A stretch of DNA of 64,000 nucleotides from Buchnera aphidicola (Aphis craccivora) (GTDB lineage Bacteria > Pseudomonadota > Gammaproteobacteria > Enterobacterales > Enterobacteriaceae). The translations under genes and the position numbers were made by a program. The stretch lies in contig NZ_CP034897.1 of assembly GCF_005082145.1 (NCBI RefSeq), forward strand, positions 186,001 to 250,000, in the 5' to 3' direction. A model generated the notes under the pieces. It did not search any database. It saw nothing but the letters and a program-made list of their open reading frames with translations, and was not told the DNA's origin. This document shows positions 1 through 64,000 of the stretch, piece by piece; position 1 is the first letter of the stretch; each line of letters opens with the position of its first letter.

Positions 1-127
1 TTTATTTTTTGTTAGATTATCTTTTTTTACTCTGTTAATTATTATATATTAAATATATTAATTTTTTTAATGAATATTAAAAAATTATTTTTACTTTTAA
101 TTTTTAACTAAACATTGGTAAATAATA

Positions 128-1327
128 TTGAATAATTTAATTTTTGTATTAAATTGTGGTAGTTCGTCTATAAAATTTTCTATATTAAACCCAACAACTA
201 AAAAAAAATATTTATCTGGTTTAGTAGAGTGTTTATTTTTAAAAAAGACATATGTTAAGTGGAAACATTCGGGTATAAAATATAAAAAATATATAGGTTC
301 TTATATAAATCATCAAGATGCTTTAAATTTTATTTTTAACCAAGTTTTATCAAAAGAAAAAAATATATATAATAATATCGTTGGTATAGGACATAGAGTT
401 GTTCATGGTGGAAAGAAAATAAATAAATCTGTTTTAATTAATACTGAAATTATAAATTTTATTGAAAATGCTATTCCATTTGCGCCATTACATAATCCTG
501 CAAATTTAATAGGAATTAAAATGGTGATGGAAAAATTTCCTATTTTATCAAATAAAAATGTAGCAGTTTTTGATACTTCTTTTTATCAAAAGATGCCAAA
601 AACTTCATTTTTATATGCTATTCCATATCTTTTTTATAAAAAACACCATATTCGACGTTATGGTGCGCATGGCATAAGTCATAATTATGTTTCAAGTCAA
701 GCATCTATTATGTTAAATAAAGATTTTAATTTGTTAAATATTATAACATGTCATTTAGGAAACGGATCTTCTGTGGCTGCAATTCGAAATGGAGTTTGTG
801 TAGATACTTCCATGGGTTTAACACCCTTAGAAGGTTTAGTTATGGGTACTCGAAGTGGTGATATAGATCCTTCAATTATTTTTTTTATGCATAAACAAAT
901 TGGATTAAGTATTGATCAAATTAATACAATATTAACAAAAGAATCAGGTTTATTAGGATTAAGCGGAATCAGTAGTGATTTTCGTTATCTTGAAAAAAAT
1001 TATTCTACTAGTAAAAACGCAAAGTTGTCTGTAGATATTTTTTGTCATCGATTATCTAAGTATATTGCTTCGTATATATGTTTGATGGATAAGAGTTTGG
1101 ATGCGGTAGTTTTTACTGGTGGAATTGGCGAAAATGTTTCATTAGTCAGAGAAATAACTTTGTCAAAATTGTATTTAATGGGTTTTAAGATTGATATAGA
1201 AAAAAATCTTTTAATTAAAAATGGAAAAAGTGGTTTAATTACTATAAATAGTTCTATTCCAGCTTTAGTAATTCCAACAAACGAAGAGTTGTTAATAGCA
1301 GAAGAAACAATGAAAATAGTTGGTTAA
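128..1327 (+). CDS. ackA: Acetate kinase
   Basis: Catalyses acetate + ATP to acetyl phosphate + ADP, the partner reaction of Pta, in the cytoplasm. The protein has 399 residues, close to the family's usual 400. It opens with the acetokinase motif FVLNCGSSSIKFS near residues 6-18, and carries VGIGHRVVHGG near 85-95, CHLGNGSSVAA and the signature MGLTPLEGLVMGTRSGDIDP in the middle, and VFTGGIGEN near the C-terminus. The start is TTG at 128: a stop codon lies three codons upstream in frame and no ATG is available, so TTG is the best choice. pta follows 46 bp downstream on the same strand, so the two probably form an operon as in E. coli. The sequence looks intact. Confidence 0.97.
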   Translation: MNNLIFVLNCGSSSIKFSILNPTTKKKYLSGLVECLFLKKTYVKWKHSGIKYKKYIGSYINHQDALNFIFNQVLSKEKNIYNNIVGIGHRVVHGGKKINKSVLINTEIINFIENAIPFAPLHNPANLIGIKMVMEKFPILSNKNVAVFDTSFYQKMPKTSFLYAIPYLFYKKHHIRRYGAHGISHNYVSSQASIMLNKDFNLLNIITCHLGNGSSVAAIRNGVCVDTSMGLTPLEGLVMGTRSGDIDPSIIFFMHKQIGLSIDQINTILTKESGLLGLSGISSDFRYLEKNYSTSKNAKLSVDIFCHRLSKYIASYICLMDKSLDAVVFTGGIGENVSLVREITLSKLYLMGFKIDIEKNLLIKNGKSGLITINSSIPALVIPTNEELLIAEETMKIVG

Positions 1328-1373
1328 ATATTATTTTTATAAGTTTTACACTCTAAAATAATAAGAATCTTAT

Positions 1374-3503
1374 ATGTCACGTATTATAATGTTAGTTCCT
1401 TTAAATGAAAATGTTGGTTTGACAACTACTACTTTAAGTTTAGTTTATTTAATTAGTAAAAAAACAAAAAAAAATTTTTTTAAATCTTTTTTTTATTTTT
1501 CTCTTATAAATGATGCAATAGATAATACTAAATTTATCATTAATAAATATTTTTTAAATAATATAATTTTATTAAAGAATATAGATTTTTCAAAACAATA
1601 TTTTAATTCCGATCAATATCATAAACTTGTTAATCAAGTGATTGAACAATGTTACAATAAAAAAGATACTAATGGATTAATTTTAATTAAAGGTATAAAT
1701 AAAAATCAAAATATTGACGCCAATAGAATAAATTATGAAGTTTCTCAAAATATAAATGCTGAAGTAATATTTGTAGAGCATTTAAAAGAATATTCTTTAA
1801 AATATATTAATAAAAAAGAAAAAAATATAAAAATATTTTTAAACGATAGTAAATATAAAAATATTTTGGGTTTTATTTTTAATAATATAAATTCTCCTTT
1901 CATAAAAAAAGAATATGATTTTATAGAAAATTTAAATGTTTTATATAATTTTAAACAAAGTAAAAATATTTTAAAAATTAAAAAAGATATCTTTTCTAAA
2001 GATAATTTTTTTTCTATATTAGCTTGTATTCCTTGGAATAAAAATTTATTAATACCATCTGTAATAGAAATTTGTAGTTTTTTAAATGCAAATATTGTTG
2101 ATATTCAAAATAAGAAACACTATATTGTCAAAAAAATAATAATATTTGATGAAAATTATGACAAAATAATAATAAAGAATTATAATTATTGTTTGTTTTT
2201 AATTTGTTTAAATCGATTCGAAACATTCTTTGATAAGTTATATTCTAGATTAGAAACAAATAAAATCAGTGGTATTATTTTAACAGGAGTATCTAAATTT
2301 ACAAAAAAGATTTTATTTTTAATTGATTGTTTAAAAGATAGTAAAGTTCCTATTTTTTTTGTCAATACAAACACAATAAAAACACTATCTCAATTGCAAA
2401 AATTTAATTTTAATATTAATTTTTATGATAAATTACATATTCACAAAATATTAAAATATATTTCCAAACATTTTAAAAATATTAATTTAAATTTTTTCCA
2501 AAATAAAATAATTAATTATAATAAAAAATATTCACCTAAAGCATTTTGTCATCACTTAAAAATATTATCTAAAAAAAATAAAAAACGTATTATACTTCCT
2601 GAAGCGTATGAACCTCGCATATTAAAAGCCGCTTCAATTTCTCAAGATTTTGGAATTGCAGAATGTGTATTATTAGGAAGCTCAAAAAAAATTTTTCAGA
2701 TAGCTAATGATAAAGGAATTTATTTAAGTAAAAATATTACTATTATAGAACCTGATTCGATACGAGATAATTATGTTTCAAGGTTTTTAGAATTAAGAAG
2801 AAGAAAAGGTTTAACTGAATTTTCTGCAATAAAACAATTACAAGATAATACTGTTTTAGCAACATTAATTTTAGAATCTGATAAAGTTGATGGCTTAGTT
2901 TCTGGTTCGATTAATACAACAGCTAATATTATACGTCCAGCATTTCAAATTATCAAAACTAATCCTATTTATTCTTTGGTTTCTTCTATATTTTTCATGT
3001 TGTTTCCTCAAGAAGTATATATTTATGGTGATTGTGCTATTAATATAGATCCAACTGCTGAACAATTAGCAGAAATTGCAATTCAATCTGCTAACTCAGC
3101 TAAAACTTTTGGTATAGAGCCACGTATAGCAATGTTATCTTATTCTAGCGGGTATTCTGGAAATGGATTGCAAGTAGAAAAAGTTAGAAATGCAACTACT
3201 CTTGCAAAATTAAAACAGCCTGATTTAATAATTGAAGGTCCTATTCAATATGATGCAGCTATTTCAAAAACAGTTTCTGCATTAAAAGTTCCAAATTCAT
3301 CACTTTCAGGATCTGCAAATGTTTTTATTTTTCCAGATTTAAATTCTGGAAATATAACTTATAAAGCAATACAACGTTCTTTAAATCTGATTTGTATTGG
3401 ACCTATGTTACAAGGATTGAAAAAACCAGTAAATGATTTATCAAGAGGAGCATCAATTGAAGATATTGTTTATACTATTGCTTTAACTACAATTCAATCA
3501 TGA
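1374..3503 (+). CDS. pta: Phosphate acetyltransferase
   Basis: Interconverts acetyl-CoA and acetyl phosphate; with AckA it gives substrate-level ATP or acetate activation. The protein has 709 residues, near the E. coli length. The N-terminal half (about 1-385) corresponds to the P-loop-like and DRTGG regulatory domains. It is recognisable at MSRIIMLVPLNENVGLT, ACIPWNKNLL and PIFFVNTNT but very Lys/Asn-rich and divergent. The catalytic PTA domain, from about residue 395 (KKRIILPEAYEPRIL), is well conserved: VDGLVSGSINTTANIIRP, YIYGDCAINIDPTAEQLAEI, AMLSYSSGYSG, FIFPDLNSGN, GPMLQGLKKPVNDLSRG. The last 10 bp overlap the end of the convergent yfaE gene, leaving no room for a terminator. Confidence 0.97.
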   Translation: MSRIIMLVPLNENVGLTTTTLSLVYLISKKTKKNFFKSFFYFSLINDAIDNTKFIINKYFLNNIILLKNIDFSKQYFNSDQYHKLVNQVIEQCYNKKDTNGLILIKGINKNQNIDANRINYEVSQNINAEVIFVEHLKEYSLKYINKKEKNIKIFLNDSKYKNILGFIFNNINSPFIKKEYDFIENLNVLYNFKQSKNILKIKKDIFSKDNFFSILACIPWNKNLLIPSVIEICSFLNANIVDIQNKKHYIVKKIIIFDENYDKIIIKNYNYCLFLICLNRFETFFDKLYSRLETNKISGIILTGVSKFTKKILFLIDCLKDSKVPIFFVNTNTIKTLSQLQKFNFNINFYDKLHIHKILKYISKHFKNINLNFFQNKIINYNKKYSPKAFCHHLKILSKKNKKRIILPEAYEPRILKAASISQDFGIAECVLLGSSKKIFQIANDKGIYLSKNITIIEPDSIRDNYVSRFLELRRRKGLTEFSAIKQLQDNTVLATLILESDKVDGLVSGSINTTANIIRPAFQIIKTNPIYSLVSSIFFMLFPQEVYIYGDCAINIDPTAEQLAEIAIQSANSAKTFGIEPRIAMLSYSSGYSGNGLQVEKVRNATTLAKLKQPDLIIEGPIQYDAAISKTVSALKVPNSSLSGSANVFIFPDLNSGNITYKAIQRSLNLICIGPMLQGLKKPVNDLSRGASIEDIVYTIALTTIQS

Positions 3504-3763
3504 TTTATTTTAATGATAATATTACCATTTGGTTTACAACAACATGGAAAAATTTCATTTTTTTTAAATAAAGCAGCTATAGGCTGTTTTATTAAATAAT
3601 TTACCTTTCCTTGTATTATTTCTATTCGACATGTACCGCAATACCCAGATTTACATTGATATCCTATATGTATATTATTTTTTTTTAAAATAGATAATAA
3701 CGAAATATTTTGTGTATAAATGATGGTTTTTTTATTTAATATCTTAATAGTAGAGTAGTTCAT
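3494..3763 (-). CDS. yfaE: 2Fe-2S ferredoxin, diferric-tyrosyl radical maintenance protein
   Basis: Small plant-type [2Fe-2S] ferredoxin of 89 residues. In E. coli, YfaE supplies electrons for forming and repairing the diferric-tyrosyl radical cofactor of NrdB. The cluster ligands are visible: C37-x4-C42-x2-C45 (CKSGYCGTC) and a distal Cys in the CCC run at 74-76. It lies immediately downstream of nrdB on the same strand (1 bp gap), which supports this role over a general ferredoxin. Its 3' end overlaps the 3' end of pta by 10 bp, tail to tail. Confidence 0.95.
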   Translation of the reverse strand: MNYSTIKILNKKTIIYTQNISLLSILKKNNIHIGYQCKSGYCGTCRIEIIQGKVNYLIKQPIAALFKKNEIFPCCCKPNGNIIIKINHD

Positions 3764-3764
3764 T

Positions 3765-4895
3765 TTATAATTTAAACTTTTTAAATTCTTGATTAGATAG
3801 ATCAGAATCGATTTGACCTACTAAATAAGAGCTAATTTCAGTTTCTTGAGGAGCGTTTTGTATATAATCGGAATTTAACCAAGAATCAATCCAAGGTATA
3901 GGATTAGATCTTTTTTCAAAAGGCATTTTTAGACCTATGGCATCCATTCGAATATTAGTAATATATTCTATATATTGACATAGTATATCTTTATTTAGTC
4001 CGAGCATTGAACCATCTTGAAATAAATATTCTGCCCATTTTTTTTCTTGTTCTGAGGCAGATATAAAAATTTGAGTTGCTATTTCTTTACATTCTGTAAT
4101 AATATTACTCATATTTTCATTCTTTTTTTTATTAGCTAAAAGATATAAAATATGTTGAGTGCCAGTTAAATGTAATGCTTCATCTCTTGCAATTAATCTG
4201 ATAATTTTTGCATTTCCTTCCATAACTTCTCTTTCTGCAAACGCAAATGAGCAAGCAAAGCTAACATAAAATCTAATAGCTTCTAATACGTTAACGCTAA
4301 TTAAACAAAGATATAATTTTTTCTTTAATATATTTAAATCAATATAAATTTTTTTTTGATTAACAATATGGTCTCCTTCTCCTAATAAATGCCAGTAACT
4401 AGTCATTTTAATTAACTCATCATAGTAAATGGAAATATCTTTAGCTCTGTCATTAATATTTTTATTAGTTATAATATCATCAAAAATAATAGATGGGTTA
4501 TTTATAATATTTCTAATTATATGAGTATAAGAACGAGAATGAATTGTTTCTGAAAATGACCATGTTTCAATCCATGTTTCTAATTCAGGAATAGATATAA
4601 TAGGTAAAAAAGCAATGTTTGGGCTTCTTCCTTGAATCGAGTCAAGTAATGTTTGATATTTTAAATTGCTAATGAAAATATGTTTTTCATGCGTAGGAAG
4701 ATTTTGAAAATCTATTCGATCTTGAGATAAGTCTATTTCTTCTGGTCTCCAGAAAAACGAAAGTTGTTTTTCAATTAATTTTTCAAAAATATTATATTTT
4801 TGTTGATCATATCGAGCTATGTTTACAGATTGCCCAAAAAACATAGGCTCTATTAGCTGATTATTTTTTTCTTTTGAAAATGTTGTATAAGCCAC
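3765..4895 (-). CDS. nrdB: Ribonucleoside-diphosphate reductase class Ia, beta subunit
   Basis: Radical-generating subunit of aerobic ribonucleotide reductase. It houses the diiron-tyrosyl radical and partners with NrdA. The protein has 376 residues and aligns end to end with E. coli NrdB from [20 protein letters not shown]. The segment [15 protein letters not shown] carries the metal ligands Glu115 and His118 and the radical Tyr122 (E. coli numbering), and [13 protein letters not shown] carries Glu238 and His241. The C-terminal region [12 protein letters not shown] is the conserved NrdA-binding tail. The start is GTG, giving MAYTTFS as in E. coli. It is 33 bp downstream of nrdA and directly upstream of yfaE, so the three form one transcription unit. 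Confidence 0.97.
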
Positions 4896-4928
4896 TTTTT
4901 ATACCTAAAATTAATTTTTTATATTTTA

Positions 4929-7217
4929 TTATATAATACAAGAACCGCTTGTACAATTATCTTCTTTACTTGTTTCATATTTATTAAAGTTATAATTATC
5001 TTCAGCACCATCTCTAGTGTTTTGATAGTATAAAGTTTTTATTCCTAATTTATATGCCACAAGTAAATCATATAAAAGTTGTTTCATTGGTATTTTTTCA
5101 TTTGTAAAACGTTTTGGATCGTAATTAGTGTTAACTGAAATAGATTGATCAATAAACTTTTGCATAATAGCAACCAGCTCTAAATATCCAGTATTATTTG
5201 GTATATCCCAAAGTAATTCATACTGTGATTTTAACTTTTTATATTCTGGAACTACTTGTTTTAACATGCCGTCTTTTGAGGCTTTGATACTAATGAATCC
5301 TCTTGGCGGTTCAATACCATTAGTAGCATTAGAGATTTGAGAAGATGTTTCTGAAGGCATTAAAGCAGATAAAGTAGAATTTCTTAAACCATGTTTTTTA
5401 ATTTTTTTTCGTAGTAGATTCCAGTTTAAATGTAACGGTTCGTTACAGATTATGTCTACATCTTTTTTGTATGTATCTATCGGTAATTTTCCTAAATAAT
5501 AATTTGTTTGATTAAATAATATGCATGATCCTTTTTCTTTTGCTAATTCACAAGAAGCTTTTAATAAATAATATTGTATTGCTTCAAAAGTTCTATGTGT
5601 TAATTTTTTTGCACTTCCATCTGAATAACGAACTTTATTTTTAGCTAAATAATATGCAAAATTAATTACGCCAATACCTAAAGAACGTCTTTCAATAGAA
5701 GAGTTTTTCGCAGATACTATTGGATAATTTTGATATTCTAATATTTCATCTAATGCTCGAACAGATAATATAGATAATTCTTCAAGTTCTTTCAGATCTT
5801 TAATTAAACCTAGATTTAAAGCTGATAATGTACAAAGAGCTATTTCTCCATTTTCATCATAAATATCATCGAGTGGTTTTGTAGGTAATGTGATTTCTAG
5901 ACATAAATTAGATTGTTTTATTGGAGCTAATTTAGGGTTAAAAGAACTGTGTGAATTACAGTGATCTACATTTTGTATATAAATTCTTCCAGTAGAAGTT
6001 CTTTCTTGCATAATTAAAGAAAACAAGTCGATTGCTTTAATAGTTTTTTTTCTTATAGTTTTATTTTTTTCGTATTCAATATATATTTCTTTAAATTTTT
6101 TCTGATTGGAAAAGAAATTTTCATATAATTCTGGAACATCAGAAGGACTAAATAATGTAATATTTTTTCCTAATAACATTCTTTGATACATTAATTTGTT
6201 AATTTGAACAGCATAATCAAGATGGCGTACTCTGTTTTCTTCAATTCCTCTATTATTTTTTAAAACTAATAAGTTTTCAATTTCAAGATGCCATATTGGG
6301 TAAAAAACTGTTGCCGCACCACCTCTAACACCACCTTGTGAACAAGATTTTACAGCGCTTTGAAAAAGTTTATAAAAAGGAATACATCCTGTGTGAAATG
6401 CTTCTCCATTTCTAATTGGACTACCTAACGCTCTAATTTGACCTGCATTTATTCCAATACCAGCTCTTTGTGACACATATTTTACAATGCAACTAGTTGT
6501 TGCATTAATAGAATTTAGGTTATCTGCACATTCAATTAAAACACAAGAACTAAATTGACGAGTTGGAGTTCTTACTCCTGACATTATTGGTGTGGGCAGT
6601 GAAATTTTAAAGGTAGAGATAGCATCATAAAAACGTTTAACATAGTTCATCCGAATATTTTTAGGATATTTAGCGAATAAACATGCAGATATTAAAATAT
6701 ACAGAAATTGTGCACTTTCATAAATTTTTCCAGTAATACGATTTTGTAATAAATATTTTCCTTCTAATTGCTTTACTGCAGCGTAAGAAAAGTTCATATC
6801 ACGACAATGATCAAGAAAAGAATTCATCACTACATATTCTTCAAAAGAATAATTTTGTAATAAATTTTTATCATACTTGCCTGAGTTTACTAATTTTTTA
6901 ACATGGTTGTATAGTATTGGTGGTTCAAATTGATTATAAGCTTTTTTTCTGAGATGAAAAATAGCAAGTCGAGCAGCCATATATTGATAATCAGGTGTAT
7001 CTTGCGATATTAGATCTGCTGCTGCTTTAATAATTGTTTCATGTATATTAATAGTTGTTATATTATCATAAAATTGAATGCGTGAGCGTAATTCCACTTG
7101 GGAAACAGATATATTTTCTAATCCTTTAGCTGCCCAATTTAAAACTTTATGAATTTTATCTAAGTTGATTTTTTCTTTTCTTCCATCACGTTTAGTCACA
7201 AATAGACTATTTTTCAT
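4929..7217 (-). CDS. nrdA: Ribonucleoside-diphosphate reductase class Ia, alpha subunit
   Basis: Catalytic and allosteric subunit reducing ribonucleoside diphosphates to deoxynucleotides. It has 762 residues. The N-terminal ATP-cone is at about 5-95 (VTKRDGRKEKINLDKIHKV). Active-site residues can be followed: the redox Cys in FSSCVLIEC, the Cys-x-Glu in SNLCLEITLPT, the second redox Cys in ALCTLSALN, the radical-relay tyrosine pair in TLYYQNTRDG, and the C-terminal redox pair C755 and C760 in CTSGSCII, which docks thioredoxin or glutaredoxin. It is the first gene of the nrdA-nrdB-yfaE unit, 100 bp downstream of gyrA on the same strand. It appears intact. Confidence 0.97.
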   Translation of the reverse strand: MKNSLFVTKRDGRKEKINLDKIHKVLNWAAKGLENISVSQVELRSRIQFYDNITTINIHETIIKAAADLISQDTPDYQYMAARLAIFHLRKKAYNQFEPPILYNHVKKLVNSGKYDKNLLQNYSFEEYVVMNSFLDHCRDMNFSYAAVKQLEGKYLLQNRITGKIYESAQFLYILISACLFAKYPKNIRMNYVKRFYDAISTFKISLPTPIMSGVRTPTRQFSSCVLIECADNLNSINATTSCIVKYVSQRAGIGINAGQIRALGSPIRNGEAFHTGCIPFYKLFQSAVKSCSQGGVRGGAATVFYPIWHLEIENLLVLKNNRGIEENRVRHLDYAVQINKLMYQRMLLGKNITLFSPSDVPELYENFFSNQKKFKEIYIEYEKNKTIRKKTIKAIDLFSLIMQERTSTGRIYIQNVDHCNSHSSFNPKLAPIKQSNLCLEITLPTKPLDDIYDENGEIALCTLSALNLGLIKDLKELEELSILSVRALDEILEYQNYPIVSAKNSSIERRSLGIGVINFAYYLAKNKVRYSDGSAKKLTHRTFEAIQYYLLKASCELAKEKGSCILFNQTNYYLGKLPIDTYKKDVDIICNEPLHLNWNLLRKKIKKHGLRNSTLSALMPSETSSQISNATNGIEPPRGFISIKASKDGMLKQVVPEYKKLKSQYELLWDIPNNTGYLELVAIMQKFIDQSISVNTNYDPKRFTNEKIPMKQLLYDLLVAYKLGIKTLYYQNTRDGAEDNYNFNKYETSKEDNCTSGSCII

Positions 7218-7317
7218 ATTTACTTAACCTATTTTACAAATATAATATTTACATAAAATTTTTTTTGAATTTTTAAAAATATTGGTTTTTTATAAAATTT
7301 ATTATTAGCATATTTCA

Positions 7318-9837
7318 TTATATAACTTCTGCGATAGGCTCAACAATTCTTTGTAAAGCAACAACTTTTTCATTCTTTGATGTTCGTGTTAAAATTACAC
7401 CTTGTGTGTTTCTTTTTAATATTCCTATTTCTGATACTCTAATTCTAACTAATGTGCCTGCATTAGTAATCATCATAATTTGATCTTTTTCTACTACTTG
7501 TATAGCTCCAATTATTTTTCCATTTTTTTTAGTTATTTTTATTGAAATTACTCCTTGTGTTGCACGTGATTTAACTGGGAAATCAGAAATTTTTGTACGT
7601 TTTCCATATCCGTTATTAGTTGCTATTAAAATACTTTCTTTTTTATGAGGAACAATCAATGAAACCACTTTGTCATTTTTTAATATTTTAATACCTCTTA
7701 CTCCAGAAGCTGTTCTACCCATAGCTCGAACACTATTTTCTGAAAATTGAACTACTTTTCCATTTTGTGTAAATAACATAATATTATTATGTCCATTTGT
7801 TAATGCTACTCCAATTAATTCATCATTAGTTTTTAAATTAATCGCTATGATTCCAGCAGATCTAGGTTTTTGAAATTTCTTTAAAGAAGTTTTTTTTACT
7901 ACACCTTGAGCTGTGGCCATAAAAATATTAAGATTATCTTTATATTCGTGGACGGGTAAAATAGCTGTAATTCTTTCTTTATTATTTAATGGTAATAAAT
8001 TTACTATAGGTCTACCTTTTGCATGTCTACTAGATTCTGGTAATTGATATACTTTCATCCAATATAAAATACCTCGACTAGAAAAACATAATATAGTATC
8101 ATGTGTATTCGCGATGACTAAACTTTGTATGACATCTTCTTCTTTAATTTTAGCAGCTGATTTTCCCTTTCCTCCTCTTTTTTGCGCGTTATAATCAGAA
8201 ATAGGTTGATATTTTACATATCCCGAATGAGACAATGTAACTACTACATCTTCTTGATTTATTAAGTCTTCAATATTGATATTAGTATGATGTTCGATTA
8301 TTTCTGTTTTTCTTTTATCATTAAAATTATATTGTATTGATAATAATTCGTCTTTAATAACTGATAGCATAGAGTTTGGGTTTTTTAATATTTCTTCAAG
8401 TTCTGAAATTTTTTTTATTAAATTATTATACTCTAAAATAATTTTATTTTGTTCTAGATTAGTTAATCTTTGTAATCTTAAATCTAAAATTGATTGTACT
8501 TGTTGTTCAGAAAAGTAATAATAATTTTTTTCTTGGTTTGTTGTTTTTATTTCTGTAATATTTTGATTATTATTTTTTTTATTTTTATAAATCCATTTTT
8601 TTTCTATAATGAGCTTTTTTGCTTCTATTGAATTTTTAGATTTTTTTATTAAATCAATAATAAGATTAATATTTATTAAAGCAACACTGAGTCCTTCAAG
8701 AATATGAGTACGTTTAAGAGCTTTTTTTAATTCAAAAATACTACGGCGTGTTACTATTTCTTTTCTATGTAATATAAAATATTTAATTATTTCTTTTAAA
8801 GATAAAGTTTTTGGTTGTCCTTGACATAATGCAACCATATTTATTCCGAAAGAAATTTGTAATTGAGTAAGAGAATATAATTGATTTAAAATTATTTCTG
8901 ATAAAGATTCTTTTTTAATTTCAATAACAATTCTCATTCCATCTTTATCAGATTCGTCACGTAAAGCTGTTATTCCATCAATTCTTTTATCTTTTACTAG
9001 TTCTGCAATTTTTTCTATTAAACGTGATTTATTTACTTGATAAGGAATTTCATAAAAAACAATTGTTTCTTTATTGTTTTTTTTATTTTTTTCAATTTTA
9101 TTACGTGCACGAATATAAATTTTTCCTTTTCCAGTACGATATGCTTCTTCAATTCCTTTTTTCCCATTAATAATTCCTGCGGTTGGAAAATCAGGTCCTG
9201 GAATATATTTGATTAATTCTTCTAAAGTAATATTGTTGTTTTCTATATATGCTAAACATCCATTGATTACTTCATGTAAATTATGCGGTGGAATATTTGT
9301 TGCCATCCCAACAGCTATTCCAGATGATCCATTAATTAAAAGATTTGGTATTTTAGATGGTAATATTTCAGGAATATACTCGGTTCCGTCATAGTTAGGG
9401 ATAAATTCAACAGTATTTTTTTCAAGATCAATTAATAACTCATGAGCAATTTTAGACATACGAATTTCTGTATATCGCATTGCTGCAGCAGAATCTCCAT
9501 CTACTGATCCAAAATTTCCTTGACCATCTATTAACATATATCTTAAGGAAAAATCTTGAGCCATGCGAACTATTGAATCATATACAGCAGAATCACCATG
9601 TGGATGATATTTTCCGATTACATCTCCTACTATTCTAGCAGATTTTTTATATGCTTTATTCCAATCATTATTTAATATATGCATTGCAAAAAGTATTCTT
9701 CGATGAACTGGTTTTAAACCATCTCGAACATCAGGCAAAGCTCTACCGACTATAACAGACATAGCATAGTCTAAATAAGAATTTTTTAATTCTTCTTCAA
9801 TATTAACTTGTATGATTTCTCGTGCAAGTTCTCTCAT
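7318..9837 (-). CDS. gyrA: DNA gyrase subunit A
   Basis: Breakage-reunion subunit of DNA gyrase, which introduces negative supercoils with GyrB. The catalytic tyrosine is Tyr122 in [10 protein letters not shown]. The quinolone-pocket residues Ser83 and Asp87 keep the E. coli wild-type identities. The C-terminal beta-pinwheel starts after about residue 525 and carries the GyrA-box QKRGGKGK, which is needed to wrap DNA. The protein has 839 residues against 875 in E. coli: it ends soon after the last pinwheel repeat ([15 protein letters not shown]), so the acidic C-terminal tail is missing. The Asn/Lys-rich insertion around residues 405-435 ([11 protein letters not shown]) is a lineage-specific expansion. 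Confidence 0.97.
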
Positions 9838-10083
9838 AATAACTATTGTCTCTTTTTAAATTAACGAAATTAAATCAAATAAAAATTATAACATAATTAA
9901 TGTATTAGATGCATTGAAAGAAATAAATTCTATATTTAAAATTTTTCTATTAATTTAATTAAAAATATTTTTATATTGTTTATTTGAAATGAAAGTATTA
10001 AAATAATAGCTTGTTAAAATTATTTCGTTAATTTTAACAATTAAATAATGTTTTTTAATTATAATTAAATATGAGATTTTTGT

Positions 10084-10818
10084 ATGAAAGATGAAGAAAA
10101 AAAATTAATAGAAAACTTATTTCATCGTTTAAAAAACACTGAATTAAATTCTTCTGAACGAGACAGTGAAGCAAATAGTTTAATCCAAAACTTAGTGAAA
10201 CAACAACCATATTCTTCTTATTATATGGCGCAAACAATATTAATCCAAGAAACAGCAATAAAAAAACTAAGTTTAAAAGTTGAAGAATTAACAAATAAAA
10301 TATCAAGTTTAAATTTAAATAAAACAAATAAAAAACCAAGTTTTTTATCTAGTTTTTTTAAAAAAGAACCAACTTCTTCAGAAACATTAAATAATGATAT
10401 TTGGAAAAAAAATCAAAATATTCCAGGATCTTATAATTCTGTATCATCATCTTCTCCAAATTTTAGCGGGAATGGTAATAGCAGTAGTAGCAATAGCAAT
10501 GGATTTCTTAAAAATGCTTTACAAACTGCAACTGGTGTGGCAGGGGGGATGATTTTAGGTAATATGTTAATGAATATTTTTAATCATAGCAAACCTGAAG
10601 AAGAAGTATTCGATACTATTAATGAATCTTATATAACTAATATAGAAAATCATGAATTTCAACCTGAAGATGAACATCATTTAGTCGACTATGACGATGA
10701 AAATCATTTTGAAACTTCTGAGAATACATCTAATTTTGATGATAATCATATGAATGAAATTAGTGACGTTCAAAATACAAGTGATATAAGCGATATTAAT
10801 GATGAAAATTTTATTTAA
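10084..10818 (+). CDS. DUF2076 family protein of unknown function
   Basis: A 244-residue protein I place in the DUF2076 family from its N-terminus (DEEKKLIENLFHRLKNTE, then PYSSYYMAQTILIQETAIK), which resembles the conserved YYMAQ-LLIQE-A block of enterobacterial members. Visible parts are: residues 1-85, helical and conserved; about 95-140, a Ser/Asn/Gly-rich linker; about 148-170, a glycine-rich hydrophobic stretch (TGVAGGMILGNMLMNIF) that could be a membrane segment or helical hairpin; and 175-244, a strongly acidic Asp/Glu/Asn-rich tail. Function is not established. It is divergent from gyrA and convergent with the peroxiredoxin gene. Confidence 0.8.
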   Translation: MKDEEKKLIENLFHRLKNTELNSSERDSEANSLIQNLVKQQPYSSYYMAQTILIQETAIKKLSLKVEELTNKISSLNLNKTNKKPSFLSSFFKKEPTSSETLNNDIWKKNQNIPGSYNSVSSSSPNFSGNGNSSSSNSNGFLKNALQTATGVAGGMILGNMLMNIFNHSKPEEEVFDTINESYITNIENHEFQPEDEHHLVDYDDENHFETSENTSNFDDNHMNEISDVQNTSDISDINDENFI

Positions 10819-10869
10819 TTATTTAAAATATTTTATATAAAAATCTGTTTTTAAATTTAAAATTTAAAT

Positions 10870-10894
10870 AAAGCCAGCATATTTTGCTGACTTT
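10870..10894 (-). terminator. Hairpin between DUF2076 gene and peroxiredoxin gene
   Basis: Ten-base arms AAAGCCAGCA and TGCTGACTTT pair at nine of ten positions around a 5-nt loop. On the minus strand the stem is followed by a T-rich stretch, so it best fits a terminator for the peroxiredoxin gene ending at 10909. It may also serve the plus-strand gene ending at 10818. Confidence 0.5.
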
Positions 10895-10908
10895 AAGATA
10901 AAAAATAA

Positions 10909-11508
10909 TTATTCAGAAAAATGTTTATTTAAATATGAAGAAATTCCCTGTAAAGAAGTAGTTATTCCATCTTTTCCTGGTTCCCAATTTGCAGGACATA
11001 CTTCTCCATATTTATTATGAAATTCTATAGCATCTATCATTCGTATAATTTCATTTATATTACGTCCGAATGGAAGATCATTAATAACTTGATGACGTAC
11101 GATCCAATTTTTATCAATTAAAAACGATGCTCTTAATGCAACATTTAGTTCTGGGTGTTCAATACCATAAGATTTTTGAATTTCATGTTTTATATCAGAT
11201 ATCATAGGAAATTTAATTTTTCCAATTCCTCCGTTTTTAGGAAGAATATTTTGCCACGCTTGATGAACAAAAACGCTATCAATAGATACACCTACAATCT
11301 TTACATTTCGTTTTTGAAATTCTTCATAAGATTTGTTAAACTCCATAATTTCAGAAGGACATACAAAAGTAAAATCCATAGGCCAAAAAAATAATATAAT
11401 TGATTGACCATTAGAATATTTTTTCAGATTAAAAGTATTTATTATTTCACCATTACTTAAAATTGCTGGAGCTATAAAATTTGGTGCTTCTTTTGTTACT
11501 AAAACCAT
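10909..11508 (-). CDS. tsa: 2-Cys peroxiredoxin (Tsa/AhpC family)
   Basis: Reduces hydrogen peroxide and alkyl hydroperoxides. The peroxidatic cysteine is C50 in DFTFVCPSE and the resolving cysteine is C171 in GEVCPANWEPG, the typical 2-Cys arrangement. The protein has 199 residues. It carries a GGIG insertion (NGGIGKIKFPM) and a C-terminal extension of about 28 residues after the resolving Cys (ending SSYLNKHFSE), features of the Prx1/Tsa branch rather than E. coli AhpC (187 aa, no GG[L/I]G). The ribosome-binding site AAGGAGAG just before the ATG is one of the strongest in the window and suggests high expression. Its reductant is not encoded nearby. With sodA (16120) it forms the oxidative-stress defence seen here. 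Confidence 0.93.
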   Translation of the reverse strand: MVLVTKEAPNFIAPAILSNGEIINTFNLKKYSNGQSIILFFWPMDFTFVCPSEIMEFNKSYEEFQKRNVKIVGVSIDSVFVHQAWQNILPKNGGIGKIKFPMISDIKHEIQKSYGIEHPELNVALRASFLIDKNWIVRHQVINDLPFGRNINEIIRMIDAIEFHNKYGEVCPANWEPGKDGITTSLQGISSYLNKHFSE

Positions 11509-11590
11509 TTTTCTCTCCTTTTATTTTGAAATAGAATCAAAGCAATTTTTTTGAAAATATTTTATTTAATTAATTTAAAAAAGAGTTTTT

Positions 11591-12256
11591 ATGAATAGTA
11601 GTTTAACTTGGAAAGATCTTTTATCTCAAGAAAAAAAAAAATATTTTTTTAATATTATCAATTATATTAAAAAAGAACGTTTAACGAAAATTATATATCC
11701 TTCTTCAAAAGATATGTTTAAAGCTTTTTTACTAACTGATTTTGATAAAATTAAAGTAGTTATTATTGGGCAGGATCCTTATTTTTCAAATAATCAAGCA
11801 CATGGGCTTGCATTTTCAGTTCCTAAGAATCAAAATATACCACCTTCTTTAAAAAATATATATAAAGAACTAAACAATGATTTTAAAAAAAAATATATAT
11901 TTAATCATGGTTGTCTTGAAAGTTGGGCAAAACAAGGTGTTTTTTTATTAAATACTATTTTAACTGTTGAGTTAGGAAAACCAAAATCTCATAATAATAT
12001 AGGATGGCAAATATTTACTAATAAAGTGATTTCTCATATTAGTAAGTATAAACAATCTATTGTTTTTTTACTCTGGGGAAATGATGCTCAAAAAAAATAT
12101 AATTTAATTGATAATAATAAACATTATATTTTAAAGTCATCACATCCATCTCCATTATCAGCACATCGAGGTTTTTTGGGATGTAAACATTTTTCTAAAA
12201 CCAATGAAATATTAGTTAAATGTAAAAAGAAAGCAATTAATTGGTTTGATATTTAA
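11591..12256 (+). CDS. ung: Uracil-DNA glycosylase
   Basis: Removes uracil from DNA, the first step of base-excision repair. The protein has 221 residues (E. coli 229). The catalytic water-activating motif GQDPYFSNNQAHGLAFSV contains the active-site Asp; the uracil-pocket strand VFLLWGNDAQKK and the DNA-minor-groove loop HPSPLSAHRGFLG are both intact. Near the N-terminus an 11-base A tract (11631-11641) encodes the Lys run after residue 14 in the correct frame. Slippage there would put part of the transcripts out of frame. It faces grpE, with a strong hairpin between. Confidence 0.97.
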   Translation: MNSSLTWKDLLSQEKKKYFFNIINYIKKERLTKIIYPSSKDMFKAFLLTDFDKIKVVIIGQDPYFSNNQAHGLAFSVPKNQNIPPSLKNIYKELNNDFKKKYIFNHGCLESWAKQGVFLLNTILTVELGKPKSHNNIGWQIFTNKVISHISKYKQSIVFLLWGNDAQKKYNLIDNNKHYILKSSHPSPLSAHRGFLGCKHFSKTNEILVKCKKKAINWFDI

Positions 12257-12266
12257 ATTTATACGT

Positions 12267-12303
12267 AAAAATAGAAAAAATTTGAAAAATTTTTTCTATT
12301 TTT
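12267..12303. terminator. Bidirectional AT-rich terminator hairpin, ung/grpE
   Basis: A perfect 16-bp inverted repeat (12267-12282 with 12288-12303) around a TGAAA loop. A-rich left and T-rich right arms give a U-run on both strands. It lies between the convergent ends of ung (12256) and grpE (12351), the expected place for a shared terminator. Confidence 0.75.
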
Positions 12304-12350
12304 ATCTATTTAATAATTTTAATGTTTTTGACAATTAAAAATGTAATTTT

Positions 12351-12926
12351 TTAAATTTTAGAAACTATTACAGATGCTTTACGAATTATAATATTATTAA
12401 AGCTAAAACCTTTTCTTGTCACTTGAATCACATGATCGGGTTGTATTTCTGTTGAACTTTCAGTTAATATAGCATTATGAATTTTTGGATTAAAAGCTTC
12501 ATTTTTTTTACCTTCTATTTTTACTCCAAATTTATATATTATTTTTAATAAAGACTCTAATATTAATTGTATTCCTTGTACTAATGATTCTTTATCTAAG
12601 TTTGACTTTTGAGCGAAAGATAAAGTATCTTCTAAAATATCTATAATAGGAATGATCTTTTTAAAAAATTCTTCTTTTTTTATATTTTTTATATTTTTTA
12701 TTTTTATTTCAGAGTCTTTTTTGATATTTTCTATATATGCTAAATGTCTTAATTTTATATCATGTATTTTTTTTTGATTATTTAATAGTTTTTCTTTTAA
12801 ATCGTTTAATTCATTTTTATTTGTACTTTTAAGTGTAGAAATATTATTTATTTTTTTTTCGTTTTCTTTTTCTTTATCTTTTTTTTCAATATTTTTGTTT
12901 ATTGTTTGTTTTTCTTCAGTATCCAT
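12351..12926 (-). CDS. grpE: Nucleotide exchange factor GrpE
   Basis: Co-chaperone that releases ADP from DnaK. The protein has 191 residues. The first 45 are a charged, low-complexity Lys/Glu/Asn stretch. Residues about 45-115 form the long coiled-coil helix (LKEKLLNNQKKIHDIKLRHL). The C-terminal beta domain has FNPKIHNAI and the end motif PDHVIQVTRKGFSFNNIIIR, equivalent to the usual V-x-QV-x-x-KG[Y/F] signature. It is divergent from nadK, the neighbour of grpE in E. coli too, so this is the ancestral locus. Buchnera genomes are known to carry a second grpE copy elsewhere. Confidence 0.94.
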   Translation of the reverse strand: MDTEEKQTINKNIEKKDKEKENEKKINNISTLKSTNKNELNDLKEKLLNNQKKIHDIKLRHLAYIENIKKDSEIKIKNIKNIKKEEFFKKIIPIIDILEDTLSFAQKSNLDKESLVQGIQLILESLLKIIYKFGVKIEGKKNEAFNPKIHNAILTESSTEIQPDHVIQVTRKGFSFNNIIIRKASVIVSKI

Positions 12927-13037
12927 AATATCACCATTTAAACATTACTGTATTAGTTAAATATAAATTTATTTTTTTATGTTTTTAAGTTGGTTTATGT
13001 ATTGATTAAATATATATTCATTAGGGGTTTTAATGCA

Positions 13038-13916
13038 ATGAAACAATATTTTAATTGTATTGGTATTGTTGGACGTCCTCGTCATTCTAATGCATTAATA
13101 ACACATGAGATACTTTATAAATGGCTAATTAAAAGAGGTTATAAAGTTTTTATTGAATATACTGTTTCTAAAAAATTAAAGTTAAAAAATCCAAACACTG
13201 CTACATTGATAGAAATTGGTCAACTTTGCGATTTAGCTATAGTAATTGGTGGAGATGGAAACTTATTATGTACAGCTCGAATTTTATCATATTTTAATAT
13301 TAAAATCATTGGTATTAATCGAGGAAATTTAGGTTTTTTAACAGACTTAAATCCTGATAATCGATTTAAAAAGTTATCAGAAGTTTTATCTGGAAATTAT
13401 TTTATAGAAAATCGTTTTTTATTAGATGTAAAAATTTACAAGAAAAAAAAACTTTACAAATCTAGTATAGCTGTTAATGAGGTGGTGTTACATCCTAAAT
13501 ATGTAGCTCATATGATAGAATTTGAAGTTTATATTGATGAAAAATTTGCTTTTTCGCAACGTTCAGATGGTTTAATTGTTTCAACTCCAACTGGTTCAAC
13601 AGGTTATTCGCTTTCTGCAGGGGGGCCGATTATAGCAACCTCTTTGGAAGCTATATTATTAATACCAATGTTTCCTCATACTTTGTCAGCTCGACCATTA
13701 GTAATTAGAAGCGATAGTGTAATTTGTTTGAAGTTTTCTAATATAGAAAAAGATTTAAAAATTAGTTGTGATAGCCAAATAGTGTTATCTGTTAATAAAA
13801 ATGAATATGTTTTACTACGAAAAAGTAATTACTATTTAAATCTCGTTCATCCTAAAAGCTATAACTATTTTGAAACTTTAACTTCAAAATTAAATTGGTC
13901 TAAAAAATTTTTTTAA
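13038..13916 (+). CDS. nadK: NAD kinase
   Basis: Phosphorylates NAD to NADP. I place the start at the ATG at 13038, giving 292 residues as in E. coli, with N-terminus [16 protein letters not shown] matching MNNHFKCIGIVGHPRH. A ribosome-binding site TTAGGGG lies about 10 nt upstream. The frame is open for 16 more codons upstream (to an ATG at 12990), but that stretch is unlike the family and would contain the ribosome-binding site. Motifs: the GGDG kinase motif in [22 protein letters not shown], and [17 protein letters not shown]. bamE follows. Confidence 0.96.
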
Positions 13917-13991
13917 AATTATATAATTTTTTAAGATTAAATATAATGCTTGAATTTTATATTTTATAAATTACTAGGAAATAATTTATTA

Positions 13992-14312
13992 ATGAATACT
14001 CATATAATTAAAATATTATTAATAACTTTTTTGTTAACTAGTTGTGCATTTTTAGGTGATAAAAATTATAGCTTTAATAATATAGATGAGTTTGATTTCA
14101 GTGTAAATGAGTTTCAAAAAAAATATAAAGATATGACAAGAGAACAAATAATTTATATTTTTGGAAACCCAATAATTTCTGATTCTTTTAGTGATGCTTA
14201 TCATTATATTTTTTGTAAACAGTCTGAAAAAAATATATGCCAAAAAACAATGTTGAATATTTTTTTTAAAAACAATAAAGTTTCTTATTTTAGTATTGAA
14301 AAATTGAAATAA
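13992..14312 (+). CDS. bamE: Outer-membrane assembly lipoprotein BamE
   Basis: Small lipoprotein subunit of the BAM complex that inserts beta-barrel proteins into the outer membrane (old name smpA). I choose the ATG at 13992 (106 residues): it gives a signal peptide MNTHIIKILLITFLLTSC with lipobox LTSC, while the frame's first ATG at 13950 would put 14 non-signal residues in front. The mature part keeps the SmpA/OmlA core: DMTREQIIYIFGNPIISDSF followed by a beta strand YHYIFCKQ and TMLNIFFKNNKVS. ssrA lies tail to tail 20 bp downstream on the other strand. Confidence 0.92.
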   Translation: MNTHIIKILLITFLLTSCAFLGDKNYSFNNIDEFDFSVNEFQKKYKDMTREQIIYIFGNPIISDSFSDAYHYIFCKQSEKNICQKTMLNIFFKNNKVSYFSIEKLK

Positions 14313-14332
14313 ATGATAAAATTTAAGTATTT

Positions 14333-14701
14333 TGGAGCTGGCGGGATTTGAACCCGCGTCCAAAATTTCTATAAATAAAGATACTACATGCTTAGTTTTT
14401 CTTTATATTAAATTCTTTTCCTAATTTAGAAAAACTTATTTTAGGAGTATAGCTTAAAAAAATTTTTACGTGTTATTATTAAGCTTTTTCACGTTTTCTC
14501 TTTAATTAATGACCTTTAGTAGTTTCTCGTTATAAAAGAGATAATTTTGAGAATAAAGGGCATTTTACAGTTTTTTAAGCTGCTAATGCGTAGTTTTGTT
14601 TATTGTTTGTAGCTATTGTTTTACGGCTTTTTTACGAGGCAAACCGTTCCTCGGCATGCACTTTATTTTTTTGATAATCTTGTCGAATCCAGAACAGCCC
14701 C
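14333..14701 (-). ncRNA. ssrA: Transfer-messenger RNA (tmRNA)
   Basis: Rescues stalled ribosomes and tags the nascent peptide for degradation. The 5' end reads GGGGCTGTTCTGGATTCGAC from 14701. The 3' end carries a T-arm (GCGGG, TTCAAAT loop, CCCGC) and CAGCTCCA at 14340-14333. The 7-bp acceptor stem GGGGCUG/CAGCUCC includes the G3-U70 wobble recognised by alanyl-tRNA synthetase. The tag-coding region is at 14575-14613. Two oddities: the 3' CCA is not encoded (the gene continues as AAA after the discriminator region), and the usual GCA resume codon reads ACA. Length is about 369 nt, similar to E. coli. Confidence 0.97.
14575..14613 (-). other. ssrA: tmRNA proteolysis-tag reading frame
   Basis: Read on the minus strand, the codons before the TAA stop (14575-14577) give ...T-N-N-K-Q-N-Y-A-L-A-A, ending in the YALAA degron seen in E. 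coli. By alignment with the E. coli context TAGTC-GCA-AAC, the resume codon here is ACA (14608-14610) in TAGCT-ACA-AAC. An Ala codon GCT stands one triplet earlier (14611-14613). The tag is therefore TNNKQNYALAA or ATNNKQNYALAA after the tmRNA-borne alanine. Confidence 0.85.
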
Positions 14702-14734
14702 ATATTTCTAGATTAAAAATAAACTAATTCATTA

Positions 14735-14762
14735 GTATTACAAAAAAAAATAAAGTTGTCTA
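14735..14762 (-). promoter_or_regulatory. Possible sigma70 promoter of ssrA
   Basis: On the minus strand upstream of the mature tmRNA 5' end: TAGACA (14762-14757), a 16-bp spacer and TAATAC (14740-14735). The start point would lie about 25-30 nt before the mature 5' end, which suits a precursor trimmed by RNase P. AT-rich context makes chance matches common. Confidence 0.35.
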
Positions 14763-14842
14763 TAAAATATTTTTAAAGTATTTAAACTTAAAAGTCATTT
14801 CTAATATTTTTTATATTTATAAATTTTATAATGGAGTAAAGT

Positions 14843-15169
14843 ATGGATGTAATTCAAAAAATAGAACGTCAAATTAAAGATAATATTATTTTAATTTACA
14901 TGAAAGGAACGCCTAGTGCTCCTAGTTGTGGTTTTTCTGCTCAAGCTGTGCAAGCCTTATCAGTATGTGGAGAAAAATTTGCATATGTAGATATATTAGA
15001 ACACACAGATATTAGAAGAGAATTGCCTAAATATGCAAATTGGCCTACATTTCCTCAATTATGGATAGATGGTGAGTTAATAGGAGGTTGTAGTATTATA
15101 ATGGAAATGCTTCAAAATGGAGAATTACAGAAGTTAATAGCTAAAACAACAAATAAATATAAGAAATAA
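14843..15169 (+). CDS. grxD: Monothiol glutaredoxin
   Basis: CGFS-type monothiol glutaredoxin (Grx4), which binds and transfers a [2Fe-2S] cluster with glutathione and is often linked to iron-sulfur assembly. It has 108 residues (E. coli 115). The signature is PSCGFSAQAVQAL near residue 30, followed by ELPKYANWPTFPQLWIDGELIGG, nearly identical to E. coli Grx4. The ATG at 14843 has a GGAG ribosome-binding site 6 nt upstream. It could work with ErpA (43564) in cluster delivery. Confidence 0.97.
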   Translation: MDVIQKIERQIKDNIILIYMKGTPSAPSCGFSAQAVQALSVCGEKFAYVDILEHTDIRRELPKYANWPTFPQLWIDGELIGGCSIIMEMLQNGELQKLIAKTTNKYKK

Positions 15170-15194
15170 AATGTAATTTATCTAACTATTTTTA

Positions 15195-15248
15195 AAAAAG
15201 ATATGACATTTTTGGAAAACAAAACTATTATTAATGTCATATCTTTTT
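15195..15248. terminator. Bidirectional terminator hairpin, grxD/rnt
   Basis: Perfect 16-bp inverted repeat (15195-15210 with 15233-15248; core GATATGACATT/AATGTCATATC) with a 22-nt loop. An A-run precedes the left arm and a T-run ends the right arm, so both strands get a U tract. It lies between the convergent ends of grxD and rnt. Confidence 0.75.
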
Positions 15249-15285
15249 GTAATGATATAAATTTTATAAAAAATAAAATAATATT

Positions 15286-15948
15286 TTAATTTTTTAAAAA
15301 AATGTTGTTATTTTTTATGTCAACTGGCCATCCACCTAAGTATTTCCAACGATTAACTAATTCACAAAAAAGATTTGCAGTTTGTAAAGTATCGTAAAGG
15401 GCAGAATGAGCTTGATTATTATCAAATGTTAATCCAATAGCCTTGCATGCTTTAGCTAGAACTGTTTCTCCGACAACTAATGCACTTAGTGCTGCTGTAT
15501 CAAATGTAACAAATGGATGAAACGGATTTTTTTTAATTTGAACCCGTTGTATTGCTGCCATTAAAAAATTATGATCAAAACTAGCATTATGTGCAACCAC
15601 AATACCTTTTCTACAACCTTCTGTTTTTATTCCTTGTTTAACTGTTTCTAATATTGATTTAATTGCTAATTTTTCACTAATAGCGCCACGTAATGGATTA
15701 AATGGATCAATTTTATTAAACGCAATAGCATCGGAATTAATAATAGATCCTTTAAACGGTTTAATATGAAAGTGAAGTGTATTTGCTTTATGTAACCAAC
15801 CTAATTTATCCATTTTTAACGTTATCAAAGCAATTTCTAATAATGCATCGGTTTTCGGGTTAAAACCAGCTGTTTCAATATCAATAACGACAGGATAAAA
15901 ACTTCGAAATCGATTATTTAATAAATTAAAATCTTGCGTTGTAGACAT
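15286..15948 (-). CDS. rnt: Ribonuclease T
   Basis: DEDD-family 3'-5' exoribonuclease that trims the ends of tRNA and other stable RNA. The protein has 220 residues, close to E. coli. The metal-binding acidic residues are visible in [11 protein letters not shown] (first Asp and Glu), [11 protein letters not shown] (Asp) and [12 protein letters not shown] (His and Asp of the DEDDh type). A Buchnera tRNA gene without an encoded CCA, and the CCA-less ssrA nearby, depend on such 3' trimming before CCA addition, but that link is inference. It is convergent with grxD. Confidence 0.97.
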
Positions 15949-16119
15949 TTACATCTCATTTAAAAAGTATCGTTTTTATTTAATAAAATTAATTTTTATA
16001 TTTATTATGATTCTTGTTTATTATGCAGTAATTGTACTATAATTTAATATAATATTTAAAATCAAATTTTTAATTTAATTTTTTTATATATATATTTTAC
16101 ATTTAAATAGGAAAATAAA

Positions 16120-16731
16120 ATGAGTTATTCTTTACCTGTAATACCTTATTCATATGATTCTTTAGAACCTTATTTTGATACAGAAACAATGAAAATTCAT
16201 CATACAAAACATCATCAAAATTATATTAATAACACTAATGCTATTTTGAAAGATACAGCTTTTTCTGCCCTTTCAATTGAAGAGCTTATGTCTATATTTA
16301 ACGAAATAAGTTTAGAAAATAAAAATTCATTGCGAAATAATGCAGGCGGACATATAAATCATAGTTTTTTTTGGGAATCCTTAAAAATTAATACTGTATT
16401 AAATAGAAATATAAAATTAGAGTTAGATAAAAATTTTGGAAGTTTTGAATCTTTTAAACATCAATTTGAAGAAATTGCTATGAAACATTTTGGCTCAGGT
16501 TGGGTTTGGTTAGTTAATAAAAATGGTAAACTTGATATAGTATCTACCATAAATCAAGATAATCCATTAATGGGTAAATTAATATCAAATACTTATGGTG
16601 ATCCTATTTTAGGTTTGGATATTTGGGAGCATGCGTATTATTTAAAATATCAAAATAAAAAATTAGATTATATTAAAGCATTTTGGAATGTGGTAAATTG
16701 GGATAAAGTTGATAGTCGTTTGCAAAAATAA
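16120..16731 (+). CDS. sodA: Superoxide dismutase [Mn]
   Basis: Converts superoxide to hydrogen peroxide, which the nearby peroxiredoxin can remove. The protein has 203 residues. Metal ligands fall in the usual places: His in [11 protein letters not shown] near 27, His in [10 protein letters not shown] near 82, and Asp and His in [11 protein letters not shown] near 168-172. The Gly-Gly before HINHSFFW and the overall match to E. coli SodA favour manganese. It stands alone in its own transcription unit with a hairpin just downstream. Confidence 0.97.
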
Positions 16732-16744
16732 AATTTTATATTTA

Positions 16745-16776
16745 AAAACATATAATATACCTATATTATATGTTTT
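16745..16776 (+). terminator. Terminator hairpin after sodA
   Basis: Perfect 15-bp inverted repeat (16745-16759 with 16762-16776; AAAACATATAATATA paired with its complement) separated by CC, 13 bp after the sodA stop. In practice the loop must open to about 4 nt. It has no G+C-rich stem, like most hairpins in this window. Confidence 0.65.
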
Positions 16777-16811
16777 AATAAAAAATTTTAGAAAAATTTA
16801 AAGGATTATTT

Positions 16812-17360
16812 TTGAGTATTATTAAAATGATTGTAGGACTATCTAATCCTAAAAATAAATATCATAATACACGTCACAATATAGGTTCTTGGTATATTTA
16901 TTCTTTAGCTAAAAATTTTAACACTCTATTAAAAAAAGAAAAAAAATTTTTTGGTTTTGTTGCTTCTATTGATATATATTCAAATAATATTCGTTTGTTT
17001 ATACCTAATATTTTTATGAATATTAATGGTAGCGCAATATATAAAATAGCTTCATTTTATAATATTAATTTAAATGAAATATTAATAGCACACGATGACT
17101 TGGATTTAGAATCTGGACAATCAAAGCTAAAATATAGCTATGGACATAGTGGTCATAATGGTTTAAGAAGCATTATTAATATTTTTAATAAAAAAATAAA
17201 TTTTTATAGGTTTAGGATTGGTATTGGCCGACCAAAAAATAAAAAAGACATATCATCTTTTGTACTTTCAGCTCCTACAACAACAGAAATTGATTTAATT
17301 AATATATCTATTCAATATGCTATAAAAGAAACTCTTATATTATTGAGTAATACTTCTTAA
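16812..17360 (+). CDS. pth: Peptidyl-tRNA hydrolase
   Basis: Hydrolyses peptidyl-tRNA released by abortive translation. The protein has 182 residues (E. coli 194; the C-terminal tail is shorter). The start is TTG at 16812, giving [14 protein letters not shown] to match E. coli MTIKLIVGLANPG. An AAGGA ribosome-binding site is about 6 nt upstream, and the next ATG would cut into the first strand. Catalytic residues: Asn in VGLSNP, His in NTRHNIGSW, Asp in IAHDDLDL; also [12 protein letters not shown] and RIGIGRP. ychF follows 65 bp downstream, the same neighbour as in E. coli. Confidence 0.97.
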
Positions 17361-17425
17361 TTAAATAAAAATTATTTTATTATCTTAACATAAAATAAAG
17401 TTATTTATTTTAAGGATATAAAAAT

Positions 17426-18514
17426 ATGGGTTTTAAATGTGGTATTATAGGTCTTCCTAATGTTGGAAAATCTACTTTATTTAATGCATTAACTAAAGGA
17501 AATTCTGCAATTGCAAATTTTCCATTTTGTACTATCAAACCGAATGTTGGAATAGTTTCAGTTCCTGATATTCGTATCGATGAACTTTCTAAAATTGTTT
17601 CTCCTAAGAAAATAGTAAATGCATATATAGAATTTGTAGATATTGCTGGTCTAGTTAAAGGAGCATCTAAAGGTGAGGGTTTGGGTAATCAATTTTTAAG
17701 TAATATTAGAGACACTCAAGCTATTGCACATGTTGTAAGATGCTTTAAAGATGATAATATCAGTCATATTTATAATGAAATTAAACCTGCAAATGATGTA
17801 GATATAATTAATTCCGAGCTTATATTATCTGATTTTGATACTTGTGAGAAATCTATATCAAGATTAGAAAAAAACTTAAAATATGATATAAAAGAAACAG
17901 AAAAAAAATTAATTGTTTTAAATAAATGTATTGATCATTTAAAAAATTTTTTAATGCTTAAAACTTTAAAATTAAATGAAATAGAAAAAAAAATAATTAG
18001 TAACTTTCGGTTTTTAACTTTAAAACCAACAATGTATATTGCAAATATAAATGAGAATAAAGAATCTTTGATTTTTTTAAATGAATTAAAGGAAATAGCA
18101 AAAAAAGATAATTCTTTAGTTGTTCCTATTTCTTCAAATTTAGAATTAGATTTGATACAAATGGATAAAAAAGAGCAAAAAGATTTTATGCAAGCTTTTA
18201 ACATAAGAAATTTAGGATTAAATCAGATAATTGAATACGGTTATAAAATACTTGATTTAATAACATTTTTTACAGTTGGAATTAAAGAAATTCATGCATG
18301 GTCTATACCTAATGGTAGCACGAGTATTCAAGCGGCTCATAAAATTCATAGTGATTTTAGTAAAGGTTTTATTCGAGCACAAATTATTAAATATGTAGAT
18401 TTCATTCAGTATAAAAGTGAAATTAAAGTTAAAGAAATGGGTAAATGTAAAATTGAAGGAAAAGATTATAAAATTAAAGATGGTGATATTGTTAACTTTT
18501 TATTTAACATTTAA
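17426..18514 (+). CDS. ychF: Redox-responsive ATPase/GTPase YchF (Obg-like)
   Basis: Obg-family P-loop protein that binds the ribosome; it prefers ATP to GTP in studied members. The protein has 362 residues, the normal length. The P-loop is GLPNVGKSTLFNAL (about 9-22), switch II is DIAGLVKGASKGEGLGNQF, and a coiled-coil insertion runs from about 125 to 200. The C-terminal TGS domain begins near 278 and contains EIHAWSIPNGSTSIQAAHKIH and ends with GKDYKIKDGDIVNFLFN. It is co-directional with pth. Confidence 0.97.
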   Translation: MGFKCGIIGLPNVGKSTLFNALTKGNSAIANFPFCTIKPNVGIVSVPDIRIDELSKIVSPKKIVNAYIEFVDIAGLVKGASKGEGLGNQFLSNIRDTQAIAHVVRCFKDDNISHIYNEIKPANDVDIINSELILSDFDTCEKSISRLEKNLKYDIKETEKKLIVLNKCIDHLKNFLMLKTLKLNEIEKKIISNFRFLTLKPTMYIANINENKESLIFLNELKEIAKKDNSLVVPISSNLELDLIQMDKKEQKDFMQAFNIRNLGLNQIIEYGYKILDLITFFTVGIKEIHAWSIPNGSTSIQAAHKIHSDFSKGFIRAQIIKYVDFIQYKSEIKVKEMGKCKIEGKDYKIKDGDIVNFLFNI

Positions 18515-18557
18515 AAATTATTTAATTGTTTAATATTATAATATTCTTTATTTTTTA

Positions 18558-18590
18558 TTAGAGAGGGAAGTTGTCCTCTCTAATTTTTTA
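18558..18590 (+). terminator. Rho-independent terminator after ychF
   Basis: Nine-bp perfect stem TTAGAGAGG/CCTCTCTAA (18558-18566 with 18575-18583), 8-nt loop, then a T6 run. This is the most classical terminator in the window. It lies between convergent ychF and thrC, but only the plus strand has the T-run. Confidence 0.8.
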
Positions 18591-18594
18591 GTTT

Positions 18595-19884
18595 TTATTT
18601 ATTTAGTAAAAATTCTTTAAGTTTATTAAAATCTGGGTTTATGTTATAGGATAATAATGGTAAATTAGTTCTACATTTAATTTCATTTGGTAAATCAATA
18701 CTGTTTTTTAAAATTTTTTCAACAGTATCTTTGAATTTAGATGGATGCGCTGTTCCTAAAAATAAACCGTATTCATTTTCTTTTAGTTGATCATTTAATA
18801 ATCGATATGCGATTGCGGCGTGTGGTTCAGAAACATATCCTAGTTTAAATAGTTCTTTAATTGTTTCTTTAGTGCTATTGTCTGATACACTTCCGAATCT
18901 TAAATCATTTAAATCCCAATTATTTCTGCGAAATAATTCTTCAATTCTAGGCCAATTATTTGGTTGGCTTATATCCATAGCATTAGAAATCGTAGATATA
19001 GTTTTTTTCGGTTTCCATTTTCTATTTTTTAAAAATCTTGGAACAGTATCATTTACATTTGTGCAAGCTATGAAAGATTTGATTGGTAAACCAAGAGATT
19101 TTGCTAGTAATCCAGCTGTTAAATTTCCAAAATTTCCACATGGAACAGCTATAACTAAGTTTTTTTGTTGTTCTTCTGTAATTAATGAAAAAGCTTCAAA
19201 ATAATAACATATTTGTGCTAATAAACGACTGATATTAATAGAATTAGCGGAATTTAAACCTATTAATTCTTTTAATTTTTTATCATCAAAAGCTTTTTTA
19301 ACTAAATTTTGACAATCATCAAAACTACCATTAACTGATATAGTTGTTATATTTTCTCCTAGAGTGCAAAATAGTTTTTCTTGTAAGAGACTAATTTTTC
19401 CTTTCGGATATAAAATAATTACTCGAATATTTTTCATTTTATAAAATGCATGCGCAACTGCAGCTCCAGTGTCTCCTGAAGTTGCAGTTAAAATAGTAAA
19501 AATTTCGTTTTTTTTCTTTAAAGAAAAGATCATTTGAGCCATAAAACGGGCTCCAAAATCTTTGAATGCTAGTGTTGGACCATGAAATAATTCAAAACAA
19601 CTTATATTTTTATTAATTGAAATTTTTAATGGTTTTTTAAACGAAAATGCTTTTTTTACATGTTTATATAATGTTTTTTTAGATATTTCACTATCAATAA
19701 ATTTAGAAAGTATTTCGGCACTTCTTGTAATAAAATCCATTTTTAATATTTCTGATAATTCAAAAGGTGTAATAATTGGTATTTTTACTGGAAAAAATAG
19801 TCCTTGTTGTTCTCCTAGTCCAAGTTTAATAGCAGTTTCAAAATTAACTTGTTCGTTATGATTTTTTAAATTGTACAGTTTCAT
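18595..19884 (-). CDS. thrC: Threonine synthase
   Basis: PLP enzyme that makes threonine from O-phosphohomoserine, the last step of the pathway. The protein has 429 residues (E. coli 428). The PLP lysine is K108 in HGPTLAFKDFGARFMAQM. Other motifs are TATSGDTGAAVAHAF and VPCGNFGNLTAGLLAKSLGLP. It is the last gene of thrABC, 3 bp after thrB. Threonine is an essential amino acid for the aphid, which explains retention. Confidence 0.97.
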   Translation of the reverse strand: MKLYNLKNHNEQVNFETAIKLGLGEQQGLFFPVKIPIITPFELSEILKMDFITRSAEILSKFIDSEISKKTLYKHVKKAFSFKKPLKISINKNISCFELFHGPTLAFKDFGARFMAQMIFSLKKKNEIFTILTATSGDTGAAVAHAFYKMKNIRVIILYPKGKISLLQEKLFCTLGENITTISVNGSFDDCQNLVKKAFDDKKLKELIGLNSANSINISRLLAQICYYFEAFSLITEEQQKNLVIAVPCGNFGNLTAGLLAKSLGLPIKSFIACTNVNDTVPRFLKNRKWKPKKTISTISNAMDISQPNNWPRIEELFRRNNWDLNDLRFGSVSDNSTKETIKELFKLGYVSEPHAAIAYRLLNDQLKENEYGLFLGTAHPSKFKDTVEKILKNSIDLPNEIKCRTNLPLLSYNINPDFNKLKEFLLNK

Positions 19885-19887
19885 TTT

Positions 19888-20817
19888 TTATCCTATTTTT
19901 CGAACACCTTTTGTATCTATATAACAAATATGAACAAATCCTGTTTTGTTTTGTAAATAATTTTTTTTAAGCCATAAAGATATTTTTTTCGCTATTTTAA
20001 TGTTTTCTGAAACAGCAAAAATAGTTGGTCCTGAACCAGATATACCACAACTTATAGCTCCTAATTTTTTAATTTCTTCTTTATTTTTAAAAAAATTAGG
20101 TAATAATTTACTACGGTATGGTTCTGCGATAAATTCTTTCATACATCTTGCTGCTAAATTGGATTGTTGAGTATATGATGCATGAATAAAACTAGCTAAA
20201 TAACGACTATTTTTTACACAAATGTCTTTTGTGTATTTTTTAGGTAAAATTTTTCTTGCTTCTGCAGTAGATAATTTGACTCCTGGCCAGGCTACTATCC
20301 AAAACCAAGTTGTAAAATTAGGTATTTTTTGACTAATTATATCAGAATCTTCTAAGATTAATTGAAGACCTCCAAGATAGGATGGAGCAACATTATCGTA
20401 ATGAATACTTCCTGATATTTCTCCTTCCACTTCTCCCATAAGTAATAGTAATTCTTTTGAGTTTAATGGATTTTTAAAAATTTCATTAATTGCAACTAAA
20501 GCAGCAACTACAGAACAAGCACTAGAGCCTAATCCTGATCCAATAGGTAAGTTTTTTTCTAAAACTATAGAAACTGGGATATTTTTTTTTATTACTTTAC
20601 AAAATTTAGACCAACATTTCCAGACAATATTTTGTTCTTGATTTATAGGTAACTGATTAGAGAAGATTCCTTTATTAAGTAACTGAAAATTTTCTGATAA
20701 TTTTATTGTTATACAATCACCTAATAAATCACCATTTATTGGTTTAATAGCTGCACCTAAAATATCAAACCCAACTCCAACGTTACCAATAGAAGCTGGT
20801 GCATAAATTTTAATCAT
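19888..20817 (-). CDS. thrB: Homoserine kinase
   Basis: GHMP-family kinase that phosphorylates homoserine. I choose the ATG at 20817 (309 residues), which gives [18 protein letters not shown] to match E. coli MVKVYAPASSANMSVGFD. The GTG further up at 20832 would absorb a good ribosome-binding site (GGAG, 7 nt before this ATG). The GHMP ATP-binding motif is [19 protein letters not shown] near 85-105, and the C-terminal glycine motif is [14 protein letters not shown]. It is the middle gene of thrABC. Confidence 0.96.
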
Positions 20818-20838
20818 TACTGTACTCCACACTGACGT

Positions 20839-23283
20839 TTATAATATTATACGTAGTAGGTCGGAAAATACTCCAGAGGCAGTAACATTGTTACCAGCAC
20901 CATATCCTCTTAATACAAGAGGAATCGGTTGATAATAATTCGTATAAAATGTCAGTGCATTTTCACCATTTTTTACTTTGTATAATGGATTATTACTATT
21001 TATTTCTTCAATCTTTACTGAACATTTTCCTCCTTTTTCTATTGTTCCAACAAAACGTAATACTTTACCTAAATCTCGTGCTTTTTTAATTCTTTCTAAA
21101 AAAGGAATGTCCATTTCTTTTAATTTATATAAAAATTCTTCAGTATTTTTACATTGTTTAAAATACTCAGGTAGTATTGGTTCAATTTTAATATCTTCTA
21201 ATTCTATTTCATATCCTACTTCTCGTGCTAAAATTAATAACTTTCTAGCCACATCTATTCCTGATAAATCATCACATGGATTTGGTTCTGTAAAACCTAA
21301 ATCTTTAGCTTTTTTAGTAGCATCTGATAATAAAATATTTTCTTCTAATTTTCCAAATATAAAAGATAGTGAACCAGATAATATTCCTTTAAAACAAATT
21401 AGATTATCACCTGTATTAAATAAATTTTGTAATGTTTGTATAACAGGAAGTCCTGCCCCAACATTAGTTTCATATAAAAATTTTTTATCTTCTTTTAATG
21501 CAGTAGTTTTAATTTCATTATAATATTTTAACGAACTAGTATTAGCTTTTTTGCTTGATGTGATAACGTGAAATCCTTTTGAAAAAAAATTAACATATTG
21601 TTTAGATAAAATTTCATCAGAAGTACAATCAATTAGAACAGAATTTAAAAAATAATTATTTTTTAATACTGTGTTTAATATTTCAAGATTAAATTTTTCT
21701 TTTGATTCTTTAAAAGCTGTTTCCCAATTTTTTAAATCAATTGAATCATCTAAAAATAATATTTTTTTAGAATTAGCGATAATACGAATTTTTATTTCTA
21801 TATTTTTTTTTGCTAGAAAATTCTTTTGTTTTAATATTTGTTTTATTAATGATTTCCCGACTCCACCTATTCCAATTAAAAAAACATTTATAGTTTTTTG
21901 ATTATGAAATAATGCATTGTGAACAATCTGCATACTTGTTAAAATTTTCTCTTTTTTAATTACTAAAGATATAGAATATTTTGAAGATCCTTGTGCAATT
22001 GCAAGAATATTGATTTTAGATTTTCCTAAAGAAGAAAAAATTTTTGAAGCAATATCGTATTTTTGAGAAATATCAAATCCAATTACAGATAATATAGATA
22101 AATTTTTAATTATATTGATATTATTTAAAAAATTTTCTTTTAATTCTATTTTAAATGATTTACTTAACAAAATAAGTATTTTTTGTGTTTCTTTTTCTAA
22201 AGTACAAAAACTAAAATTATTTTTTGATGATGATTGAGTAATTAATATAATATTAATATTTTCCTTTTCAAGTAGGTTTAATATATGAACAATGCCGTGA
22301 TTTTTTTGTTTTAATAAATCACCAGGTATTGTAAACATTACAACATCATCTATATTGGTTACACCTTTTAAAATATTTTTATTGTTACTTTTTTCACAAA
22401 TTAATGTGCCTTTGGCTTCGATATTAGAGGTGTTTTTAATAACACATGGTATGTTAAATTTCTTAAGTGGTTTAATAGTACGTGGATGTAATACTTTTGC
22501 TCCAAAATAAGACAACTCCATTGCTTCTTCATATGATATTGATTTTAATAAAAAAGTATTAGATATTTTGTTTGGATCTGAAGTAAAAACACCATCAACA
22601 TCTGTCCATATTTCGCATAATTTTGCGTTTAAACAACAAGCTAATATTGCTGCAGAATAGTCTGATCCATTACGCCCTAATAATACTAGTTCACCTTTTT
22701 TGTTTCCTGAAATAAAACCGGGCATTAAAATAATATTATTGCTATTTATAGTCATTTGACTAATTCGTTTTTTAGATTCATTAATACTAACTGTAGAATT
22801 TAAAAAACTTCCGGTAGATATAATATTTTCAATAGGATTTATAACAGTAACTTTATGGTTTCGAGATTTTAATATATTTTTCATTATACAAATTGAAAGT
22901 ATTTCTCCACGAGACATTATAATTGCTTGTATATTTTCAGGGTATGTTTTTAATGATATAAAATCGTTTATTATTTGTTTTAATTTATTAAATTCTATGT
23001 TTATTATTTTTTTGGTTTCTTCATATAAAAAGCAAGATTGTATTTTTGTAATTGTTTGTATTATTTTAATGAATATGTTTTCTGCAAATTTAATTTGGTC
23101 TAATATTTCGTTAATTTTAATATTTTTTTCAACGATGTTAACTAGATAATTAGTTATTTTAGCTGGAGCAGAAAGAACTATTGCAACTTGTTCATTATTT
23201 TTGTTTTTTTCTATAATATTAGCTACACATAAAAATTTTTCTGCATTAGCTAATGAAGTGCCACCAAATTTTAATAGTTTCAT
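20839..23283 (-). CDS. thrA: Bifunctional aspartokinase I/homoserine dehydrogenase I
   Basis: Catalyses the first and third steps of the aspartate-to-threonine route. The protein has 814 residues (E. coli 820). Aspartokinase domain about 1-295 (KFGGTS at 5-10, [27 protein letters not shown]); ACT regulatory repeats about 310-460; homoserine dehydrogenase from about 465, with Rossmann motif [18 protein letters not shown], then [27 protein letters not shown] and the Glu/Asp-containing [21 protein letters not shown] ribosome-binding site AAGGA lies 11 nt before the ATG. I see no thrL-like leader peptide, so attenuation appears lost. Confidence 0.97.
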
Positions 23284-23974
23284 GTTTTATGAATCCTTAA
23301 ATTTATTTCATAAAAAATTTTTATTATTTATAATTAATTTTTTTATTAAAATATATTACCCCTACATTATATGTGAGTTTATTTATAGCAAATTAGAATA
23401 GTTATTCTACTGTGATAAGATTATAAATAGATATTAATATTTTTTATTTAATACCTTGAGAGGTAAAATTAGTAAGTGTTTAAGTTAATTTAATTATTTT
23501 ATTAGGCAGTTTTTAATAAGAATCAGATTTTTAATTGAAAATATATTTAAATTTTTTATTATTAGTATAACTTATATGTTATGAATTTTATCATAAATTT
23601 AGTTTGTCTTTTTTAAAAGTATTAGAAAAAATGATTTATTAACAATTTTTTATATTCATAAATAATTTTAAATAATAAGATTATTTATTAAGATATTTAT
23701 TTTAATATAATACAAGATACATATTTTTAAGACATATCATAAATAAAAAATAATAAAATAATATGTAGAGTATTTAATTATAATTTTTAAATACAATAAT
23801 TTTTATAACATAATGATTATTATTATTGCAATAGTTTAAAAAATAAATATTTTAATTTTTAATTAAGCGCTTAAATATTTTTTGATATTAATACTTTTTA
23901 TTTTTGATAAAGATCAATTAGATTATTTTTAGTATAATAAAACTATAATTTAAATTAAAAAATTAATTAATATT
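23284..23974. other. 691-bp intergenic spacer between divergent thrA and hpt
   Basis: No credible gene, tRNA or repeat family is visible on either strand. It contains a TATAAT for thrA (23366-23371), a short TAGAAT/ATTCTA hairpin near 23395-23410, a 12-bp palindrome TTAAGCGCTTAA at 23863-23874, an FNR-box-like TTGATAAAGATCAA at 23904-23917, and a TATAAT at 23933-23938 that may serve hpt. The rest is extremely AT-rich and looks like decayed sequence. Confidence 0.6.
23366..23371 (-). promoter_or_regulatory. Possible -10 box of the thrABC promoter
   Basis: A perfect TATAAT on the minus strand, about 83 bp before the thrA start. A TTGCTA 14 bp upstream is a poor and too closely spaced -35. No leader ORF with a run of Thr/Ile codons lies between it and thrA. 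Confidence 0.35.
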
Positions 23975-24508
23975 ATGAAACATACTATTAAAGTTATTTT
24001 TTCTGAAAAAGAATTAGATATTCGTGTTCGCGAATTAGGACGAGAAATTACTAAAAAATATAAAAATAGCACAAATAAAATGATATTAATTGCTCTATTA
24101 AGAGGTTCGTTTGTGTTTATAGCAGATTTATGTCGGAATATTAAAATCGAACATGAAGTTGATTTTATGACTACTTCTAGTTATGGACGTGGAATTATAT
24201 CTAGCGGAGATGTAAAGATTATAAAAGATTTAGATGAAGACATTTATAATAAAAATGTTTTAATCGTTGAAGATATCATTGATTCTGGAAAAACTTTAAG
24301 TAAAGTATTAGGTATTTTAAAACTTAGAAATCCAAAATCTTTATCAATTTGCACGCTTTTAGATAAACCTGAATGTCGTGAAGTTAATATTAATATTGAT
24401 TTTGTAGGTTTTTCTATACCTGATGAATTTATGGTGGGCTATGGAATAGATTATGCTCAATGTTATCGTTATTTACCATACATCGGTAAAGTAGTTTTTA
24501 AAAAATAA
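23975..24508 (+). CDS. hpt: Hypoxanthine phosphoribosyltransferase
   Basis: Salvages hypoxanthine (and guanine) with PRPP to IMP/GMP. The protein has 177 residues. The PRPP-binding loop is [14 protein letters not shown] near 98-112; the N-terminal [13 protein letters not shown] and the flexible-loop segment MTTSSYGRG are also typical. The C-terminal part [20 protein letters not shown] matches E. coli Hpt. It links to guaC (34185), which converts GMP to IMP. It converges on panC with only 11 bp between the stop codons. Confidence 0.96.
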
Positions 24509-24519
24509 AAAATTTATTC

Positions 24520-25377
24520 TTAATTTAGTAATGTAAATTTTTTATTATCGATTAAACGAGTAGAACCTAACCAAACAGATGCAAGAATTATGTTTTTTTT
24601 ATTTTTTTCAGAAAAATCATCTAATGTTTGAGAATTATACACATTAAATATATCCACTAGAAATCCTTTTTGTATTAAAGACATCTTTGCAAGATTTATA
24701 GTTTGGTGTAATTTTTTTCCATTATTTTTTAAGATAATATTTATTGTTTTTCTTATAATTTTATATAAAAAAGATGCTTTTTGGAGCTCTATATTAGTTA
24801 AATATTTATTCCTGGAGCTAAAAGCTAATCCATTTTTTAATCGAATTGTAGGTAAACTAATTATTTTTATTGGATAGTTTAATTCTTTAACAAAAGTTTT
24901 TACTATTAATAGTTGTTGATAATCTTTTTCCCCGAAAAATGAAAAATTAGGTTGTATTAAATTAAACAATTTTCCAATGATTGTTGTTACCCCTATAAAA
25001 TGTCCAGGTCGCGATTTTCCTTCAATAATTTTAGATAATTTAGGTACTTGGATATAAGTATGCATTTTTAAACCATCGGGATAGATTTCAGAAATTTTAG
25101 GAGCAAATAAAATGTCTACTTTTTCGTTTTTTAACACCAAGCAATCTTCTATAAAAGTTTGAGGATATTTTTTTAAATCTAATAAATTATCAAATTGCAT
25201 AGGATTAACAAAAATACTTACAATAACAATATCAGCATATTTTTTTGCTAATAAAATTAATTTTATATGACCTTTATGTAAATTACCCATTGTAGGCACT
25301 AATCCCAATTTTTTTTGTTTCTTTTTTAAAAATTGAATTGTTTTATATAAAGCATCGGTGGTTTTTATTATACGCAT
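24520..25377 (-). CDS. panC: Pantothenate synthetase
   Basis: Condenses pantoate and beta-alanine with ATP to pantothenate. It has 285 residues from the ATG at 25377; an ATG two codons earlier (25383) is also possible, and both give the same protein core. ATP-binding motif VPTMGNLHKGH (HxGH type) near 30-40; FVNPMQFD; RPGHFIGVTTI; FFGEKDYQQL; and FSSRNKYL, the KMSKS-like loop. panB is just upstream (33 bp); panD, found between them in E. coli, is absent, so beta-alanine must come from elsewhere. Confidence 0.96.
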   Translation of the reverse strand: MRIIKTTDALYKTIQFLKKKQKKLGLVPTMGNLHKGHIKLILLAKKYADIVIVSIFVNPMQFDNLLDLKKYPQTFIEDCLVLKNEKVDILFAPKISEIYPDGLKMHTYIQVPKLSKIIEGKSRPGHFIGVTTIIGKLFNLIQPNFSFFGEKDYQQLLIVKTFVKELNYPIKIISLPTIRLKNGLAFSSRNKYLTNIELQKASFLYKIIRKTINIILKNNGKKLHQTINLAKMSLIQKGFLVDIFNVYNSQTLDDFSEKNKKNIILASVWLGSTRLIDNKKFTLLN

Positions 25378-25409
25378 AATCATCTTAACTTATAGAATGT
25401 TTAAATTTT

Positions 25410-26201
25410 TTAAAAACTATTTTTTTCATTAGGGAAAATACCTTTTTTAACTTCATAAATGTATGTTTTAATTGCATTTTGAATGTTTCCATTTTGCGAA
25501 AGAAAATTTTTTGTAAATTTCAGTTTTTTTCCTTCAGTAATTCCTAATAAATCTTGCATTACTAATATTTGCCCATCGGTATAATTTCCAGCTCCTATTC
25601 CAATTACTGGGATAGATAATTTTTCAGTTATTATTTTTGATAATTTTGCAGGAATACATTCTAATACTAGCATTTTAATTCCTGCATCTTCAAGTAATAA
25701 AGCTTCTTCTATTATTTTATTTGCATCTTTTTCATTTCTTCCCTGAATTTTATATCCACTTAAATAATCTATATGTTGTGGAGTAAGCCCTATATGTCCG
25801 CATACTAATATTGAATGACTTGATAATTCCCTGATGATATGAATTAAGTTTTTTCCACCTTCTATTTTGATCATATTAGCACCAGATTGAATAATTTTAG
25901 AAGTATTTTTTAACGCTTGATTTATTTGACAATAAGACATAAATGGTAAATCAGATATTAAAAAAACATTTGGAGCACCTTTTCTTACTGCTTTTGTATG
26001 ATATTCAATATTTTGAACTGTAACAGGAATTGTTGAATCATGACCTTGAAATGTCATACCAAGAGAATCTCCAACGAGTATGATTGGAATTCCTTGATTT
26101 GAAAATAACTTAGCAAAGCTAAAATCATAAGCTGTAATGGCAGCAAATTTATTTTTTTTATTTTTCCAATTCTGTAATGTGGAAATATTAATAGATTCCA
26201 T
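25410..26201 (-). CDS. panB: 3-methyl-2-oxobutanoate hydroxymethyltransferase
   Basis: First committed step of pantothenate synthesis: adds a hydroxymethyl group from methylene-tetrahydrofolate to ketoisovalerate, an intermediate of valine synthesis. The protein has 263 residues (E. coli 264). Typical segments are [50 protein letters not shown] and PVIGIGAG. It forms an operon with panC. Confidence 0.97.
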
Positions 26202-26302
26202 TTTTGACCTAATTTTTTTTAATAAGTTAATTTAAATATAAATCAGTTAAAAGGATACTCGAGATAATTTAATGTATCAATCGAATATCCTAATCTATAT
26301 TG

Positions 26303-26758
26303 TTAACCAGCCATTTGTTTTTCTCTAATTTCTGCTAATGTTTTACAATCAATACATAAACTTGCAGTTGGTCTGGCTTCTAAACGACGTATTCCAATTT
26401 CAATACCACAAGAATTACAATAACCAAAATCATTAGTTTTTATTTTTTTTAAAGTTAGTTCAATTTTTTTTATTAATTTTCGACTTCTATCTTGGTTCCG
26501 TAATTCTAAACTAAATTCTTCTTCTTGTGCAGCTCGATCAATTGGATCTGGAAAGTTAGTCGATTTATCTTGTATATAGAGTAGAGTGTGATTGATTTCA
26601 AATTTTAACTGATGTTTCCAAGTTTCAAGAATTTTTTTAAAATGTAACATTTGGTTTTCATTCATATATTGTTCATCTATTTTTTTTTGATAAGGTCTTA
26701 GTCCTGCTATAGAAAGAACATTTAAAGAAGATTTTTTTTTTTGTTTTTCTTTTTCCAT
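26303..26758 (-). CDS. dksA: RNA polymerase-binding transcription factor DksA
   Basis: Binds the secondary channel of RNA polymerase and, with ppGpp, modulates rRNA and amino-acid promoters; also helps resolve transcription-replication conflicts. The protein has 151 residues, the E. coli length. The coiled-coil (about 33-110) includes the tip segment [11 protein letters not shown] with its acidic residues. The C4 zinc finger follows: CNSCG and CIDC around residues 114-138. One of the few transcription regulators kept by Buchnera. Confidence 0.97.
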
Positions 26759-27031
26759 AGTATTTTCCTAGTAAAAAATTAATTATATAGATTTTAAAAA
26801 ATTATTTTTCTTCAGAAAAATAAGTATATATTATAAAGAATCTATAAATATTTTTATATGTAATATATTTTATTTTTTGCAAATGATTTTTTATATTGAG
26901 TACAATATTTTAAGAAGATTATTAAAATTAATTTTAACATAAACTTTAATTAAATATTTTTTATAAATTTATATATTTGTTTAAATTAATATTTACTTTG
27001 TCTATTAATTTGTCAATAAGGAAAATTTTAA

Positions 27032-27843
27032 ATGATAGAAAAAAAAATAAAAAAATTTGCTTTAGGAGTAGAATATAATGGAGAATATTATCATGGTTGG
27101 CAACGTCAAAAAAAATATCCGTCTATTCAAGAAGAAGTAGAACGATGTTTATCTAAAATTGCAAATCATAAAATTAATGTAATTTGTGCTGGTCGAACTG
27201 ATTCTGGCGTTCATAGTACAGGACAAGTTGTACATTTTGAAACTACTTCTATTAGAAGTAAATATGCTTGGACAGTGGGTGTGAATACTTATTTGTCTAA
27301 AAATATTTCAATTAAATGGGTGAAAGAAGTTCCTGATTACTTTAATGCACGTTATAGTGCGATTAAACGTACGTATCGTTATTTAATATATAATGCTCTT
27401 TGTCGTTCTAGTATTTTATATAAAAAATCAAATCATATTTACAAAAAATTAAATGTTTTAAAAATGCATTCTGAAGCGCAAAGTTTATTAGGAAATCATG
27501 ATTTTTCTTCATTTCAAGCATTAGGCTGTCAATCTTCTTCAGCTCAAAAAACAATAACGGAAATAAATGTTTATCGCATAAATAATTTAGTTGTTATTGA
27601 TATCACAGCAAATTCTTTTTTATATCATATGGTTCGAAATATAGTTGGTTCTTTAATTCAAATAAATTGTATTAACAAAGAAAATATTATGAAAGATTTA
27701 TTAAAAAAAAAAATCGAAATTATGCTGGACCTACCGCTCCAGCAAAAGGTTTATATTTGTTATATGTTCAATATCCTAAATGTTTTAACTTACCAATATT
27801 TGAAGATATTTTTTTAAAATATAATAATGATTTTCTTAAATAA
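27032..27843 (+). CDS. truA: tRNA pseudouridine synthase A (frameshifted at a poly(A) tract)
   Basis: Makes pseudouridine at positions 38-40 of tRNA anticodon arms. The catalytic Asp is D57 in [29 protein letters not shown] is also conserved. As sequenced, the frame drifts after an A11 tract (27703-27713), ends in unrelated sequence and stops at 27817. The correct C-terminus ([18 protein letters not shown], then FNLP) continues in the other frame to a TAA at 27841-27843. One extra A gives a 270-residue protein, exactly the E. coli length. The intact downstream frame suggests rescue by transcriptional slippage rather than a dead gene; a sequencing error is the alternative. Confidence 0.9.
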
Positions 27844-27931
27844 AGAATATTTTTAAAAGTTTATTTAAATTATTAAACAAAATATAATTTTTTAATATAA
27901 AATGTTTTAATTAATAAGGTTTTTAATATAT

Positions 27932-30226
27932 ATGAATAAAAAAAAAATAAAATCATTAGTAAAAATTTTTATTCTAATATTAATTTTAATAATTTTTTAT
28001 GGTTTTTTTTTATATATGAAGATGAGCCGTTTAATCAATGGTAAGGTATGGCATTTTCCCATCTCAATATATGGTAGAATAATAAATTTAGAACCAGGAA
28101 GTTTATTCTCTCAAAAAGAAATTGAAACATTTTTAAAGAGCACAATGTATAGTAAAGTCGATAAAGTGATACTTCCTGGTGAATATAGTATACAAAATAA
28201 TAAAATAGAATTTATACGGCGCGCTTTTAATTTTCCTGATATTAACGAAAATGAACTTTATGTAAGATTAGTTTTTAATACAAATTCTTTATTAAAAATT
28301 CAAAATGTTGAAAATTATCGTGATTTTAATTTTTTTCGTTTGGAACCAAAATTAATTAGTATGTTAAATTCTTCTAAAGAAAAAAAACGTATTTTTCTTC
28401 CTCGATCTAAATACCCTATGATTTTAATTAAAACATTATTAGCAATTGAAGATAAAAATTTTTATAAACACGATGGAATTAATATATCATCTATTATCAG
28501 AGCTTTATTAGTTAATATTACAGCAGGAAAAACAATACAAGGAGGTAGCACTCTTACCCAGCAATTAGTTAAAAATCTTTTTTTAACAAATACTCGTTCA
28601 ATATGGAGAAAAATGAACGAGATGTATATGGCGTTGATTTTAGATTGTTTTTACAAAAAAGATCGCATTTTAGAATTATACTTAAATGAAGTATATTTAG
28701 GACAAGATGGCAACGAACAAATTCGTGGTTTTCCACTAGCTAGTCTTTATTATTTTGGCCGTCCGATTGATGAATTGAATTTAGATCAATACGCTTTGTT
28801 AGTTGGGATGGTAAAAGGAGCATCTTTATATAATCCTTGGAGCAACCCAAAACTTGCTTTAAATAGAAGAAATTTGGTTTTATTAACTTTGTATAATAAA
28901 GGATTAATTGAAAAAAACATTTATATTAAATTATCTAAAAGACCTTTAAAAATCCATCCAAAAGGATTTATAATTTCAGATCATCCTGATTTTTTACAAC
29001 TTGTTCAAATGGAAGTAAAAGAAAAATTAAGAAAAAAAACTAAAATTTTATCAGGTTTAAAAATATTTACTACTTTAGATTATTTATCTCAAAGTTCTGT
29101 TGAAAAAGCTGTTAAAACAAGTATTCCTATACTAAAAAAGAAAAAAAAATTAAAAGATTTAGAAATTGCAATGATCGTAGTAGATAAATCTAATGGAGAA
29201 ATTAATGCGCTAATTGGTAGTTCTCATCCAAAATTTTATGGTTATAACCGTGCTTTACAAGCTCGTCGTTCTATTGGTTCTTTATCTAAACCTGTTATTT
29301 ACTTACAAGCGTTATCTAATCCAAAAAAATATCATTTAAATACTTGGATATCTAATCAGCCTATTGCTATTAAATTGAAAAATGGTAAATATTGGATCCC
29401 AAAAAATAATAATAATCAATTTAATAAACGCGTAATGCTTTTAGAAGCACTAACTCACTCTATTAATATACCTATAGTTAATCTAAGTATTGATATAGGT
29501 TTAAATTCATTAATAGAAAATTGGATAAATTTAGGTATTTCTAAAAAATATTTAACTCCTTTTCCTTCAATATCATTAGGATCTATTAATTTAACACCTA
29601 TTGAAATTGCTCAAGTTTTTCAAGTAATTTCAAATGAAGGTTGCAAATCATTATTATCTTCAGTTAGATTTATTGTTTCTGATGATGGAAAAATATTATA
29701 TCAAAGTTTACCACAATCTAAAAATATAGCTTCTTCTGAAGCTGCATACTTAACAGTATATGCTATGCAAAAAGTTGTAACTTCTGGAACAGCTAAATCT
29801 TTAGGAGCTTTATTTAAAAATTTTTCTTTAGCTGGAAAAACTGGTACTACAAACAATTTAGTAGATAGTTGGTTTGTAGGGATAGATGGAAAACAAATTG
29901 TAGTTACTTGGATAGGAAGAGATAATAATAAATCAACTAGATTATACGGTTCTTCTGGTGCGATGCGAGTTTATCAAAAATATCTTGAATATCAAAGTCC
30001 AATACCATTAATATTAAATCGCCCTAAAAATATTCGTATGTTTTATATGAATAATAATGGAGAATTATTCTATAAAAAAAATAATGAATACACAGAATCT
30101 GTGCCAATATGGTTTTTCAATACTCAAAATTTATATAATAAAAATATATACTTAAAAAGTAATTCTAAAAAAAATAGTAAACATAAAAAAAATTTTTTAT
30201 TTTGGATGAAAAATTTTTTTACATAA
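27932..30226 (+). CDS. mrcB: Penicillin-binding protein 1B
   Basis: Bifunctional class A PBP that polymerises and cross-links peptidoglycan in the periplasm. The protein has 764 residues (E. coli 844; N-terminal cytoplasmic tail much reduced). Single membrane anchor about 9-29 (IFILILILIIFYGFFLYM); UB2H-like region to about 150; glycosyltransferase 51 domain with EDKNFYKHDGINISSIIRA and QGGSTLTQQLVKNLF; transpeptidase with SLSK (SxxK), SIN (SxN) and KTGTT (KTG) boxes. An A10 tract right after the start codon region (27938-27947) is in frame. The regulator LpoB is not visible here. Confidence 0.97.
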   Translation: MNKKKIKSLVKIFILILILIIFYGFFLYMKMSRLINGKVWHFPISIYGRIINLEPGSLFSQKEIETFLKSTMYSKVDKVILPGEYSIQNNKIEFIRRAFNFPDINENELYVRLVFNTNSLLKIQNVENYRDFNFFRLEPKLISMLNSSKEKKRIFLPRSKYPMILIKTLLAIEDKNFYKHDGINISSIIRALLVNITAGKTIQGGSTLTQQLVKNLFLTNTRSIWRKMNEMYMALILDCFYKKDRILELYLNEVYLGQDGNEQIRGFPLASLYYFGRPIDELNLDQYALLVGMVKGASLYNPWSNPKLALNRRNLVLLTLYNKGLIEKNIYIKLSKRPLKIHPKGFIISDHPDFLQLVQMEVKEKLRKKTKILSGLKIFTTLDYLSQSSVEKAVKTSIPILKKKKKLKDLEIAMIVVDKSNGEINALIGSSHPKFYGYNRALQARRSIGSLSKPVIYLQALSNPKKYHLNTWISNQPIAIKLKNGKYWIPKNNNNQFNKRVMLLEALTHSINIPIVNLSIDIGLNSLIENWINLGISKKYLTPFPSISLGSINLTPIEIAQVFQVISNEGCKSLLSSVRFIVSDDGKILYQSLPQSKNIASSEAAYLTVYAMQKVVTSGTAKSLGALFKNFSLAGKTGTTNNLVDSWFVGIDGKQIVVTWIGRDNNKSTRLYGSSGAMRVYQKYLEYQSPIPLILNRPKNIRMFYMNNNGELFYKKNNEYTESVPIWFFNTQNLYNKNIYLKSNSKKNSKHKKNFLFWMKNFFT

Positions 30227-30352
30227 AATCTTAATTCTTTTGAATTAATAAATTTAACGTTAAATAAATATTTAAAAATAAAGTAATTTATTTATTATGT
30301 ATTGTATAAATATTTTTAATTTATAATAAGAATATAATTTGAGAATTATAAT

Positions 30353-32971
30353 ATGTTAATTAAATTTTTAAAAAAAATTTTTGTAAATTATAATGATCGT
30401 ATTTTAAAAAAATACGATAAAATTATCTCTAAAATTAATTATTTAGAAAAAACTTTTGAAAAATTTTCAGATATACAGCTTAAAGAAAATAAAAAATTAT
30501 TTCAATCACGCTTAAAAAACGGGGAAGATTTAAATGATTTGTTAGTAGAATCTTTTGCTACAGTCAGAGAAGCAAGTAAACGTGTTTTTAATATGCGTCA
30601 TTTTGATGTTCAAATACTTGGTGGAATAGTTTTAAATAAACAATGTATTGCAGAAATGAGAACAGGAGAAGGAAAAACTTTAACCTCTACTCTTCCTGCT
30701 TATTTAAATGCTTTATCTGAAAAAGGCGTTCATATAGTTACGATGAATGATTATTTAGCAGAAAGAGATGCTAAAAAAAATACTCCATTATTTGAATTTC
30801 TTGGTTTATCAGTAGGATTAAATTTATCTGGAATGTCTTTTGCTGAAAAAAAATATGCTTATTCTTGCGATATTACCTATGGTACAAATAATGAATATGG
30901 ATTTGATTATTTGCGTGATAATATGATTTTCTCTAATGAAGAACGAGTTCAGCGTAAATTAAACTATGCAATAATAGATGAAGTAGATTCAATTTTAATA
31001 GATGAAGCTAGAACACCTTTGATTATTTCAGGCCCTTCGGAAGATAGTTCTTTTTTATATAAAGAAATTAATAAAATAGTACCTTTTTTAATTGTCCAGA
31101 AAAAAGAAGATTCTGATGATTTTCAAGGCCAAGGTCACTTTTCAATAGATGAAAAATCAAAACAAATTTATTTAACTGAAAGAGGGTTAATTAAAGTTGA
31201 AAAGTTATTGATTAATAAAGGTTTGATGAAAAAAAATGAATCGTTATATTCTTCTAATAATATTATATTAATGCATCATGTTTTATCTGCTTTACGTGCT
31301 CATAAATTATTTATTCGAGATGTAGATTATCTAGTAAAAAATAATAGTGTAATTATTGTAGATGAACATACAGGTAGAACTATGCCTGGAAGAAGATGGT
31401 CGGATGGATTACACCAAGCAATAGAAGCTAAAGAAAAAGTTTCCATTAAAAATGAAAATCAAACTTTGGCGTCTATTACATTTCAAAATTATTTTCGTTT
31501 GTATAAAAAAATTTCAGGTATGACAGGTACCGCAGAAACTGAGGCGTTTGAATTTAGTGCTATTTATAATTTAGATACAATTGTGATACCTACAAATAAA
31601 CCAATGATAAGAAAAGATATGCCTGATTTAGTTTATATGACTGAAAAAGAAAAAATATATGCTATTTTAAAAGATATTCAAAAATGTATCGAAAAAAATC
31701 GACCTGTTTTAGTTGGAACAGTATCTATTGAAAAATCGGAAGTTATCTCAAAAAAATTAAAAGAATTGAATATTAAACATAGTGTTCTAAATGCAAAGTT
31801 TCACGCACAAGAAGCAGAAATAATAGCTCAAGCTGGAAAATCTAAATCAGTAACAATTGCTACTAATATGGCAGGAAGAGGTACTGATATAGTTTTAGGT
31901 GGAAGTATAGATTTACAGTTGAATAAAAAAATGTCTTTAAAAGAAATTGAAATAATTAAAAGAAAATGGAAAAAAGAACATGATTTAGTTGTATCATCTG
32001 GAGGTTTACATATTATTGGCACTGAGCGTCACGAATCACGGCGCATTGATAATCAACTAAGAGGACGTTCAGGCCGTCAAGGAGACAGTGGTTCTTCTCG
32101 TTTTTATTTATCTATGGAAGATTCTTTAATGAGAATTTTTATATCTGACAAAATTATTAATATGATGCGAAAATTAGGACTTTCTACTAATGAAGCTATC
32201 GAGCATCCTTGGGTCACTAAAGCTATTGAAAATGCTCAAAAAAAAGTAGAAAATAGAAATTTTGATATCAGAAAACAATTGTTAGAATATGATGATGTTT
32301 ATAATGAGCAACGTCGTATAATTTATTCTCAACGTAATAAATTAATTAATTCAAAAAATATTAAAAAAATTATTAATGATATTTTAATAGATGTTTTAAA
32401 ACATACTATAAAAAAATATATAAATAAAAAAATAGAAAAAGATAATTGGAAAATTTTAGATTTAGAAAAAAAATTAAATGTTGAATTTAATATATATATA
32501 TCAATTTTAGATTGGACAAAAAAAGATCCTAATTTAAATGCAGATAGTATTATAGAAAAAATTATTAATATTGCACAAAAAAATTATACAGAAAAAGAAA
32601 ATTTAATAGGTGATTCTAATATTAGAATTATAGAAAAGTCGATTATGTTACAAACATTAGATGATCTTTGGAAAGATCATTTGTCAGCTATGAATTATTT
32701 AAGACAAGGTATTCATCTTCGTGGTTATGCACAAAAAGACCCTAAACAAGAATATAAAAGAGAATCTTTTAATATGTTTTCTAACATGTTAGAATTATTA
32801 AAATATGAAGTTGTATCCTTTCTTAGTAAATTAAATGTATCTTATACAAAAAAATACTTTAATTTTAAAGATAATGCAAAAAAATCATTAGATGATATTA
32901 AAATTGGAAGAAATACATTATGTTTTTGTGGTTCTAATAAAAAATACAAATATTGTCATGGTATTTTATAG
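30353..32971 (+). CDS. secA: Protein translocase ATPase SecA
   Basis: Motor that drives preproteins through SecYEG. The protein has 872 residues (E. coli 901). Walker A in [21 protein letters not shown] box in [23 protein letters not shown]2 motifs [14 protein letters not shown] and [11 protein letters not shown], helical scaffold and wing region, and the C-terminal zinc motif [13 protein letters not shown], which binds SecB or ribosomes. The linker before the zinc motif is shorter than in E. coli. mutT follows, as in E. coli, but secM and lpxC that normally precede secA are absent and mrcB precedes it instead. Confidence 0.97.
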
Positions 32972-33014
32972 TTGTATTTTTAAAAAACATTCATTTTAAT
33001 TTAAGTTGTATTTT

Positions 33015-33398
33015 ATGAGTTATACAAAAGTAGCAATTGGAATTATTTTAAAGAAAAATAAAGTTTATATTACTAAATCAAATGAAATTAAATATAATGC
33101 AAATATTTGGGAATTTCCAGGTGGTAAAGTAAAAGAAAATGAAAATATTATATATGCATTAAAACGTGAATTACTAGAAGAAGTAGGAATAATAATATTA
33201 AAATTTAATTTTTTTCAATATAAAAAAATTTTTTTTAAAAAATTAAAATTATATTTTTTCTTAATTAAAAAATGGAAAGGACAAGCACATAGTAAAGAAG
33301 GATATAAGTATAGTTGGATTTTTTTTAAAAAATTAAAATTTTGTAAATTTCCAGTTTTTAATTTTATTGTTATAAAAAAATTAAAAAATATTTACTAA
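33015..33398 (+). CDS. mutT: 8-oxo-dGTP diphosphatase MutT
   Basis: Nudix hydrolase that removes oxidised guanine nucleotides from the pool. The Nudix box is GGKVKENENIIYALKRELLE plus EVGI, fitting GX5EX7REUXEEXGU. I choose the ATG at 33015 (127 residues, MSYTKVAIGIIL); a TTG three codons earlier also opens the frame. The C-terminal half is strongly Lys/Phe-rich and diverged but keeps WEFPGGKV and SKEGYKYSWIFF. It converges on coaE with a 13-bp gap. Confidence 0.93.
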   Translation: MSYTKVAIGIILKKNKVYITKSNEIKYNANIWEFPGGKVKENENIIYALKRELLEEVGIIILKFNFFQYKKIFFKKLKLYFFLIKKWKGQAHSKEGYKYSWIFFKKLKFCKFPVFNFIVIKKLKNIY

Positions 33399-33411
33399 AT
33401 ATTTATATTGA

Positions 33412-34071
33412 TTAATATAATTTAGTTAAATAATTTTTTTTGAAAATTTGTTTTTTATTTTTTTTTTGTAGTTTATATTTATTAAATAAATATGTATAAA
33501 AGCAGTTTAAATAATATACATATGTATCTAATTTTTTTGTATTTTTATTTAAAATAATATCATCTGCAATTAAAATTCTTTTATTTCTGCTAGTTTGTTG
33601 AGTAATTATGTTTTTTGCTTGATATTGATTAATTTCATCTCGTATCATTATTCGTTTTATTTGAGTTTTTACAGGTGTATCAACTATAAGAATTCGATGC
33701 GCTATGTTATCTAGTTTTTTTTCAATAAGTAATGGAACTACCCATAAGCACCAAGTTGAATTTACTAATTTTATTTGTCTTTTACTTTCTTTATAAATTT
33801 CAGGAATTAATATATTTTCTAACCATAGTTTATTTTTCTTTTCGTTAAAAACGTATTTTCTAAGTAATTTTCGGTTGATTAATTGATTCGAGTTTAATAT
33901 GTTGTTTCCAAATTTTTTCTTAATAGCATTAAATATTTTTACATTTTTTTCTATTATTTTTTTTCCAATAATATCGGTATCAATAATATTTACACCTAGT
34001 TTTTTAAAGCTATTAGAAATAGTAGTTTTTCCGCTACCAATGCCCCCAGTAAGTGCTACAATATAAGTCAT
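33412..34071 (-). CDS. coaE: Dephospho-CoA kinase
   Basis: Last step of CoA synthesis. P-loop GGIGSGKTT near residues 8-16, then DTDIIGKKI, and the lid region RILIVDTPVKTQIKRIMIRD. As sequenced the protein has 219 residues against 206 in E. coli. An A10 tract at 33458-33467 (minus strand) lies just before the expected end, and one extra A would give a stop right after it at about 205 residues. The last 15 residues, which resemble nothing in the family, are thus probably a frameshift extension. It converges on mutT. Confidence 0.94.
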   Translation of the reverse strand: MTYIVALTGGIGSGKTTISNSFKKLGVNIIDTDIIGKKIIEKNVKIFNAIKKKFGNNILNSNQLINRKLLRKYVFNEKKNKLWLENILIPEIYKESKRQIKLVNSTWCLWVVPLLIEKKLDNIAHRILIVDTPVKTQIKRIMIRDEINQYQAKNIITQQTSRNKRILIADDIILNKNTKKLDTYVYYLNCFYTYLFNKYKLQKKNKKQIFKKNYLTKLY

Positions 34072-34184
34072 AATTATTTTGTTTACGTTTATAAAATTTA
34101 AATATATAAAATATTTATTATATTAACAAAAAATATGTCTAGATTATAAATTTTTTATTTTTATTATTTAAGGATGTTTATCTA

Positions 34185-35234
34185 ATGCGTATTGAAGAAG
34201 ATGTTAAGTTAGGTTTTAAAGATGTTTTAATTAGACCTAAACGGTCTACTTTGAAAAGTCGCTCTGAAGTCGATCTTATTCGTACTTTTACCTTTAAATA
34301 TTCTAATAATACATGGTCTGGTATTCCTATTATTGCTGCAAATATGGATACTATTGGAACATTTCAAATGGCTTTATCTTTATCAAATTTTAATATCTTA
34401 ACTGCCATACACAAATATTATTCTTACGATGAATGGAAAGATTTTGTTAATACATCTTCGGAAAAAGTATTGGAACATGTTATTGTATCAATTGGAACAT
34501 CTGAGTTAGATTTTTTAAAAATTCAAAAGATTTTATTACTATCTTCTAAGTTGAAATATATTTGTATTGATGTTGCTAATGGCTACTCTGAGCATTTTGT
34601 TTTTTTTTTAAAAAAGGTAAGAAATACATTTCCTAATAAAATTATTTGTGCTGGAAATGTTGTTACTGGAGAGATGGTTGAAGAATTAATTTTATCTGGT
34701 GCTGATATAGTAAAAGTTGGAATTGGGCCAGGTTCAGTTTGCACTACAAGAGTTAAAACAGGAGTAGGTTATCCTCAACTTTCAGCTATTATAGAATGTG
34801 CTGATGCTGCACATGGATTAAATGGACAGATTATTAGTGATGGAGGATGTATTGTTTCTGGAGATATAGCAAAAGCTTTTGGAGGTGGAGCAGATTTTGT
34901 AATGTTAGGAGGAATGTTGTCCGGACATTATGAATGTTCAGGAGAAATTGTCAAAGAAAATTTAAAAAAATTTATGTTATTTTATGGCATGAGTTCTACT
35001 TCTGCAATGAAACGTTACTCTGGAAAAATTAGAGGATATCGAGCTTCGGAAGGTAAAATCGTAAAAATACCTTTTCGTGGAAATGTCGATATAACTATAC
35101 GTGATATTTTAGGTGGACTTCGATCTTCTTGTACTTACGTAGGAGCGCAAAAATTAAAAGAGTTAACCAAAAGAACTACGTTTATAAGAGTAAATGAACA
35201 AGAAAATCGTGTTTTTAATAATTTCGCTTATTAA
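34185..35234 (+). CDS. guaC: GMP reductase
   Basis: Converts GMP to IMP with NADPH, linking guanine and adenine nucleotides. The protein has 349 residues (E. coli 347). The catalytic Cys sits in [20 protein letters not shown]; the barrel phosphate site is [21 protein letters not shown]. It has GuaC rather than GuaB architecture since no CBS domains interrupt the barrel. In E. coli it lies beside coaE, as here. It is followed by a strong hairpin before aceE. Confidence 0.97.
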
Positions 35235-35282
35235 AATAAATTATATTATATATATATTTAATTTTAAAAAATTTAAAATAAT

Positions 35283-35330
35283 AAAATCAATAAAATTAAT
35301 TATTTTATAGTTAATTTTATTGATTTTTTT
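35283..35330 (+). terminator. Terminator hairpin after guaC
   Basis: Perfect 17-bp inverted repeat (35283-35299 with 35311-35327; core ATCAATAAAATTAA) with an 11-nt loop and a T7 run that begins in the stem end. It separates guaC from the aceEF-lpdA operon. Confidence 0.75.
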
Positions 35331-35475
35331 TAGAAATTAATAATAAATTATTTTATAAAAAGATAAGAAATTTTACTTACAAATATTTTATTATATAACA
35401 AAGCAACAATCAATATAATGTTTTTAATTTAATTTAAATTTTATTATTGAAATAATATATAAGGAACTTTATACC

Positions 35476-38139
35476 ATGTCAGAAAATTTATATGATGACG
35501 TGGATCCAATTGAAACTAATGATTGGGTGCAATCAATTGAATCTGTTATTCAAAAAGAAGGTATTAAAAGAGCTCGTTTTTTAATTGAAAAAGTTTTAAA
35601 ACAATCTAAAATAAATAAATCAGATTTTTTTAAATGTTTTTTTACAAGTGATTATATTAATACAATTAACAACGAAGATGAAATTGAATATCCTGGAGAT
35701 TTGATTTTAGAAAAAAAAATTCGCTCTGCCATTCGTTGGAATGCTATTATGATGGTGTTACGTGCATCAAAAAAAAACTTAGATTTAGGTGGGCATTTAT
35801 CTTCTTTTCAATCATCTGCAACTATATATGAAGTTTGTTTTAATCATTTTTTTCGTGCTAAAAATAATTACGATGGAGGTGATCTAGTATATTTTCAAGG
35901 TCATATTTCTCCTGGCATTTACGCACGATCATTTTTAGAAGGTCGTTTATCTATAAAACAAATTGATAATTTTAGACAAGAAGTTGATGGCAATGGATTA
36001 TCTTCTTATCCTCATCCTAAATTAATGCCTAATTTTTGGCAATTTCCTACTGTATCTATGGGATTAGGTCCTATTTTTTCTATTTATCAAGCCAAATTTT
36101 TAAAATATCTTCAACATCGAGAGTTAAAAAATACCTCAAAACAAACAGTTTACGCTTTTTTAGGTGATGGTGAAATGGATGAACCAGAATCTAAAGGAGC
36201 TATTTCTATTGCAGTTCGAGAAAAGTTAGATAATTTAATTTTTATAATAAATTGTAATTTACAAAGATTAGATGGCCCAGTTGTAGGAAATGGAAAAATC
36301 GTAAACGAATTAGAAAGTTTTTTTTATGGTGCAGGATGGAAAGTAATTAAAGTAATATGGGGTGGGAAATGGGATAGTTTGCTAAAGAAAGATAAAACTG
36401 GAAAGTTAATTCAATTGATGAATGAAACAATAGATGGTGATTATCAAACATTTAAATCAAAAGATGGAGCTTATGTTAGAAAATATTTTTTTGGAAAATA
36501 TAAAGAAACATTGGAATTAGTTGAGCATATGACAGATGAAGAAATATGGCATTTAAATCGAGGAGGCCATGATCCTAAGAAAATGTTTAACGCAATAATA
36601 AAAGCAAAAGAAACAAAAGGAAAACCCACAGTTATTTTGGCGCATACTATAAAAGGATATGGTATGGGTAATATTGCAGAAGGTAAAAATATTGCGCATC
36701 AAATAAAGAAAATAAATATTAAAGGAATTATTTATATTAGAGATCGTTTTAATATTCCTATATCTGATAAGGAAATAGAAAAACTACCTTATATTACGTT
36801 TGAAAAAAACTCTAAAGAATATTGTTATATGCAAAATCAAAGAAACAAGTTAGGTGGTTATATTCCGTTTCGTTTATCTAAATTCACAAAAAAATTAAAT
36901 CTTCCAAATTTAATAGATTTTAAATCATTATTAGAAGAGCAAACTAAACATATTTCTACTACTATTGCTTTTATTCGAGTTTTAAATTTAATTTTAAAAA
37001 ATGACTCTATCAAGAATTTAATTGTTCCTATTATTGCTGATGAAGCCCGTACTTTTGGAATGGAAGGTTTATTTAGAAAAATTGGAATTTATAGTTCTAA
37101 TGGTCAAAAATATATTCCTCAAGATCGTGAACAATTAGCATATTATAAAGAAGATAAAAAAGGACAGATATTACAAGAGGGAATTAATGAATTAGGAGCT
37201 GCTTCATCTTGGCTTGCTGCAGCAACTTCTTATAGTACAAATGATTTCCCTATGATTCCTTTTTATATTTATTATTCAATATTTGGTTTTCAACGTATAG
37301 GTGATCTTTTTTGGGCTGCAGGAGATCAACAGGCAAGAGGTTTTTTAATTGGAGGTACATCTGGAAGAACAACTTTAAATGGAGAAGGTTTACAACATGA
37401 AGATGGTCATAGTCATATACAATCTTTAACAATACCTAATTGTATCTCTTATGATCCTGCTTTTGCCTATGAAGTAGCAGTTATTATCCAGGATGGATTA
37501 AGAAGAATGTACGGTCCTCTTCAAGAAAATATATATTACTATATTACCACAATTAATGAAAATTATTATATGCCAGCTATGCCTAAAGGCTCAGAAAAAG
37601 GAATTCGAAAAGGAATTTATAAATTAAAAACACTGTATTCTACTGGATTAAAAATACAACTAATGGGTTCTGGCGCTATTTTACGTTGTATATGTGAAGC
37701 TGCTGAAATTTTATCTAATGATTATTATATAACCACAGATATTTATAGTGTAACTTCTTTTACAGAATTAGCAAGAGATGGTGAAGAATGTGAAAGATGG
37801 AATATGTTGCATCCAAATCAAACAAAAAAAGTTGCTTATATAAAACAGATTATGAATTCAGCGCCTGCTGTTGCTGCTACTGATTATATGAAATTATTTG
37901 CAGAACAAGTACGTAATTACATTCCGTCAAAAGAATATTATGTATTAGGTACAGATGGTTTTGGGCGATCAGATAGTCGTGAGAAACTTCGTAATCACTT
38001 TGAAGTTAGCGCGCATTATATTGTATTAGCTGCATTAAGTTTACTAGCAAAATTAAATAGTATAAACCAACAGGTAGTAGAAGAAGCAATTATTAAATTT
38101 AATATTAATGCAGACAAAATTAATCCACGTTTAGCTTAA
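35476..38139 (+). CDS. aceE: Pyruvate dehydrogenase E1 component
   Basis: ThDP enzyme decarboxylating pyruvate and acetylating the lipoyl group of AceF. The protein has 887 residues, exactly the E. coli length. The ThDP motif is FLGDGEMDEPESKG... to NCNLQRLDGPVVGNGKI; ADEARTFGMEGLFRKIGIY and GRTTLNGEGLQHEDGHSH are also conserved. A ribosome-binding site AAGGAAC is 9 nt before the ATG. First gene of aceE-aceF-lpdA. The repressor gene pdhR, upstream in E. coli, is absent: guaC lies there instead. Confidence 0.97.
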   Translation: MSENLYDDVDPIETNDWVQSIESVIQKEGIKRARFLIEKVLKQSKINKSDFFKCFFTSDYINTINNEDEIEYPGDLILEKKIRSAIRWNAIMMVLRASKKNLDLGGHLSSFQSSATIYEVCFNHFFRAKNNYDGGDLVYFQGHISPGIYARSFLEGRLSIKQIDNFRQEVDGNGLSSYPHPKLMPNFWQFPTVSMGLGPIFSIYQAKFLKYLQHRELKNTSKQTVYAFLGDGEMDEPESKGAISIAVREKLDNLIFIINCNLQRLDGPVVGNGKIVNELESFFYGAGWKVIKVIWGGKWDSLLKKDKTGKLIQLMNETIDGDYQTFKSKDGAYVRKYFFGKYKETLELVEHMTDEEIWHLNRGGHDPKKMFNAIIKAKETKGKPTVILAHTIKGYGMGNIAEGKNIAHQIKKINIKGIIYIRDRFNIPISDKEIEKLPYITFEKNSKEYCYMQNQRNKLGGYIPFRLSKFTKKLNLPNLIDFKSLLEEQTKHISTTIAFIRVLNLILKNDSIKNLIVPIIADEARTFGMEGLFRKIGIYSSNGQKYIPQDREQLAYYKEDKKGQILQEGINELGAASSWLAAATSYSTNDFPMIPFYIYYSIFGFQRIGDLFWAAGDQQARGFLIGGTSGRTTLNGEGLQHEDGHSHIQSLTIPNCISYDPAFAYEVAVIIQDGLRRMYGPLQENIYYYITTINENYYMPAMPKGSEKGIRKGIYKLKTLYSTGLKIQLMGSGAILRCICEAAEILSNDYYITTDIYSVTSFTELARDGEECERWNMLHPNQTKKVAYIKQIMNSAPAVAATDYMKLFAEQVRNYIPSKEYYVLGTDGFGRSDSREKLRNHFEVSAHYIVLAALSLLAKLNSINQQVVEEAIIKFNINADKINPRLA

Positions 38140-38152
38140 GAGGTGAAACAAA

Positions 38153-39319
38153 GTGCATACTGAAGTTAAAATGCCTGATATTGGTTTAGATGAAGTAGAA
38201 GTAATAGAGATATTAGTGAAATTGAATGAAGAAGTAAAAATAGAACAAGGCTTGATAACTGTTGAAGGTGAAAAATCTTCTATGGAAATACCTTCTCCTA
38301 TATCTGGTGTAGTAAAAAAAATTAATGTAAAAATTGGAGATAAAGTATCTACTAATACTATTATTATGATTTTTACAACTGATGTCGTTAGCTTTGATAA
38401 TCGCAAAAAAGAAAATACTGATATTCCCAAAAAAGTTAGTGAACTAAACGTTGATATTAAAAAAAATATAGTACATGCAACACCATCAGTACGAAGATTA
38501 GCGCGTGATTTAAATATTAATTTAAATAATATTATAGGTTCTGGTCGAAAAAATCGTATTTTAAAAGATGATATTGAGTTATATACGAAAAATACTGTTA
38601 ATAATTTAAATGAATTAAAAATAGAAAAAGTTAAAATAAATGTTTTACAAAAAACTGTCGGTAATAATTTATATAACAATTGGATAAATATACCTCATGT
38701 TACACAGTTTGATGAGGTAAATATTACTACATTAGAAGATTTTCGTAAAAAATATAATAATGAAGAACATAAAAAAAATATTAATTACACCAATGTTACT
38801 ATATTAATTTTTATTATAAAAGCAGTATCACATGCATTATTAAAGTTTCCAATTTTTAATAGCTCTTTATCTTTAGATAAAAAAACAATTATTTTTAAAA
38901 AATACATAAATATTGGTGTTGCTGTAGATGTTAAAAATGGTTTGCTTGTCCCAGTTTTAAAGAATGTTAATAAAAAAAGTATTACGAGTTTATCATCTGA
39001 ATTAATATTACTTTCTAATAAAGCACATAATAATAAATTAAATAAGTTAGATATGAAAGATAGTTGTTTTACAATCTCAAATTTAGGGGGTATTGGAGGG
39101 TCTTGGTTTACACCAATTATTAATTCTCCAGAAGTTGCAATTCTTGGAGTTTCAAAAGCAGTTATCAAACCAATATGGAATGGTGTAGAATTTGCTCCAT
39201 CTTTAATATTACCGTTGTCTTTATCTTATGATCATCGTGTTATTAATGGAGCTGATGCTGCTCGTTTTATTTCTTTTCTTAATAAGCTATTATCTGATAT
39301 AAGACTTTTAATGATGTAA
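38153..39319 (+). CDS. aceF: Dihydrolipoyl acetyltransferase E2, single lipoyl domain
   Basis: Core of the pyruvate dehydrogenase complex. The start is GTG at 38153 with GAGGTG 7 nt upstream. The protein has 388 residues against 630 in E. coli. It has one lipoyl domain (1-78, lipoyl-Lys K41 in VEGEKSSMEIPSP) instead of three, the peripheral-subunit-binding domain about 103-140 (ATPSVRRLARDLNINLN), and the catalytic domain from about 165, with the active-site His and Asp in SYDHRVINGADAARF. The single-domain form is a reduction rather than a truncation, since both ends are intact. Confidence 0.96.
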   Translation: MHTEVKMPDIGLDEVEVIEILVKLNEEVKIEQGLITVEGEKSSMEIPSPISGVVKKINVKIGDKVSTNTIIMIFTTDVVSFDNRKKENTDIPKKVSELNVDIKKNIVHATPSVRRLARDLNINLNNIIGSGRKNRILKDDIELYTKNTVNNLNELKIEKVKINVLQKTVGNNLYNNWINIPHVTQFDEVNITTLEDFRKKYNNEEHKKNINYTNVTILIFIIKAVSHALLKFPIFNSSLSLDKKTIIFKKYINIGVAVDVKNGLLVPVLKNVNKKSITSLSSELILLSNKAHNNKLNKLDMKDSCFTISNLGGIGGSWFTPIINSPEVAILGVSKAVIKPIWNGVEFAPSLILPLSLSYDHRVINGADAARFISFLNKLLSDIRLLMM

Positions 39320-39372
39320 TTTTGTATTTAGATAAAATATTTTTATTAATTTAATTATTAAAGAGGGTTAAC

Positions 39373-40797
39373 ATGCATCAAAATATTCAAGCAGAAGTAG
39401 TTGTTTTAGGATCTGGACCTGCTGGTTATTCTGCAGCTTTTCGATGTGCTGATTTAGGTTTGGATACAATTTTAATAGAGCGTTATAAAAAATTAGGTGG
39501 TGTTTGCTTGAATGTAGGATGTATTCCTTCAAAATCTTTATTGCATATAGCAAAAGTAATAAAAGATGCTGATGAATTATCTCAAGCAGGTGTTTTTTTT
39601 GGAAAACCTTCTATTGATATTAAAAAAATTCAAGATTGGAAAAATCATATCATTAGTAAATTAACAGACGGTTTATATAATATTAGTAATAAAAGAAATA
39701 TAAGATTTATTCAAGGTAAAGCTCATTTTGAAAGTGATGCTAATATTATTGTAGAAAATAATCATAGCAAATTTAATATTTCTTTTCAAAATGCTATTAT
39801 TGCTACTGGTTCAAATCCAATTAAAATACCTTCTTTTCCAGTTGAAGATAATAGAATTTGGGATTCTACAGATGCTTTGTCGTTAAAAAATATTCCTAAT
39901 CGTTTTTTAATTGTAGGAGGAGGAATTATTGGTTTAGAAATGGCAACAATATATAGTGCATTAGGATCAACTGTAGATATTGTAGATCGTTTTAATGTAT
40001 TTCTCCCTTTAATTGATCAAGATGTTTCTGAAATGTATATTAAATCAATTAATAAAAGATTTAATATATTTTTAAACACTCATATTAAAAATGTAAAACC
40101 AAAAGAAAATGGTTTAATTGTTTCCATGGAAGGTGATCATATACATGATACTATCTGTTATAATAATATATTAGTTGCAATAGGACGAATTCCTAATATT
40201 AAACATTTAGGATTAGATAAAATTGGTATAAAATTAAATGATACCGGGTTTATTAATGTAGATAATCAATTAAGAACTAATATATCAAATATTTATGCAA
40301 TTGGTGATGTTACAGGTTTTCCTATGTTAGCTCATAAAGCTATTCATGAGTCACATATTGCTGCTGAAGTAATTTCTGGTAAAAATCATTATTTTGAGCC
40401 AAAAGTAATTCCTTCCGTTGCTTATACCGACCCTGAAATTGCTTGGGTAGGTTTGAATGAAAAAGATGCTATAAAGTCTGGAATTGATTATGAAGTTGCC
40501 ATTTTTCCTTGGCAAGCTTCTGGAAGAGCGAATGCTTCAAATTGTACAATAGGAATGACAAAATTAATTTTTAACAAACAAAACAATCAAATTATTGGAG
40601 GCTCTATAGTAGGTCAAAATGCTGGGGAATTAATTAATGAAATTACACTCGCAATTGAAATGGGATGTGATACAGAAGATTTATCTCTTACTATTCACGC
40701 TCATCCTACTTTAAGTGAATCAATTTGTTTAGCATCACAAATTTTTCAAGGAACAGTAACAGATTTATTAAATTCAAAAAAAAATGTTATTGGATAA
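39373..40797 (+). CDS. lpdA: Dihydrolipoyl dehydrogenase E3
   Basis: Flavoprotein that reoxidises dihydrolipoamide on AceF (and on other lipoyl proteins). The protein has 474 residues, as in E. coli. FAD motif VLGSGPAGYSAAFRCA; redox disulfide GGVCLNVGCIPSKSLL; NAD motif FLIVGGGIIGLEMATIY; active-site base in IHAHPTLSESI. A ribosome-binding site AGAGGG precedes the ATG. Last gene of the operon; its stop codon is the first triplet of a 46-bp inverted repeat. Confidence 0.97.
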   Translation: MHQNIQAEVVVLGSGPAGYSAAFRCADLGLDTILIERYKKLGGVCLNVGCIPSKSLLHIAKVIKDADELSQAGVFFGKPSIDIKKIQDWKNHIISKLTDGLYNISNKRNIRFIQGKAHFESDANIIVENNHSKFNISFQNAIIATGSNPIKIPSFPVEDNRIWDSTDALSLKNIPNRFLIVGGGIIGLEMATIYSALGSTVDIVDRFNVFLPLIDQDVSEMYIKSINKRFNIFLNTHIKNVKPKENGLIVSMEGDHIHDTICYNNILVAIGRIPNIKHLGLDKIGIKLNDTGFINVDNQLRTNISNIYAIGDVTGFPMLAHKAIHESHIAAEVISGKNHYFEPKVIPSVAYTDPEIAWVGLNEKDAIKSGIDYEVAIFPWQASGRANASNCTIGMTKLIFNKQNNQIIGGSIVGQNAGELINEITLAIEMGCDTEDLSLTIHAHPTLSESICLASQIFQGTVTDLLNSKKNVIG

Positions 40798-40889
40798 CAT
40801 TTAATATAATTCTTTTAGAACAAGAAAAGATTATAGAAATGTAATTTCTATAATCTTTTCTTGTTCTAAAAGAATTATATTAAATGTTA
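40795..40889. terminator. Perfect 46-bp inverted repeat between lpdA and speD
   Basis: Left arm 40795-40840 and right arm 40844-40889 are exact reverse complements over all 46 positions, with only GTA between. The left arm begins with the lpdA stop codon; the right arm ends 35 bp before the end of speD. The location between convergent genes suits a bidirectional terminator and protector of 3' ends, but the length and perfection go well beyond what termination needs. Every other hairpin here is 9-17 bp. Confidence 0.85.
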
Positions 40890-40923
40890 CTTTTTAAATG
40901 TACATATAAAAATTATATTAATT

Positions 40924-41730
40924 TTATATTGATTCTATCATTGGAATATTTCTACCATGATATATTTCTCTCATTTCTTTCCATAATAAATTAATAATAT
41001 AAGAACGTTCCTTTTGTGATAAATCATTGACACTAGTATTAAATAAATAATTTTGTAAATGAAACTCTTTTAATAACATTCGAGTATGAAAAATGTTTTC
41101 TTGATATACATTTACATCAACCATTTCATACATAGATTTAATATTATTAGACATAAAGTTTTGAATAGAGTTAATTTTATGATCAATAAAATGTTTTACT
41201 CCATCAATGTCTCTAGTAAAACCTCTTACACGATATTCAATTGTTACAATATCCGATTCTAATTGATTTATAAGATAATTTAGCGCATTAAGTGGAGATA
41301 TTATCCCACAAGTTGAAACTTCAATATCTGCTCGAAAAGTACAAATTCCGCTTTGGGGGTGACTTTCTGGATATGTATGAACACAAATGTGACTTTTATC
41401 TAGATGAGCTAAAACAGAAGATGAAGTAATATTGTTACTTTTTTTTTCAATATTTACTGTATCTAAAGTTATCGGTTCCTCACATACTAATATAGTTACA
41501 CTAGCGCCTTGTGGATCATAATCTTGATGAAGTATATTTAGCACATTAGCACCAATAATTGAACATGTTTTTTTTAATATTTTTGTCAATCGAATAGCAT
41601 TATATTGTTCATCAATGTACGCAATATAGCTATTTCTTGAATTATTAGTATTTGCATAACAAATATCATAGATACAAAAACTTAGGCTTTTAGTTAAGTT
41701 ATTAAAGCCATATAATTTTAGTTTTTGCAA
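40924..41730 (-). CDS. speD: S-adenosylmethionine decarboxylase proenzyme
   Basis: Makes the aminopropyl donor for spermidine. Made as a proenzyme of 268 residues that cleaves itself at Lys-Ser in [18 protein letters not shown] to leave a pyruvoyl group on the alpha chain. The alpha part ([27 protein letters not shown]-type segment [14 protein letters not shown] written here as [28 protein letters not shown]) is nearly identical to E. coli. It lies 27 bp downstream of speE; in E. coli the same pair is also adjacent. Confidence 0.96.
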
Positions 41731-41757
41731 TTTAATTACTCTCCTATGAAAGTATTT

Positions 41758-42618
41758 CTAACTTTCATCTAACGTATTAATTATATATTGAGGCAAAGAA
41801 AAACTGCTTATATGTATTTGAGGACTGTAGTAGTTAAAAATTAGTTTTGTTTTTTTTATACGAGATTTTAACTGTTCGAGATTGTTCAAGCGTAATTCTA
41901 TATTATCTGATCCCCATGCGAACATCATTGTTCCTCCATAATAAGTAGGAATTGCTGCTTGATAAAAACTGGTATCATAAAAATATTTTTTTAAATTTTT
42001 ATAAGTTGAAATAATCTCATTTTTTTGAAAAAAAGAAACTCCGTTTTGTGCTACAAAAATCCCATTTTTTTTAAGACTTTTTTTACAGTTAAAATAAAAA
42101 TCTGAAAGAAACAGACTTTTTCCAGGTCCAACTGGGTCTGTAGAATCAGATACAATTAAATCAAATTTTTTATTTGTTTTTTTAACAAAATCTAATCCAT
42201 TGTCAATAATTAATTCTAAACGAGGATCTTCATATGCATTATTATTATGTTTTGGAAAATATTTTTTACATAAATTAATAATGCTAATATCAATTTCTAC
42301 CATCGTAATATTATTAATGTTGTTATGTCTAGATATTTCCCTTAATATACCTCCATCACCTCCACCTATTATTAATACATCTTTTATTGATCCATGAGCA
42401 AATATAGGTACATGACTTAACATTTCATGATATATAAATTCATCTTTTTCTGTGGTTTGAACTATATTATCTATAGTCATTATTTTACCCATAATTGAAT
42501 TATTAAATATTTTAATATCATGGTATTTGTTTTTTTCTTGATATAACATTTTATCAATTAAAAAATATTGCCCAAGATGACAATGAAGCTCTTCATGCCA
42601 TATTTTTTTATTAATCAT
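41758..42618 (-). CDS. speE: Spermidine synthase
   Basis: Transfers the aminopropyl group of decarboxylated AdoMet to putrescine. The protein has 286 residues. Motifs: QTTEKDEFIYHEMLSHVP, VLIIGGGDGGILREISRH (nucleotide-binding), and the catalytic Asp in DLIVSDSTDPVGPGKSLF. It forms an operon with speD. The by-product methylthioadenosine is cleaved by Mtn, encoded just upstream in the same orientation. The putrescine source (speA/B/C) is not in this window. Confidence 0.97.
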   Translation of the reverse strand: MINKKIWHEELHCHLGQYFLIDKMLYQEKNKYHDIKIFNNSIMGKIMTIDNIVQTTEKDEFIYHEMLSHVPIFAHGSIKDVLIIGGGDGGILREISRHNNINNITMVEIDISIINLCKKYFPKHNNNAYEDPRLELIIDNGLDFVKKTNKKFDLIVSDSTDPVGPGKSLFLSDFYFNCKKSLKKNGIFVAQNGVSFFQKNEIISTYKNLKKYFYDTSFYQAAIPTYYGGTMMFAWGSDNIELRLNNLEQLKSRIKKTKLIFNYYSPQIHISSFSLPQYIINTLDES

Positions 42619-42826
42619 GGTATTTGTGTTACCCTTAAATATATCAACAATAAATTATTTAGTGATTGATTGTAAGTGCAGTGAAATAATAGAGTTTATT
42701 TTTAGATTTTTTAAAGAAGGATGATGATTTTTATAAAATGTTTTTTAATAGTTTATAATTAATTAGTATTTAAAAAATATTTTAATTTATTAAAGATTAT
42801 CAAAAATATTAAGATAATGCTATTAT

Positions 42827-43543
42827 TTATTCAATAGATTTGTAAAATTTTGTATTTTCTAGTACTAGTTTAACGAAATTAGCAGATTGTGATGATGCAA
42901 TTGATATATTTTTTTTAAAATTTAATGTAGCTTGTTTATCAGATAGATCAGATATTGACTTTATTACAATTAATGGAATATGAAATTGGTAACAGACCTG
43001 AGCAATTGCTGTAGATTCCATTTCCACTCCAATTGCAGAAGAAAATTGAAATTTTAATTTATTAATAAAATCCTCGCCTCTAACAAATGAATCTCCAGTG
43101 AGAAGAAGTCCTGTATTAAATTTATATTTAAATTTTATCGCAGTTTCTATAAGAATATGATGTAAATTTTTATTGATTGTAAATTTTTTTGGATGTTGAG
43201 GTATTTGACCTCTAGCATATCCAAAATTTATTAAATTTACATCATAGTAACATAACTGATTAGGAATAATAATATCTCCTATTTTTAGTTTTGAGTTTAA
43301 ACTTCCTGCTGAACCGCTGTTAATAATAACATTAGGTTTAAATAAACTTACAAGAAGCATAGATGCGATACTGCTTGAAACTTTTCCAATACCTGATTTT
43401 ATCAAAAAAATATTATTTTTTTTAAATTTTCCTATATAAACCTGAAATCGTCCAATATTTTTTATTTGTTTATAATTTATAATTTTTTTAAATATCTTAA
43501 TTTCTTGATTTATAGCGCCAATAATTCCAATATTTATGCTCAT
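42827..43543 (-). CDS. mtn: 5'-methylthioadenosine/S-adenosylhomocysteine nucleosidase
   Basis: Cleaves methylthioadenosine (from spermidine synthesis) and S-adenosylhomocysteine (from methylation) to adenine plus the ribose moiety. The protein has 238 residues. E. coli Glu12 corresponds to E14 in IGAINQEIKIF; Glu174 lies in VEMESTAIAQV and the catalytic Asp197 in IKSISDLSD. Also LLKSGIGK written as IKSGIGKVSSSIA and INSGSAGSL. erpA follows 20 bp downstream; speE lies 208 bp downstream of that pair's partner on the same strand. Confidence 0.95.
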   Translation of the reverse strand: MSINIGIIGAINQEIKIFKKIINYKQIKNIGRFQVYIGKFKKNNIFLIKSGIGKVSSSIASMLLVSLFKPNVIINSGSAGSLNSKLKIGDIIIPNQLCYYDVNLINFGYARGQIPQHPKKFTINKNLHHILIETAIKFKYKFNTGLLLTGDSFVRGEDFINKLKFQFSSAIGVEMESTAIAQVCYQFHIPLIVIKSISDLSDKQATLNFKKNISIASSQSANFVKLVLENTKFYKSIE

Positions 43544-43563
43544 ATTAATTAATTTTAGTTATT

Positions 43564-43908
43564 TTAAATATTAAATGATGAACCACATCCGCATGTATTT
43601 TTTGCATTTGGGTTATTTACTATAAATTTAGATCCTTCTAAATTTTCTATATAATCTATTTCCCCGCCTTTTAAGTATTGCAAGCTAATAGGATCAATAA
43701 TTAGAAAAATATTTTCCTGGTTAATTATCATATCGTCTTCATTTATATTTTCATCAAAAGTAAATTGATATTGAAATCCACTGCATCCACCACCAATGAT
43801 ATATATTCTTAATTTAAGATTTTTATTTTTTTTAATTAAAATAAAATTTTTTATTTTTTTAATAGCAGTTTGTGTTAACTTAACATAGTTATTAATAATA
43901 TTTTTCAT
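43564..43908 (-). CDS. erpA: Iron-sulfur cluster insertion protein ErpA
   Basis: A-type carrier that delivers iron-sulfur clusters to targets such as IspG/IspH. The protein has 114 residues, exactly the E. coli length. The three cluster cysteines are in [11 protein letters not shown] and in CGCGSSFNI at the C-terminus. It stands 21 bp upstream of mtn, probably co-transcribed. GrxD (14843) may work in the same delivery route, though that is inferred from the family. Confidence 0.96.
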
Positions 43909-44010
43909 TTTAAATATATTCTCAAAATATTTAGATATTATTCAAAACAAGATATTTTATTCTATCATAGAATAAATAATTTAAAAATTAGCAGTAATTA
44001 ATTAGTTCCT

Positions 44011-44039
44011 TGCGCCGATAGGTATTTTTTATTGGCGCA
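44011..44039. terminator. G+C-rich hairpin downstream of ftsZ
   Basis: Ten-bp stem TGCGCCGATA/TATTGGCGCA (one G-U pair) with a 9-nt loop between ftsZ and erpA. It is by far the most G+C-rich non-coding spot nearby. No T-run follows on the minus strand, so it may be a 3'-end stabiliser or pause site rather than a simple terminator. lpxC would lie here in E. coli. Confidence 0.5.
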
Positions 44040-44135
44040 GGTTGTAATGATATAAAATGAATATAAATTAATAAGAATATAAAATTAATAAGATTGAATT
44101 ATATCTTATAGTGAAAATTTTTAATTTAAAAAAAA

Positions 44136-45290
44136 TTAATCAGATCTTTTTCGAAGAAATGCGGGAATATCTAAATATTCTGGCTCTTTACGTTTTGCAT
44201 TTTCTGTTTCTTTAATTTCATTTTTTATATTTTTTTTATCTAAATTTGTAGATGACATGTTTAAATATTGATAACGATAATCTATTAATTTTTCTTTAGA
44301 AGCTTTGTTTTTAATTTGATTAATATCTGAATATTTTTCCATACCAATTCCAGTTGCTACTACTGTTACTCGGAGCGTATCATTCATGTCAGGGTCTAAA
44401 GACGTTCCTATTACTACTGTTGCATTATCTGAAGCGAAAGATCTAATAGTATTTCCTACAGTTTCAAATTCATCTAATTTTAGATCAAAACCAGCAGTAA
44501 TATTAACCAAAACACCACGAGCTCCTGATAAATCTATATCTTCTAATAAGGGGCTAGATATTGCTATTTCTGCTGCTTCTTCGGCACGGTTTTCTCCAGA
44601 AGATATTCCTGTACCCATCATTGCATATCCCATTTCCATCATAACAGTTCGAACATCAGCAAAATCCACGTTCATAAGACCAGGTCTTGTAATTAGTTCT
44701 GCAATACCTTGTACAGCTCCTTTTAGTACATTATTTGCAGCGCCAAAAGCATCTAATAAAGAAATACCCCGACTAAGTACTTTGAGTAATTTATCGTTTG
44801 GTATTGTAATTAAAGAATCTACATATTTTGATAACTCAATAACACCTTGATCGGCTACAATCATTCTTTTTTTACCTTCAAAATTGAAGGGCTTAGTTAC
44901 TACAGCTACAGTCAAAATACCTAATTCTTTTGCTATCTCTGCTACTACCGGTGCAGCTCCTGTTCCAGTTCCTCCTCCCATACCAGCAGCTATAAATACC
45001 ATATCAGAACCATCTAATGCTGATTTTAATAATTCTTTATCTTCTTCTGCTGAATTTCGTCCAATTTCTGGATTTGCTCCAGCTCCCAGCCCTTTAGTGA
45101 TATTGTTTCCTATTTGAATAGTCTGACCTACTTCTATTTTTCTTAAAGCTTGGGCGTCAGTATTAATGGCAAAAAATTCAACACCCTCAATACGTTCTCT
45201 AACCATATATTCCACTGCATTACCACCACCTCCACCAACACCAACTACTTTAATTATCGCATTATTACTTAATTCTACAGGTTCAAACAT
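44136..45290 (-). CDS. ftsZ: Cell division GTPase FtsZ
   Basis: Tubulin homologue that forms the division ring. The protein has 384 residues (E. coli 383). Polypeptide-binding glycine loop [14 protein letters not shown]; tubulin signature [14 protein letters not shown]7 loop with [11 protein letters not shown]. After a linker of about 45 residues, the C-terminal peptide [13 protein letters not shown] for FtsA/ZipA binding is preserved. Buchnera keeps FtsA as the membrane tether (next gene upstream). Confidence 0.97.
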
Positions 45291-45339
45291 AATTTAATTC
45301 CATTATCTATCTTAAATTTTAGAGATGTTTAAAATTGAT

Positions 45340-46596
45340 TTAAAACTCTTTTTTAAACCAGTTATTAATTTGTTTAAACCATCTTTCAATAAAAGAACTT
45401 TCTTTTTTGATATTTTTAGATTGTAAGTAAAATTCTTTTCCATAGTGTAATAATCCGACTACGGTTGAATAATGTGGTTCACTTATATTTTCTATTAGTC
45501 CTGAAATATTTATAGGTTTAGCAATTCGAACTTTATTTTGAAAAATTTTTTCTGCATATTTATTTAATAATGCAATAGTTGAAGCACCTCCTGTCAATAC
45601 TATACCACTTGATAATTGATATTTCCTGCCTTCTTTATAAAGTTGATTTTGTATATGAATAATTCTATTGTTAATTAAAGTTAACAGTTCATTATATCTT
45701 GATTCGATTACTTCTGAAATCGTATCTGGTTGTATGTTTTTAAGCAAATTTTGGTATTTTTCAAACGATTTACTATCAATCGATGATTCTATAGGACTTT
45801 TTAATGAATAATTGTAATTTGTTTTTATAATTTCTGAATCAGCATAAGAAGTACTAAATGCATAGGAAATATCTTTAGTTACAATATTTCCTGCATATGG
45901 AATAACTTGACTATCCTGTATAAATCCATCGATATATGTGGTAAAATCTATTGTTCCTCCTCCTATATCAATCATACATACACCTAGTTTACATTCTTCT
46001 TCGGTTAATACAGCTTTACTAGATGCAAGACCTGAAAAAATCACTTGATCAACTTTTATATTGCATGTTTCTACTGCTTTAATGATGTTTTTAGCTATAT
46101 TTTGATAACAAGTGATCAAATGAACTCGTACTTGCATTCTTGTTCCAGATAAACCTATTGGATTTTTTATTCCAGACTGTTGATCAATTGAATATTCTTG
46201 TGGGATAACATGCAATATATGATGTTCATTAGGAATTTTAACTGATTTTGCAGTATGTATTACATTTTCTATATCTTCTTTTGTAACTTCATCCTCAGAA
46301 ATAGGTACTATTCCAATTTCATTTTGACAATTAATATATTTACTAGATAAAGATAAATATACAGAAGTAATGTTACAATTAGCCATAATTTCAGCTTGAT
46401 AAATAGATTCTTGTATACATGAGACAACTGCATCTAAATTATCAATTCTACCTTTATCTATGCCTTTTGATTTACATATTCCAATTCCAATTATTTTTAT
46501 TGTGCTATCTATTAAAATTTCACCTACTAAAGTAACTACTTTAGTAGTCCCTACCTCTAGTCCTACTACCAATTTTTTATTTGTTGATATAATCAT
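45340..46596 (-). CDS. ftsA: Cell division protein FtsA
   Basis: Actin-like ATPase that tethers FtsZ to the membrane. The protein has 418 residues (E. coli 420). N-terminal phosphate motif KLVVGLEVGTTKVV; MIDIGGGTIDFTTY; adenosine motif IVLTGGASTIALLNKYA; C-terminal amphipathic membrane-targeting helix WFKQINNWFKKEF, close to E. coli. ftsZ follows 49 bp downstream. ftsQ, its usual upstream neighbour, is absent and a probable promoter stands in the gap. Confidence 0.97.
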   Translation of the reverse strand: MIISTNKKLVVGLEVGTTKVVTLVGEILIDSTIKIIGIGICKSKGIDKGRIDNLDAVVSCIQESIYQAEIMANCNITSVYLSLSSKYINCQNEIGIVPISEDEVTKEDIENVIHTAKSVKIPNEHHILHVIPQEYSIDQQSGIKNPIGLSGTRMQVRVHLITCYQNIAKNIIKAVETCNIKVDQVIFSGLASSKAVLTEEECKLGVCMIDIGGGTIDFTTYIDGFIQDSQVIPYAGNIVTKDISYAFSTSYADSEIIKTNYNYSLKSPIESSIDSKSFEKYQNLLKNIQPDTISEVIESRYNELLTLINNRIIHIQNQLYKEGRKYQLSSGIVLTGGASTIALLNKYAEKIFQNKVRIAKPINISGLIENISEPHYSTVVGLLHYGKEFYLQSKNIKKESSFIERWFKQINNWFKKEF

Positions 46597-46951
46597 TATT
46601 TCTTAGCCTGTACTATATTTTAAATTATTGCTTTCATTGTAAATCAGGATTTATGATATTTTATGTTATAGTTGTTTGACATCAACAATATTTTTAAAAT
46701 TGTTTATTTAGACAGAAATAAGTTTTTAAAAATTTAATTTTTTTAAAAATTTTTTATATAATATTTCATGATCTTTCTTAAAAAAATAAATTTATTAAAA
46801 TATAGAAATATTATTAAATAATATTTTTATTTTTCATAAGTAATAAAATGTGTTTATTTTTAATAAATTTATTTAGTAATAATAAAAGTTTGATTTTAAA
46901 ATACTTTAGCATTTATAATATATTTTAAATTATAATATGAATAATTTTTTA
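46597..46951. other. 355-bp non-coding gap at the ftsQ position
   Basis: Between ddlB and ftsA, where enterobacteria carry ftsQ. I find no FtsQ-like reading frame on the minus strand in any frame, only short AT-rich fragments and a small palindrome near 46810-46830. A candidate ftsA promoter is at 46658-46685. It is best read as the eroded remains of ftsQ. Confidence 0.6.
46658..46685 (-). promoter_or_regulatory. Possible promoter of ftsA-ftsZ
   Basis: On the minus strand: TTGATG (46685-46680), a 16-bp spacer and TAAAAT (46663-46658), about 62 bp before the ftsA start. Four or five of six bases match each sigma70 box. It lies in the gap left by ftsQ. Confidence 0.35.
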
Positions 46952-47884
46952 TTAAATAGTTGGTGTAATAGTTGTGTTTAAAATTTTCAATACTAACTCA
47001 TCAAATGATATACCTATGGCATTTGCAGATATTGGAAGTAAACTACGATTTGTCATACCAGGAATAGTATTTATTTCTAATAACCAAAATTTATTATTAT
47101 TATCTAATATTAGATCAATTCTAGCGCATCCATTACATCCTAATATACTCCAAGCTTTTTTTGCTATTTTTTTTAATTCTTTTTCTTGCTCTAAATTTAA
47201 TCCACTTGGACATACATATTTAGTAGAAGATAATTGATATTTTGCAGCATAATCATAAAAATGATTTTTTGTGATAATTTTAATAGCAGGTAATATTTTT
47301 TTATCAAGAATTGAAACTGTATATTCTGTGCCTTTTATAAATTTTTCTACTAGAATAGTATCGCTATAATTAAATGTTATTTCAATCGCATTTTTTAGCT
47401 GATCTTTTGAGTTAACTAATTTTATTCCTATGCTGGAGCCTTGATTGTTTGGTTTTACTACAAGAGGATATTTTAATGTACAAAAATTTTTTGTTGATAA
47501 AAAATTAAAATTTTTTAACATATCTGCTTTTTTAATATATATATCAGGCAATACCGGAAGACCAGATGATTTCCATAATAGTTTAGTTTTTTTCTTATCA
47601 AAAGCAATAGAAGATGTCATGATTCCGCTACCAGTATAAGGAATATTTAAATATTCTAGTATACCTTGAATACTCCCATCTTCACCTCCTTTCCCATGAA
47701 GAGCAATATATGCAGTATTAAAATTTTGTTTTCTTAATTGCATAATAGGAAAATCACGTGTATCAAACGGATGTGCATTAATACCAGATCGAATCAAGCT
47801 TTTTAAAACTGCATATCCTGATGCTATTGATATTTTTCTTTCTGTAGAATTACCACCAAATAAAACTGCTACTTTTTTTTTCAT
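46952..47884 (-). CDS. ddlB: D-alanine--D-alanine ligase B
   Basis: ATP-grasp enzyme making D-Ala-D-Ala for MurF. The protein has 310 residues (E. coli 306). [17 protein letters not shown] contains the N-terminal catalytic Glu; [20 protein letters not shown] and [19 protein letters not shown]; and the metal site [17 protein letters not shown]. Its start overlaps the murC stop by 4 bp (ATGA type), so translation is coupled. Confidence 0.97.
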
Positions 47885-49332
47885 ATTATCACTTTTTTAT
47901 TTTTTTGAATAAAAATTTTATTAGCTAACTTTTCTATATTTCCAGCACCTTGTATCAAAATAATATCATTTCCATTCAAATAATGAACAATAAAATTTAA
48001 TATGAGTTTGTAATTTTCAACGAAAACTATGTTCATATTTTTTGTTTTTTTAATGTCATTATATAGTGATTTACTATTTGCTCCAGAAATAATATTTTCA
48101 TTTGCAGAATAAACGTTCAATATTAATAATGTATCTACTTGAGATAAAACTTTAATAAAATCGTTATATAAATTATATGTTCTTGTATATCGATGAGGTT
48201 GAAATATCATTATTAAATTTTTTTTAGGCCAGCTAGTTCTTATTGTTTTAATATTTTCTAATAATTCAGTTGGATGATGACCATAGTCGTCTATTAACAT
48301 AATATTTTTTTTAAAAATTTTCTTTGTTTTGATTGAGATTTTTCCAAGATATTCAAATCTTCTACAAGTTCCTTGAAAATTTTTCAATGATTTAAGAATA
48401 TTTTGATCGGATATGTTTTGGTTTATCGCTACCGCTACTGCAGCTGCTGCATTTAAAGCATTATGTTTTCCAGGTATTTTTAAAATAACTTTTAAATTGG
48501 ATTGATTTTTTCGGACTAAAGTAAAATTTGAAATAAAATTATTTTGTTTGTAATAAGAAATGTGAATTTCTGCAGTTTTATCAAATCCATATGTAATTAT
48601 TTTGCATTTTATTTTTGGGATTATATCTTTTATAGCATTATTATCTATACATAATATAACAGTACCATTTAATGGGATGGTGTTTATAAATTTTAAAAAT
48701 GATTTTTTTAGTAAATTAAAATCATTATTATAATAATTCATATGATCAGGTTCAATATTAGTCACAATAATAGTTTTTGGAGTTAAATAAAGAAATGAAC
48801 CATCGCTTTCATCTGCTTCTGCAATAAGATAATTAGAATATCCTAGTTTGGAATAAGAATTGATTGATTTTATTAAACCACCGTTGATAGCAGTAGGATC
48901 TAATTTATTTTCATGAAATATATCAAAAATCATTGCAGTAGTAGTTGTTTTTCCATGTGTCCCAGAAATAGCTATTCCAAATTTATATTGCATTAATATT
49001 TGTAACATTTCTGCTCTTAATAATATAGGAATATTTTTTTTTTTTGCTTCTATTATTTCTGGATTAGTTAATGAAATAGCGCTAGATATAACAATTAAAT
49101 CAATATTCTCAATATTTTTTTTAGAATGTTGAAAATAAATAATTGCTCCTAATTTCACTAGTTTTTGTGTAATTAAAGTTTTTGATATATCTGAACCACT
49201 TATTTTATATCCCAATTGTAATAAAATTAAAGCAATTCCATTCATTCCAGAGCCTCCAATTCCTATGAAATGAATTTTATTTAATAGTTTATTTTTAAAG
49301 AAATCATTTTGTTTTATATTTTTTATATTCAT
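47881..49332 (-). CDS. murC: UDP-N-acetylmuramate--L-alanine ligase
   Basis: Adds L-Ala to UDP-MurNAc, the first Mur-ligase step. The protein has 483 residues (E. coli 491). N-terminal nucleotide fold [17 protein letters not shown] loop [25 protein letters not shown]; ligase core with [12 protein letters not shown] and [14 protein letters not shown]. It follows murG by 20 bp and overlaps ddlB by 4 bp. Confidence 0.97.
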
Positions 49333-49352
49333 TTTTTATATTTTTCAAGAAT

Positions 49353-50414
49353 CTATTTTTTAGAAATATTATTAATTATTTTAAAAATTTTCATTGTAGA
49401 GTTTTTCACTCTAAGAGAAAATGCTTTTTTTGCCATTACAAATAATTTTTCTCGATCTAAAGAGTTCAATATGTTTAATATGGATTTTATATTAAATTTA
49501 GATTGCTCAATAATTTTTGCAGCACCATTATTTTTTAAATCTTGTGCATTTAATAATTGTTGTTGATCTTTGTGCGGGTATGGTATAAAAATTGCTCCGA
49601 GCCCAACAGTAGCAATTTCACTTACAGTTAATGCGCCAGAACGAGATATAATCACATCAGCCCATGTGTATGCAGAAGCTATATCTTCAATAAAACAATT
49701 AATTATGTGTTGATGTAATCCATATTTTTGATATTTTTTTTTTGTTTTTTCTAGTTCATTTTTTCCAGCTTGATGCCAAATAATAACTTTTGATTTTAAA
49801 AATAATGATATCTTAGGCAAGATTCTATTAAAAATAGATGCACCTTGACTGCCTCCAACAATCAATATTCTTAGAGGACCGAATCTATTTTTAAAACGAT
49901 ATATAGGAGATGGAATTTTTATAATATCTTCACGAATTGGGTTTCCTACAACTTCAGCATTTGGTAAAGAACCTGGAAAAGCTTGCATATTTTTTGTTGA
50001 TATTTTAGAAAGTAATCGATTTGTAATACCTGGAATTTTATTTTGTTCATGTAAAACAAAAGGAATTTTTGAAGTCCACGCTGCCAATCCTCCAGGACCA
50101 GATACATATCCTCCCATACCTAATATAATATTTGGTAAATAATTATTTATAATTTTTTTTATTTTAAAATATGATTTTAATATATGTATTGGAGAAGAAA
50201 CTACGGTTTTAAAATTAGCATTTCTTAATCCATTTATATTAATAAAATGCATTTTAATGTTATATTTAGGAACAACATCAGATTCTATTTTATTTTTTGT
50301 TCCTATCCAATTTACATCCCATCCATTTTGAATTAAATAATTTGCTATAGTAATAGCTGGAAAAACATGACCGCCACTACCTCCTGCCATAATTATAATT
50401 TTTTTAGCACTCAT
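49353..50414 (-). CDS. murG: Lipid II synthase MurG
   Basis: Glycosyltransferase that adds GlcNAc to lipid I on the cytoplasmic face of the membrane. The protein has 353 residues (E. coli 355). G-loop GGSGGHVFPAITIANYL; second G-loop GMGGYVSGPGGLAAW; third ILIVGGSQGASIFN; UDP-GlcNAc site SRSGALTVSEIATVGLGAIFIPYP. Its start codon directly abuts the ftsW stop codon (TAA then ATG), so translation is probably coupled. Confidence 0.97.
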   Translation of the reverse strand: MSAKKIIIMAGGSGGHVFPAITIANYLIQNGWDVNWIGTKNKIESDVVPKYNIKMHFININGLRNANFKTVVSSPIHILKSYFKIKKIINNYLPNIILGMGGYVSGPGGLAAWTSKIPFVLHEQNKIPGITNRLLSKISTKNMQAFPGSLPNAEVVGNPIREDIIKIPSPIYRFKNRFGPLRILIVGGSQGASIFNRILPKISLFLKSKVIIWHQAGKNELEKTKKKYQKYGLHQHIINCFIEDIASAYTWADVIISRSGALTVSEIATVGLGAIFIPYPHKDQQQLLNAQDLKNNGAAKIIEQSKFNIKSILNILNSLDREKLFVMAKKAFSLRVKNSTMKIFKIINNISKK

Positions 50415-51577
50415 TTAATTTTCCTTAGGTAGGGCTTGGTTTTCGCTTAACCTTAGTTCAAAATCAATTCGCAATAAAATACAAATAGCCATTAAATTAA
50501 TAATTAAACTTGAACCTCCATAACTAATTAACGGCAAAGTTAATCCTTTAGTTGGTAATATACCAGTAACAGCTCCAATATTAATTAAAGTTTGAAAACT
50601 AAACCATAAACCAATGGAACAAGCTAAAAAACCAGAAAAAATTTGTTTTTTTTCTAAAGATTTTTGTCCAATATACATAGCTCGAAAAGAAATTAAGAAA
50701 ATAGTTAACAATATTAAGAAACAACCTATATATCCCAATTCTTCTCCTATAATAGAAAATATAAAATCACTATGTGCTTCTGGTAAATAATTTAGTTTTT
50801 GTATTGAATTTCCTAATCCTTGTCCAAAAAAATGACCTCTTCCTAAAGCAATTAACGATTGTGTCAATTGATATCCGTTGCCAAATGGATCTTTCCAAGG
50901 ATTCCAAAACGATAATATTCTATTCATACGATATGGTTTTATTAATATTAAAAATATTACCATTAATAATGCTAATAAAATAATTGAAAAAAATTGTTTT
51001 ATTTTTGCACCGGAAAGAAATAAAACTGATAAAACAGTAAGAAATAAAACAACAACTGTTCCTAAATCAGGCTCTGCTAATAAAAGGATCGATTGAATAG
51101 TAATAATACCCATGGGCTTGAAAAATCCCCAAAAGTTATTATGTACTTCTTTGATTTTTCTAGAAAGGTAATTAGATATATAAAGAAAAGAAGAAATTTT
51201 GCATATTTCAGCAGGTTGTATATGTAATATACCTATACTTATCCATCTATAAGATCCATGTACTGATTTTCCTATTAATAATACAAAAATAAGCAATAAT
51301 ACTGAAAATATTAGTATAATATTACTATATTCTTTCCAAGAAATCACAGGTATACGTAAAAAAACAAAAGATAATAAAAATATTAAAATAAAATAAAATA
51401 TTTCTCTTTTTGCAAAAAAAAAGGGATCTTTGTACAAACTTTGTCCTATAGGTATAGATGTAGATATCACCATTATTAATCCGGTAACACATAAAGCTAA
51501 AGTTAACCATACTAGTAGTCTGTCATATAATATGATATATTTTTTTTTACTTTTTTTTATTTTTTTTTTAAAAACAT
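50415..51577 (-). CDS. ftsW: Septal peptidoglycan polymerase FtsW (start frameshifted at a poly(A) tract)
   Basis: SEDS-family membrane glycosyltransferase working with FtsI at the septum. Core motifs: [35 protein letters not shown]. The first ATG in this frame (51473) would remove the first membrane helix. Yet the frame stays open upstream and encodes [20 protein letters not shown], which aligns with E. coli [20 protein letters not shown], so it is coding. It has no start codon of its own; an ATG at 51577, overlapping the murD stop, is separated from it by an A10 tract (51560-51569) and becomes in frame with one extra A, giving 387 residues. I infer transcriptional slippage. Confidence 0.88.
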
Positions 51578-52899
51578 TAACTTATTTCCTTTGATAATGT
51601 TATAAAAAGATCACCTCTTTCTTCAAAGTTTTTAAATTGATCTTTACTACTACATCCTGGAGATAACAGCACTACATCACCTGATATTGCTTCTTTAGAA
51701 ATTAAAGTTATAGCTTGTTTTAAATCTTCAACATAAATAGATTTTTTTTGACATATTTTTGCTATATTTGCACCATCTTTTCCAAAACAATATACTTTAA
51801 TTTTTAATTTTTCTAAATAATTTTTTAGAACATTAAAATCAGCAGATTTTTTATCCCCTCCTAATAATAATCTTATTGTTCCTTGAATATTAATATTTTC
51901 TAAAGCAGCTTTAGTACTATTAACATTTGTAGATTTTGAATCGTTAATCCAAGATATATTATTGCGTTTATGTATTATTTGAAATCGGTGTGGTAAATTT
52001 AAAAAACTACTAAGTACTATTTTAGTTTTTTCCCGAGGAAAATTCATAGCATCTGAAATTGCTAATGATACTAAAGCATTTTCATAGCTTTGATATCCGT
52101 ATAGTGATGTTTTCGATATATCAAGTATTTTTTCTTTTTTACAATACAAAAAAACATTACCTTCAATATTATCAATATAATAATCACTATCTTTTGTTCC
52201 AAAAGTAATATATTTTTTATGTTGATTCTTTAAATGAAAAATTTTTTCTTTCAAATTTACTAAGCATATTTCTGAATTTTTATAAATAGATAATTTTATT
52301 TTTTTATATTGCTGAAATCCTTTTGGGTATCTATCTAAATGATCTTCGTTAATATTAAGTACTACAGCTATTTTTGATTTTAAGCTAAATATATTTTCTA
52401 GTTGAAAACTAGATAGTTCTAGTATATATAAATCAGTTTTTTTTTCTAACATTTCTAATGCTGGAAATCCAATATTTCCTCCTAAATGCACTTTATATCC
52501 TGATTTTTTTGCAATTTTTTTAACCATTGTAGCTACGGTGCTTTTTCCATTAGTTCCTGTAATAGAAATAATTGGAGATTTTGCTTCTCTACAAAATAGC
52601 TCAATGTCACTAATTATTTCAATACCCAATGTCCGAGCTTGTATTAAAATAGGTTTAAAAGAAGATATTCCAGGACTAATAATAATTAAATCTGATTCTA
52701 AAATCCATGTTTTTTCTAAATATCCTACTTTATATTGAACAACTTTAGGAATTTTATTTAAATAATAAGGTTTTTTAGATTCATCAATTATTTTAGGAAT
52801 TATTCCTCTTTTTAAAAAAAAACGCATACAAGATATACCAGTTAAACCTAAACCTAAAATTAATATTTTTTTCTTTGAATACTTCTTATACGGCATCAT
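51577..52899 (-). CDS. murD: UDP-N-acetylmuramoylalanine--D-glutamate ligase
   Basis: Adds D-Glu to UDP-MurNAc-L-Ala. The protein has 440 residues (E. coli 438). Nucleotide fold [20 protein letters not shown] loop [74 protein letters not shown]. Its first 14 bp overlap the end of mraY, and its stop overlaps the proposed ftsW start (TAATG). Confidence 0.97.
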
Positions 52900-53962
52900 G
52901 TATCCTTAAAGATATAATTCCTAATAATAATAATATAAACGATATTATCCAAAATCTAATAGTAATTAAAGGTTCTGATAATCCTTTTATTTCGTAATGA
53001 TGGTGAATCGGGGCCATTTTGAATATTCTTTTTTTTCTAATTTTAAAGTAGATTATTTGTAATATTACAGACATAGTTTCAAAAACAAAAACACCACCCA
53101 TTATTAACAATAATAACTCTTGATGTAGCAATATAGATATTATTCCTAATGCACCGCCTAGTGATAAAGATCCAACATCTCCCATAAATATTTTAGCTGG
53201 ATAAGTATTAAACCATAAAAATCCTAATCCAGAACCAACAATTGCTCCACATAATACGCTTAATTCATTTGCTTTTTCTGAATAAGAAATATTTATATAA
53301 CTAGACAAATTAATATCAGAACTAAAATAAGCAATTAAACCAAATCCAAATGATAAAAGAATTACTGGCATAATCGCTAATCCATCTAATCCATCTGTTA
53401 AATTCACTCCATTACTTGTACCTACAATAACAAAGTAAGAGAAAAATACATAAAAATAATTTATTTTTACAGGTATAGAAGTGTAAAAAGGAATTATTAG
53501 TTCAATAGAAATATTATTATTTTTTTCAGAATACATTATATAAATAATGAATATAGCAATTATTGACAACAAAAAAAATTTATATGATATTTTTAATCCA
53601 GTTGAATTATTAAATTTAATTTTTTTATAATCATCTAATAACCCAATTAAGCCGTATCCTAATATAATCGCAAGAACGTACCAAATATATATATTATTTA
53701 AATCACAATAAAGAAAAGTAGATATGCATATTGAAATAATGATAAATACTCCTCCCATAGTAGGAGTATTATTTTTATCAAAATGTTTAATAGGTCCATC
53801 AGTTCTTATAACTTGAAATTTTTGTAATTTTTTAAAATAAGATATAATATATGGTCCAATAAATAAATTAATAAAAAATGATGTTAATAAACTAAATATT
53901 ATTCGAAAAGAAATAAAAGTAAATGTTTTAAAATTCAAGTATTTATTAATTAAAAATATCAT
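52886..53962 (-). CDS. mraY: Phospho-N-acetylmuramoyl-pentapeptide transferase
   Basis: Integral membrane enzyme that makes lipid I from UDP-MurNAc-pentapeptide and undecaprenyl phosphate. The protein has 358 residues (E. coli 360) and about ten membrane helices. Catalytic motifs: GLLDDYKK, NLTDGLDGLAI, FNTYPAKIFMGDVGSL, and the cytoplasmic MAPIHHHYEIKG. It overlaps the end of murF by 17 bp and the start of murD by 14 bp, an unusually tight junction in this otherwise loosely packed genome. Confidence 0.97.
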   Translation of the reverse strand: MIFLINKYLNFKTFTFISFRIIFSLLTSFFINLFIGPYIISYFKKLQKFQVIRTDGPIKHFDKNNTPTMGGVFIIISICISTFLYCDLNNIYIWYVLAIILGYGLIGLLDDYKKIKFNNSTGLKISYKFFLLSIIAIFIIYIMYSEKNNNISIELIIPFYTSIPVKINYFYVFFSYFVIVGTSNGVNLTDGLDGLAIMPVILLSFGFGLIAYFSSDINLSSYINISYSEKANELSVLCGAIVGSGLGFLWFNTYPAKIFMGDVGSLSLGGALGIISILLHQELLLLIMGGVFVFETMSVILQIIYFKIRKKRIFKMAPIHHHYEIKGLSEPLITIRFWIISFILLLLGIISLRIHDAV

Positions 53963-55327
53963 TTTTTTTATACTCTTTTATTAAATATTCTATGATTTTT
54001 TCCATTTTCATATGACGTGAACCTTTAATTAAAATTGTACTTTTGTTTTGTTTTAACATTGTTTCTTTTAATTTTTTAGTTAACATATTTTTATGTTTTT
54101 CTGAAAAATGTTTTCCATTTTTACAGATTTTAAAAATTTCGTTACTATATTTTCCAAAAGTAAAAATATAATCAATATTTGATACATTAGCAATATTTCC
54201 TATGATTTTATGGTATAAAATACTTTTTTCACCTAATTCTGCCATATCTCCTATGACTAATATTTTATAACCTGGCATTTTTTCTAAAATTTTAATTGCT
54301 ATAATCATAGAAGCAACGTTCGAGTTATATGTATCATTAATTAAAATTGTATTTTTATTTAATTGAATAGGTTCTAATCGTCCAGGTATAATAGGAGATT
54401 TTAATAGTCCAATTTGAATTTGTTTTAGTGGTGTATGAATAGAAAATGCAAGAGCACTAGCAGCTAAGGCATTAGATATACTTTGATAACCCAAATAAGG
54501 TAATACAATATTTATTGTACCAGATGGTGTATGCATAATAAAACATGTTTGATTTGCATAAATTTTAATATTAGTAGCAAAAAAATCACTTTCTTTTTTT
54601 TTTTAACAGAAAAATAAAATATTTTTTTATTTTGAATTTTTTTTCTCCATTGCGATAAATGATGACTGTCTAAATTAATAATAACTGTGCCTTTATTTTT
54701 TAAACAAGATAATATTTCTGATTTTTCTTTTGATATTCCCAATAATGATTTGAATCCTTCCAAATGTGAATAATAAATATTATTTATTAGCGCAATATTT
54801 GGTTGAGCAATTTTTGAAATATAATGGATTTCACCTGGATTATTGGATCCTAACTCAATTATCCCATATTTATCTATTTTTTTTAACTTTAATAAAGTAA
54901 TAGGGACTCCTATGTGATTATTTTCATTGTTCGTAGTATATATGATATTATGTTTTTTTTTCAGTATAGAAGCAGTCATTTCTTTTACTGAAGTTTTCCC
55001 GCAAGATCCAGTGATAGCTAATATTTTTGGGTCAATTATATTACGAAGCCAAGCAGCAATTTGTCCTAAAGCAATAGTAGTATCTTCAACTATAACATAA
55101 GAAATACAAGATATTATTTGTCTATCAGCTATTATTGCTGAACATCCATTTTTTATAGCTTCTTTGATAAAAGAATGTGCATCAAACTTTTTACCCTTTA
55201 ACGCAATAAACAAGCTATTTGGTACTATATTTTTAGTATTAGTGATAATATTATCTATTATAATGTTTTTTCCAAATAACAAACCATTTGTAATACTTGC
55301 AATTTTTTTTAACGAAATAGGAATCAT
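53946..55327 (-). CDS. murF: UDP-MurNAc-tripeptide--D-Ala-D-Ala ligase (frameshifted at a poly(A) tract)
   Basis: Adds D-Ala-D-Ala to complete the pentapeptide. As sequenced it is split: the first part (55327 to 54512) carries the N-terminal domain and ATP loop GSCGKTSVKEM, then goes out of frame after V241 at an A11 tract (54594-54604). The correct frame resumes at once (ESDFFATNIKIYANQTCF, then MHTPSG) and runs to 53946 with GRLEPIQLNKN, NDTYNSNVASM, VIGDMAELG and ILIKGSRHM. One extra A gives 460 residues (E. coli 452). The break is inside the ATPase domain, so two separate pieces should not work; both parts are otherwise undamaged, pointing to slippage or a sequencing error. Confidence 0.92.
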
Positions 55328-56817
55328 GTTGTGTTTTCCAATAAATTTGATACTATTTCTTGATCTGATTGGTAAATATACTGATTTCCAATTATTTGAT
55401 AATTTTCATGTCCTTTTCCAGCAATAAAAATTATATCATTAATGTTTGCTCGAAAAAATACATAAGAAATAGCTTTTTTTCTATTTGGAATAATTATTAT
55501 TTTTTCTTTTTTTATACATCCGCTAATAATTTCTTGAATAATTTGATTTTGATTTTCATTTCTTGGATTATCATTAGTGATAATTACTTTATTTGCTATT
55601 TTTTCAGCAATTTTTCCCATTAAAGGACGTTTTTTTTTATCTCTTTCTCCTCCGCAACCAAATATACACCATATTTTTTTTTGTGAATATTGTAATTTAA
55701 TAGCATTTAGAGATTTTTCTAATGCATCGGGGGTATGAGCATAATCTATTATACAAATTGGTTTTTTAATAAGATGAAATTTTTGCATTCGCCCATATAC
55801 CGGAGCAAGTTGAATAGATGTTTTAATGAGATCAGATAATTTATGATTCATTTCTAACATGCATGCTAGTGCTAATAATAAATTTTCTATGTTAAATTTT
55901 CCTATTAAACAAGTAGATAAAATTCCACTTCCCCAACTAGATTCAAATTTTACATCAGTTTTTTCATTATAAACTTTAATATGAATAGCATTTATCCATT
56001 TTGTAGAATATTTTTTTTGTTTATGATCTTTAATTGTGACTGCAACTGTATATTTATTAGAAAAAGTTTTTAACCAATTCTTTGCATATGTATCATTAGC
56101 ATTTAATATTATTTTTTTTACTTTATGATCTGTAAAAAGTGAACGTTTAGCTAATTCATATTTTTTCATATTTTTATGATAATCTAAATGATCTTGTGTT
56201 AAATTAGTAAATATTGCAGTATGAAAAAAAATATTTTTAACACGATTTTGAGACAAACCATGTGAAGATACTTCTATAGTTACGAAGTTAACTTTATCTA
56301 ATACTGAATGTAGAAATGATTGTATATCGATAGCTGATGAAGTTGTATTTTTTGTAGGTTTTAATGATTTATAAAACCCATTTCCAAGGGTCCCCATTGT
56401 TGCAATTTTATTTCCTAATAATTCACTCCATTGATTAATTAGCTGTGTTACTGTAGTTTTTCCATTTGTTCCAGTAATACCAATTACTTTTAATTTACTG
56501 CTTGGTTTATGATAGAATCTTTCAGCTAAATTTGAAAGTTCTTGAGATAATTTAAAAAAAGATATTATAGGAATATTGTTAATATAGTTTATTTTCCCAT
56601 GTTGTTTTTTTTCTGTCGTTTCAGATAAAACTGCTACTACTTTTTTAGAGATCGCTTCAAAAATAAAATCATGTCCATCTTTTTTTTTACCCTTAATAGC
56701 AATAAAGATATCTTTAGATTTTAATTTTCTGCTATCTAGAACTAGATTATTTATATTTTTTTTTGGAAGATTTTTAATCCAAGGTAATAAAAAATATTTT
56801 AAGTTATTTTCTTTCAT
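55324..56817 (-). CDS. murE: UDP-MurNAc-L-Ala-D-Glu--meso-diaminopimelate ligase
   Basis: Adds meso-diaminopimelate to the peptidoglycan precursor. The protein has 497 residues (E. coli 495). ATP loop GITGTNGKTTVTQLINQ; TSSAIDIQSFLHSV; EVSSHGLSQNRV; FTNLTQDHLDYH. The motif TNDNPRNENQ contains DNPR, the mark of diaminopimelate rather than lysine specificity. It overlaps murF by 4 bp (ATGA type). Confidence 0.97.
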   Translation of the reverse strand: MKENNLKYFLLPWIKNLPKKNINNLVLDSRKLKSKDIFIAIKGKKKDGHDFIFEAISKKVVAVLSETTEKKQHGKINYINNIPIISFFKLSQELSNLAERFYHKPSSKLKVIGITGTNGKTTVTQLINQWSELLGNKIATMGTLGNGFYKSLKPTKNTTSSAIDIQSFLHSVLDKVNFVTIEVSSHGLSQNRVKNIFFHTAIFTNLTQDHLDYHKNMKKYELAKRSLFTDHKVKKIILNANDTYAKNWLKTFSNKYTVAVTIKDHKQKKYSTKWINAIHIKVYNEKTDVKFESSWGSGILSTCLIGKFNIENLLLALACMLEMNHKLSDLIKTSIQLAPVYGRMQKFHLIKKPICIIDYAHTPDALEKSLNAIKLQYSQKKIWCIFGCGGERDKKKRPLMGKIAEKIANKVIITNDNPRNENQNQIIQEIISGCIKKEKIIIIPNRKKAISYVFFRANINDIIFIAGKGHENYQIIGNQYIYQSDQEIVSNLLENTT

Positions 56818-56848
56818 TAAATTTTATTTAAATTTATTACTATTATTT

Positions 56849-58561
56849 TTATAAGTTATCTGGTTTAATTTTCATTGTTTTTAATACTAAAGTCATTATT
56901 TTACTAAAAATTGGAGCAGAAACTGCACCTCCGTAATATTGATTTCCTTTAGGGTTGTCAACTACGATGATTAAAGAAAATTTTGGATTTCTAGCAGGAG
57001 CAACACCTGCAGTGTAAGCTATATATTTTTTAATATAACATCCATGAATACCAACTTTTTTTGCTGTTCCTGTTTTAATAGCAATACGATATTTTTTTAT
57101 GCCTGATTGATTATCAATTTCATTTGGTTGAACAGTTTTTTCCATCATATTAAGTACTTTTTTGACATATTCTTGAGGGAAGATTCTTTTTTCGTATACT
57201 GGATGATTTATTTTAACAATAGAAAGTGGCCGATAAATTCCATAACTTCCAATAGTGGTATATAATCTAGCTAATTGCAGAGGTGTTACCATTAACCCAT
57301 ATCCGAAAGAAAAAGTTGCTTTTTCTAAATTTGATAACACTTTCTTTTTAGGTAAAAATCCCTTGTTTTCTCCAATTAATCCTAAGTTAGTTGGTTGCCC
57401 TAATCCAAACTTTAAATATGTATTAATTAAATCTTCACTATTCATAGAAAGTGCGATTTTTGATACTCCAACATTACTAGATTTCTGCAATATTCCTGCA
57501 ATATTTAATTTTTCATGATATGATACATCTTTAATTTGATGTTTTCTAATAAAAAAAGGTTTTGTGTTTATTATTGAATTTGGTTTAATCAATCCTTTTT
57601 TTAAAGCTTCCATGATAACTATAGGTTTAACTGTAGAACCTGGTTCAAAAACATCTGTAATAGCTCTATTTCGAAAATTTTTTGAAACTGTATATTGTCT
57701 TTCGTTTGGATTATATGCAGGACTAGTAGCCATTGATAATACTTCCCCAGTTTTGATATCAATTAAAACAGCAATTCCAAAATCTGCTTTATTTTTACTT
57801 ACGCCTTCACATAATTGTTGGTAAGTAATAGTTTGAAGTTCTTTATTAATACTTAATACTAAATTTTTAGAGCTAGATTTATTAATTAAAGATTCATTTT
57901 CAATCACATGACCTTGATTATCTTTTCTTATTTTTCTTTTACCTGGTTTACCCGTTAAGTGGTCATTAAAACTTTTTTCTACACCTTCTATACCTTCGTC
58001 ATCTATATTATTAAATCCAATAAGTTGCGCGGCGATTTTACCAGAAGGATAATAGCGTTTTGCTTCTTCTGTTAAATATATACCAGGTAATTTTAGTGCT
58101 TTAACGTATTCACCAAGTTCTGGGGCAACTTGACGCGCTAAATAAATAAATTTTAAATCTTTATCATAATTGACATGAAAAATAATTTTTTTTAATGGAA
58201 TAGAAAGAATGTTAGATAATGCTTGCCATCTTATATTATTTTCAATATCTATACTATTTTGATGGATCATACTAGGGTCTATAAAAACTGCATTTACTGG
58301 AACAGTAACAGCTAATGGGTACCCCAAACGATCGTTAATAATTCCTCTGGTATTTATAACAGGTTGTATTCTTAACGTTCTACGATCTCCTTCATATGAT
58401 AGTTTTTTGGCATCAATAACTTGAAGAAATATTATACGTAATGTTAAGATAATCAAAAATGAAAAAACAATAATACATAATGCTATAAAACGCCAGTTTA
58501 TATAAATCGTTTTTCTTGTTTTTTTTTCTTTAAATAACTTTATTTTTTTTTTGGTATACAT
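56849..58561 (-). CDS. ftsI: Penicillin-binding protein 3 (septal transpeptidase)
   Basis: Class B PBP that cross-links septal peptidoglycan with FtsW. The protein has 570 residues (E. coli 588). Membrane anchor about 26-47 ([21 protein letters not shown]); non-penicillin-binding module with [14 protein letters not shown]; transpeptidase boxes STVK in [18 protein letters not shown] in [13 protein letters not shown] and KTGT in [11 protein letters not shown]. An A10 tract at codons 4-7 (58543-58552) is in frame. It lies 81 bp after ftsL. Confidence 0.97.
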
Positions 58562-58642
58562 TTTATAATTATCTTGTTTTTATGATTTTTTTAAAAAAAT
58601 TAATGAAATTTATATATTATTAAAATAATTAAATGTTTTTGA

Positions 58643-58891
58643 TTAATCAATTGGGGGCGTAGCAAGAGTATTTTTTTCGATAATTAAATTTCTCCATTCA
58701 TCATTTTTTTTTTTGTATTCTATACGTAATTTTTCTTCTTCAGCAATTAACATACGGGTTTTATAAACTACAATCACAATAGAATTTGCAGATAATATTA
58801 TTGCAAATAATAAAATTAAATGTATCTTTCCATATAAAAAAAAATCATTTTTAATAATATTCGGTAAATCATAATGTTCTTTTTTATTCAT
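58643..58891 (-). CDS. ftsL: Cell division protein FtsL, shortened
   Basis: Bitopic membrane protein of the divisome; in E. coli it pairs with FtsB and FtsQ and activates FtsWI. The protein has only 82 residues (E. coli 121). Membrane segment about 23-43 ([20 protein letters not shown]) and a periplasmic coiled-coil after it ([25 protein letters not shown]). The cytoplasmic tail is about 20 residues and the far C-terminus is trimmed. Identification rests on position between rsmH and ftsI plus this topology. It overlaps rsmH by 8 bp. ftsQ is missing from the cluster. Confidence 0.9.
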
Positions 58892-59828
58892 ATTTTTTTA
58901 ATTCTGCTGTACGTAGTATAGAACTCCGAGATCTAGGATTTTTTTGAATTTCTTCATAAGTGGGAAATAATCGATTTATAATTTTTAATTTACATATTTT
59001 AAGTTTTTTTATTTCTTTTTCTGTTATAGCCATTCCACATGGAATTTGTGCTTTTGTACTATGTTTTGTCATAAATTTTTTGATTATTCTATCTTCTAAT
59101 GAATGGAAACTAATAACTGTGATACGTCCTCCTGGTTTTAATATTTTTAACGTGTCTTCTAATGCGCTTTGAATTTCTTCTAATTCTTGATTAATATAGA
59201 TTCTAATTGCTTGAAAAGTTCGTCTAGCTGGGTGTTTAAATATATTTTTTATTGGTATTGATTTTTTTATGATATTCACTAATTCTAAAGTTTCTTTTAT
59301 CTTTTTTTTTCTTTTATAGTCTTTTATTTCGTGTGCAATTTTTTTTGCAAAACGTTCTTCTCCAAATTTTTTTAAAACAAAAATAATTTTTTTAGTATCG
59401 CTTTTATTAATCCAATCTGAAGCTGTAATTCCACAAGTTTGATTCATTCTCATATCTAGAGGCCCGTTTTTTTTAAATGAGAAACCTCTTTTATAGTCTT
59501 CTATTTGTAATGAAGATACTCCTAAATCAAATAATATTCCATCCACCTTTCCTACAATTTTGTTAGATTTAGCATAATTTAAAATTTTTGAAAAGCTATC
59601 ATGAATTATACAAAAACGTTGGTCTGTAATTTTTTTTCCTATTAATACAGAGTTTAAATCTTTATCAATAGCATATAATTTTCCATTTTTACCAAGTTTT
59701 TTTAGAATTTCAATGGAATGTCCGCCTAATCCAAATGTAGTATCAATGTAAATACCATTGTCTTGAATTTGCAAAGAGTCAATTAATTCTTTTGTCATAA
59801 CAGGAATATGTTTTATATTTTGATTCAT
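58884..59828 (-). CDS. rsmH: 16S rRNA (cytosine1402-N4)-methyltransferase
   Basis: Methylates C1402 of 16S rRNA in the ribosomal P site (old names mraW, yabC). I choose the ATG at 59828 (314 residues, [19 protein letters not shown]), close to the E. coli 313; an ATG at 59849 adds seven residues with no family match. AdoMet motif [74 protein letters not shown]. First gene of the dcw cluster here, since mraZ is absent. Confidence 0.95.
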
Positions 59829-59856
59829 AGTGAATTTTTTTGATATCATGAAAAAG

Positions 59857-59892
59857 AAACATGATCATCTATATTTTAAAATGATCATGTTT
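59857..59892 (-). terminator. Hairpin between ilvH and rsmH
   Basis: Perfect 12-bp stem AAACATGATCAT/ATGATCATGTTT (59857-59868 with 59881-59892), 12-nt loop. On the minus strand a CTTTTTC tract follows. It would end ilvIH transcripts before the dcw cluster, or attenuate read-through. It sits just 8 bp upstream of the longest possible rsmH frame. Confidence 0.55.
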
Positions 59893-59962
59893 AATGAATA
59901 ATAAAATTTTTAATATATTGTTAGTTTTCGTTTTAAAGTAACACAAATAAATTTTATTTAAT

Positions 59963-60436
59963 TCATCCCCGAGAAATTCCTACTATTCCAGAACGAGTCA
60001 TCTCAATAATTTCAGATATATTTCTGATTATTTTAAGAAAAGAATCTAATTTTTTTGTAGTTCCTGCAAGTTGTAATACATAGGTAGTAGATGTAATATC
60101 TACAATTTGCCCTCGAAAAACTTCAGTAATATGTTTAATATCATTTTTACAATTATTTGTTTGAACTTTTAATAACATAATTTCACGTTCTATATGTGAT
60201 ATTTGTTCAATTTTAATAACTCTTAAAACATCAATTAATTTATGCAGTTGTTTTTCGATTTGTTCAATCGATTTTTCATTTCCTACTGTTTGTATAGTCA
60301 TTTTTGATAAAGAAGGATCTTCTGTAGGTGCTACTGTAACTGTTTCTATATTATAGCCTCTTTGTGCAAAGAGGCCTATTACACGTGATAATGCACCTGA
60401 TTCATTTTCTAAGAGAATAGATAAAATTCTTCGCAT
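59963..60436 (-). CDS. ilvH: Acetolactate synthase isozyme III, small subunit
   Basis: Regulatory subunit that activates IlvI and confers valine feedback in E. coli. The start is the ATG at 60436 (157 residues, [20 protein letters not shown], identical in nearly all positions to E. coli); upstream in-frame codons overlap ilvI. ACT domain about 1-75 ([19 protein letters not shown]), C-terminal domain with [21 protein letters not shown]. It ends at SGIVGISRG, a few residues short of E. coli. It is 5 bp after ilvI. Confidence 0.96.
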
Positions 60437-60441
60437 ATTTT

Positions 60442-62160
60442 TTATTCGGAAACCTCTTTTTTCCTTAACCACATTTCATTCATACCTCCTCCTTGAATTT
60501 GCATAGGATAAACATGTTCAGAATTGTCTATTTGAACATCTAAAAAAACTAAATTTCCTTCAGATAATTTTTTTAATGCCAATATTAATTTTGTTTCTAA
60601 TTCTTCTGTTGTATCTACACGTAATCCAATATGTCCATATGATTCTACTAATTTTACAAAGTCCGGAAGCGAGTCCATATATGAATGAGAATGTCTTCCA
60701 GAATAAATCATATCTTGCCATTGTTTAACCATACCTAAAGAAGAATTATTTAAATTTAGTATAAGAACTGCTAAATTATATTGTTTTGCAGTTGATAATT
60801 CTTGAATATTCATTTGAATACTGCCATCACCAGTAATACAAATTACAGTGGCTTTGGGTATTGCTAATTTCACACCCAGTGCAGCAGGTAATCCAAAACC
60901 CATAGTGCCTAATCCCCCAGAATTAATCCAATGTCTGGGTTTATTAAATTGATAATATAATGCCGTAAACATTTGATGTTGGCCTACATCAGAAGTAATA
61001 TAGGATTTGCCTTTTGTTAATTTAAAAAGTGTTTGAATAACATTTTGGGGTTTTATTTGGATGCTTTTTTTATTGTATTCTAAACTTTTAGTTTGTCTCC
61101 ATTCTTTTATAGTACTCCACCATTGATCTAAAGAATGAATTTTTTTTTCTTGTTTTATTAACTCTATTATTTTTTTTAAAACATGTTTAGCATCTCCAAC
61201 TATCGGAACATCTGCAGAAACAGTTTTAGAAATAGATGTAGGATCGATATCAATATGTAAAATAGTAGCATTCGGGCAGTATTTTTTTAAGTTATTTGTT
61301 GTTCGATCATCAAATCGAACTCCAACTGCAAATATAACATCTGCGTTATGCATTGCCATATTAGCTTCGTATGTACCATGCATACCCAACATAGAAATAC
61401 TTTGAGGATGACTACCTGGAAAGGCTCCTAATCCCATTAAAGATGTTGTAACAGGACAATGAGTTTTTTCTGCGAATTCTAGTAGTTCATTGTTGCTATT
61501 AGAACTAATAACTCCTCCACCTGCATAAATAACAGGTTTTTTTGCTTTTAATAATATACTTAATGCTTTTTTAATTTGTTTCTGATGACCTTTGGTAGTT
61601 GGATTATAAGATCGTATATGTATACTTTTAGGCCATGTAAATACAGACTTAATTTTTTGTTTTAAAATATCTTTAGGCAAATCAATAACTACTGGACCAG
61701 GACGACCTGTAGAGGCTATCCAAAAAGCTTTTTTAAAAATCATCGGTATATCTTCAGTTTTTTTTACTAAAAAACTATGTTTTACTATAGGACGCGAAAT
61801 ACCGATCATATCACATTCTTGAAACGCATCGTATCCAATTAAAGATGATGCTACTTGACCAGAGATTACTATCATTGGAATAGAGTCCATATAGGCTGTA
61901 GCAATTCCAGTAATCGCATTAGTAGCACCTGGTCCAGAAGTTACTAATACTACACCTGTTTTTCCAGTAGATCGCGCATATCCATCAGCCATATGAGTTG
62001 CTGCTTGTTCATGTCTTACTAAAATATGTTCAATTCCACCAACAGTTTTTAGAGCATCATAAATATCTAGTACTGCACCACCAGGATAACCAAATATATG
62101 TTGTATTCCCTGATTAATTAATGATCTAATAACCATTTCGGCTCCTGATAATATTTCCAT
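60442..62160 (-). CDS. ilvI: Acetolactate synthase isozyme III, large subunit
   Basis: ThDP/FAD enzyme for the first common step of valine, leucine and isoleucine synthesis, essential amino acids for the host. The protein has 572 residues (E. coli 574). Catalytic Glu in [19 protein letters not shown] region [10 protein letters not shown]; ThDP motif [16 protein letters not shown]...[11 protein letters not shown] very strong ribosome-binding site GGAGGAAAAA stands directly before the ATG. It heads the ilvIH operon, next to a candidate promoter with a perfect -35. Confidence 0.97.
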
Positions 62161-62265
62161 TTTTTCCTCCAGGATGCTATTTTATTAGGTTTATTCCTAG
62201 TTTTTTATTTGTAGTTTATCCTGATAGTTTATCTAGATAAAATAAGAACAGTTAAATAAAATATA

Positions 62266-62294
62266 AATAAAGATCTGTCATTTATTAGTGTCAA
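62266..62294 (-). promoter_or_regulatory. Possible promoter of ilvIH
   Basis: On the minus strand: a perfect TTGACA (62294-62289), a 17-bp spacer and TTTATT (62271-62266), a weak -10. It lies about 105 bp before the ilvI start. A 14-bp palindrome TTTATCTAGATAAA (62228-62241) lies in the presumed leader. In E. coli this promoter is controlled by Lrp; no lrp is visible here. Confidence 0.45.
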
Positions 62295-62394
62295 CTAAAT
62301 GTTCTTTTATTATTACAAATATATTAAATATTATCAATAAATTGAAATAAATTAAATAATTATATATTTGATTAAAATTTATTTTTTAAAATGT

Positions 62395-63432
62395 TTATTT
62401 TAAAATTAAAAGTTTTTTAAATTGAGGCGATATCCATGTTAAAAAATTATTTTTTTCTTTAGTTATCAGACAAACAGCTAAATTTTCATTGATAGATAAT
62501 GCTTTTGCTTTTTTAAAACCTAATAAAAGCAGTCCAGTGTCCCAACCATCTGCTTCTAATGCGGTTGGAGCAACAACACTAACAGATACTAAATTATTTT
62601 CCACAGGAATGCCATTTTGAGGATTAATAATATGTGAAATATTTTTACCATTAATAAAATAATAATTGATATAAGTTCCAGCTGTACTAATAGATTTGTT
62701 TTTGAGTTTAAGAAGCAATTGAGCTGATTTTTTTTTGTCGGTGGGTTTTTGAATTGCAATTATTTTAGGTTTTTGTTTATTATTTACTTTAACTAAAACT
62801 GTACCTCCTATAGAAATAATATAATTTTTTATTCCTTTTTTTTTTAGTATACAAGATAAATGATCAACAGCAAATCCTTCGCCTAGTGTAGAAAGATTTA
62901 TTTTCATACCATTTATATTTTTTTTTAAATATACTCCACTGGATTTATTAATAATTTTTAAATATTGAATACCTGTAAGGTTTATATTTTTTTTTATTAT
63001 ATTTGGTGAAGGGTAATTACGAGGTTTTTTTTCAGTTCCAAATCCCCATATATTAATTAAACTCCCAATAGTTATATCTAATTTTCCATGAGTTTTTTGA
63101 TGAATAGTTAGTGCTGTCAAAATAATTTTTAAAAAGTTTTTATTAATTTTTAATAATTGATATTTTTTTAATTGATTAAATTTATAAACTAAAGATTGTT
63201 TTTTCCAAGGAGATAATAATTTTTCATCTGCATCTAAATTATTTTGTATGAGTCTTTTTAAATATTTTTTATTTTTTATTTTTACATTGGGAATTTTTAC
63301 TTGCCAGTATGTTCCCATTGTTTTTCCTTTTAATTCTATTATTTCTGCTATTTTTTCATTTGTATTTCTATATATTATATAAAAAAATATTAAGGAACAT
63401 AAAAGAATATTGATTATCTTATTTAATATCAT
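62395..63432 (-). CDS. apbE: FAD:protein FMN transferase ApbE, without lipobox
   Basis: Attaches FMN covalently to Thr/Ser of membrane flavoproteins such as RnfG/RnfD. The protein has 345 residues (E. coli 351). Conserved: LKGKTMGTYWQVKIP, NLSTLGEGFAVDHLS, SIGGTVLV, SHIINPQNGIPVENNLVSVSV, and the metal/FAD segment EADGWDTGLLLLGF. E. coli ApbE has a lipobox (FFVGC); here the aligned segment reads FFYIIYRNT, so the lipidation Cys is gone, leaving a hydrophobic N-terminal anchor (about 6-20). It probably remains membrane-bound by that helix. The gene is divergent from degP. Confidence 0.94.
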   Translation of the reverse strand: MILNKIINILLCSLIFFYIIYRNTNEKIAEIIELKGKTMGTYWQVKIPNVKIKNKKYLKRLIQNNLDADEKLLSPWKKQSLVYKFNQLKKYQLLKINKNFLKIILTALTIHQKTHGKLDITIGSLINIWGFGTEKKPRNYPSPNIIKKNINLTGIQYLKIINKSSGVYLKKNINGMKINLSTLGEGFAVDHLSCILKKKGIKNYIISIGGTVLVKVNNKQKPKIIAIQKPTDKKKSAQLLLKLKNKSISTAGTYINYYFINGKNISHIINPQNGIPVENNLVSVSVVAPTALEADGWDTGLLLLGFKKAKALSINENLAVCLITKEKNNFLTWISPQFKKLLILK

Positions 63433-63701
63433 AAATATAAAACCATTATTTTTGATAAGAAAAATATTATATAGAAAAATATATTTTTTATAAAAATTTT
63501 TATAAAGTTAATAAATAAATAACATTTATAAAATTGTAATTTTAACAGTATTGATCCAAAATATTTTTTTATTTATCTACTAAGCATCGATGGAGTTAAT
63601 GAATTATGGAGTGTATACTAAAATTTTATTTTAATTAAAAATTTTGGTTTTTAGTCGTTTTATCTATATAAGATTAGATTGTAATTTATGAGAAAGCAAT
63701 A

Positions 63702-64000
63702 ATGAAAAGAATAAATATAGTATTAGGCGGAACAGTATTTATTTTGACTCTATTACTAAGTTTAGGAATGTCTTGGGGAGATAAAAACTCCATTTCCAAT
63801 AATGTTTCTTCTGCACTTGTTATGCCGAGTTTAGCGCCTATGTTGGAAAAAGTTATGCCTTCAGTAATTAGTATTAGTATTGAAGGAAGCACTATAATTC
63901 CAACTTCTCGTTTACCTCATCAATTTCAACCATTTTTTGGTAAAAATTCTCCTTTTTGTAAAGGTAATTCACCATTTAGGAATTCTCCTTTTTGCCGTTC
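63702..64000 (+). CDS. degP: Periplasmic serine protease/chaperone DegP, 5' part
   Basis: Cut by the end of the window; about 99 residues are visible. Starts with ATG at 63702: a signal peptide MKRINIVLGGTVFILTLLL with cleavage likely near MSWG, then VMPSLAPMLEKVMPSVISIS, almost identical to E. coli MPSLAPMLEKVMPSVVSIN. The LA-loop segment GKNSPFCKGNSPFRNSPFC aligns with E. coli GDDSPFCQEGSPFQSSPFC and keeps both cysteines. The protease triad and PDZ domains lie beyond the window. In E. coli degP also lies near mtn. Confidence 0.95.
   Translation, partial: MKRINIVLGGTVFILTLLLSLGMSWGDKNSISNNVSSALVMPSLAPMLEKVMPSVISISIEGSTIIPTSRLPHQFQPFFGKNSPFCKGNSPFRNSPFCR

Follow-up and report, generated by a model that had tools for sequence, protein, structure and literature searches.

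A poly(A) frameshift at the start of ftsW in Buchnera of Aphis craccivora and its relatives, probably old and rescued by RNA polymerase slippage

The window, a stretch of 64,000 nucleotides from the chromosome of Buchnera aphidicola of Aphis craccivora, carries on its minus strand a cluster of cell-wall and cell-division genes in the order rsmH, ftsI, murE, murF, mraY, murD, ftsW, murG, murC, ddlB, ftsA and ftsZ (gene names other than ftsW and murF were read off the sequences). In E. coli, ftsQ is located between ddlB and ftsA; in the corresponding interval of the window (46597-46951) we found no minus-strand ORF of at least 90 aa, nor any of 80 codons. The frame that follows murD (Table 1) matches the NCBIfam model PRK10774 with 581.7 bits (cut-off 493) and the model TIGR02614 with 425.9 bits (cut-off 337.5), its residues 20-375 covering positions 1-356 of the 357 of the latter. 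With scores above the curated cut-offs over nearly the whole model, the frame is, judged by its sequence, that of the SEDS glycosyltransferase FtsW. Seven PDB sequences were also matched, four RodA proteins aligning from residue 17, two FtsW proteins from residue 26 and one MrdB from residue 38.

Table 1. Features of the murD-ftsW junction, in positions of the window.
Feature	Position	Strand	Remarks
murD	51577..52899	-	440-aa ORF; stop TAA 51579-51577 overlaps the ftsW ATG
Shine-Dalgarno AAGGA	51587..51591	-	9 nt upstream of the ATG; conserved in relatives
Proposed ftsW start ATG, out of frame with FtsW	51575..51577	-	same place in 14/14 clade genomes
A10 tract, one A short	51560..51569	-	sequence read; relatives compared
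TAA closing the 6-codon ATG frame	51557..51559	-	sequence read
FtsW reading frame, stop to stop	50415..51581	-	388 codons; NCBIfam FtsW models; FtsW and RodA of PDB
First in-frame start codon, inside helix 1	51471..51473	-	rejected as sole start

The earliest ATG, GTG or TTG in the FtsW frame is the ATG at 51473, which corresponds to residue 37 and lies within transmembrane helix 1; a start at this codon would lose about 17 positions of the TIGR02614 model. The sole ftsW start with a Shine-Dalgarno site is the ATG at 51577, which overlaps the murD stop as TAATG. It is followed by five T (51574-51570), the A10 tract and a TAA, and its frame comprises six codons (MFLKKK) before this stop because the tract is one A short. 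The preliminary description of this DNA had claimed that the FtsW frame lacks a usable upstream start, that the lone ATG at the murD stop meets a TAA after six codons, and that an A11 tract would lead from this ATG into an FtsW of 387 aa; reading the junction and counting the codons on the sequence with one A added bear this out. Runs of this kind are common on the chromosome (among its A or T runs, 72 have a length of exactly 10 and 380 a length of exactly 9), and the arrangement at ftsW is taken to be more than chance because the same arrangement occurs in 15 of 35 related genomes.

These relatives were found by whole-genome searches in 36 genomes of the genus, an initial scan of contigs having given a single Bacteroidales locus only. 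All of them except G025 have a match to ftsW, and the murD-ftsW junction was read in each of the 35. ftsW is out of frame in 15 of these, and 13 of the 15 fall into one clade of 14 genomes (SH-aLRT 100 in a quick LG+G4 tree of six proteins with midpoint rooting), which, from the species names assigned to the genomes, probably corresponds to the tribe Aphidini. The ATG overlaps the murD stop in all 14 members, including G024, in which the tract is A12 and ftsW is in frame. Outside this clade, 19 of 21 genomes have an in-frame ftsW start, located at -1 to +4 of the murD stop in 16 of the 21 and further down in G028, G003 and G007; the two others, G004 and G019, lose the frame at A9 tracts. G005 has an in-frame start but an inner break around residues 56-86, where the overlap contains T9, T10 and T7 runs. 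The fewest changes between in-frame and out-of-frame states on the tree number four, or five if direction is counted, and parsimony leaves either +1 or in frame as the root state; an in-frame ancestry is suggested by the widespread occurrence of the in-frame start. The frameshift is best explained as old in the clade around A. craccivora Buchnera. The split between Aphidini and Macrosiphini was fixed at 65 MYA in PMC3164680.

The comparison of tract lengths among relatives, a check named beforehand, came out in favour of the preliminary description: in all 15 out-of-frame genomes an A9-A11 tract lies upstream of the out-of-frame stop, and a one-base change in such a tract opens an ORF from the ATG into FtsW, as expected from the claim that a one-base correction is needed there. 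This count does not represent 15 independent trials, because the genomes share history. The same 15 genomes keep a Shine-Dalgarno site exactly 9 nt before the ATG, AAGGA in 14 and AGGGA in one. AAGGA stands at this distance in 15 of the 16 genomes examined (the 14 clade genomes, among them the in-frame G024, and G004), the exception being G019 with AGGGA; its background rate within murD is 2.5% of 22-nt windows. AAG makes up 107 of the 1809 lysine codons of murD, yet all 14 clade genomes use it for the lysine codon that contributes to the site. Of the 13 out-of-frame clade genomes, 10 share a single phase, with 44, 41, 35 or 29 nt from the ATG to the ILYDR motif; the remaining three form one sub-clade that shares another phase.

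Local alignment finds a run of at least nine A at the position of the ftsW tract in 10 of 13 relatives, and in 13 of 13 both at the murF and at the murC break. Eleven other coding runs of at least nine A in the cluster are kept in 55 of 143 cases by hand count (the control comprised 16 runs, 3 at break sites and these 11, with one run outside the coding intervals and a second ftsW run omitted). Direct reading shows that all 13 relatives have at least nine A in the stretch from the ATG to its stop or, in the in-frame G024, within the ORF.

Homopolymers are error-prone in some sequencing technologies, and the break could in principle be an error of sequencing or assembly in the tract. We reject this explanation as extremely improbable: 15 assemblies are out of frame, and their tract lengths vary by lineage. 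The same observation weakens the possibility that the genome really reads A11. In addition, both PacBio and Illumina reads were used to polish the genome of R. maidis Buchnera (PMC6451198), which G008 is presumed to represent.

Helix 1 appears to be used as protein. In the 13 out-of-frame clade genomes, pS was 0.377 and pN 0.080 (raw ratio 0.21) for the first 22 codons of the FtsW frame counted from ILYDR, and 0.397 and 0.110 (raw ratio 0.28) for the next 90 ftsW codons, in comparisons that are ungapped and made of non-independent pairs; the two wrong frames gave raw ratios of 0.41 and 2.5 over the helix 1 codons. Helix 1 of FtsW is thus, by these substitution ratios, under purifying selection in the 13 genomes; being constrained, it is presumably translated, and this excludes the internal ATG at 51473 as the sole start, the other outcome that would have spoken against the preliminary description. 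It also bears on the idea of a neutral break, in a gene on its way to loss or translated without helix 1 from the internal ATG. Peptidoglycan genes have been reported as lost in other aphid subfamilies (PMC9116674), and the genome without an ftsW match would fit such a loss. In the 13 out-of-frame genomes, however, the helix 1 codons are constrained and the frame is otherwise open, and the FtsW model itself begins in helix 1, which makes either form of this idea quite improbable.

Translation could also begin at a non-AUG codon, ATT or ATC, that immediately precedes helix 1 in the FtsW frame, a type of start for which infC is a precedent. One of these two codons does stand before ILYDR in 12 of the 13 clade genomes that are out of frame, the exception being G031 with TTT. 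Moreover, the Shine-Dalgarno site kept in 15 of 15 genomes is placed 9 nt from the ATG and not from this codon, and a downstream start would not require the single ATG-ILYDR phase seen in 10 of 13. We consider such a start distinctly unlikely.

The change that mends the frame is +1 in 12 of the 15 out-of-frame genomes and -1 in G032, G016 and G029. The corrected site could also lie beside the tract, since a T run directly precedes it in 8 of 15 genomes and A8 runs occur in G022 and G031. A predominance of +1 would be equally produced if ribosomes that started at the ATG slipped back by one base, on U UUA AAA or A AAA AAA, into the FtsW frame, the mRNA remaining unchanged. Such heptamers are present in the ATG frame of the tract, and the direction could mend 12 of the 15 ftsW breaks as well as 55 of 59 other breaks in the cluster (see below). 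Programmed -1 frameshifting would nevertheless call for breaks that can always be mended by -1, which holds for 12 of 15, whereas G032, G016 and G029 need the opposite direction; furthermore, the RNA fold after the tract is unexceptional in the A. craccivora sequence, the only one folded (z 0.48, with 133 of 200 shuffles folding as well). We regard ribosomal -1 frameshifting as unlikely.

The reading that we favour, and consider probable, is that an old poly(A) frameshift in ftsW is rescued by RNA polymerase slippage. Ribosomes would start ftsW at the ATG led by the Shine-Dalgarno site, and faithful mRNAs, with a tract one A short, would give the 6-residue peptide only, a leader product for which we know of no use. 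Slipping of the polymerase on the A9-A11 tract would add one A to a fraction of the mRNAs, and these would encode full-length FtsW; in three relatives, this role would fall to mRNAs that lost one A or gained two. The frameshift would be tolerated because slippage supplies enough FtsW, and selection would keep the tract, the Shine-Dalgarno site, the ATG and the protein. We infer slippage at the ftsW tract, its full-length product and any effect on dosage from the junctions compared here, and the idea of the preliminary description that slippage frequency sets the dosage of FtsW is a hypothesis.

Published work documents slippage of the Buchnera RNA polymerase on A/T runs (PMC5574713). Of 157 insertions made during transcription, 151 were located in homopolymers, and insertions became exponentially more frequent as runs lengthened, up to 11; of deletions, 16 of 57 were in homopolymers (the paper also gives 70 deletions in all). 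It weighs against slippage at ftsW that a deletion or a +2 change is needed in three genomes, both being rarer in the published Buchnera spectrum, that at least nine A are aligned at the ftsW tract in just 10 of 13 relatives, and that T runs or A8 runs could be the corrected site.

Frame breaks are found elsewhere in the cluster. The 35 clusters contain 60 rows of collinear frame splits, of which 59 were counted, one unsound murF row with a negative overlap (G019) being left out. They affect murF in 29 genomes, murC in 10, murE in 8, ddlB in 7, murD in 2, and mraY, ftsI and the inner part of ftsW in one each; ftsA, ftsZ, murG and rsmH have zero splits in the 35 clusters. A +1 change is needed in 55 of the 59 and a -1 change in 4, counted by genome and not by independent event. 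This excess fits the excess of A/T insertions by the Buchnera RNA polymerase and is equally compatible with ribosomal -1 slips or with a deletion bias of replication; it can be compared with polymerase error spectra. In A. craccivora Buchnera, murF (53946-55327, minus strand) is split near an A11 run at 54594-54604, its two pieces matching residues 1-250 and 265-447 of the model PRK10773. According to PMC3164680, murF is intact in Buchnera of A. pisum Tokyo and broken in those of A. kondoi, U. ambrosiae and S. graminum, murE and mraY of the latter being likewise broken. Our splits agree with this report on murF, murE and mraY, and G001 (presumed S. graminum Buchnera) has a further split in murC.

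Across the chromosome of A. craccivora Buchnera, 506 genes have a match among A. pisum reference ORFs, and 9 of these genes are split. Seven of the split genes are murF, glmM, folC, signal peptidase I, lgt, nadD and sucB, and two were given no name by the tool. Apart from murF, these named genes are split near A/T runs of 8-11, at chromosome positions near 416761 (glmM), 332138 (sucB), 178598 (folC), 282484 (signal peptidase I), 473722 (lgt) and 482105 (nadD). Between 1 and 18 homopolymeric frameshifts per genome have been reported (PMC3164680), and ftsW is therefore one of a usual number. A screen for late starts flagged 42 of 492 genes, in many cases owing to a reference start placed too early, and eight were looked at. 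In four genes, near chromosome positions 585161, 165466, 337294 and 357078, the first in-frame start comes 28-49 residues late and A runs lie close by; we take these genes to be pyrE, nuoE, a DNA-binding gene of HU/IHF type and tsaB. The screen also caught prfB, which carries a known programmed frameshift.

The breaks in the mur genes bear on a published puzzle. In PMC9116674, frameshifted coding sequences were removed before genes were scored, and Aphidini Buchnera were scored without murC, murE and/or murF; R. maidis Buchnera builds a wall all the same. The main text of that paper contains neither of the words 'slippage' and 'homopolymer', nor did we find ftsW mentioned in this main text. 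In G008, the presumed R. maidis Buchnera, the three genes are near complete, with one break of the +1 type each and A10 in the overlap: the pieces cover 1-169 and 161-495 of 497 for murE, 1-250 and 225-457 of 459 for murF, and 2-87 and 87-472 of 472 for murC. Compared with G010, these pieces have dN/dS values of 0.14-0.22, similar to the 0.18 of the unbroken murG and the 0.23 of murD, and the three genes are thus still under constraint. The 14 comparisons of murE, murF and murC with G010, G001 and G024 range over 0.14-0.46, the maximum being that of the murE N-terminal piece with G024, and some involving the murF C-terminal piece hold 2-3 stops that are taken to lie before the break. From their sequences, murC, murE and murF of G008 look frameshifted rather than lost. 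G008 also has a break in murD, close to residue 27 at T8/A7; slippage accounts for this break less readily.

One could go further and suppose that in Aphidini Buchnera a large share of peptidoglycan synthesis, through murF, murC, murE and FtsW, depends on RNA polymerase slippage at conserved one-A-short tracts, tract length acting as an inherited volume control of the wall. We put this forward as a tentative and rather doubtful proposal; if true, slippage dependence would explain the wall of R. maidis Buchnera scored without murC, murE and murF. Our literature search did not find a frameshifted Buchnera ftsW, which may be listed in Tamas et al. (2008), Wernegreen et al. (2010) or Chong (2019). 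The ftsW and mur breaks make the R. maidis puzzle testable.

Among known systems, programmed -1 ribosomal frameshifting of the dnaX type takes place on A-rich sites. ftsW resembles it in its A-rich slippery site and in the one-base change of frame, and differs in that the fold is not unusual (in the one sequence considered) and the direction varies among relatives. The closer parallel is the type described by Tamas et al. (2008), as cited in PMC5009743, PMC3164680 and PMC3017870, in which poly(A) frameshifts of Buchnera and Blochmannia are rescued by transcriptional slippage. As in the cases cited, which include Buchnera cell-wall genes, the ftsW frame is broken by one base at a long poly(A) tract, the gene appears otherwise intact, selection past the break is purifying and the break persists across species. 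Unlike in these cases, the corrected ftsW transcripts and protein are deduced, and the break lies directly after the start codon, where an internal start chosen in annotation can conceal it; ftsW would thereby add to the symbiont poly(A) frameshifts a cell-division gene affected clade-wide. Species of Blochmannia also share frameshifts that appear to have been kept together with their slippery tract (Wernegreen et al., 2010, as cited in PMC3017870), in another symbiont and another gene, whereas the ftsW break is found in 13 of the 14 genomes of its clade.
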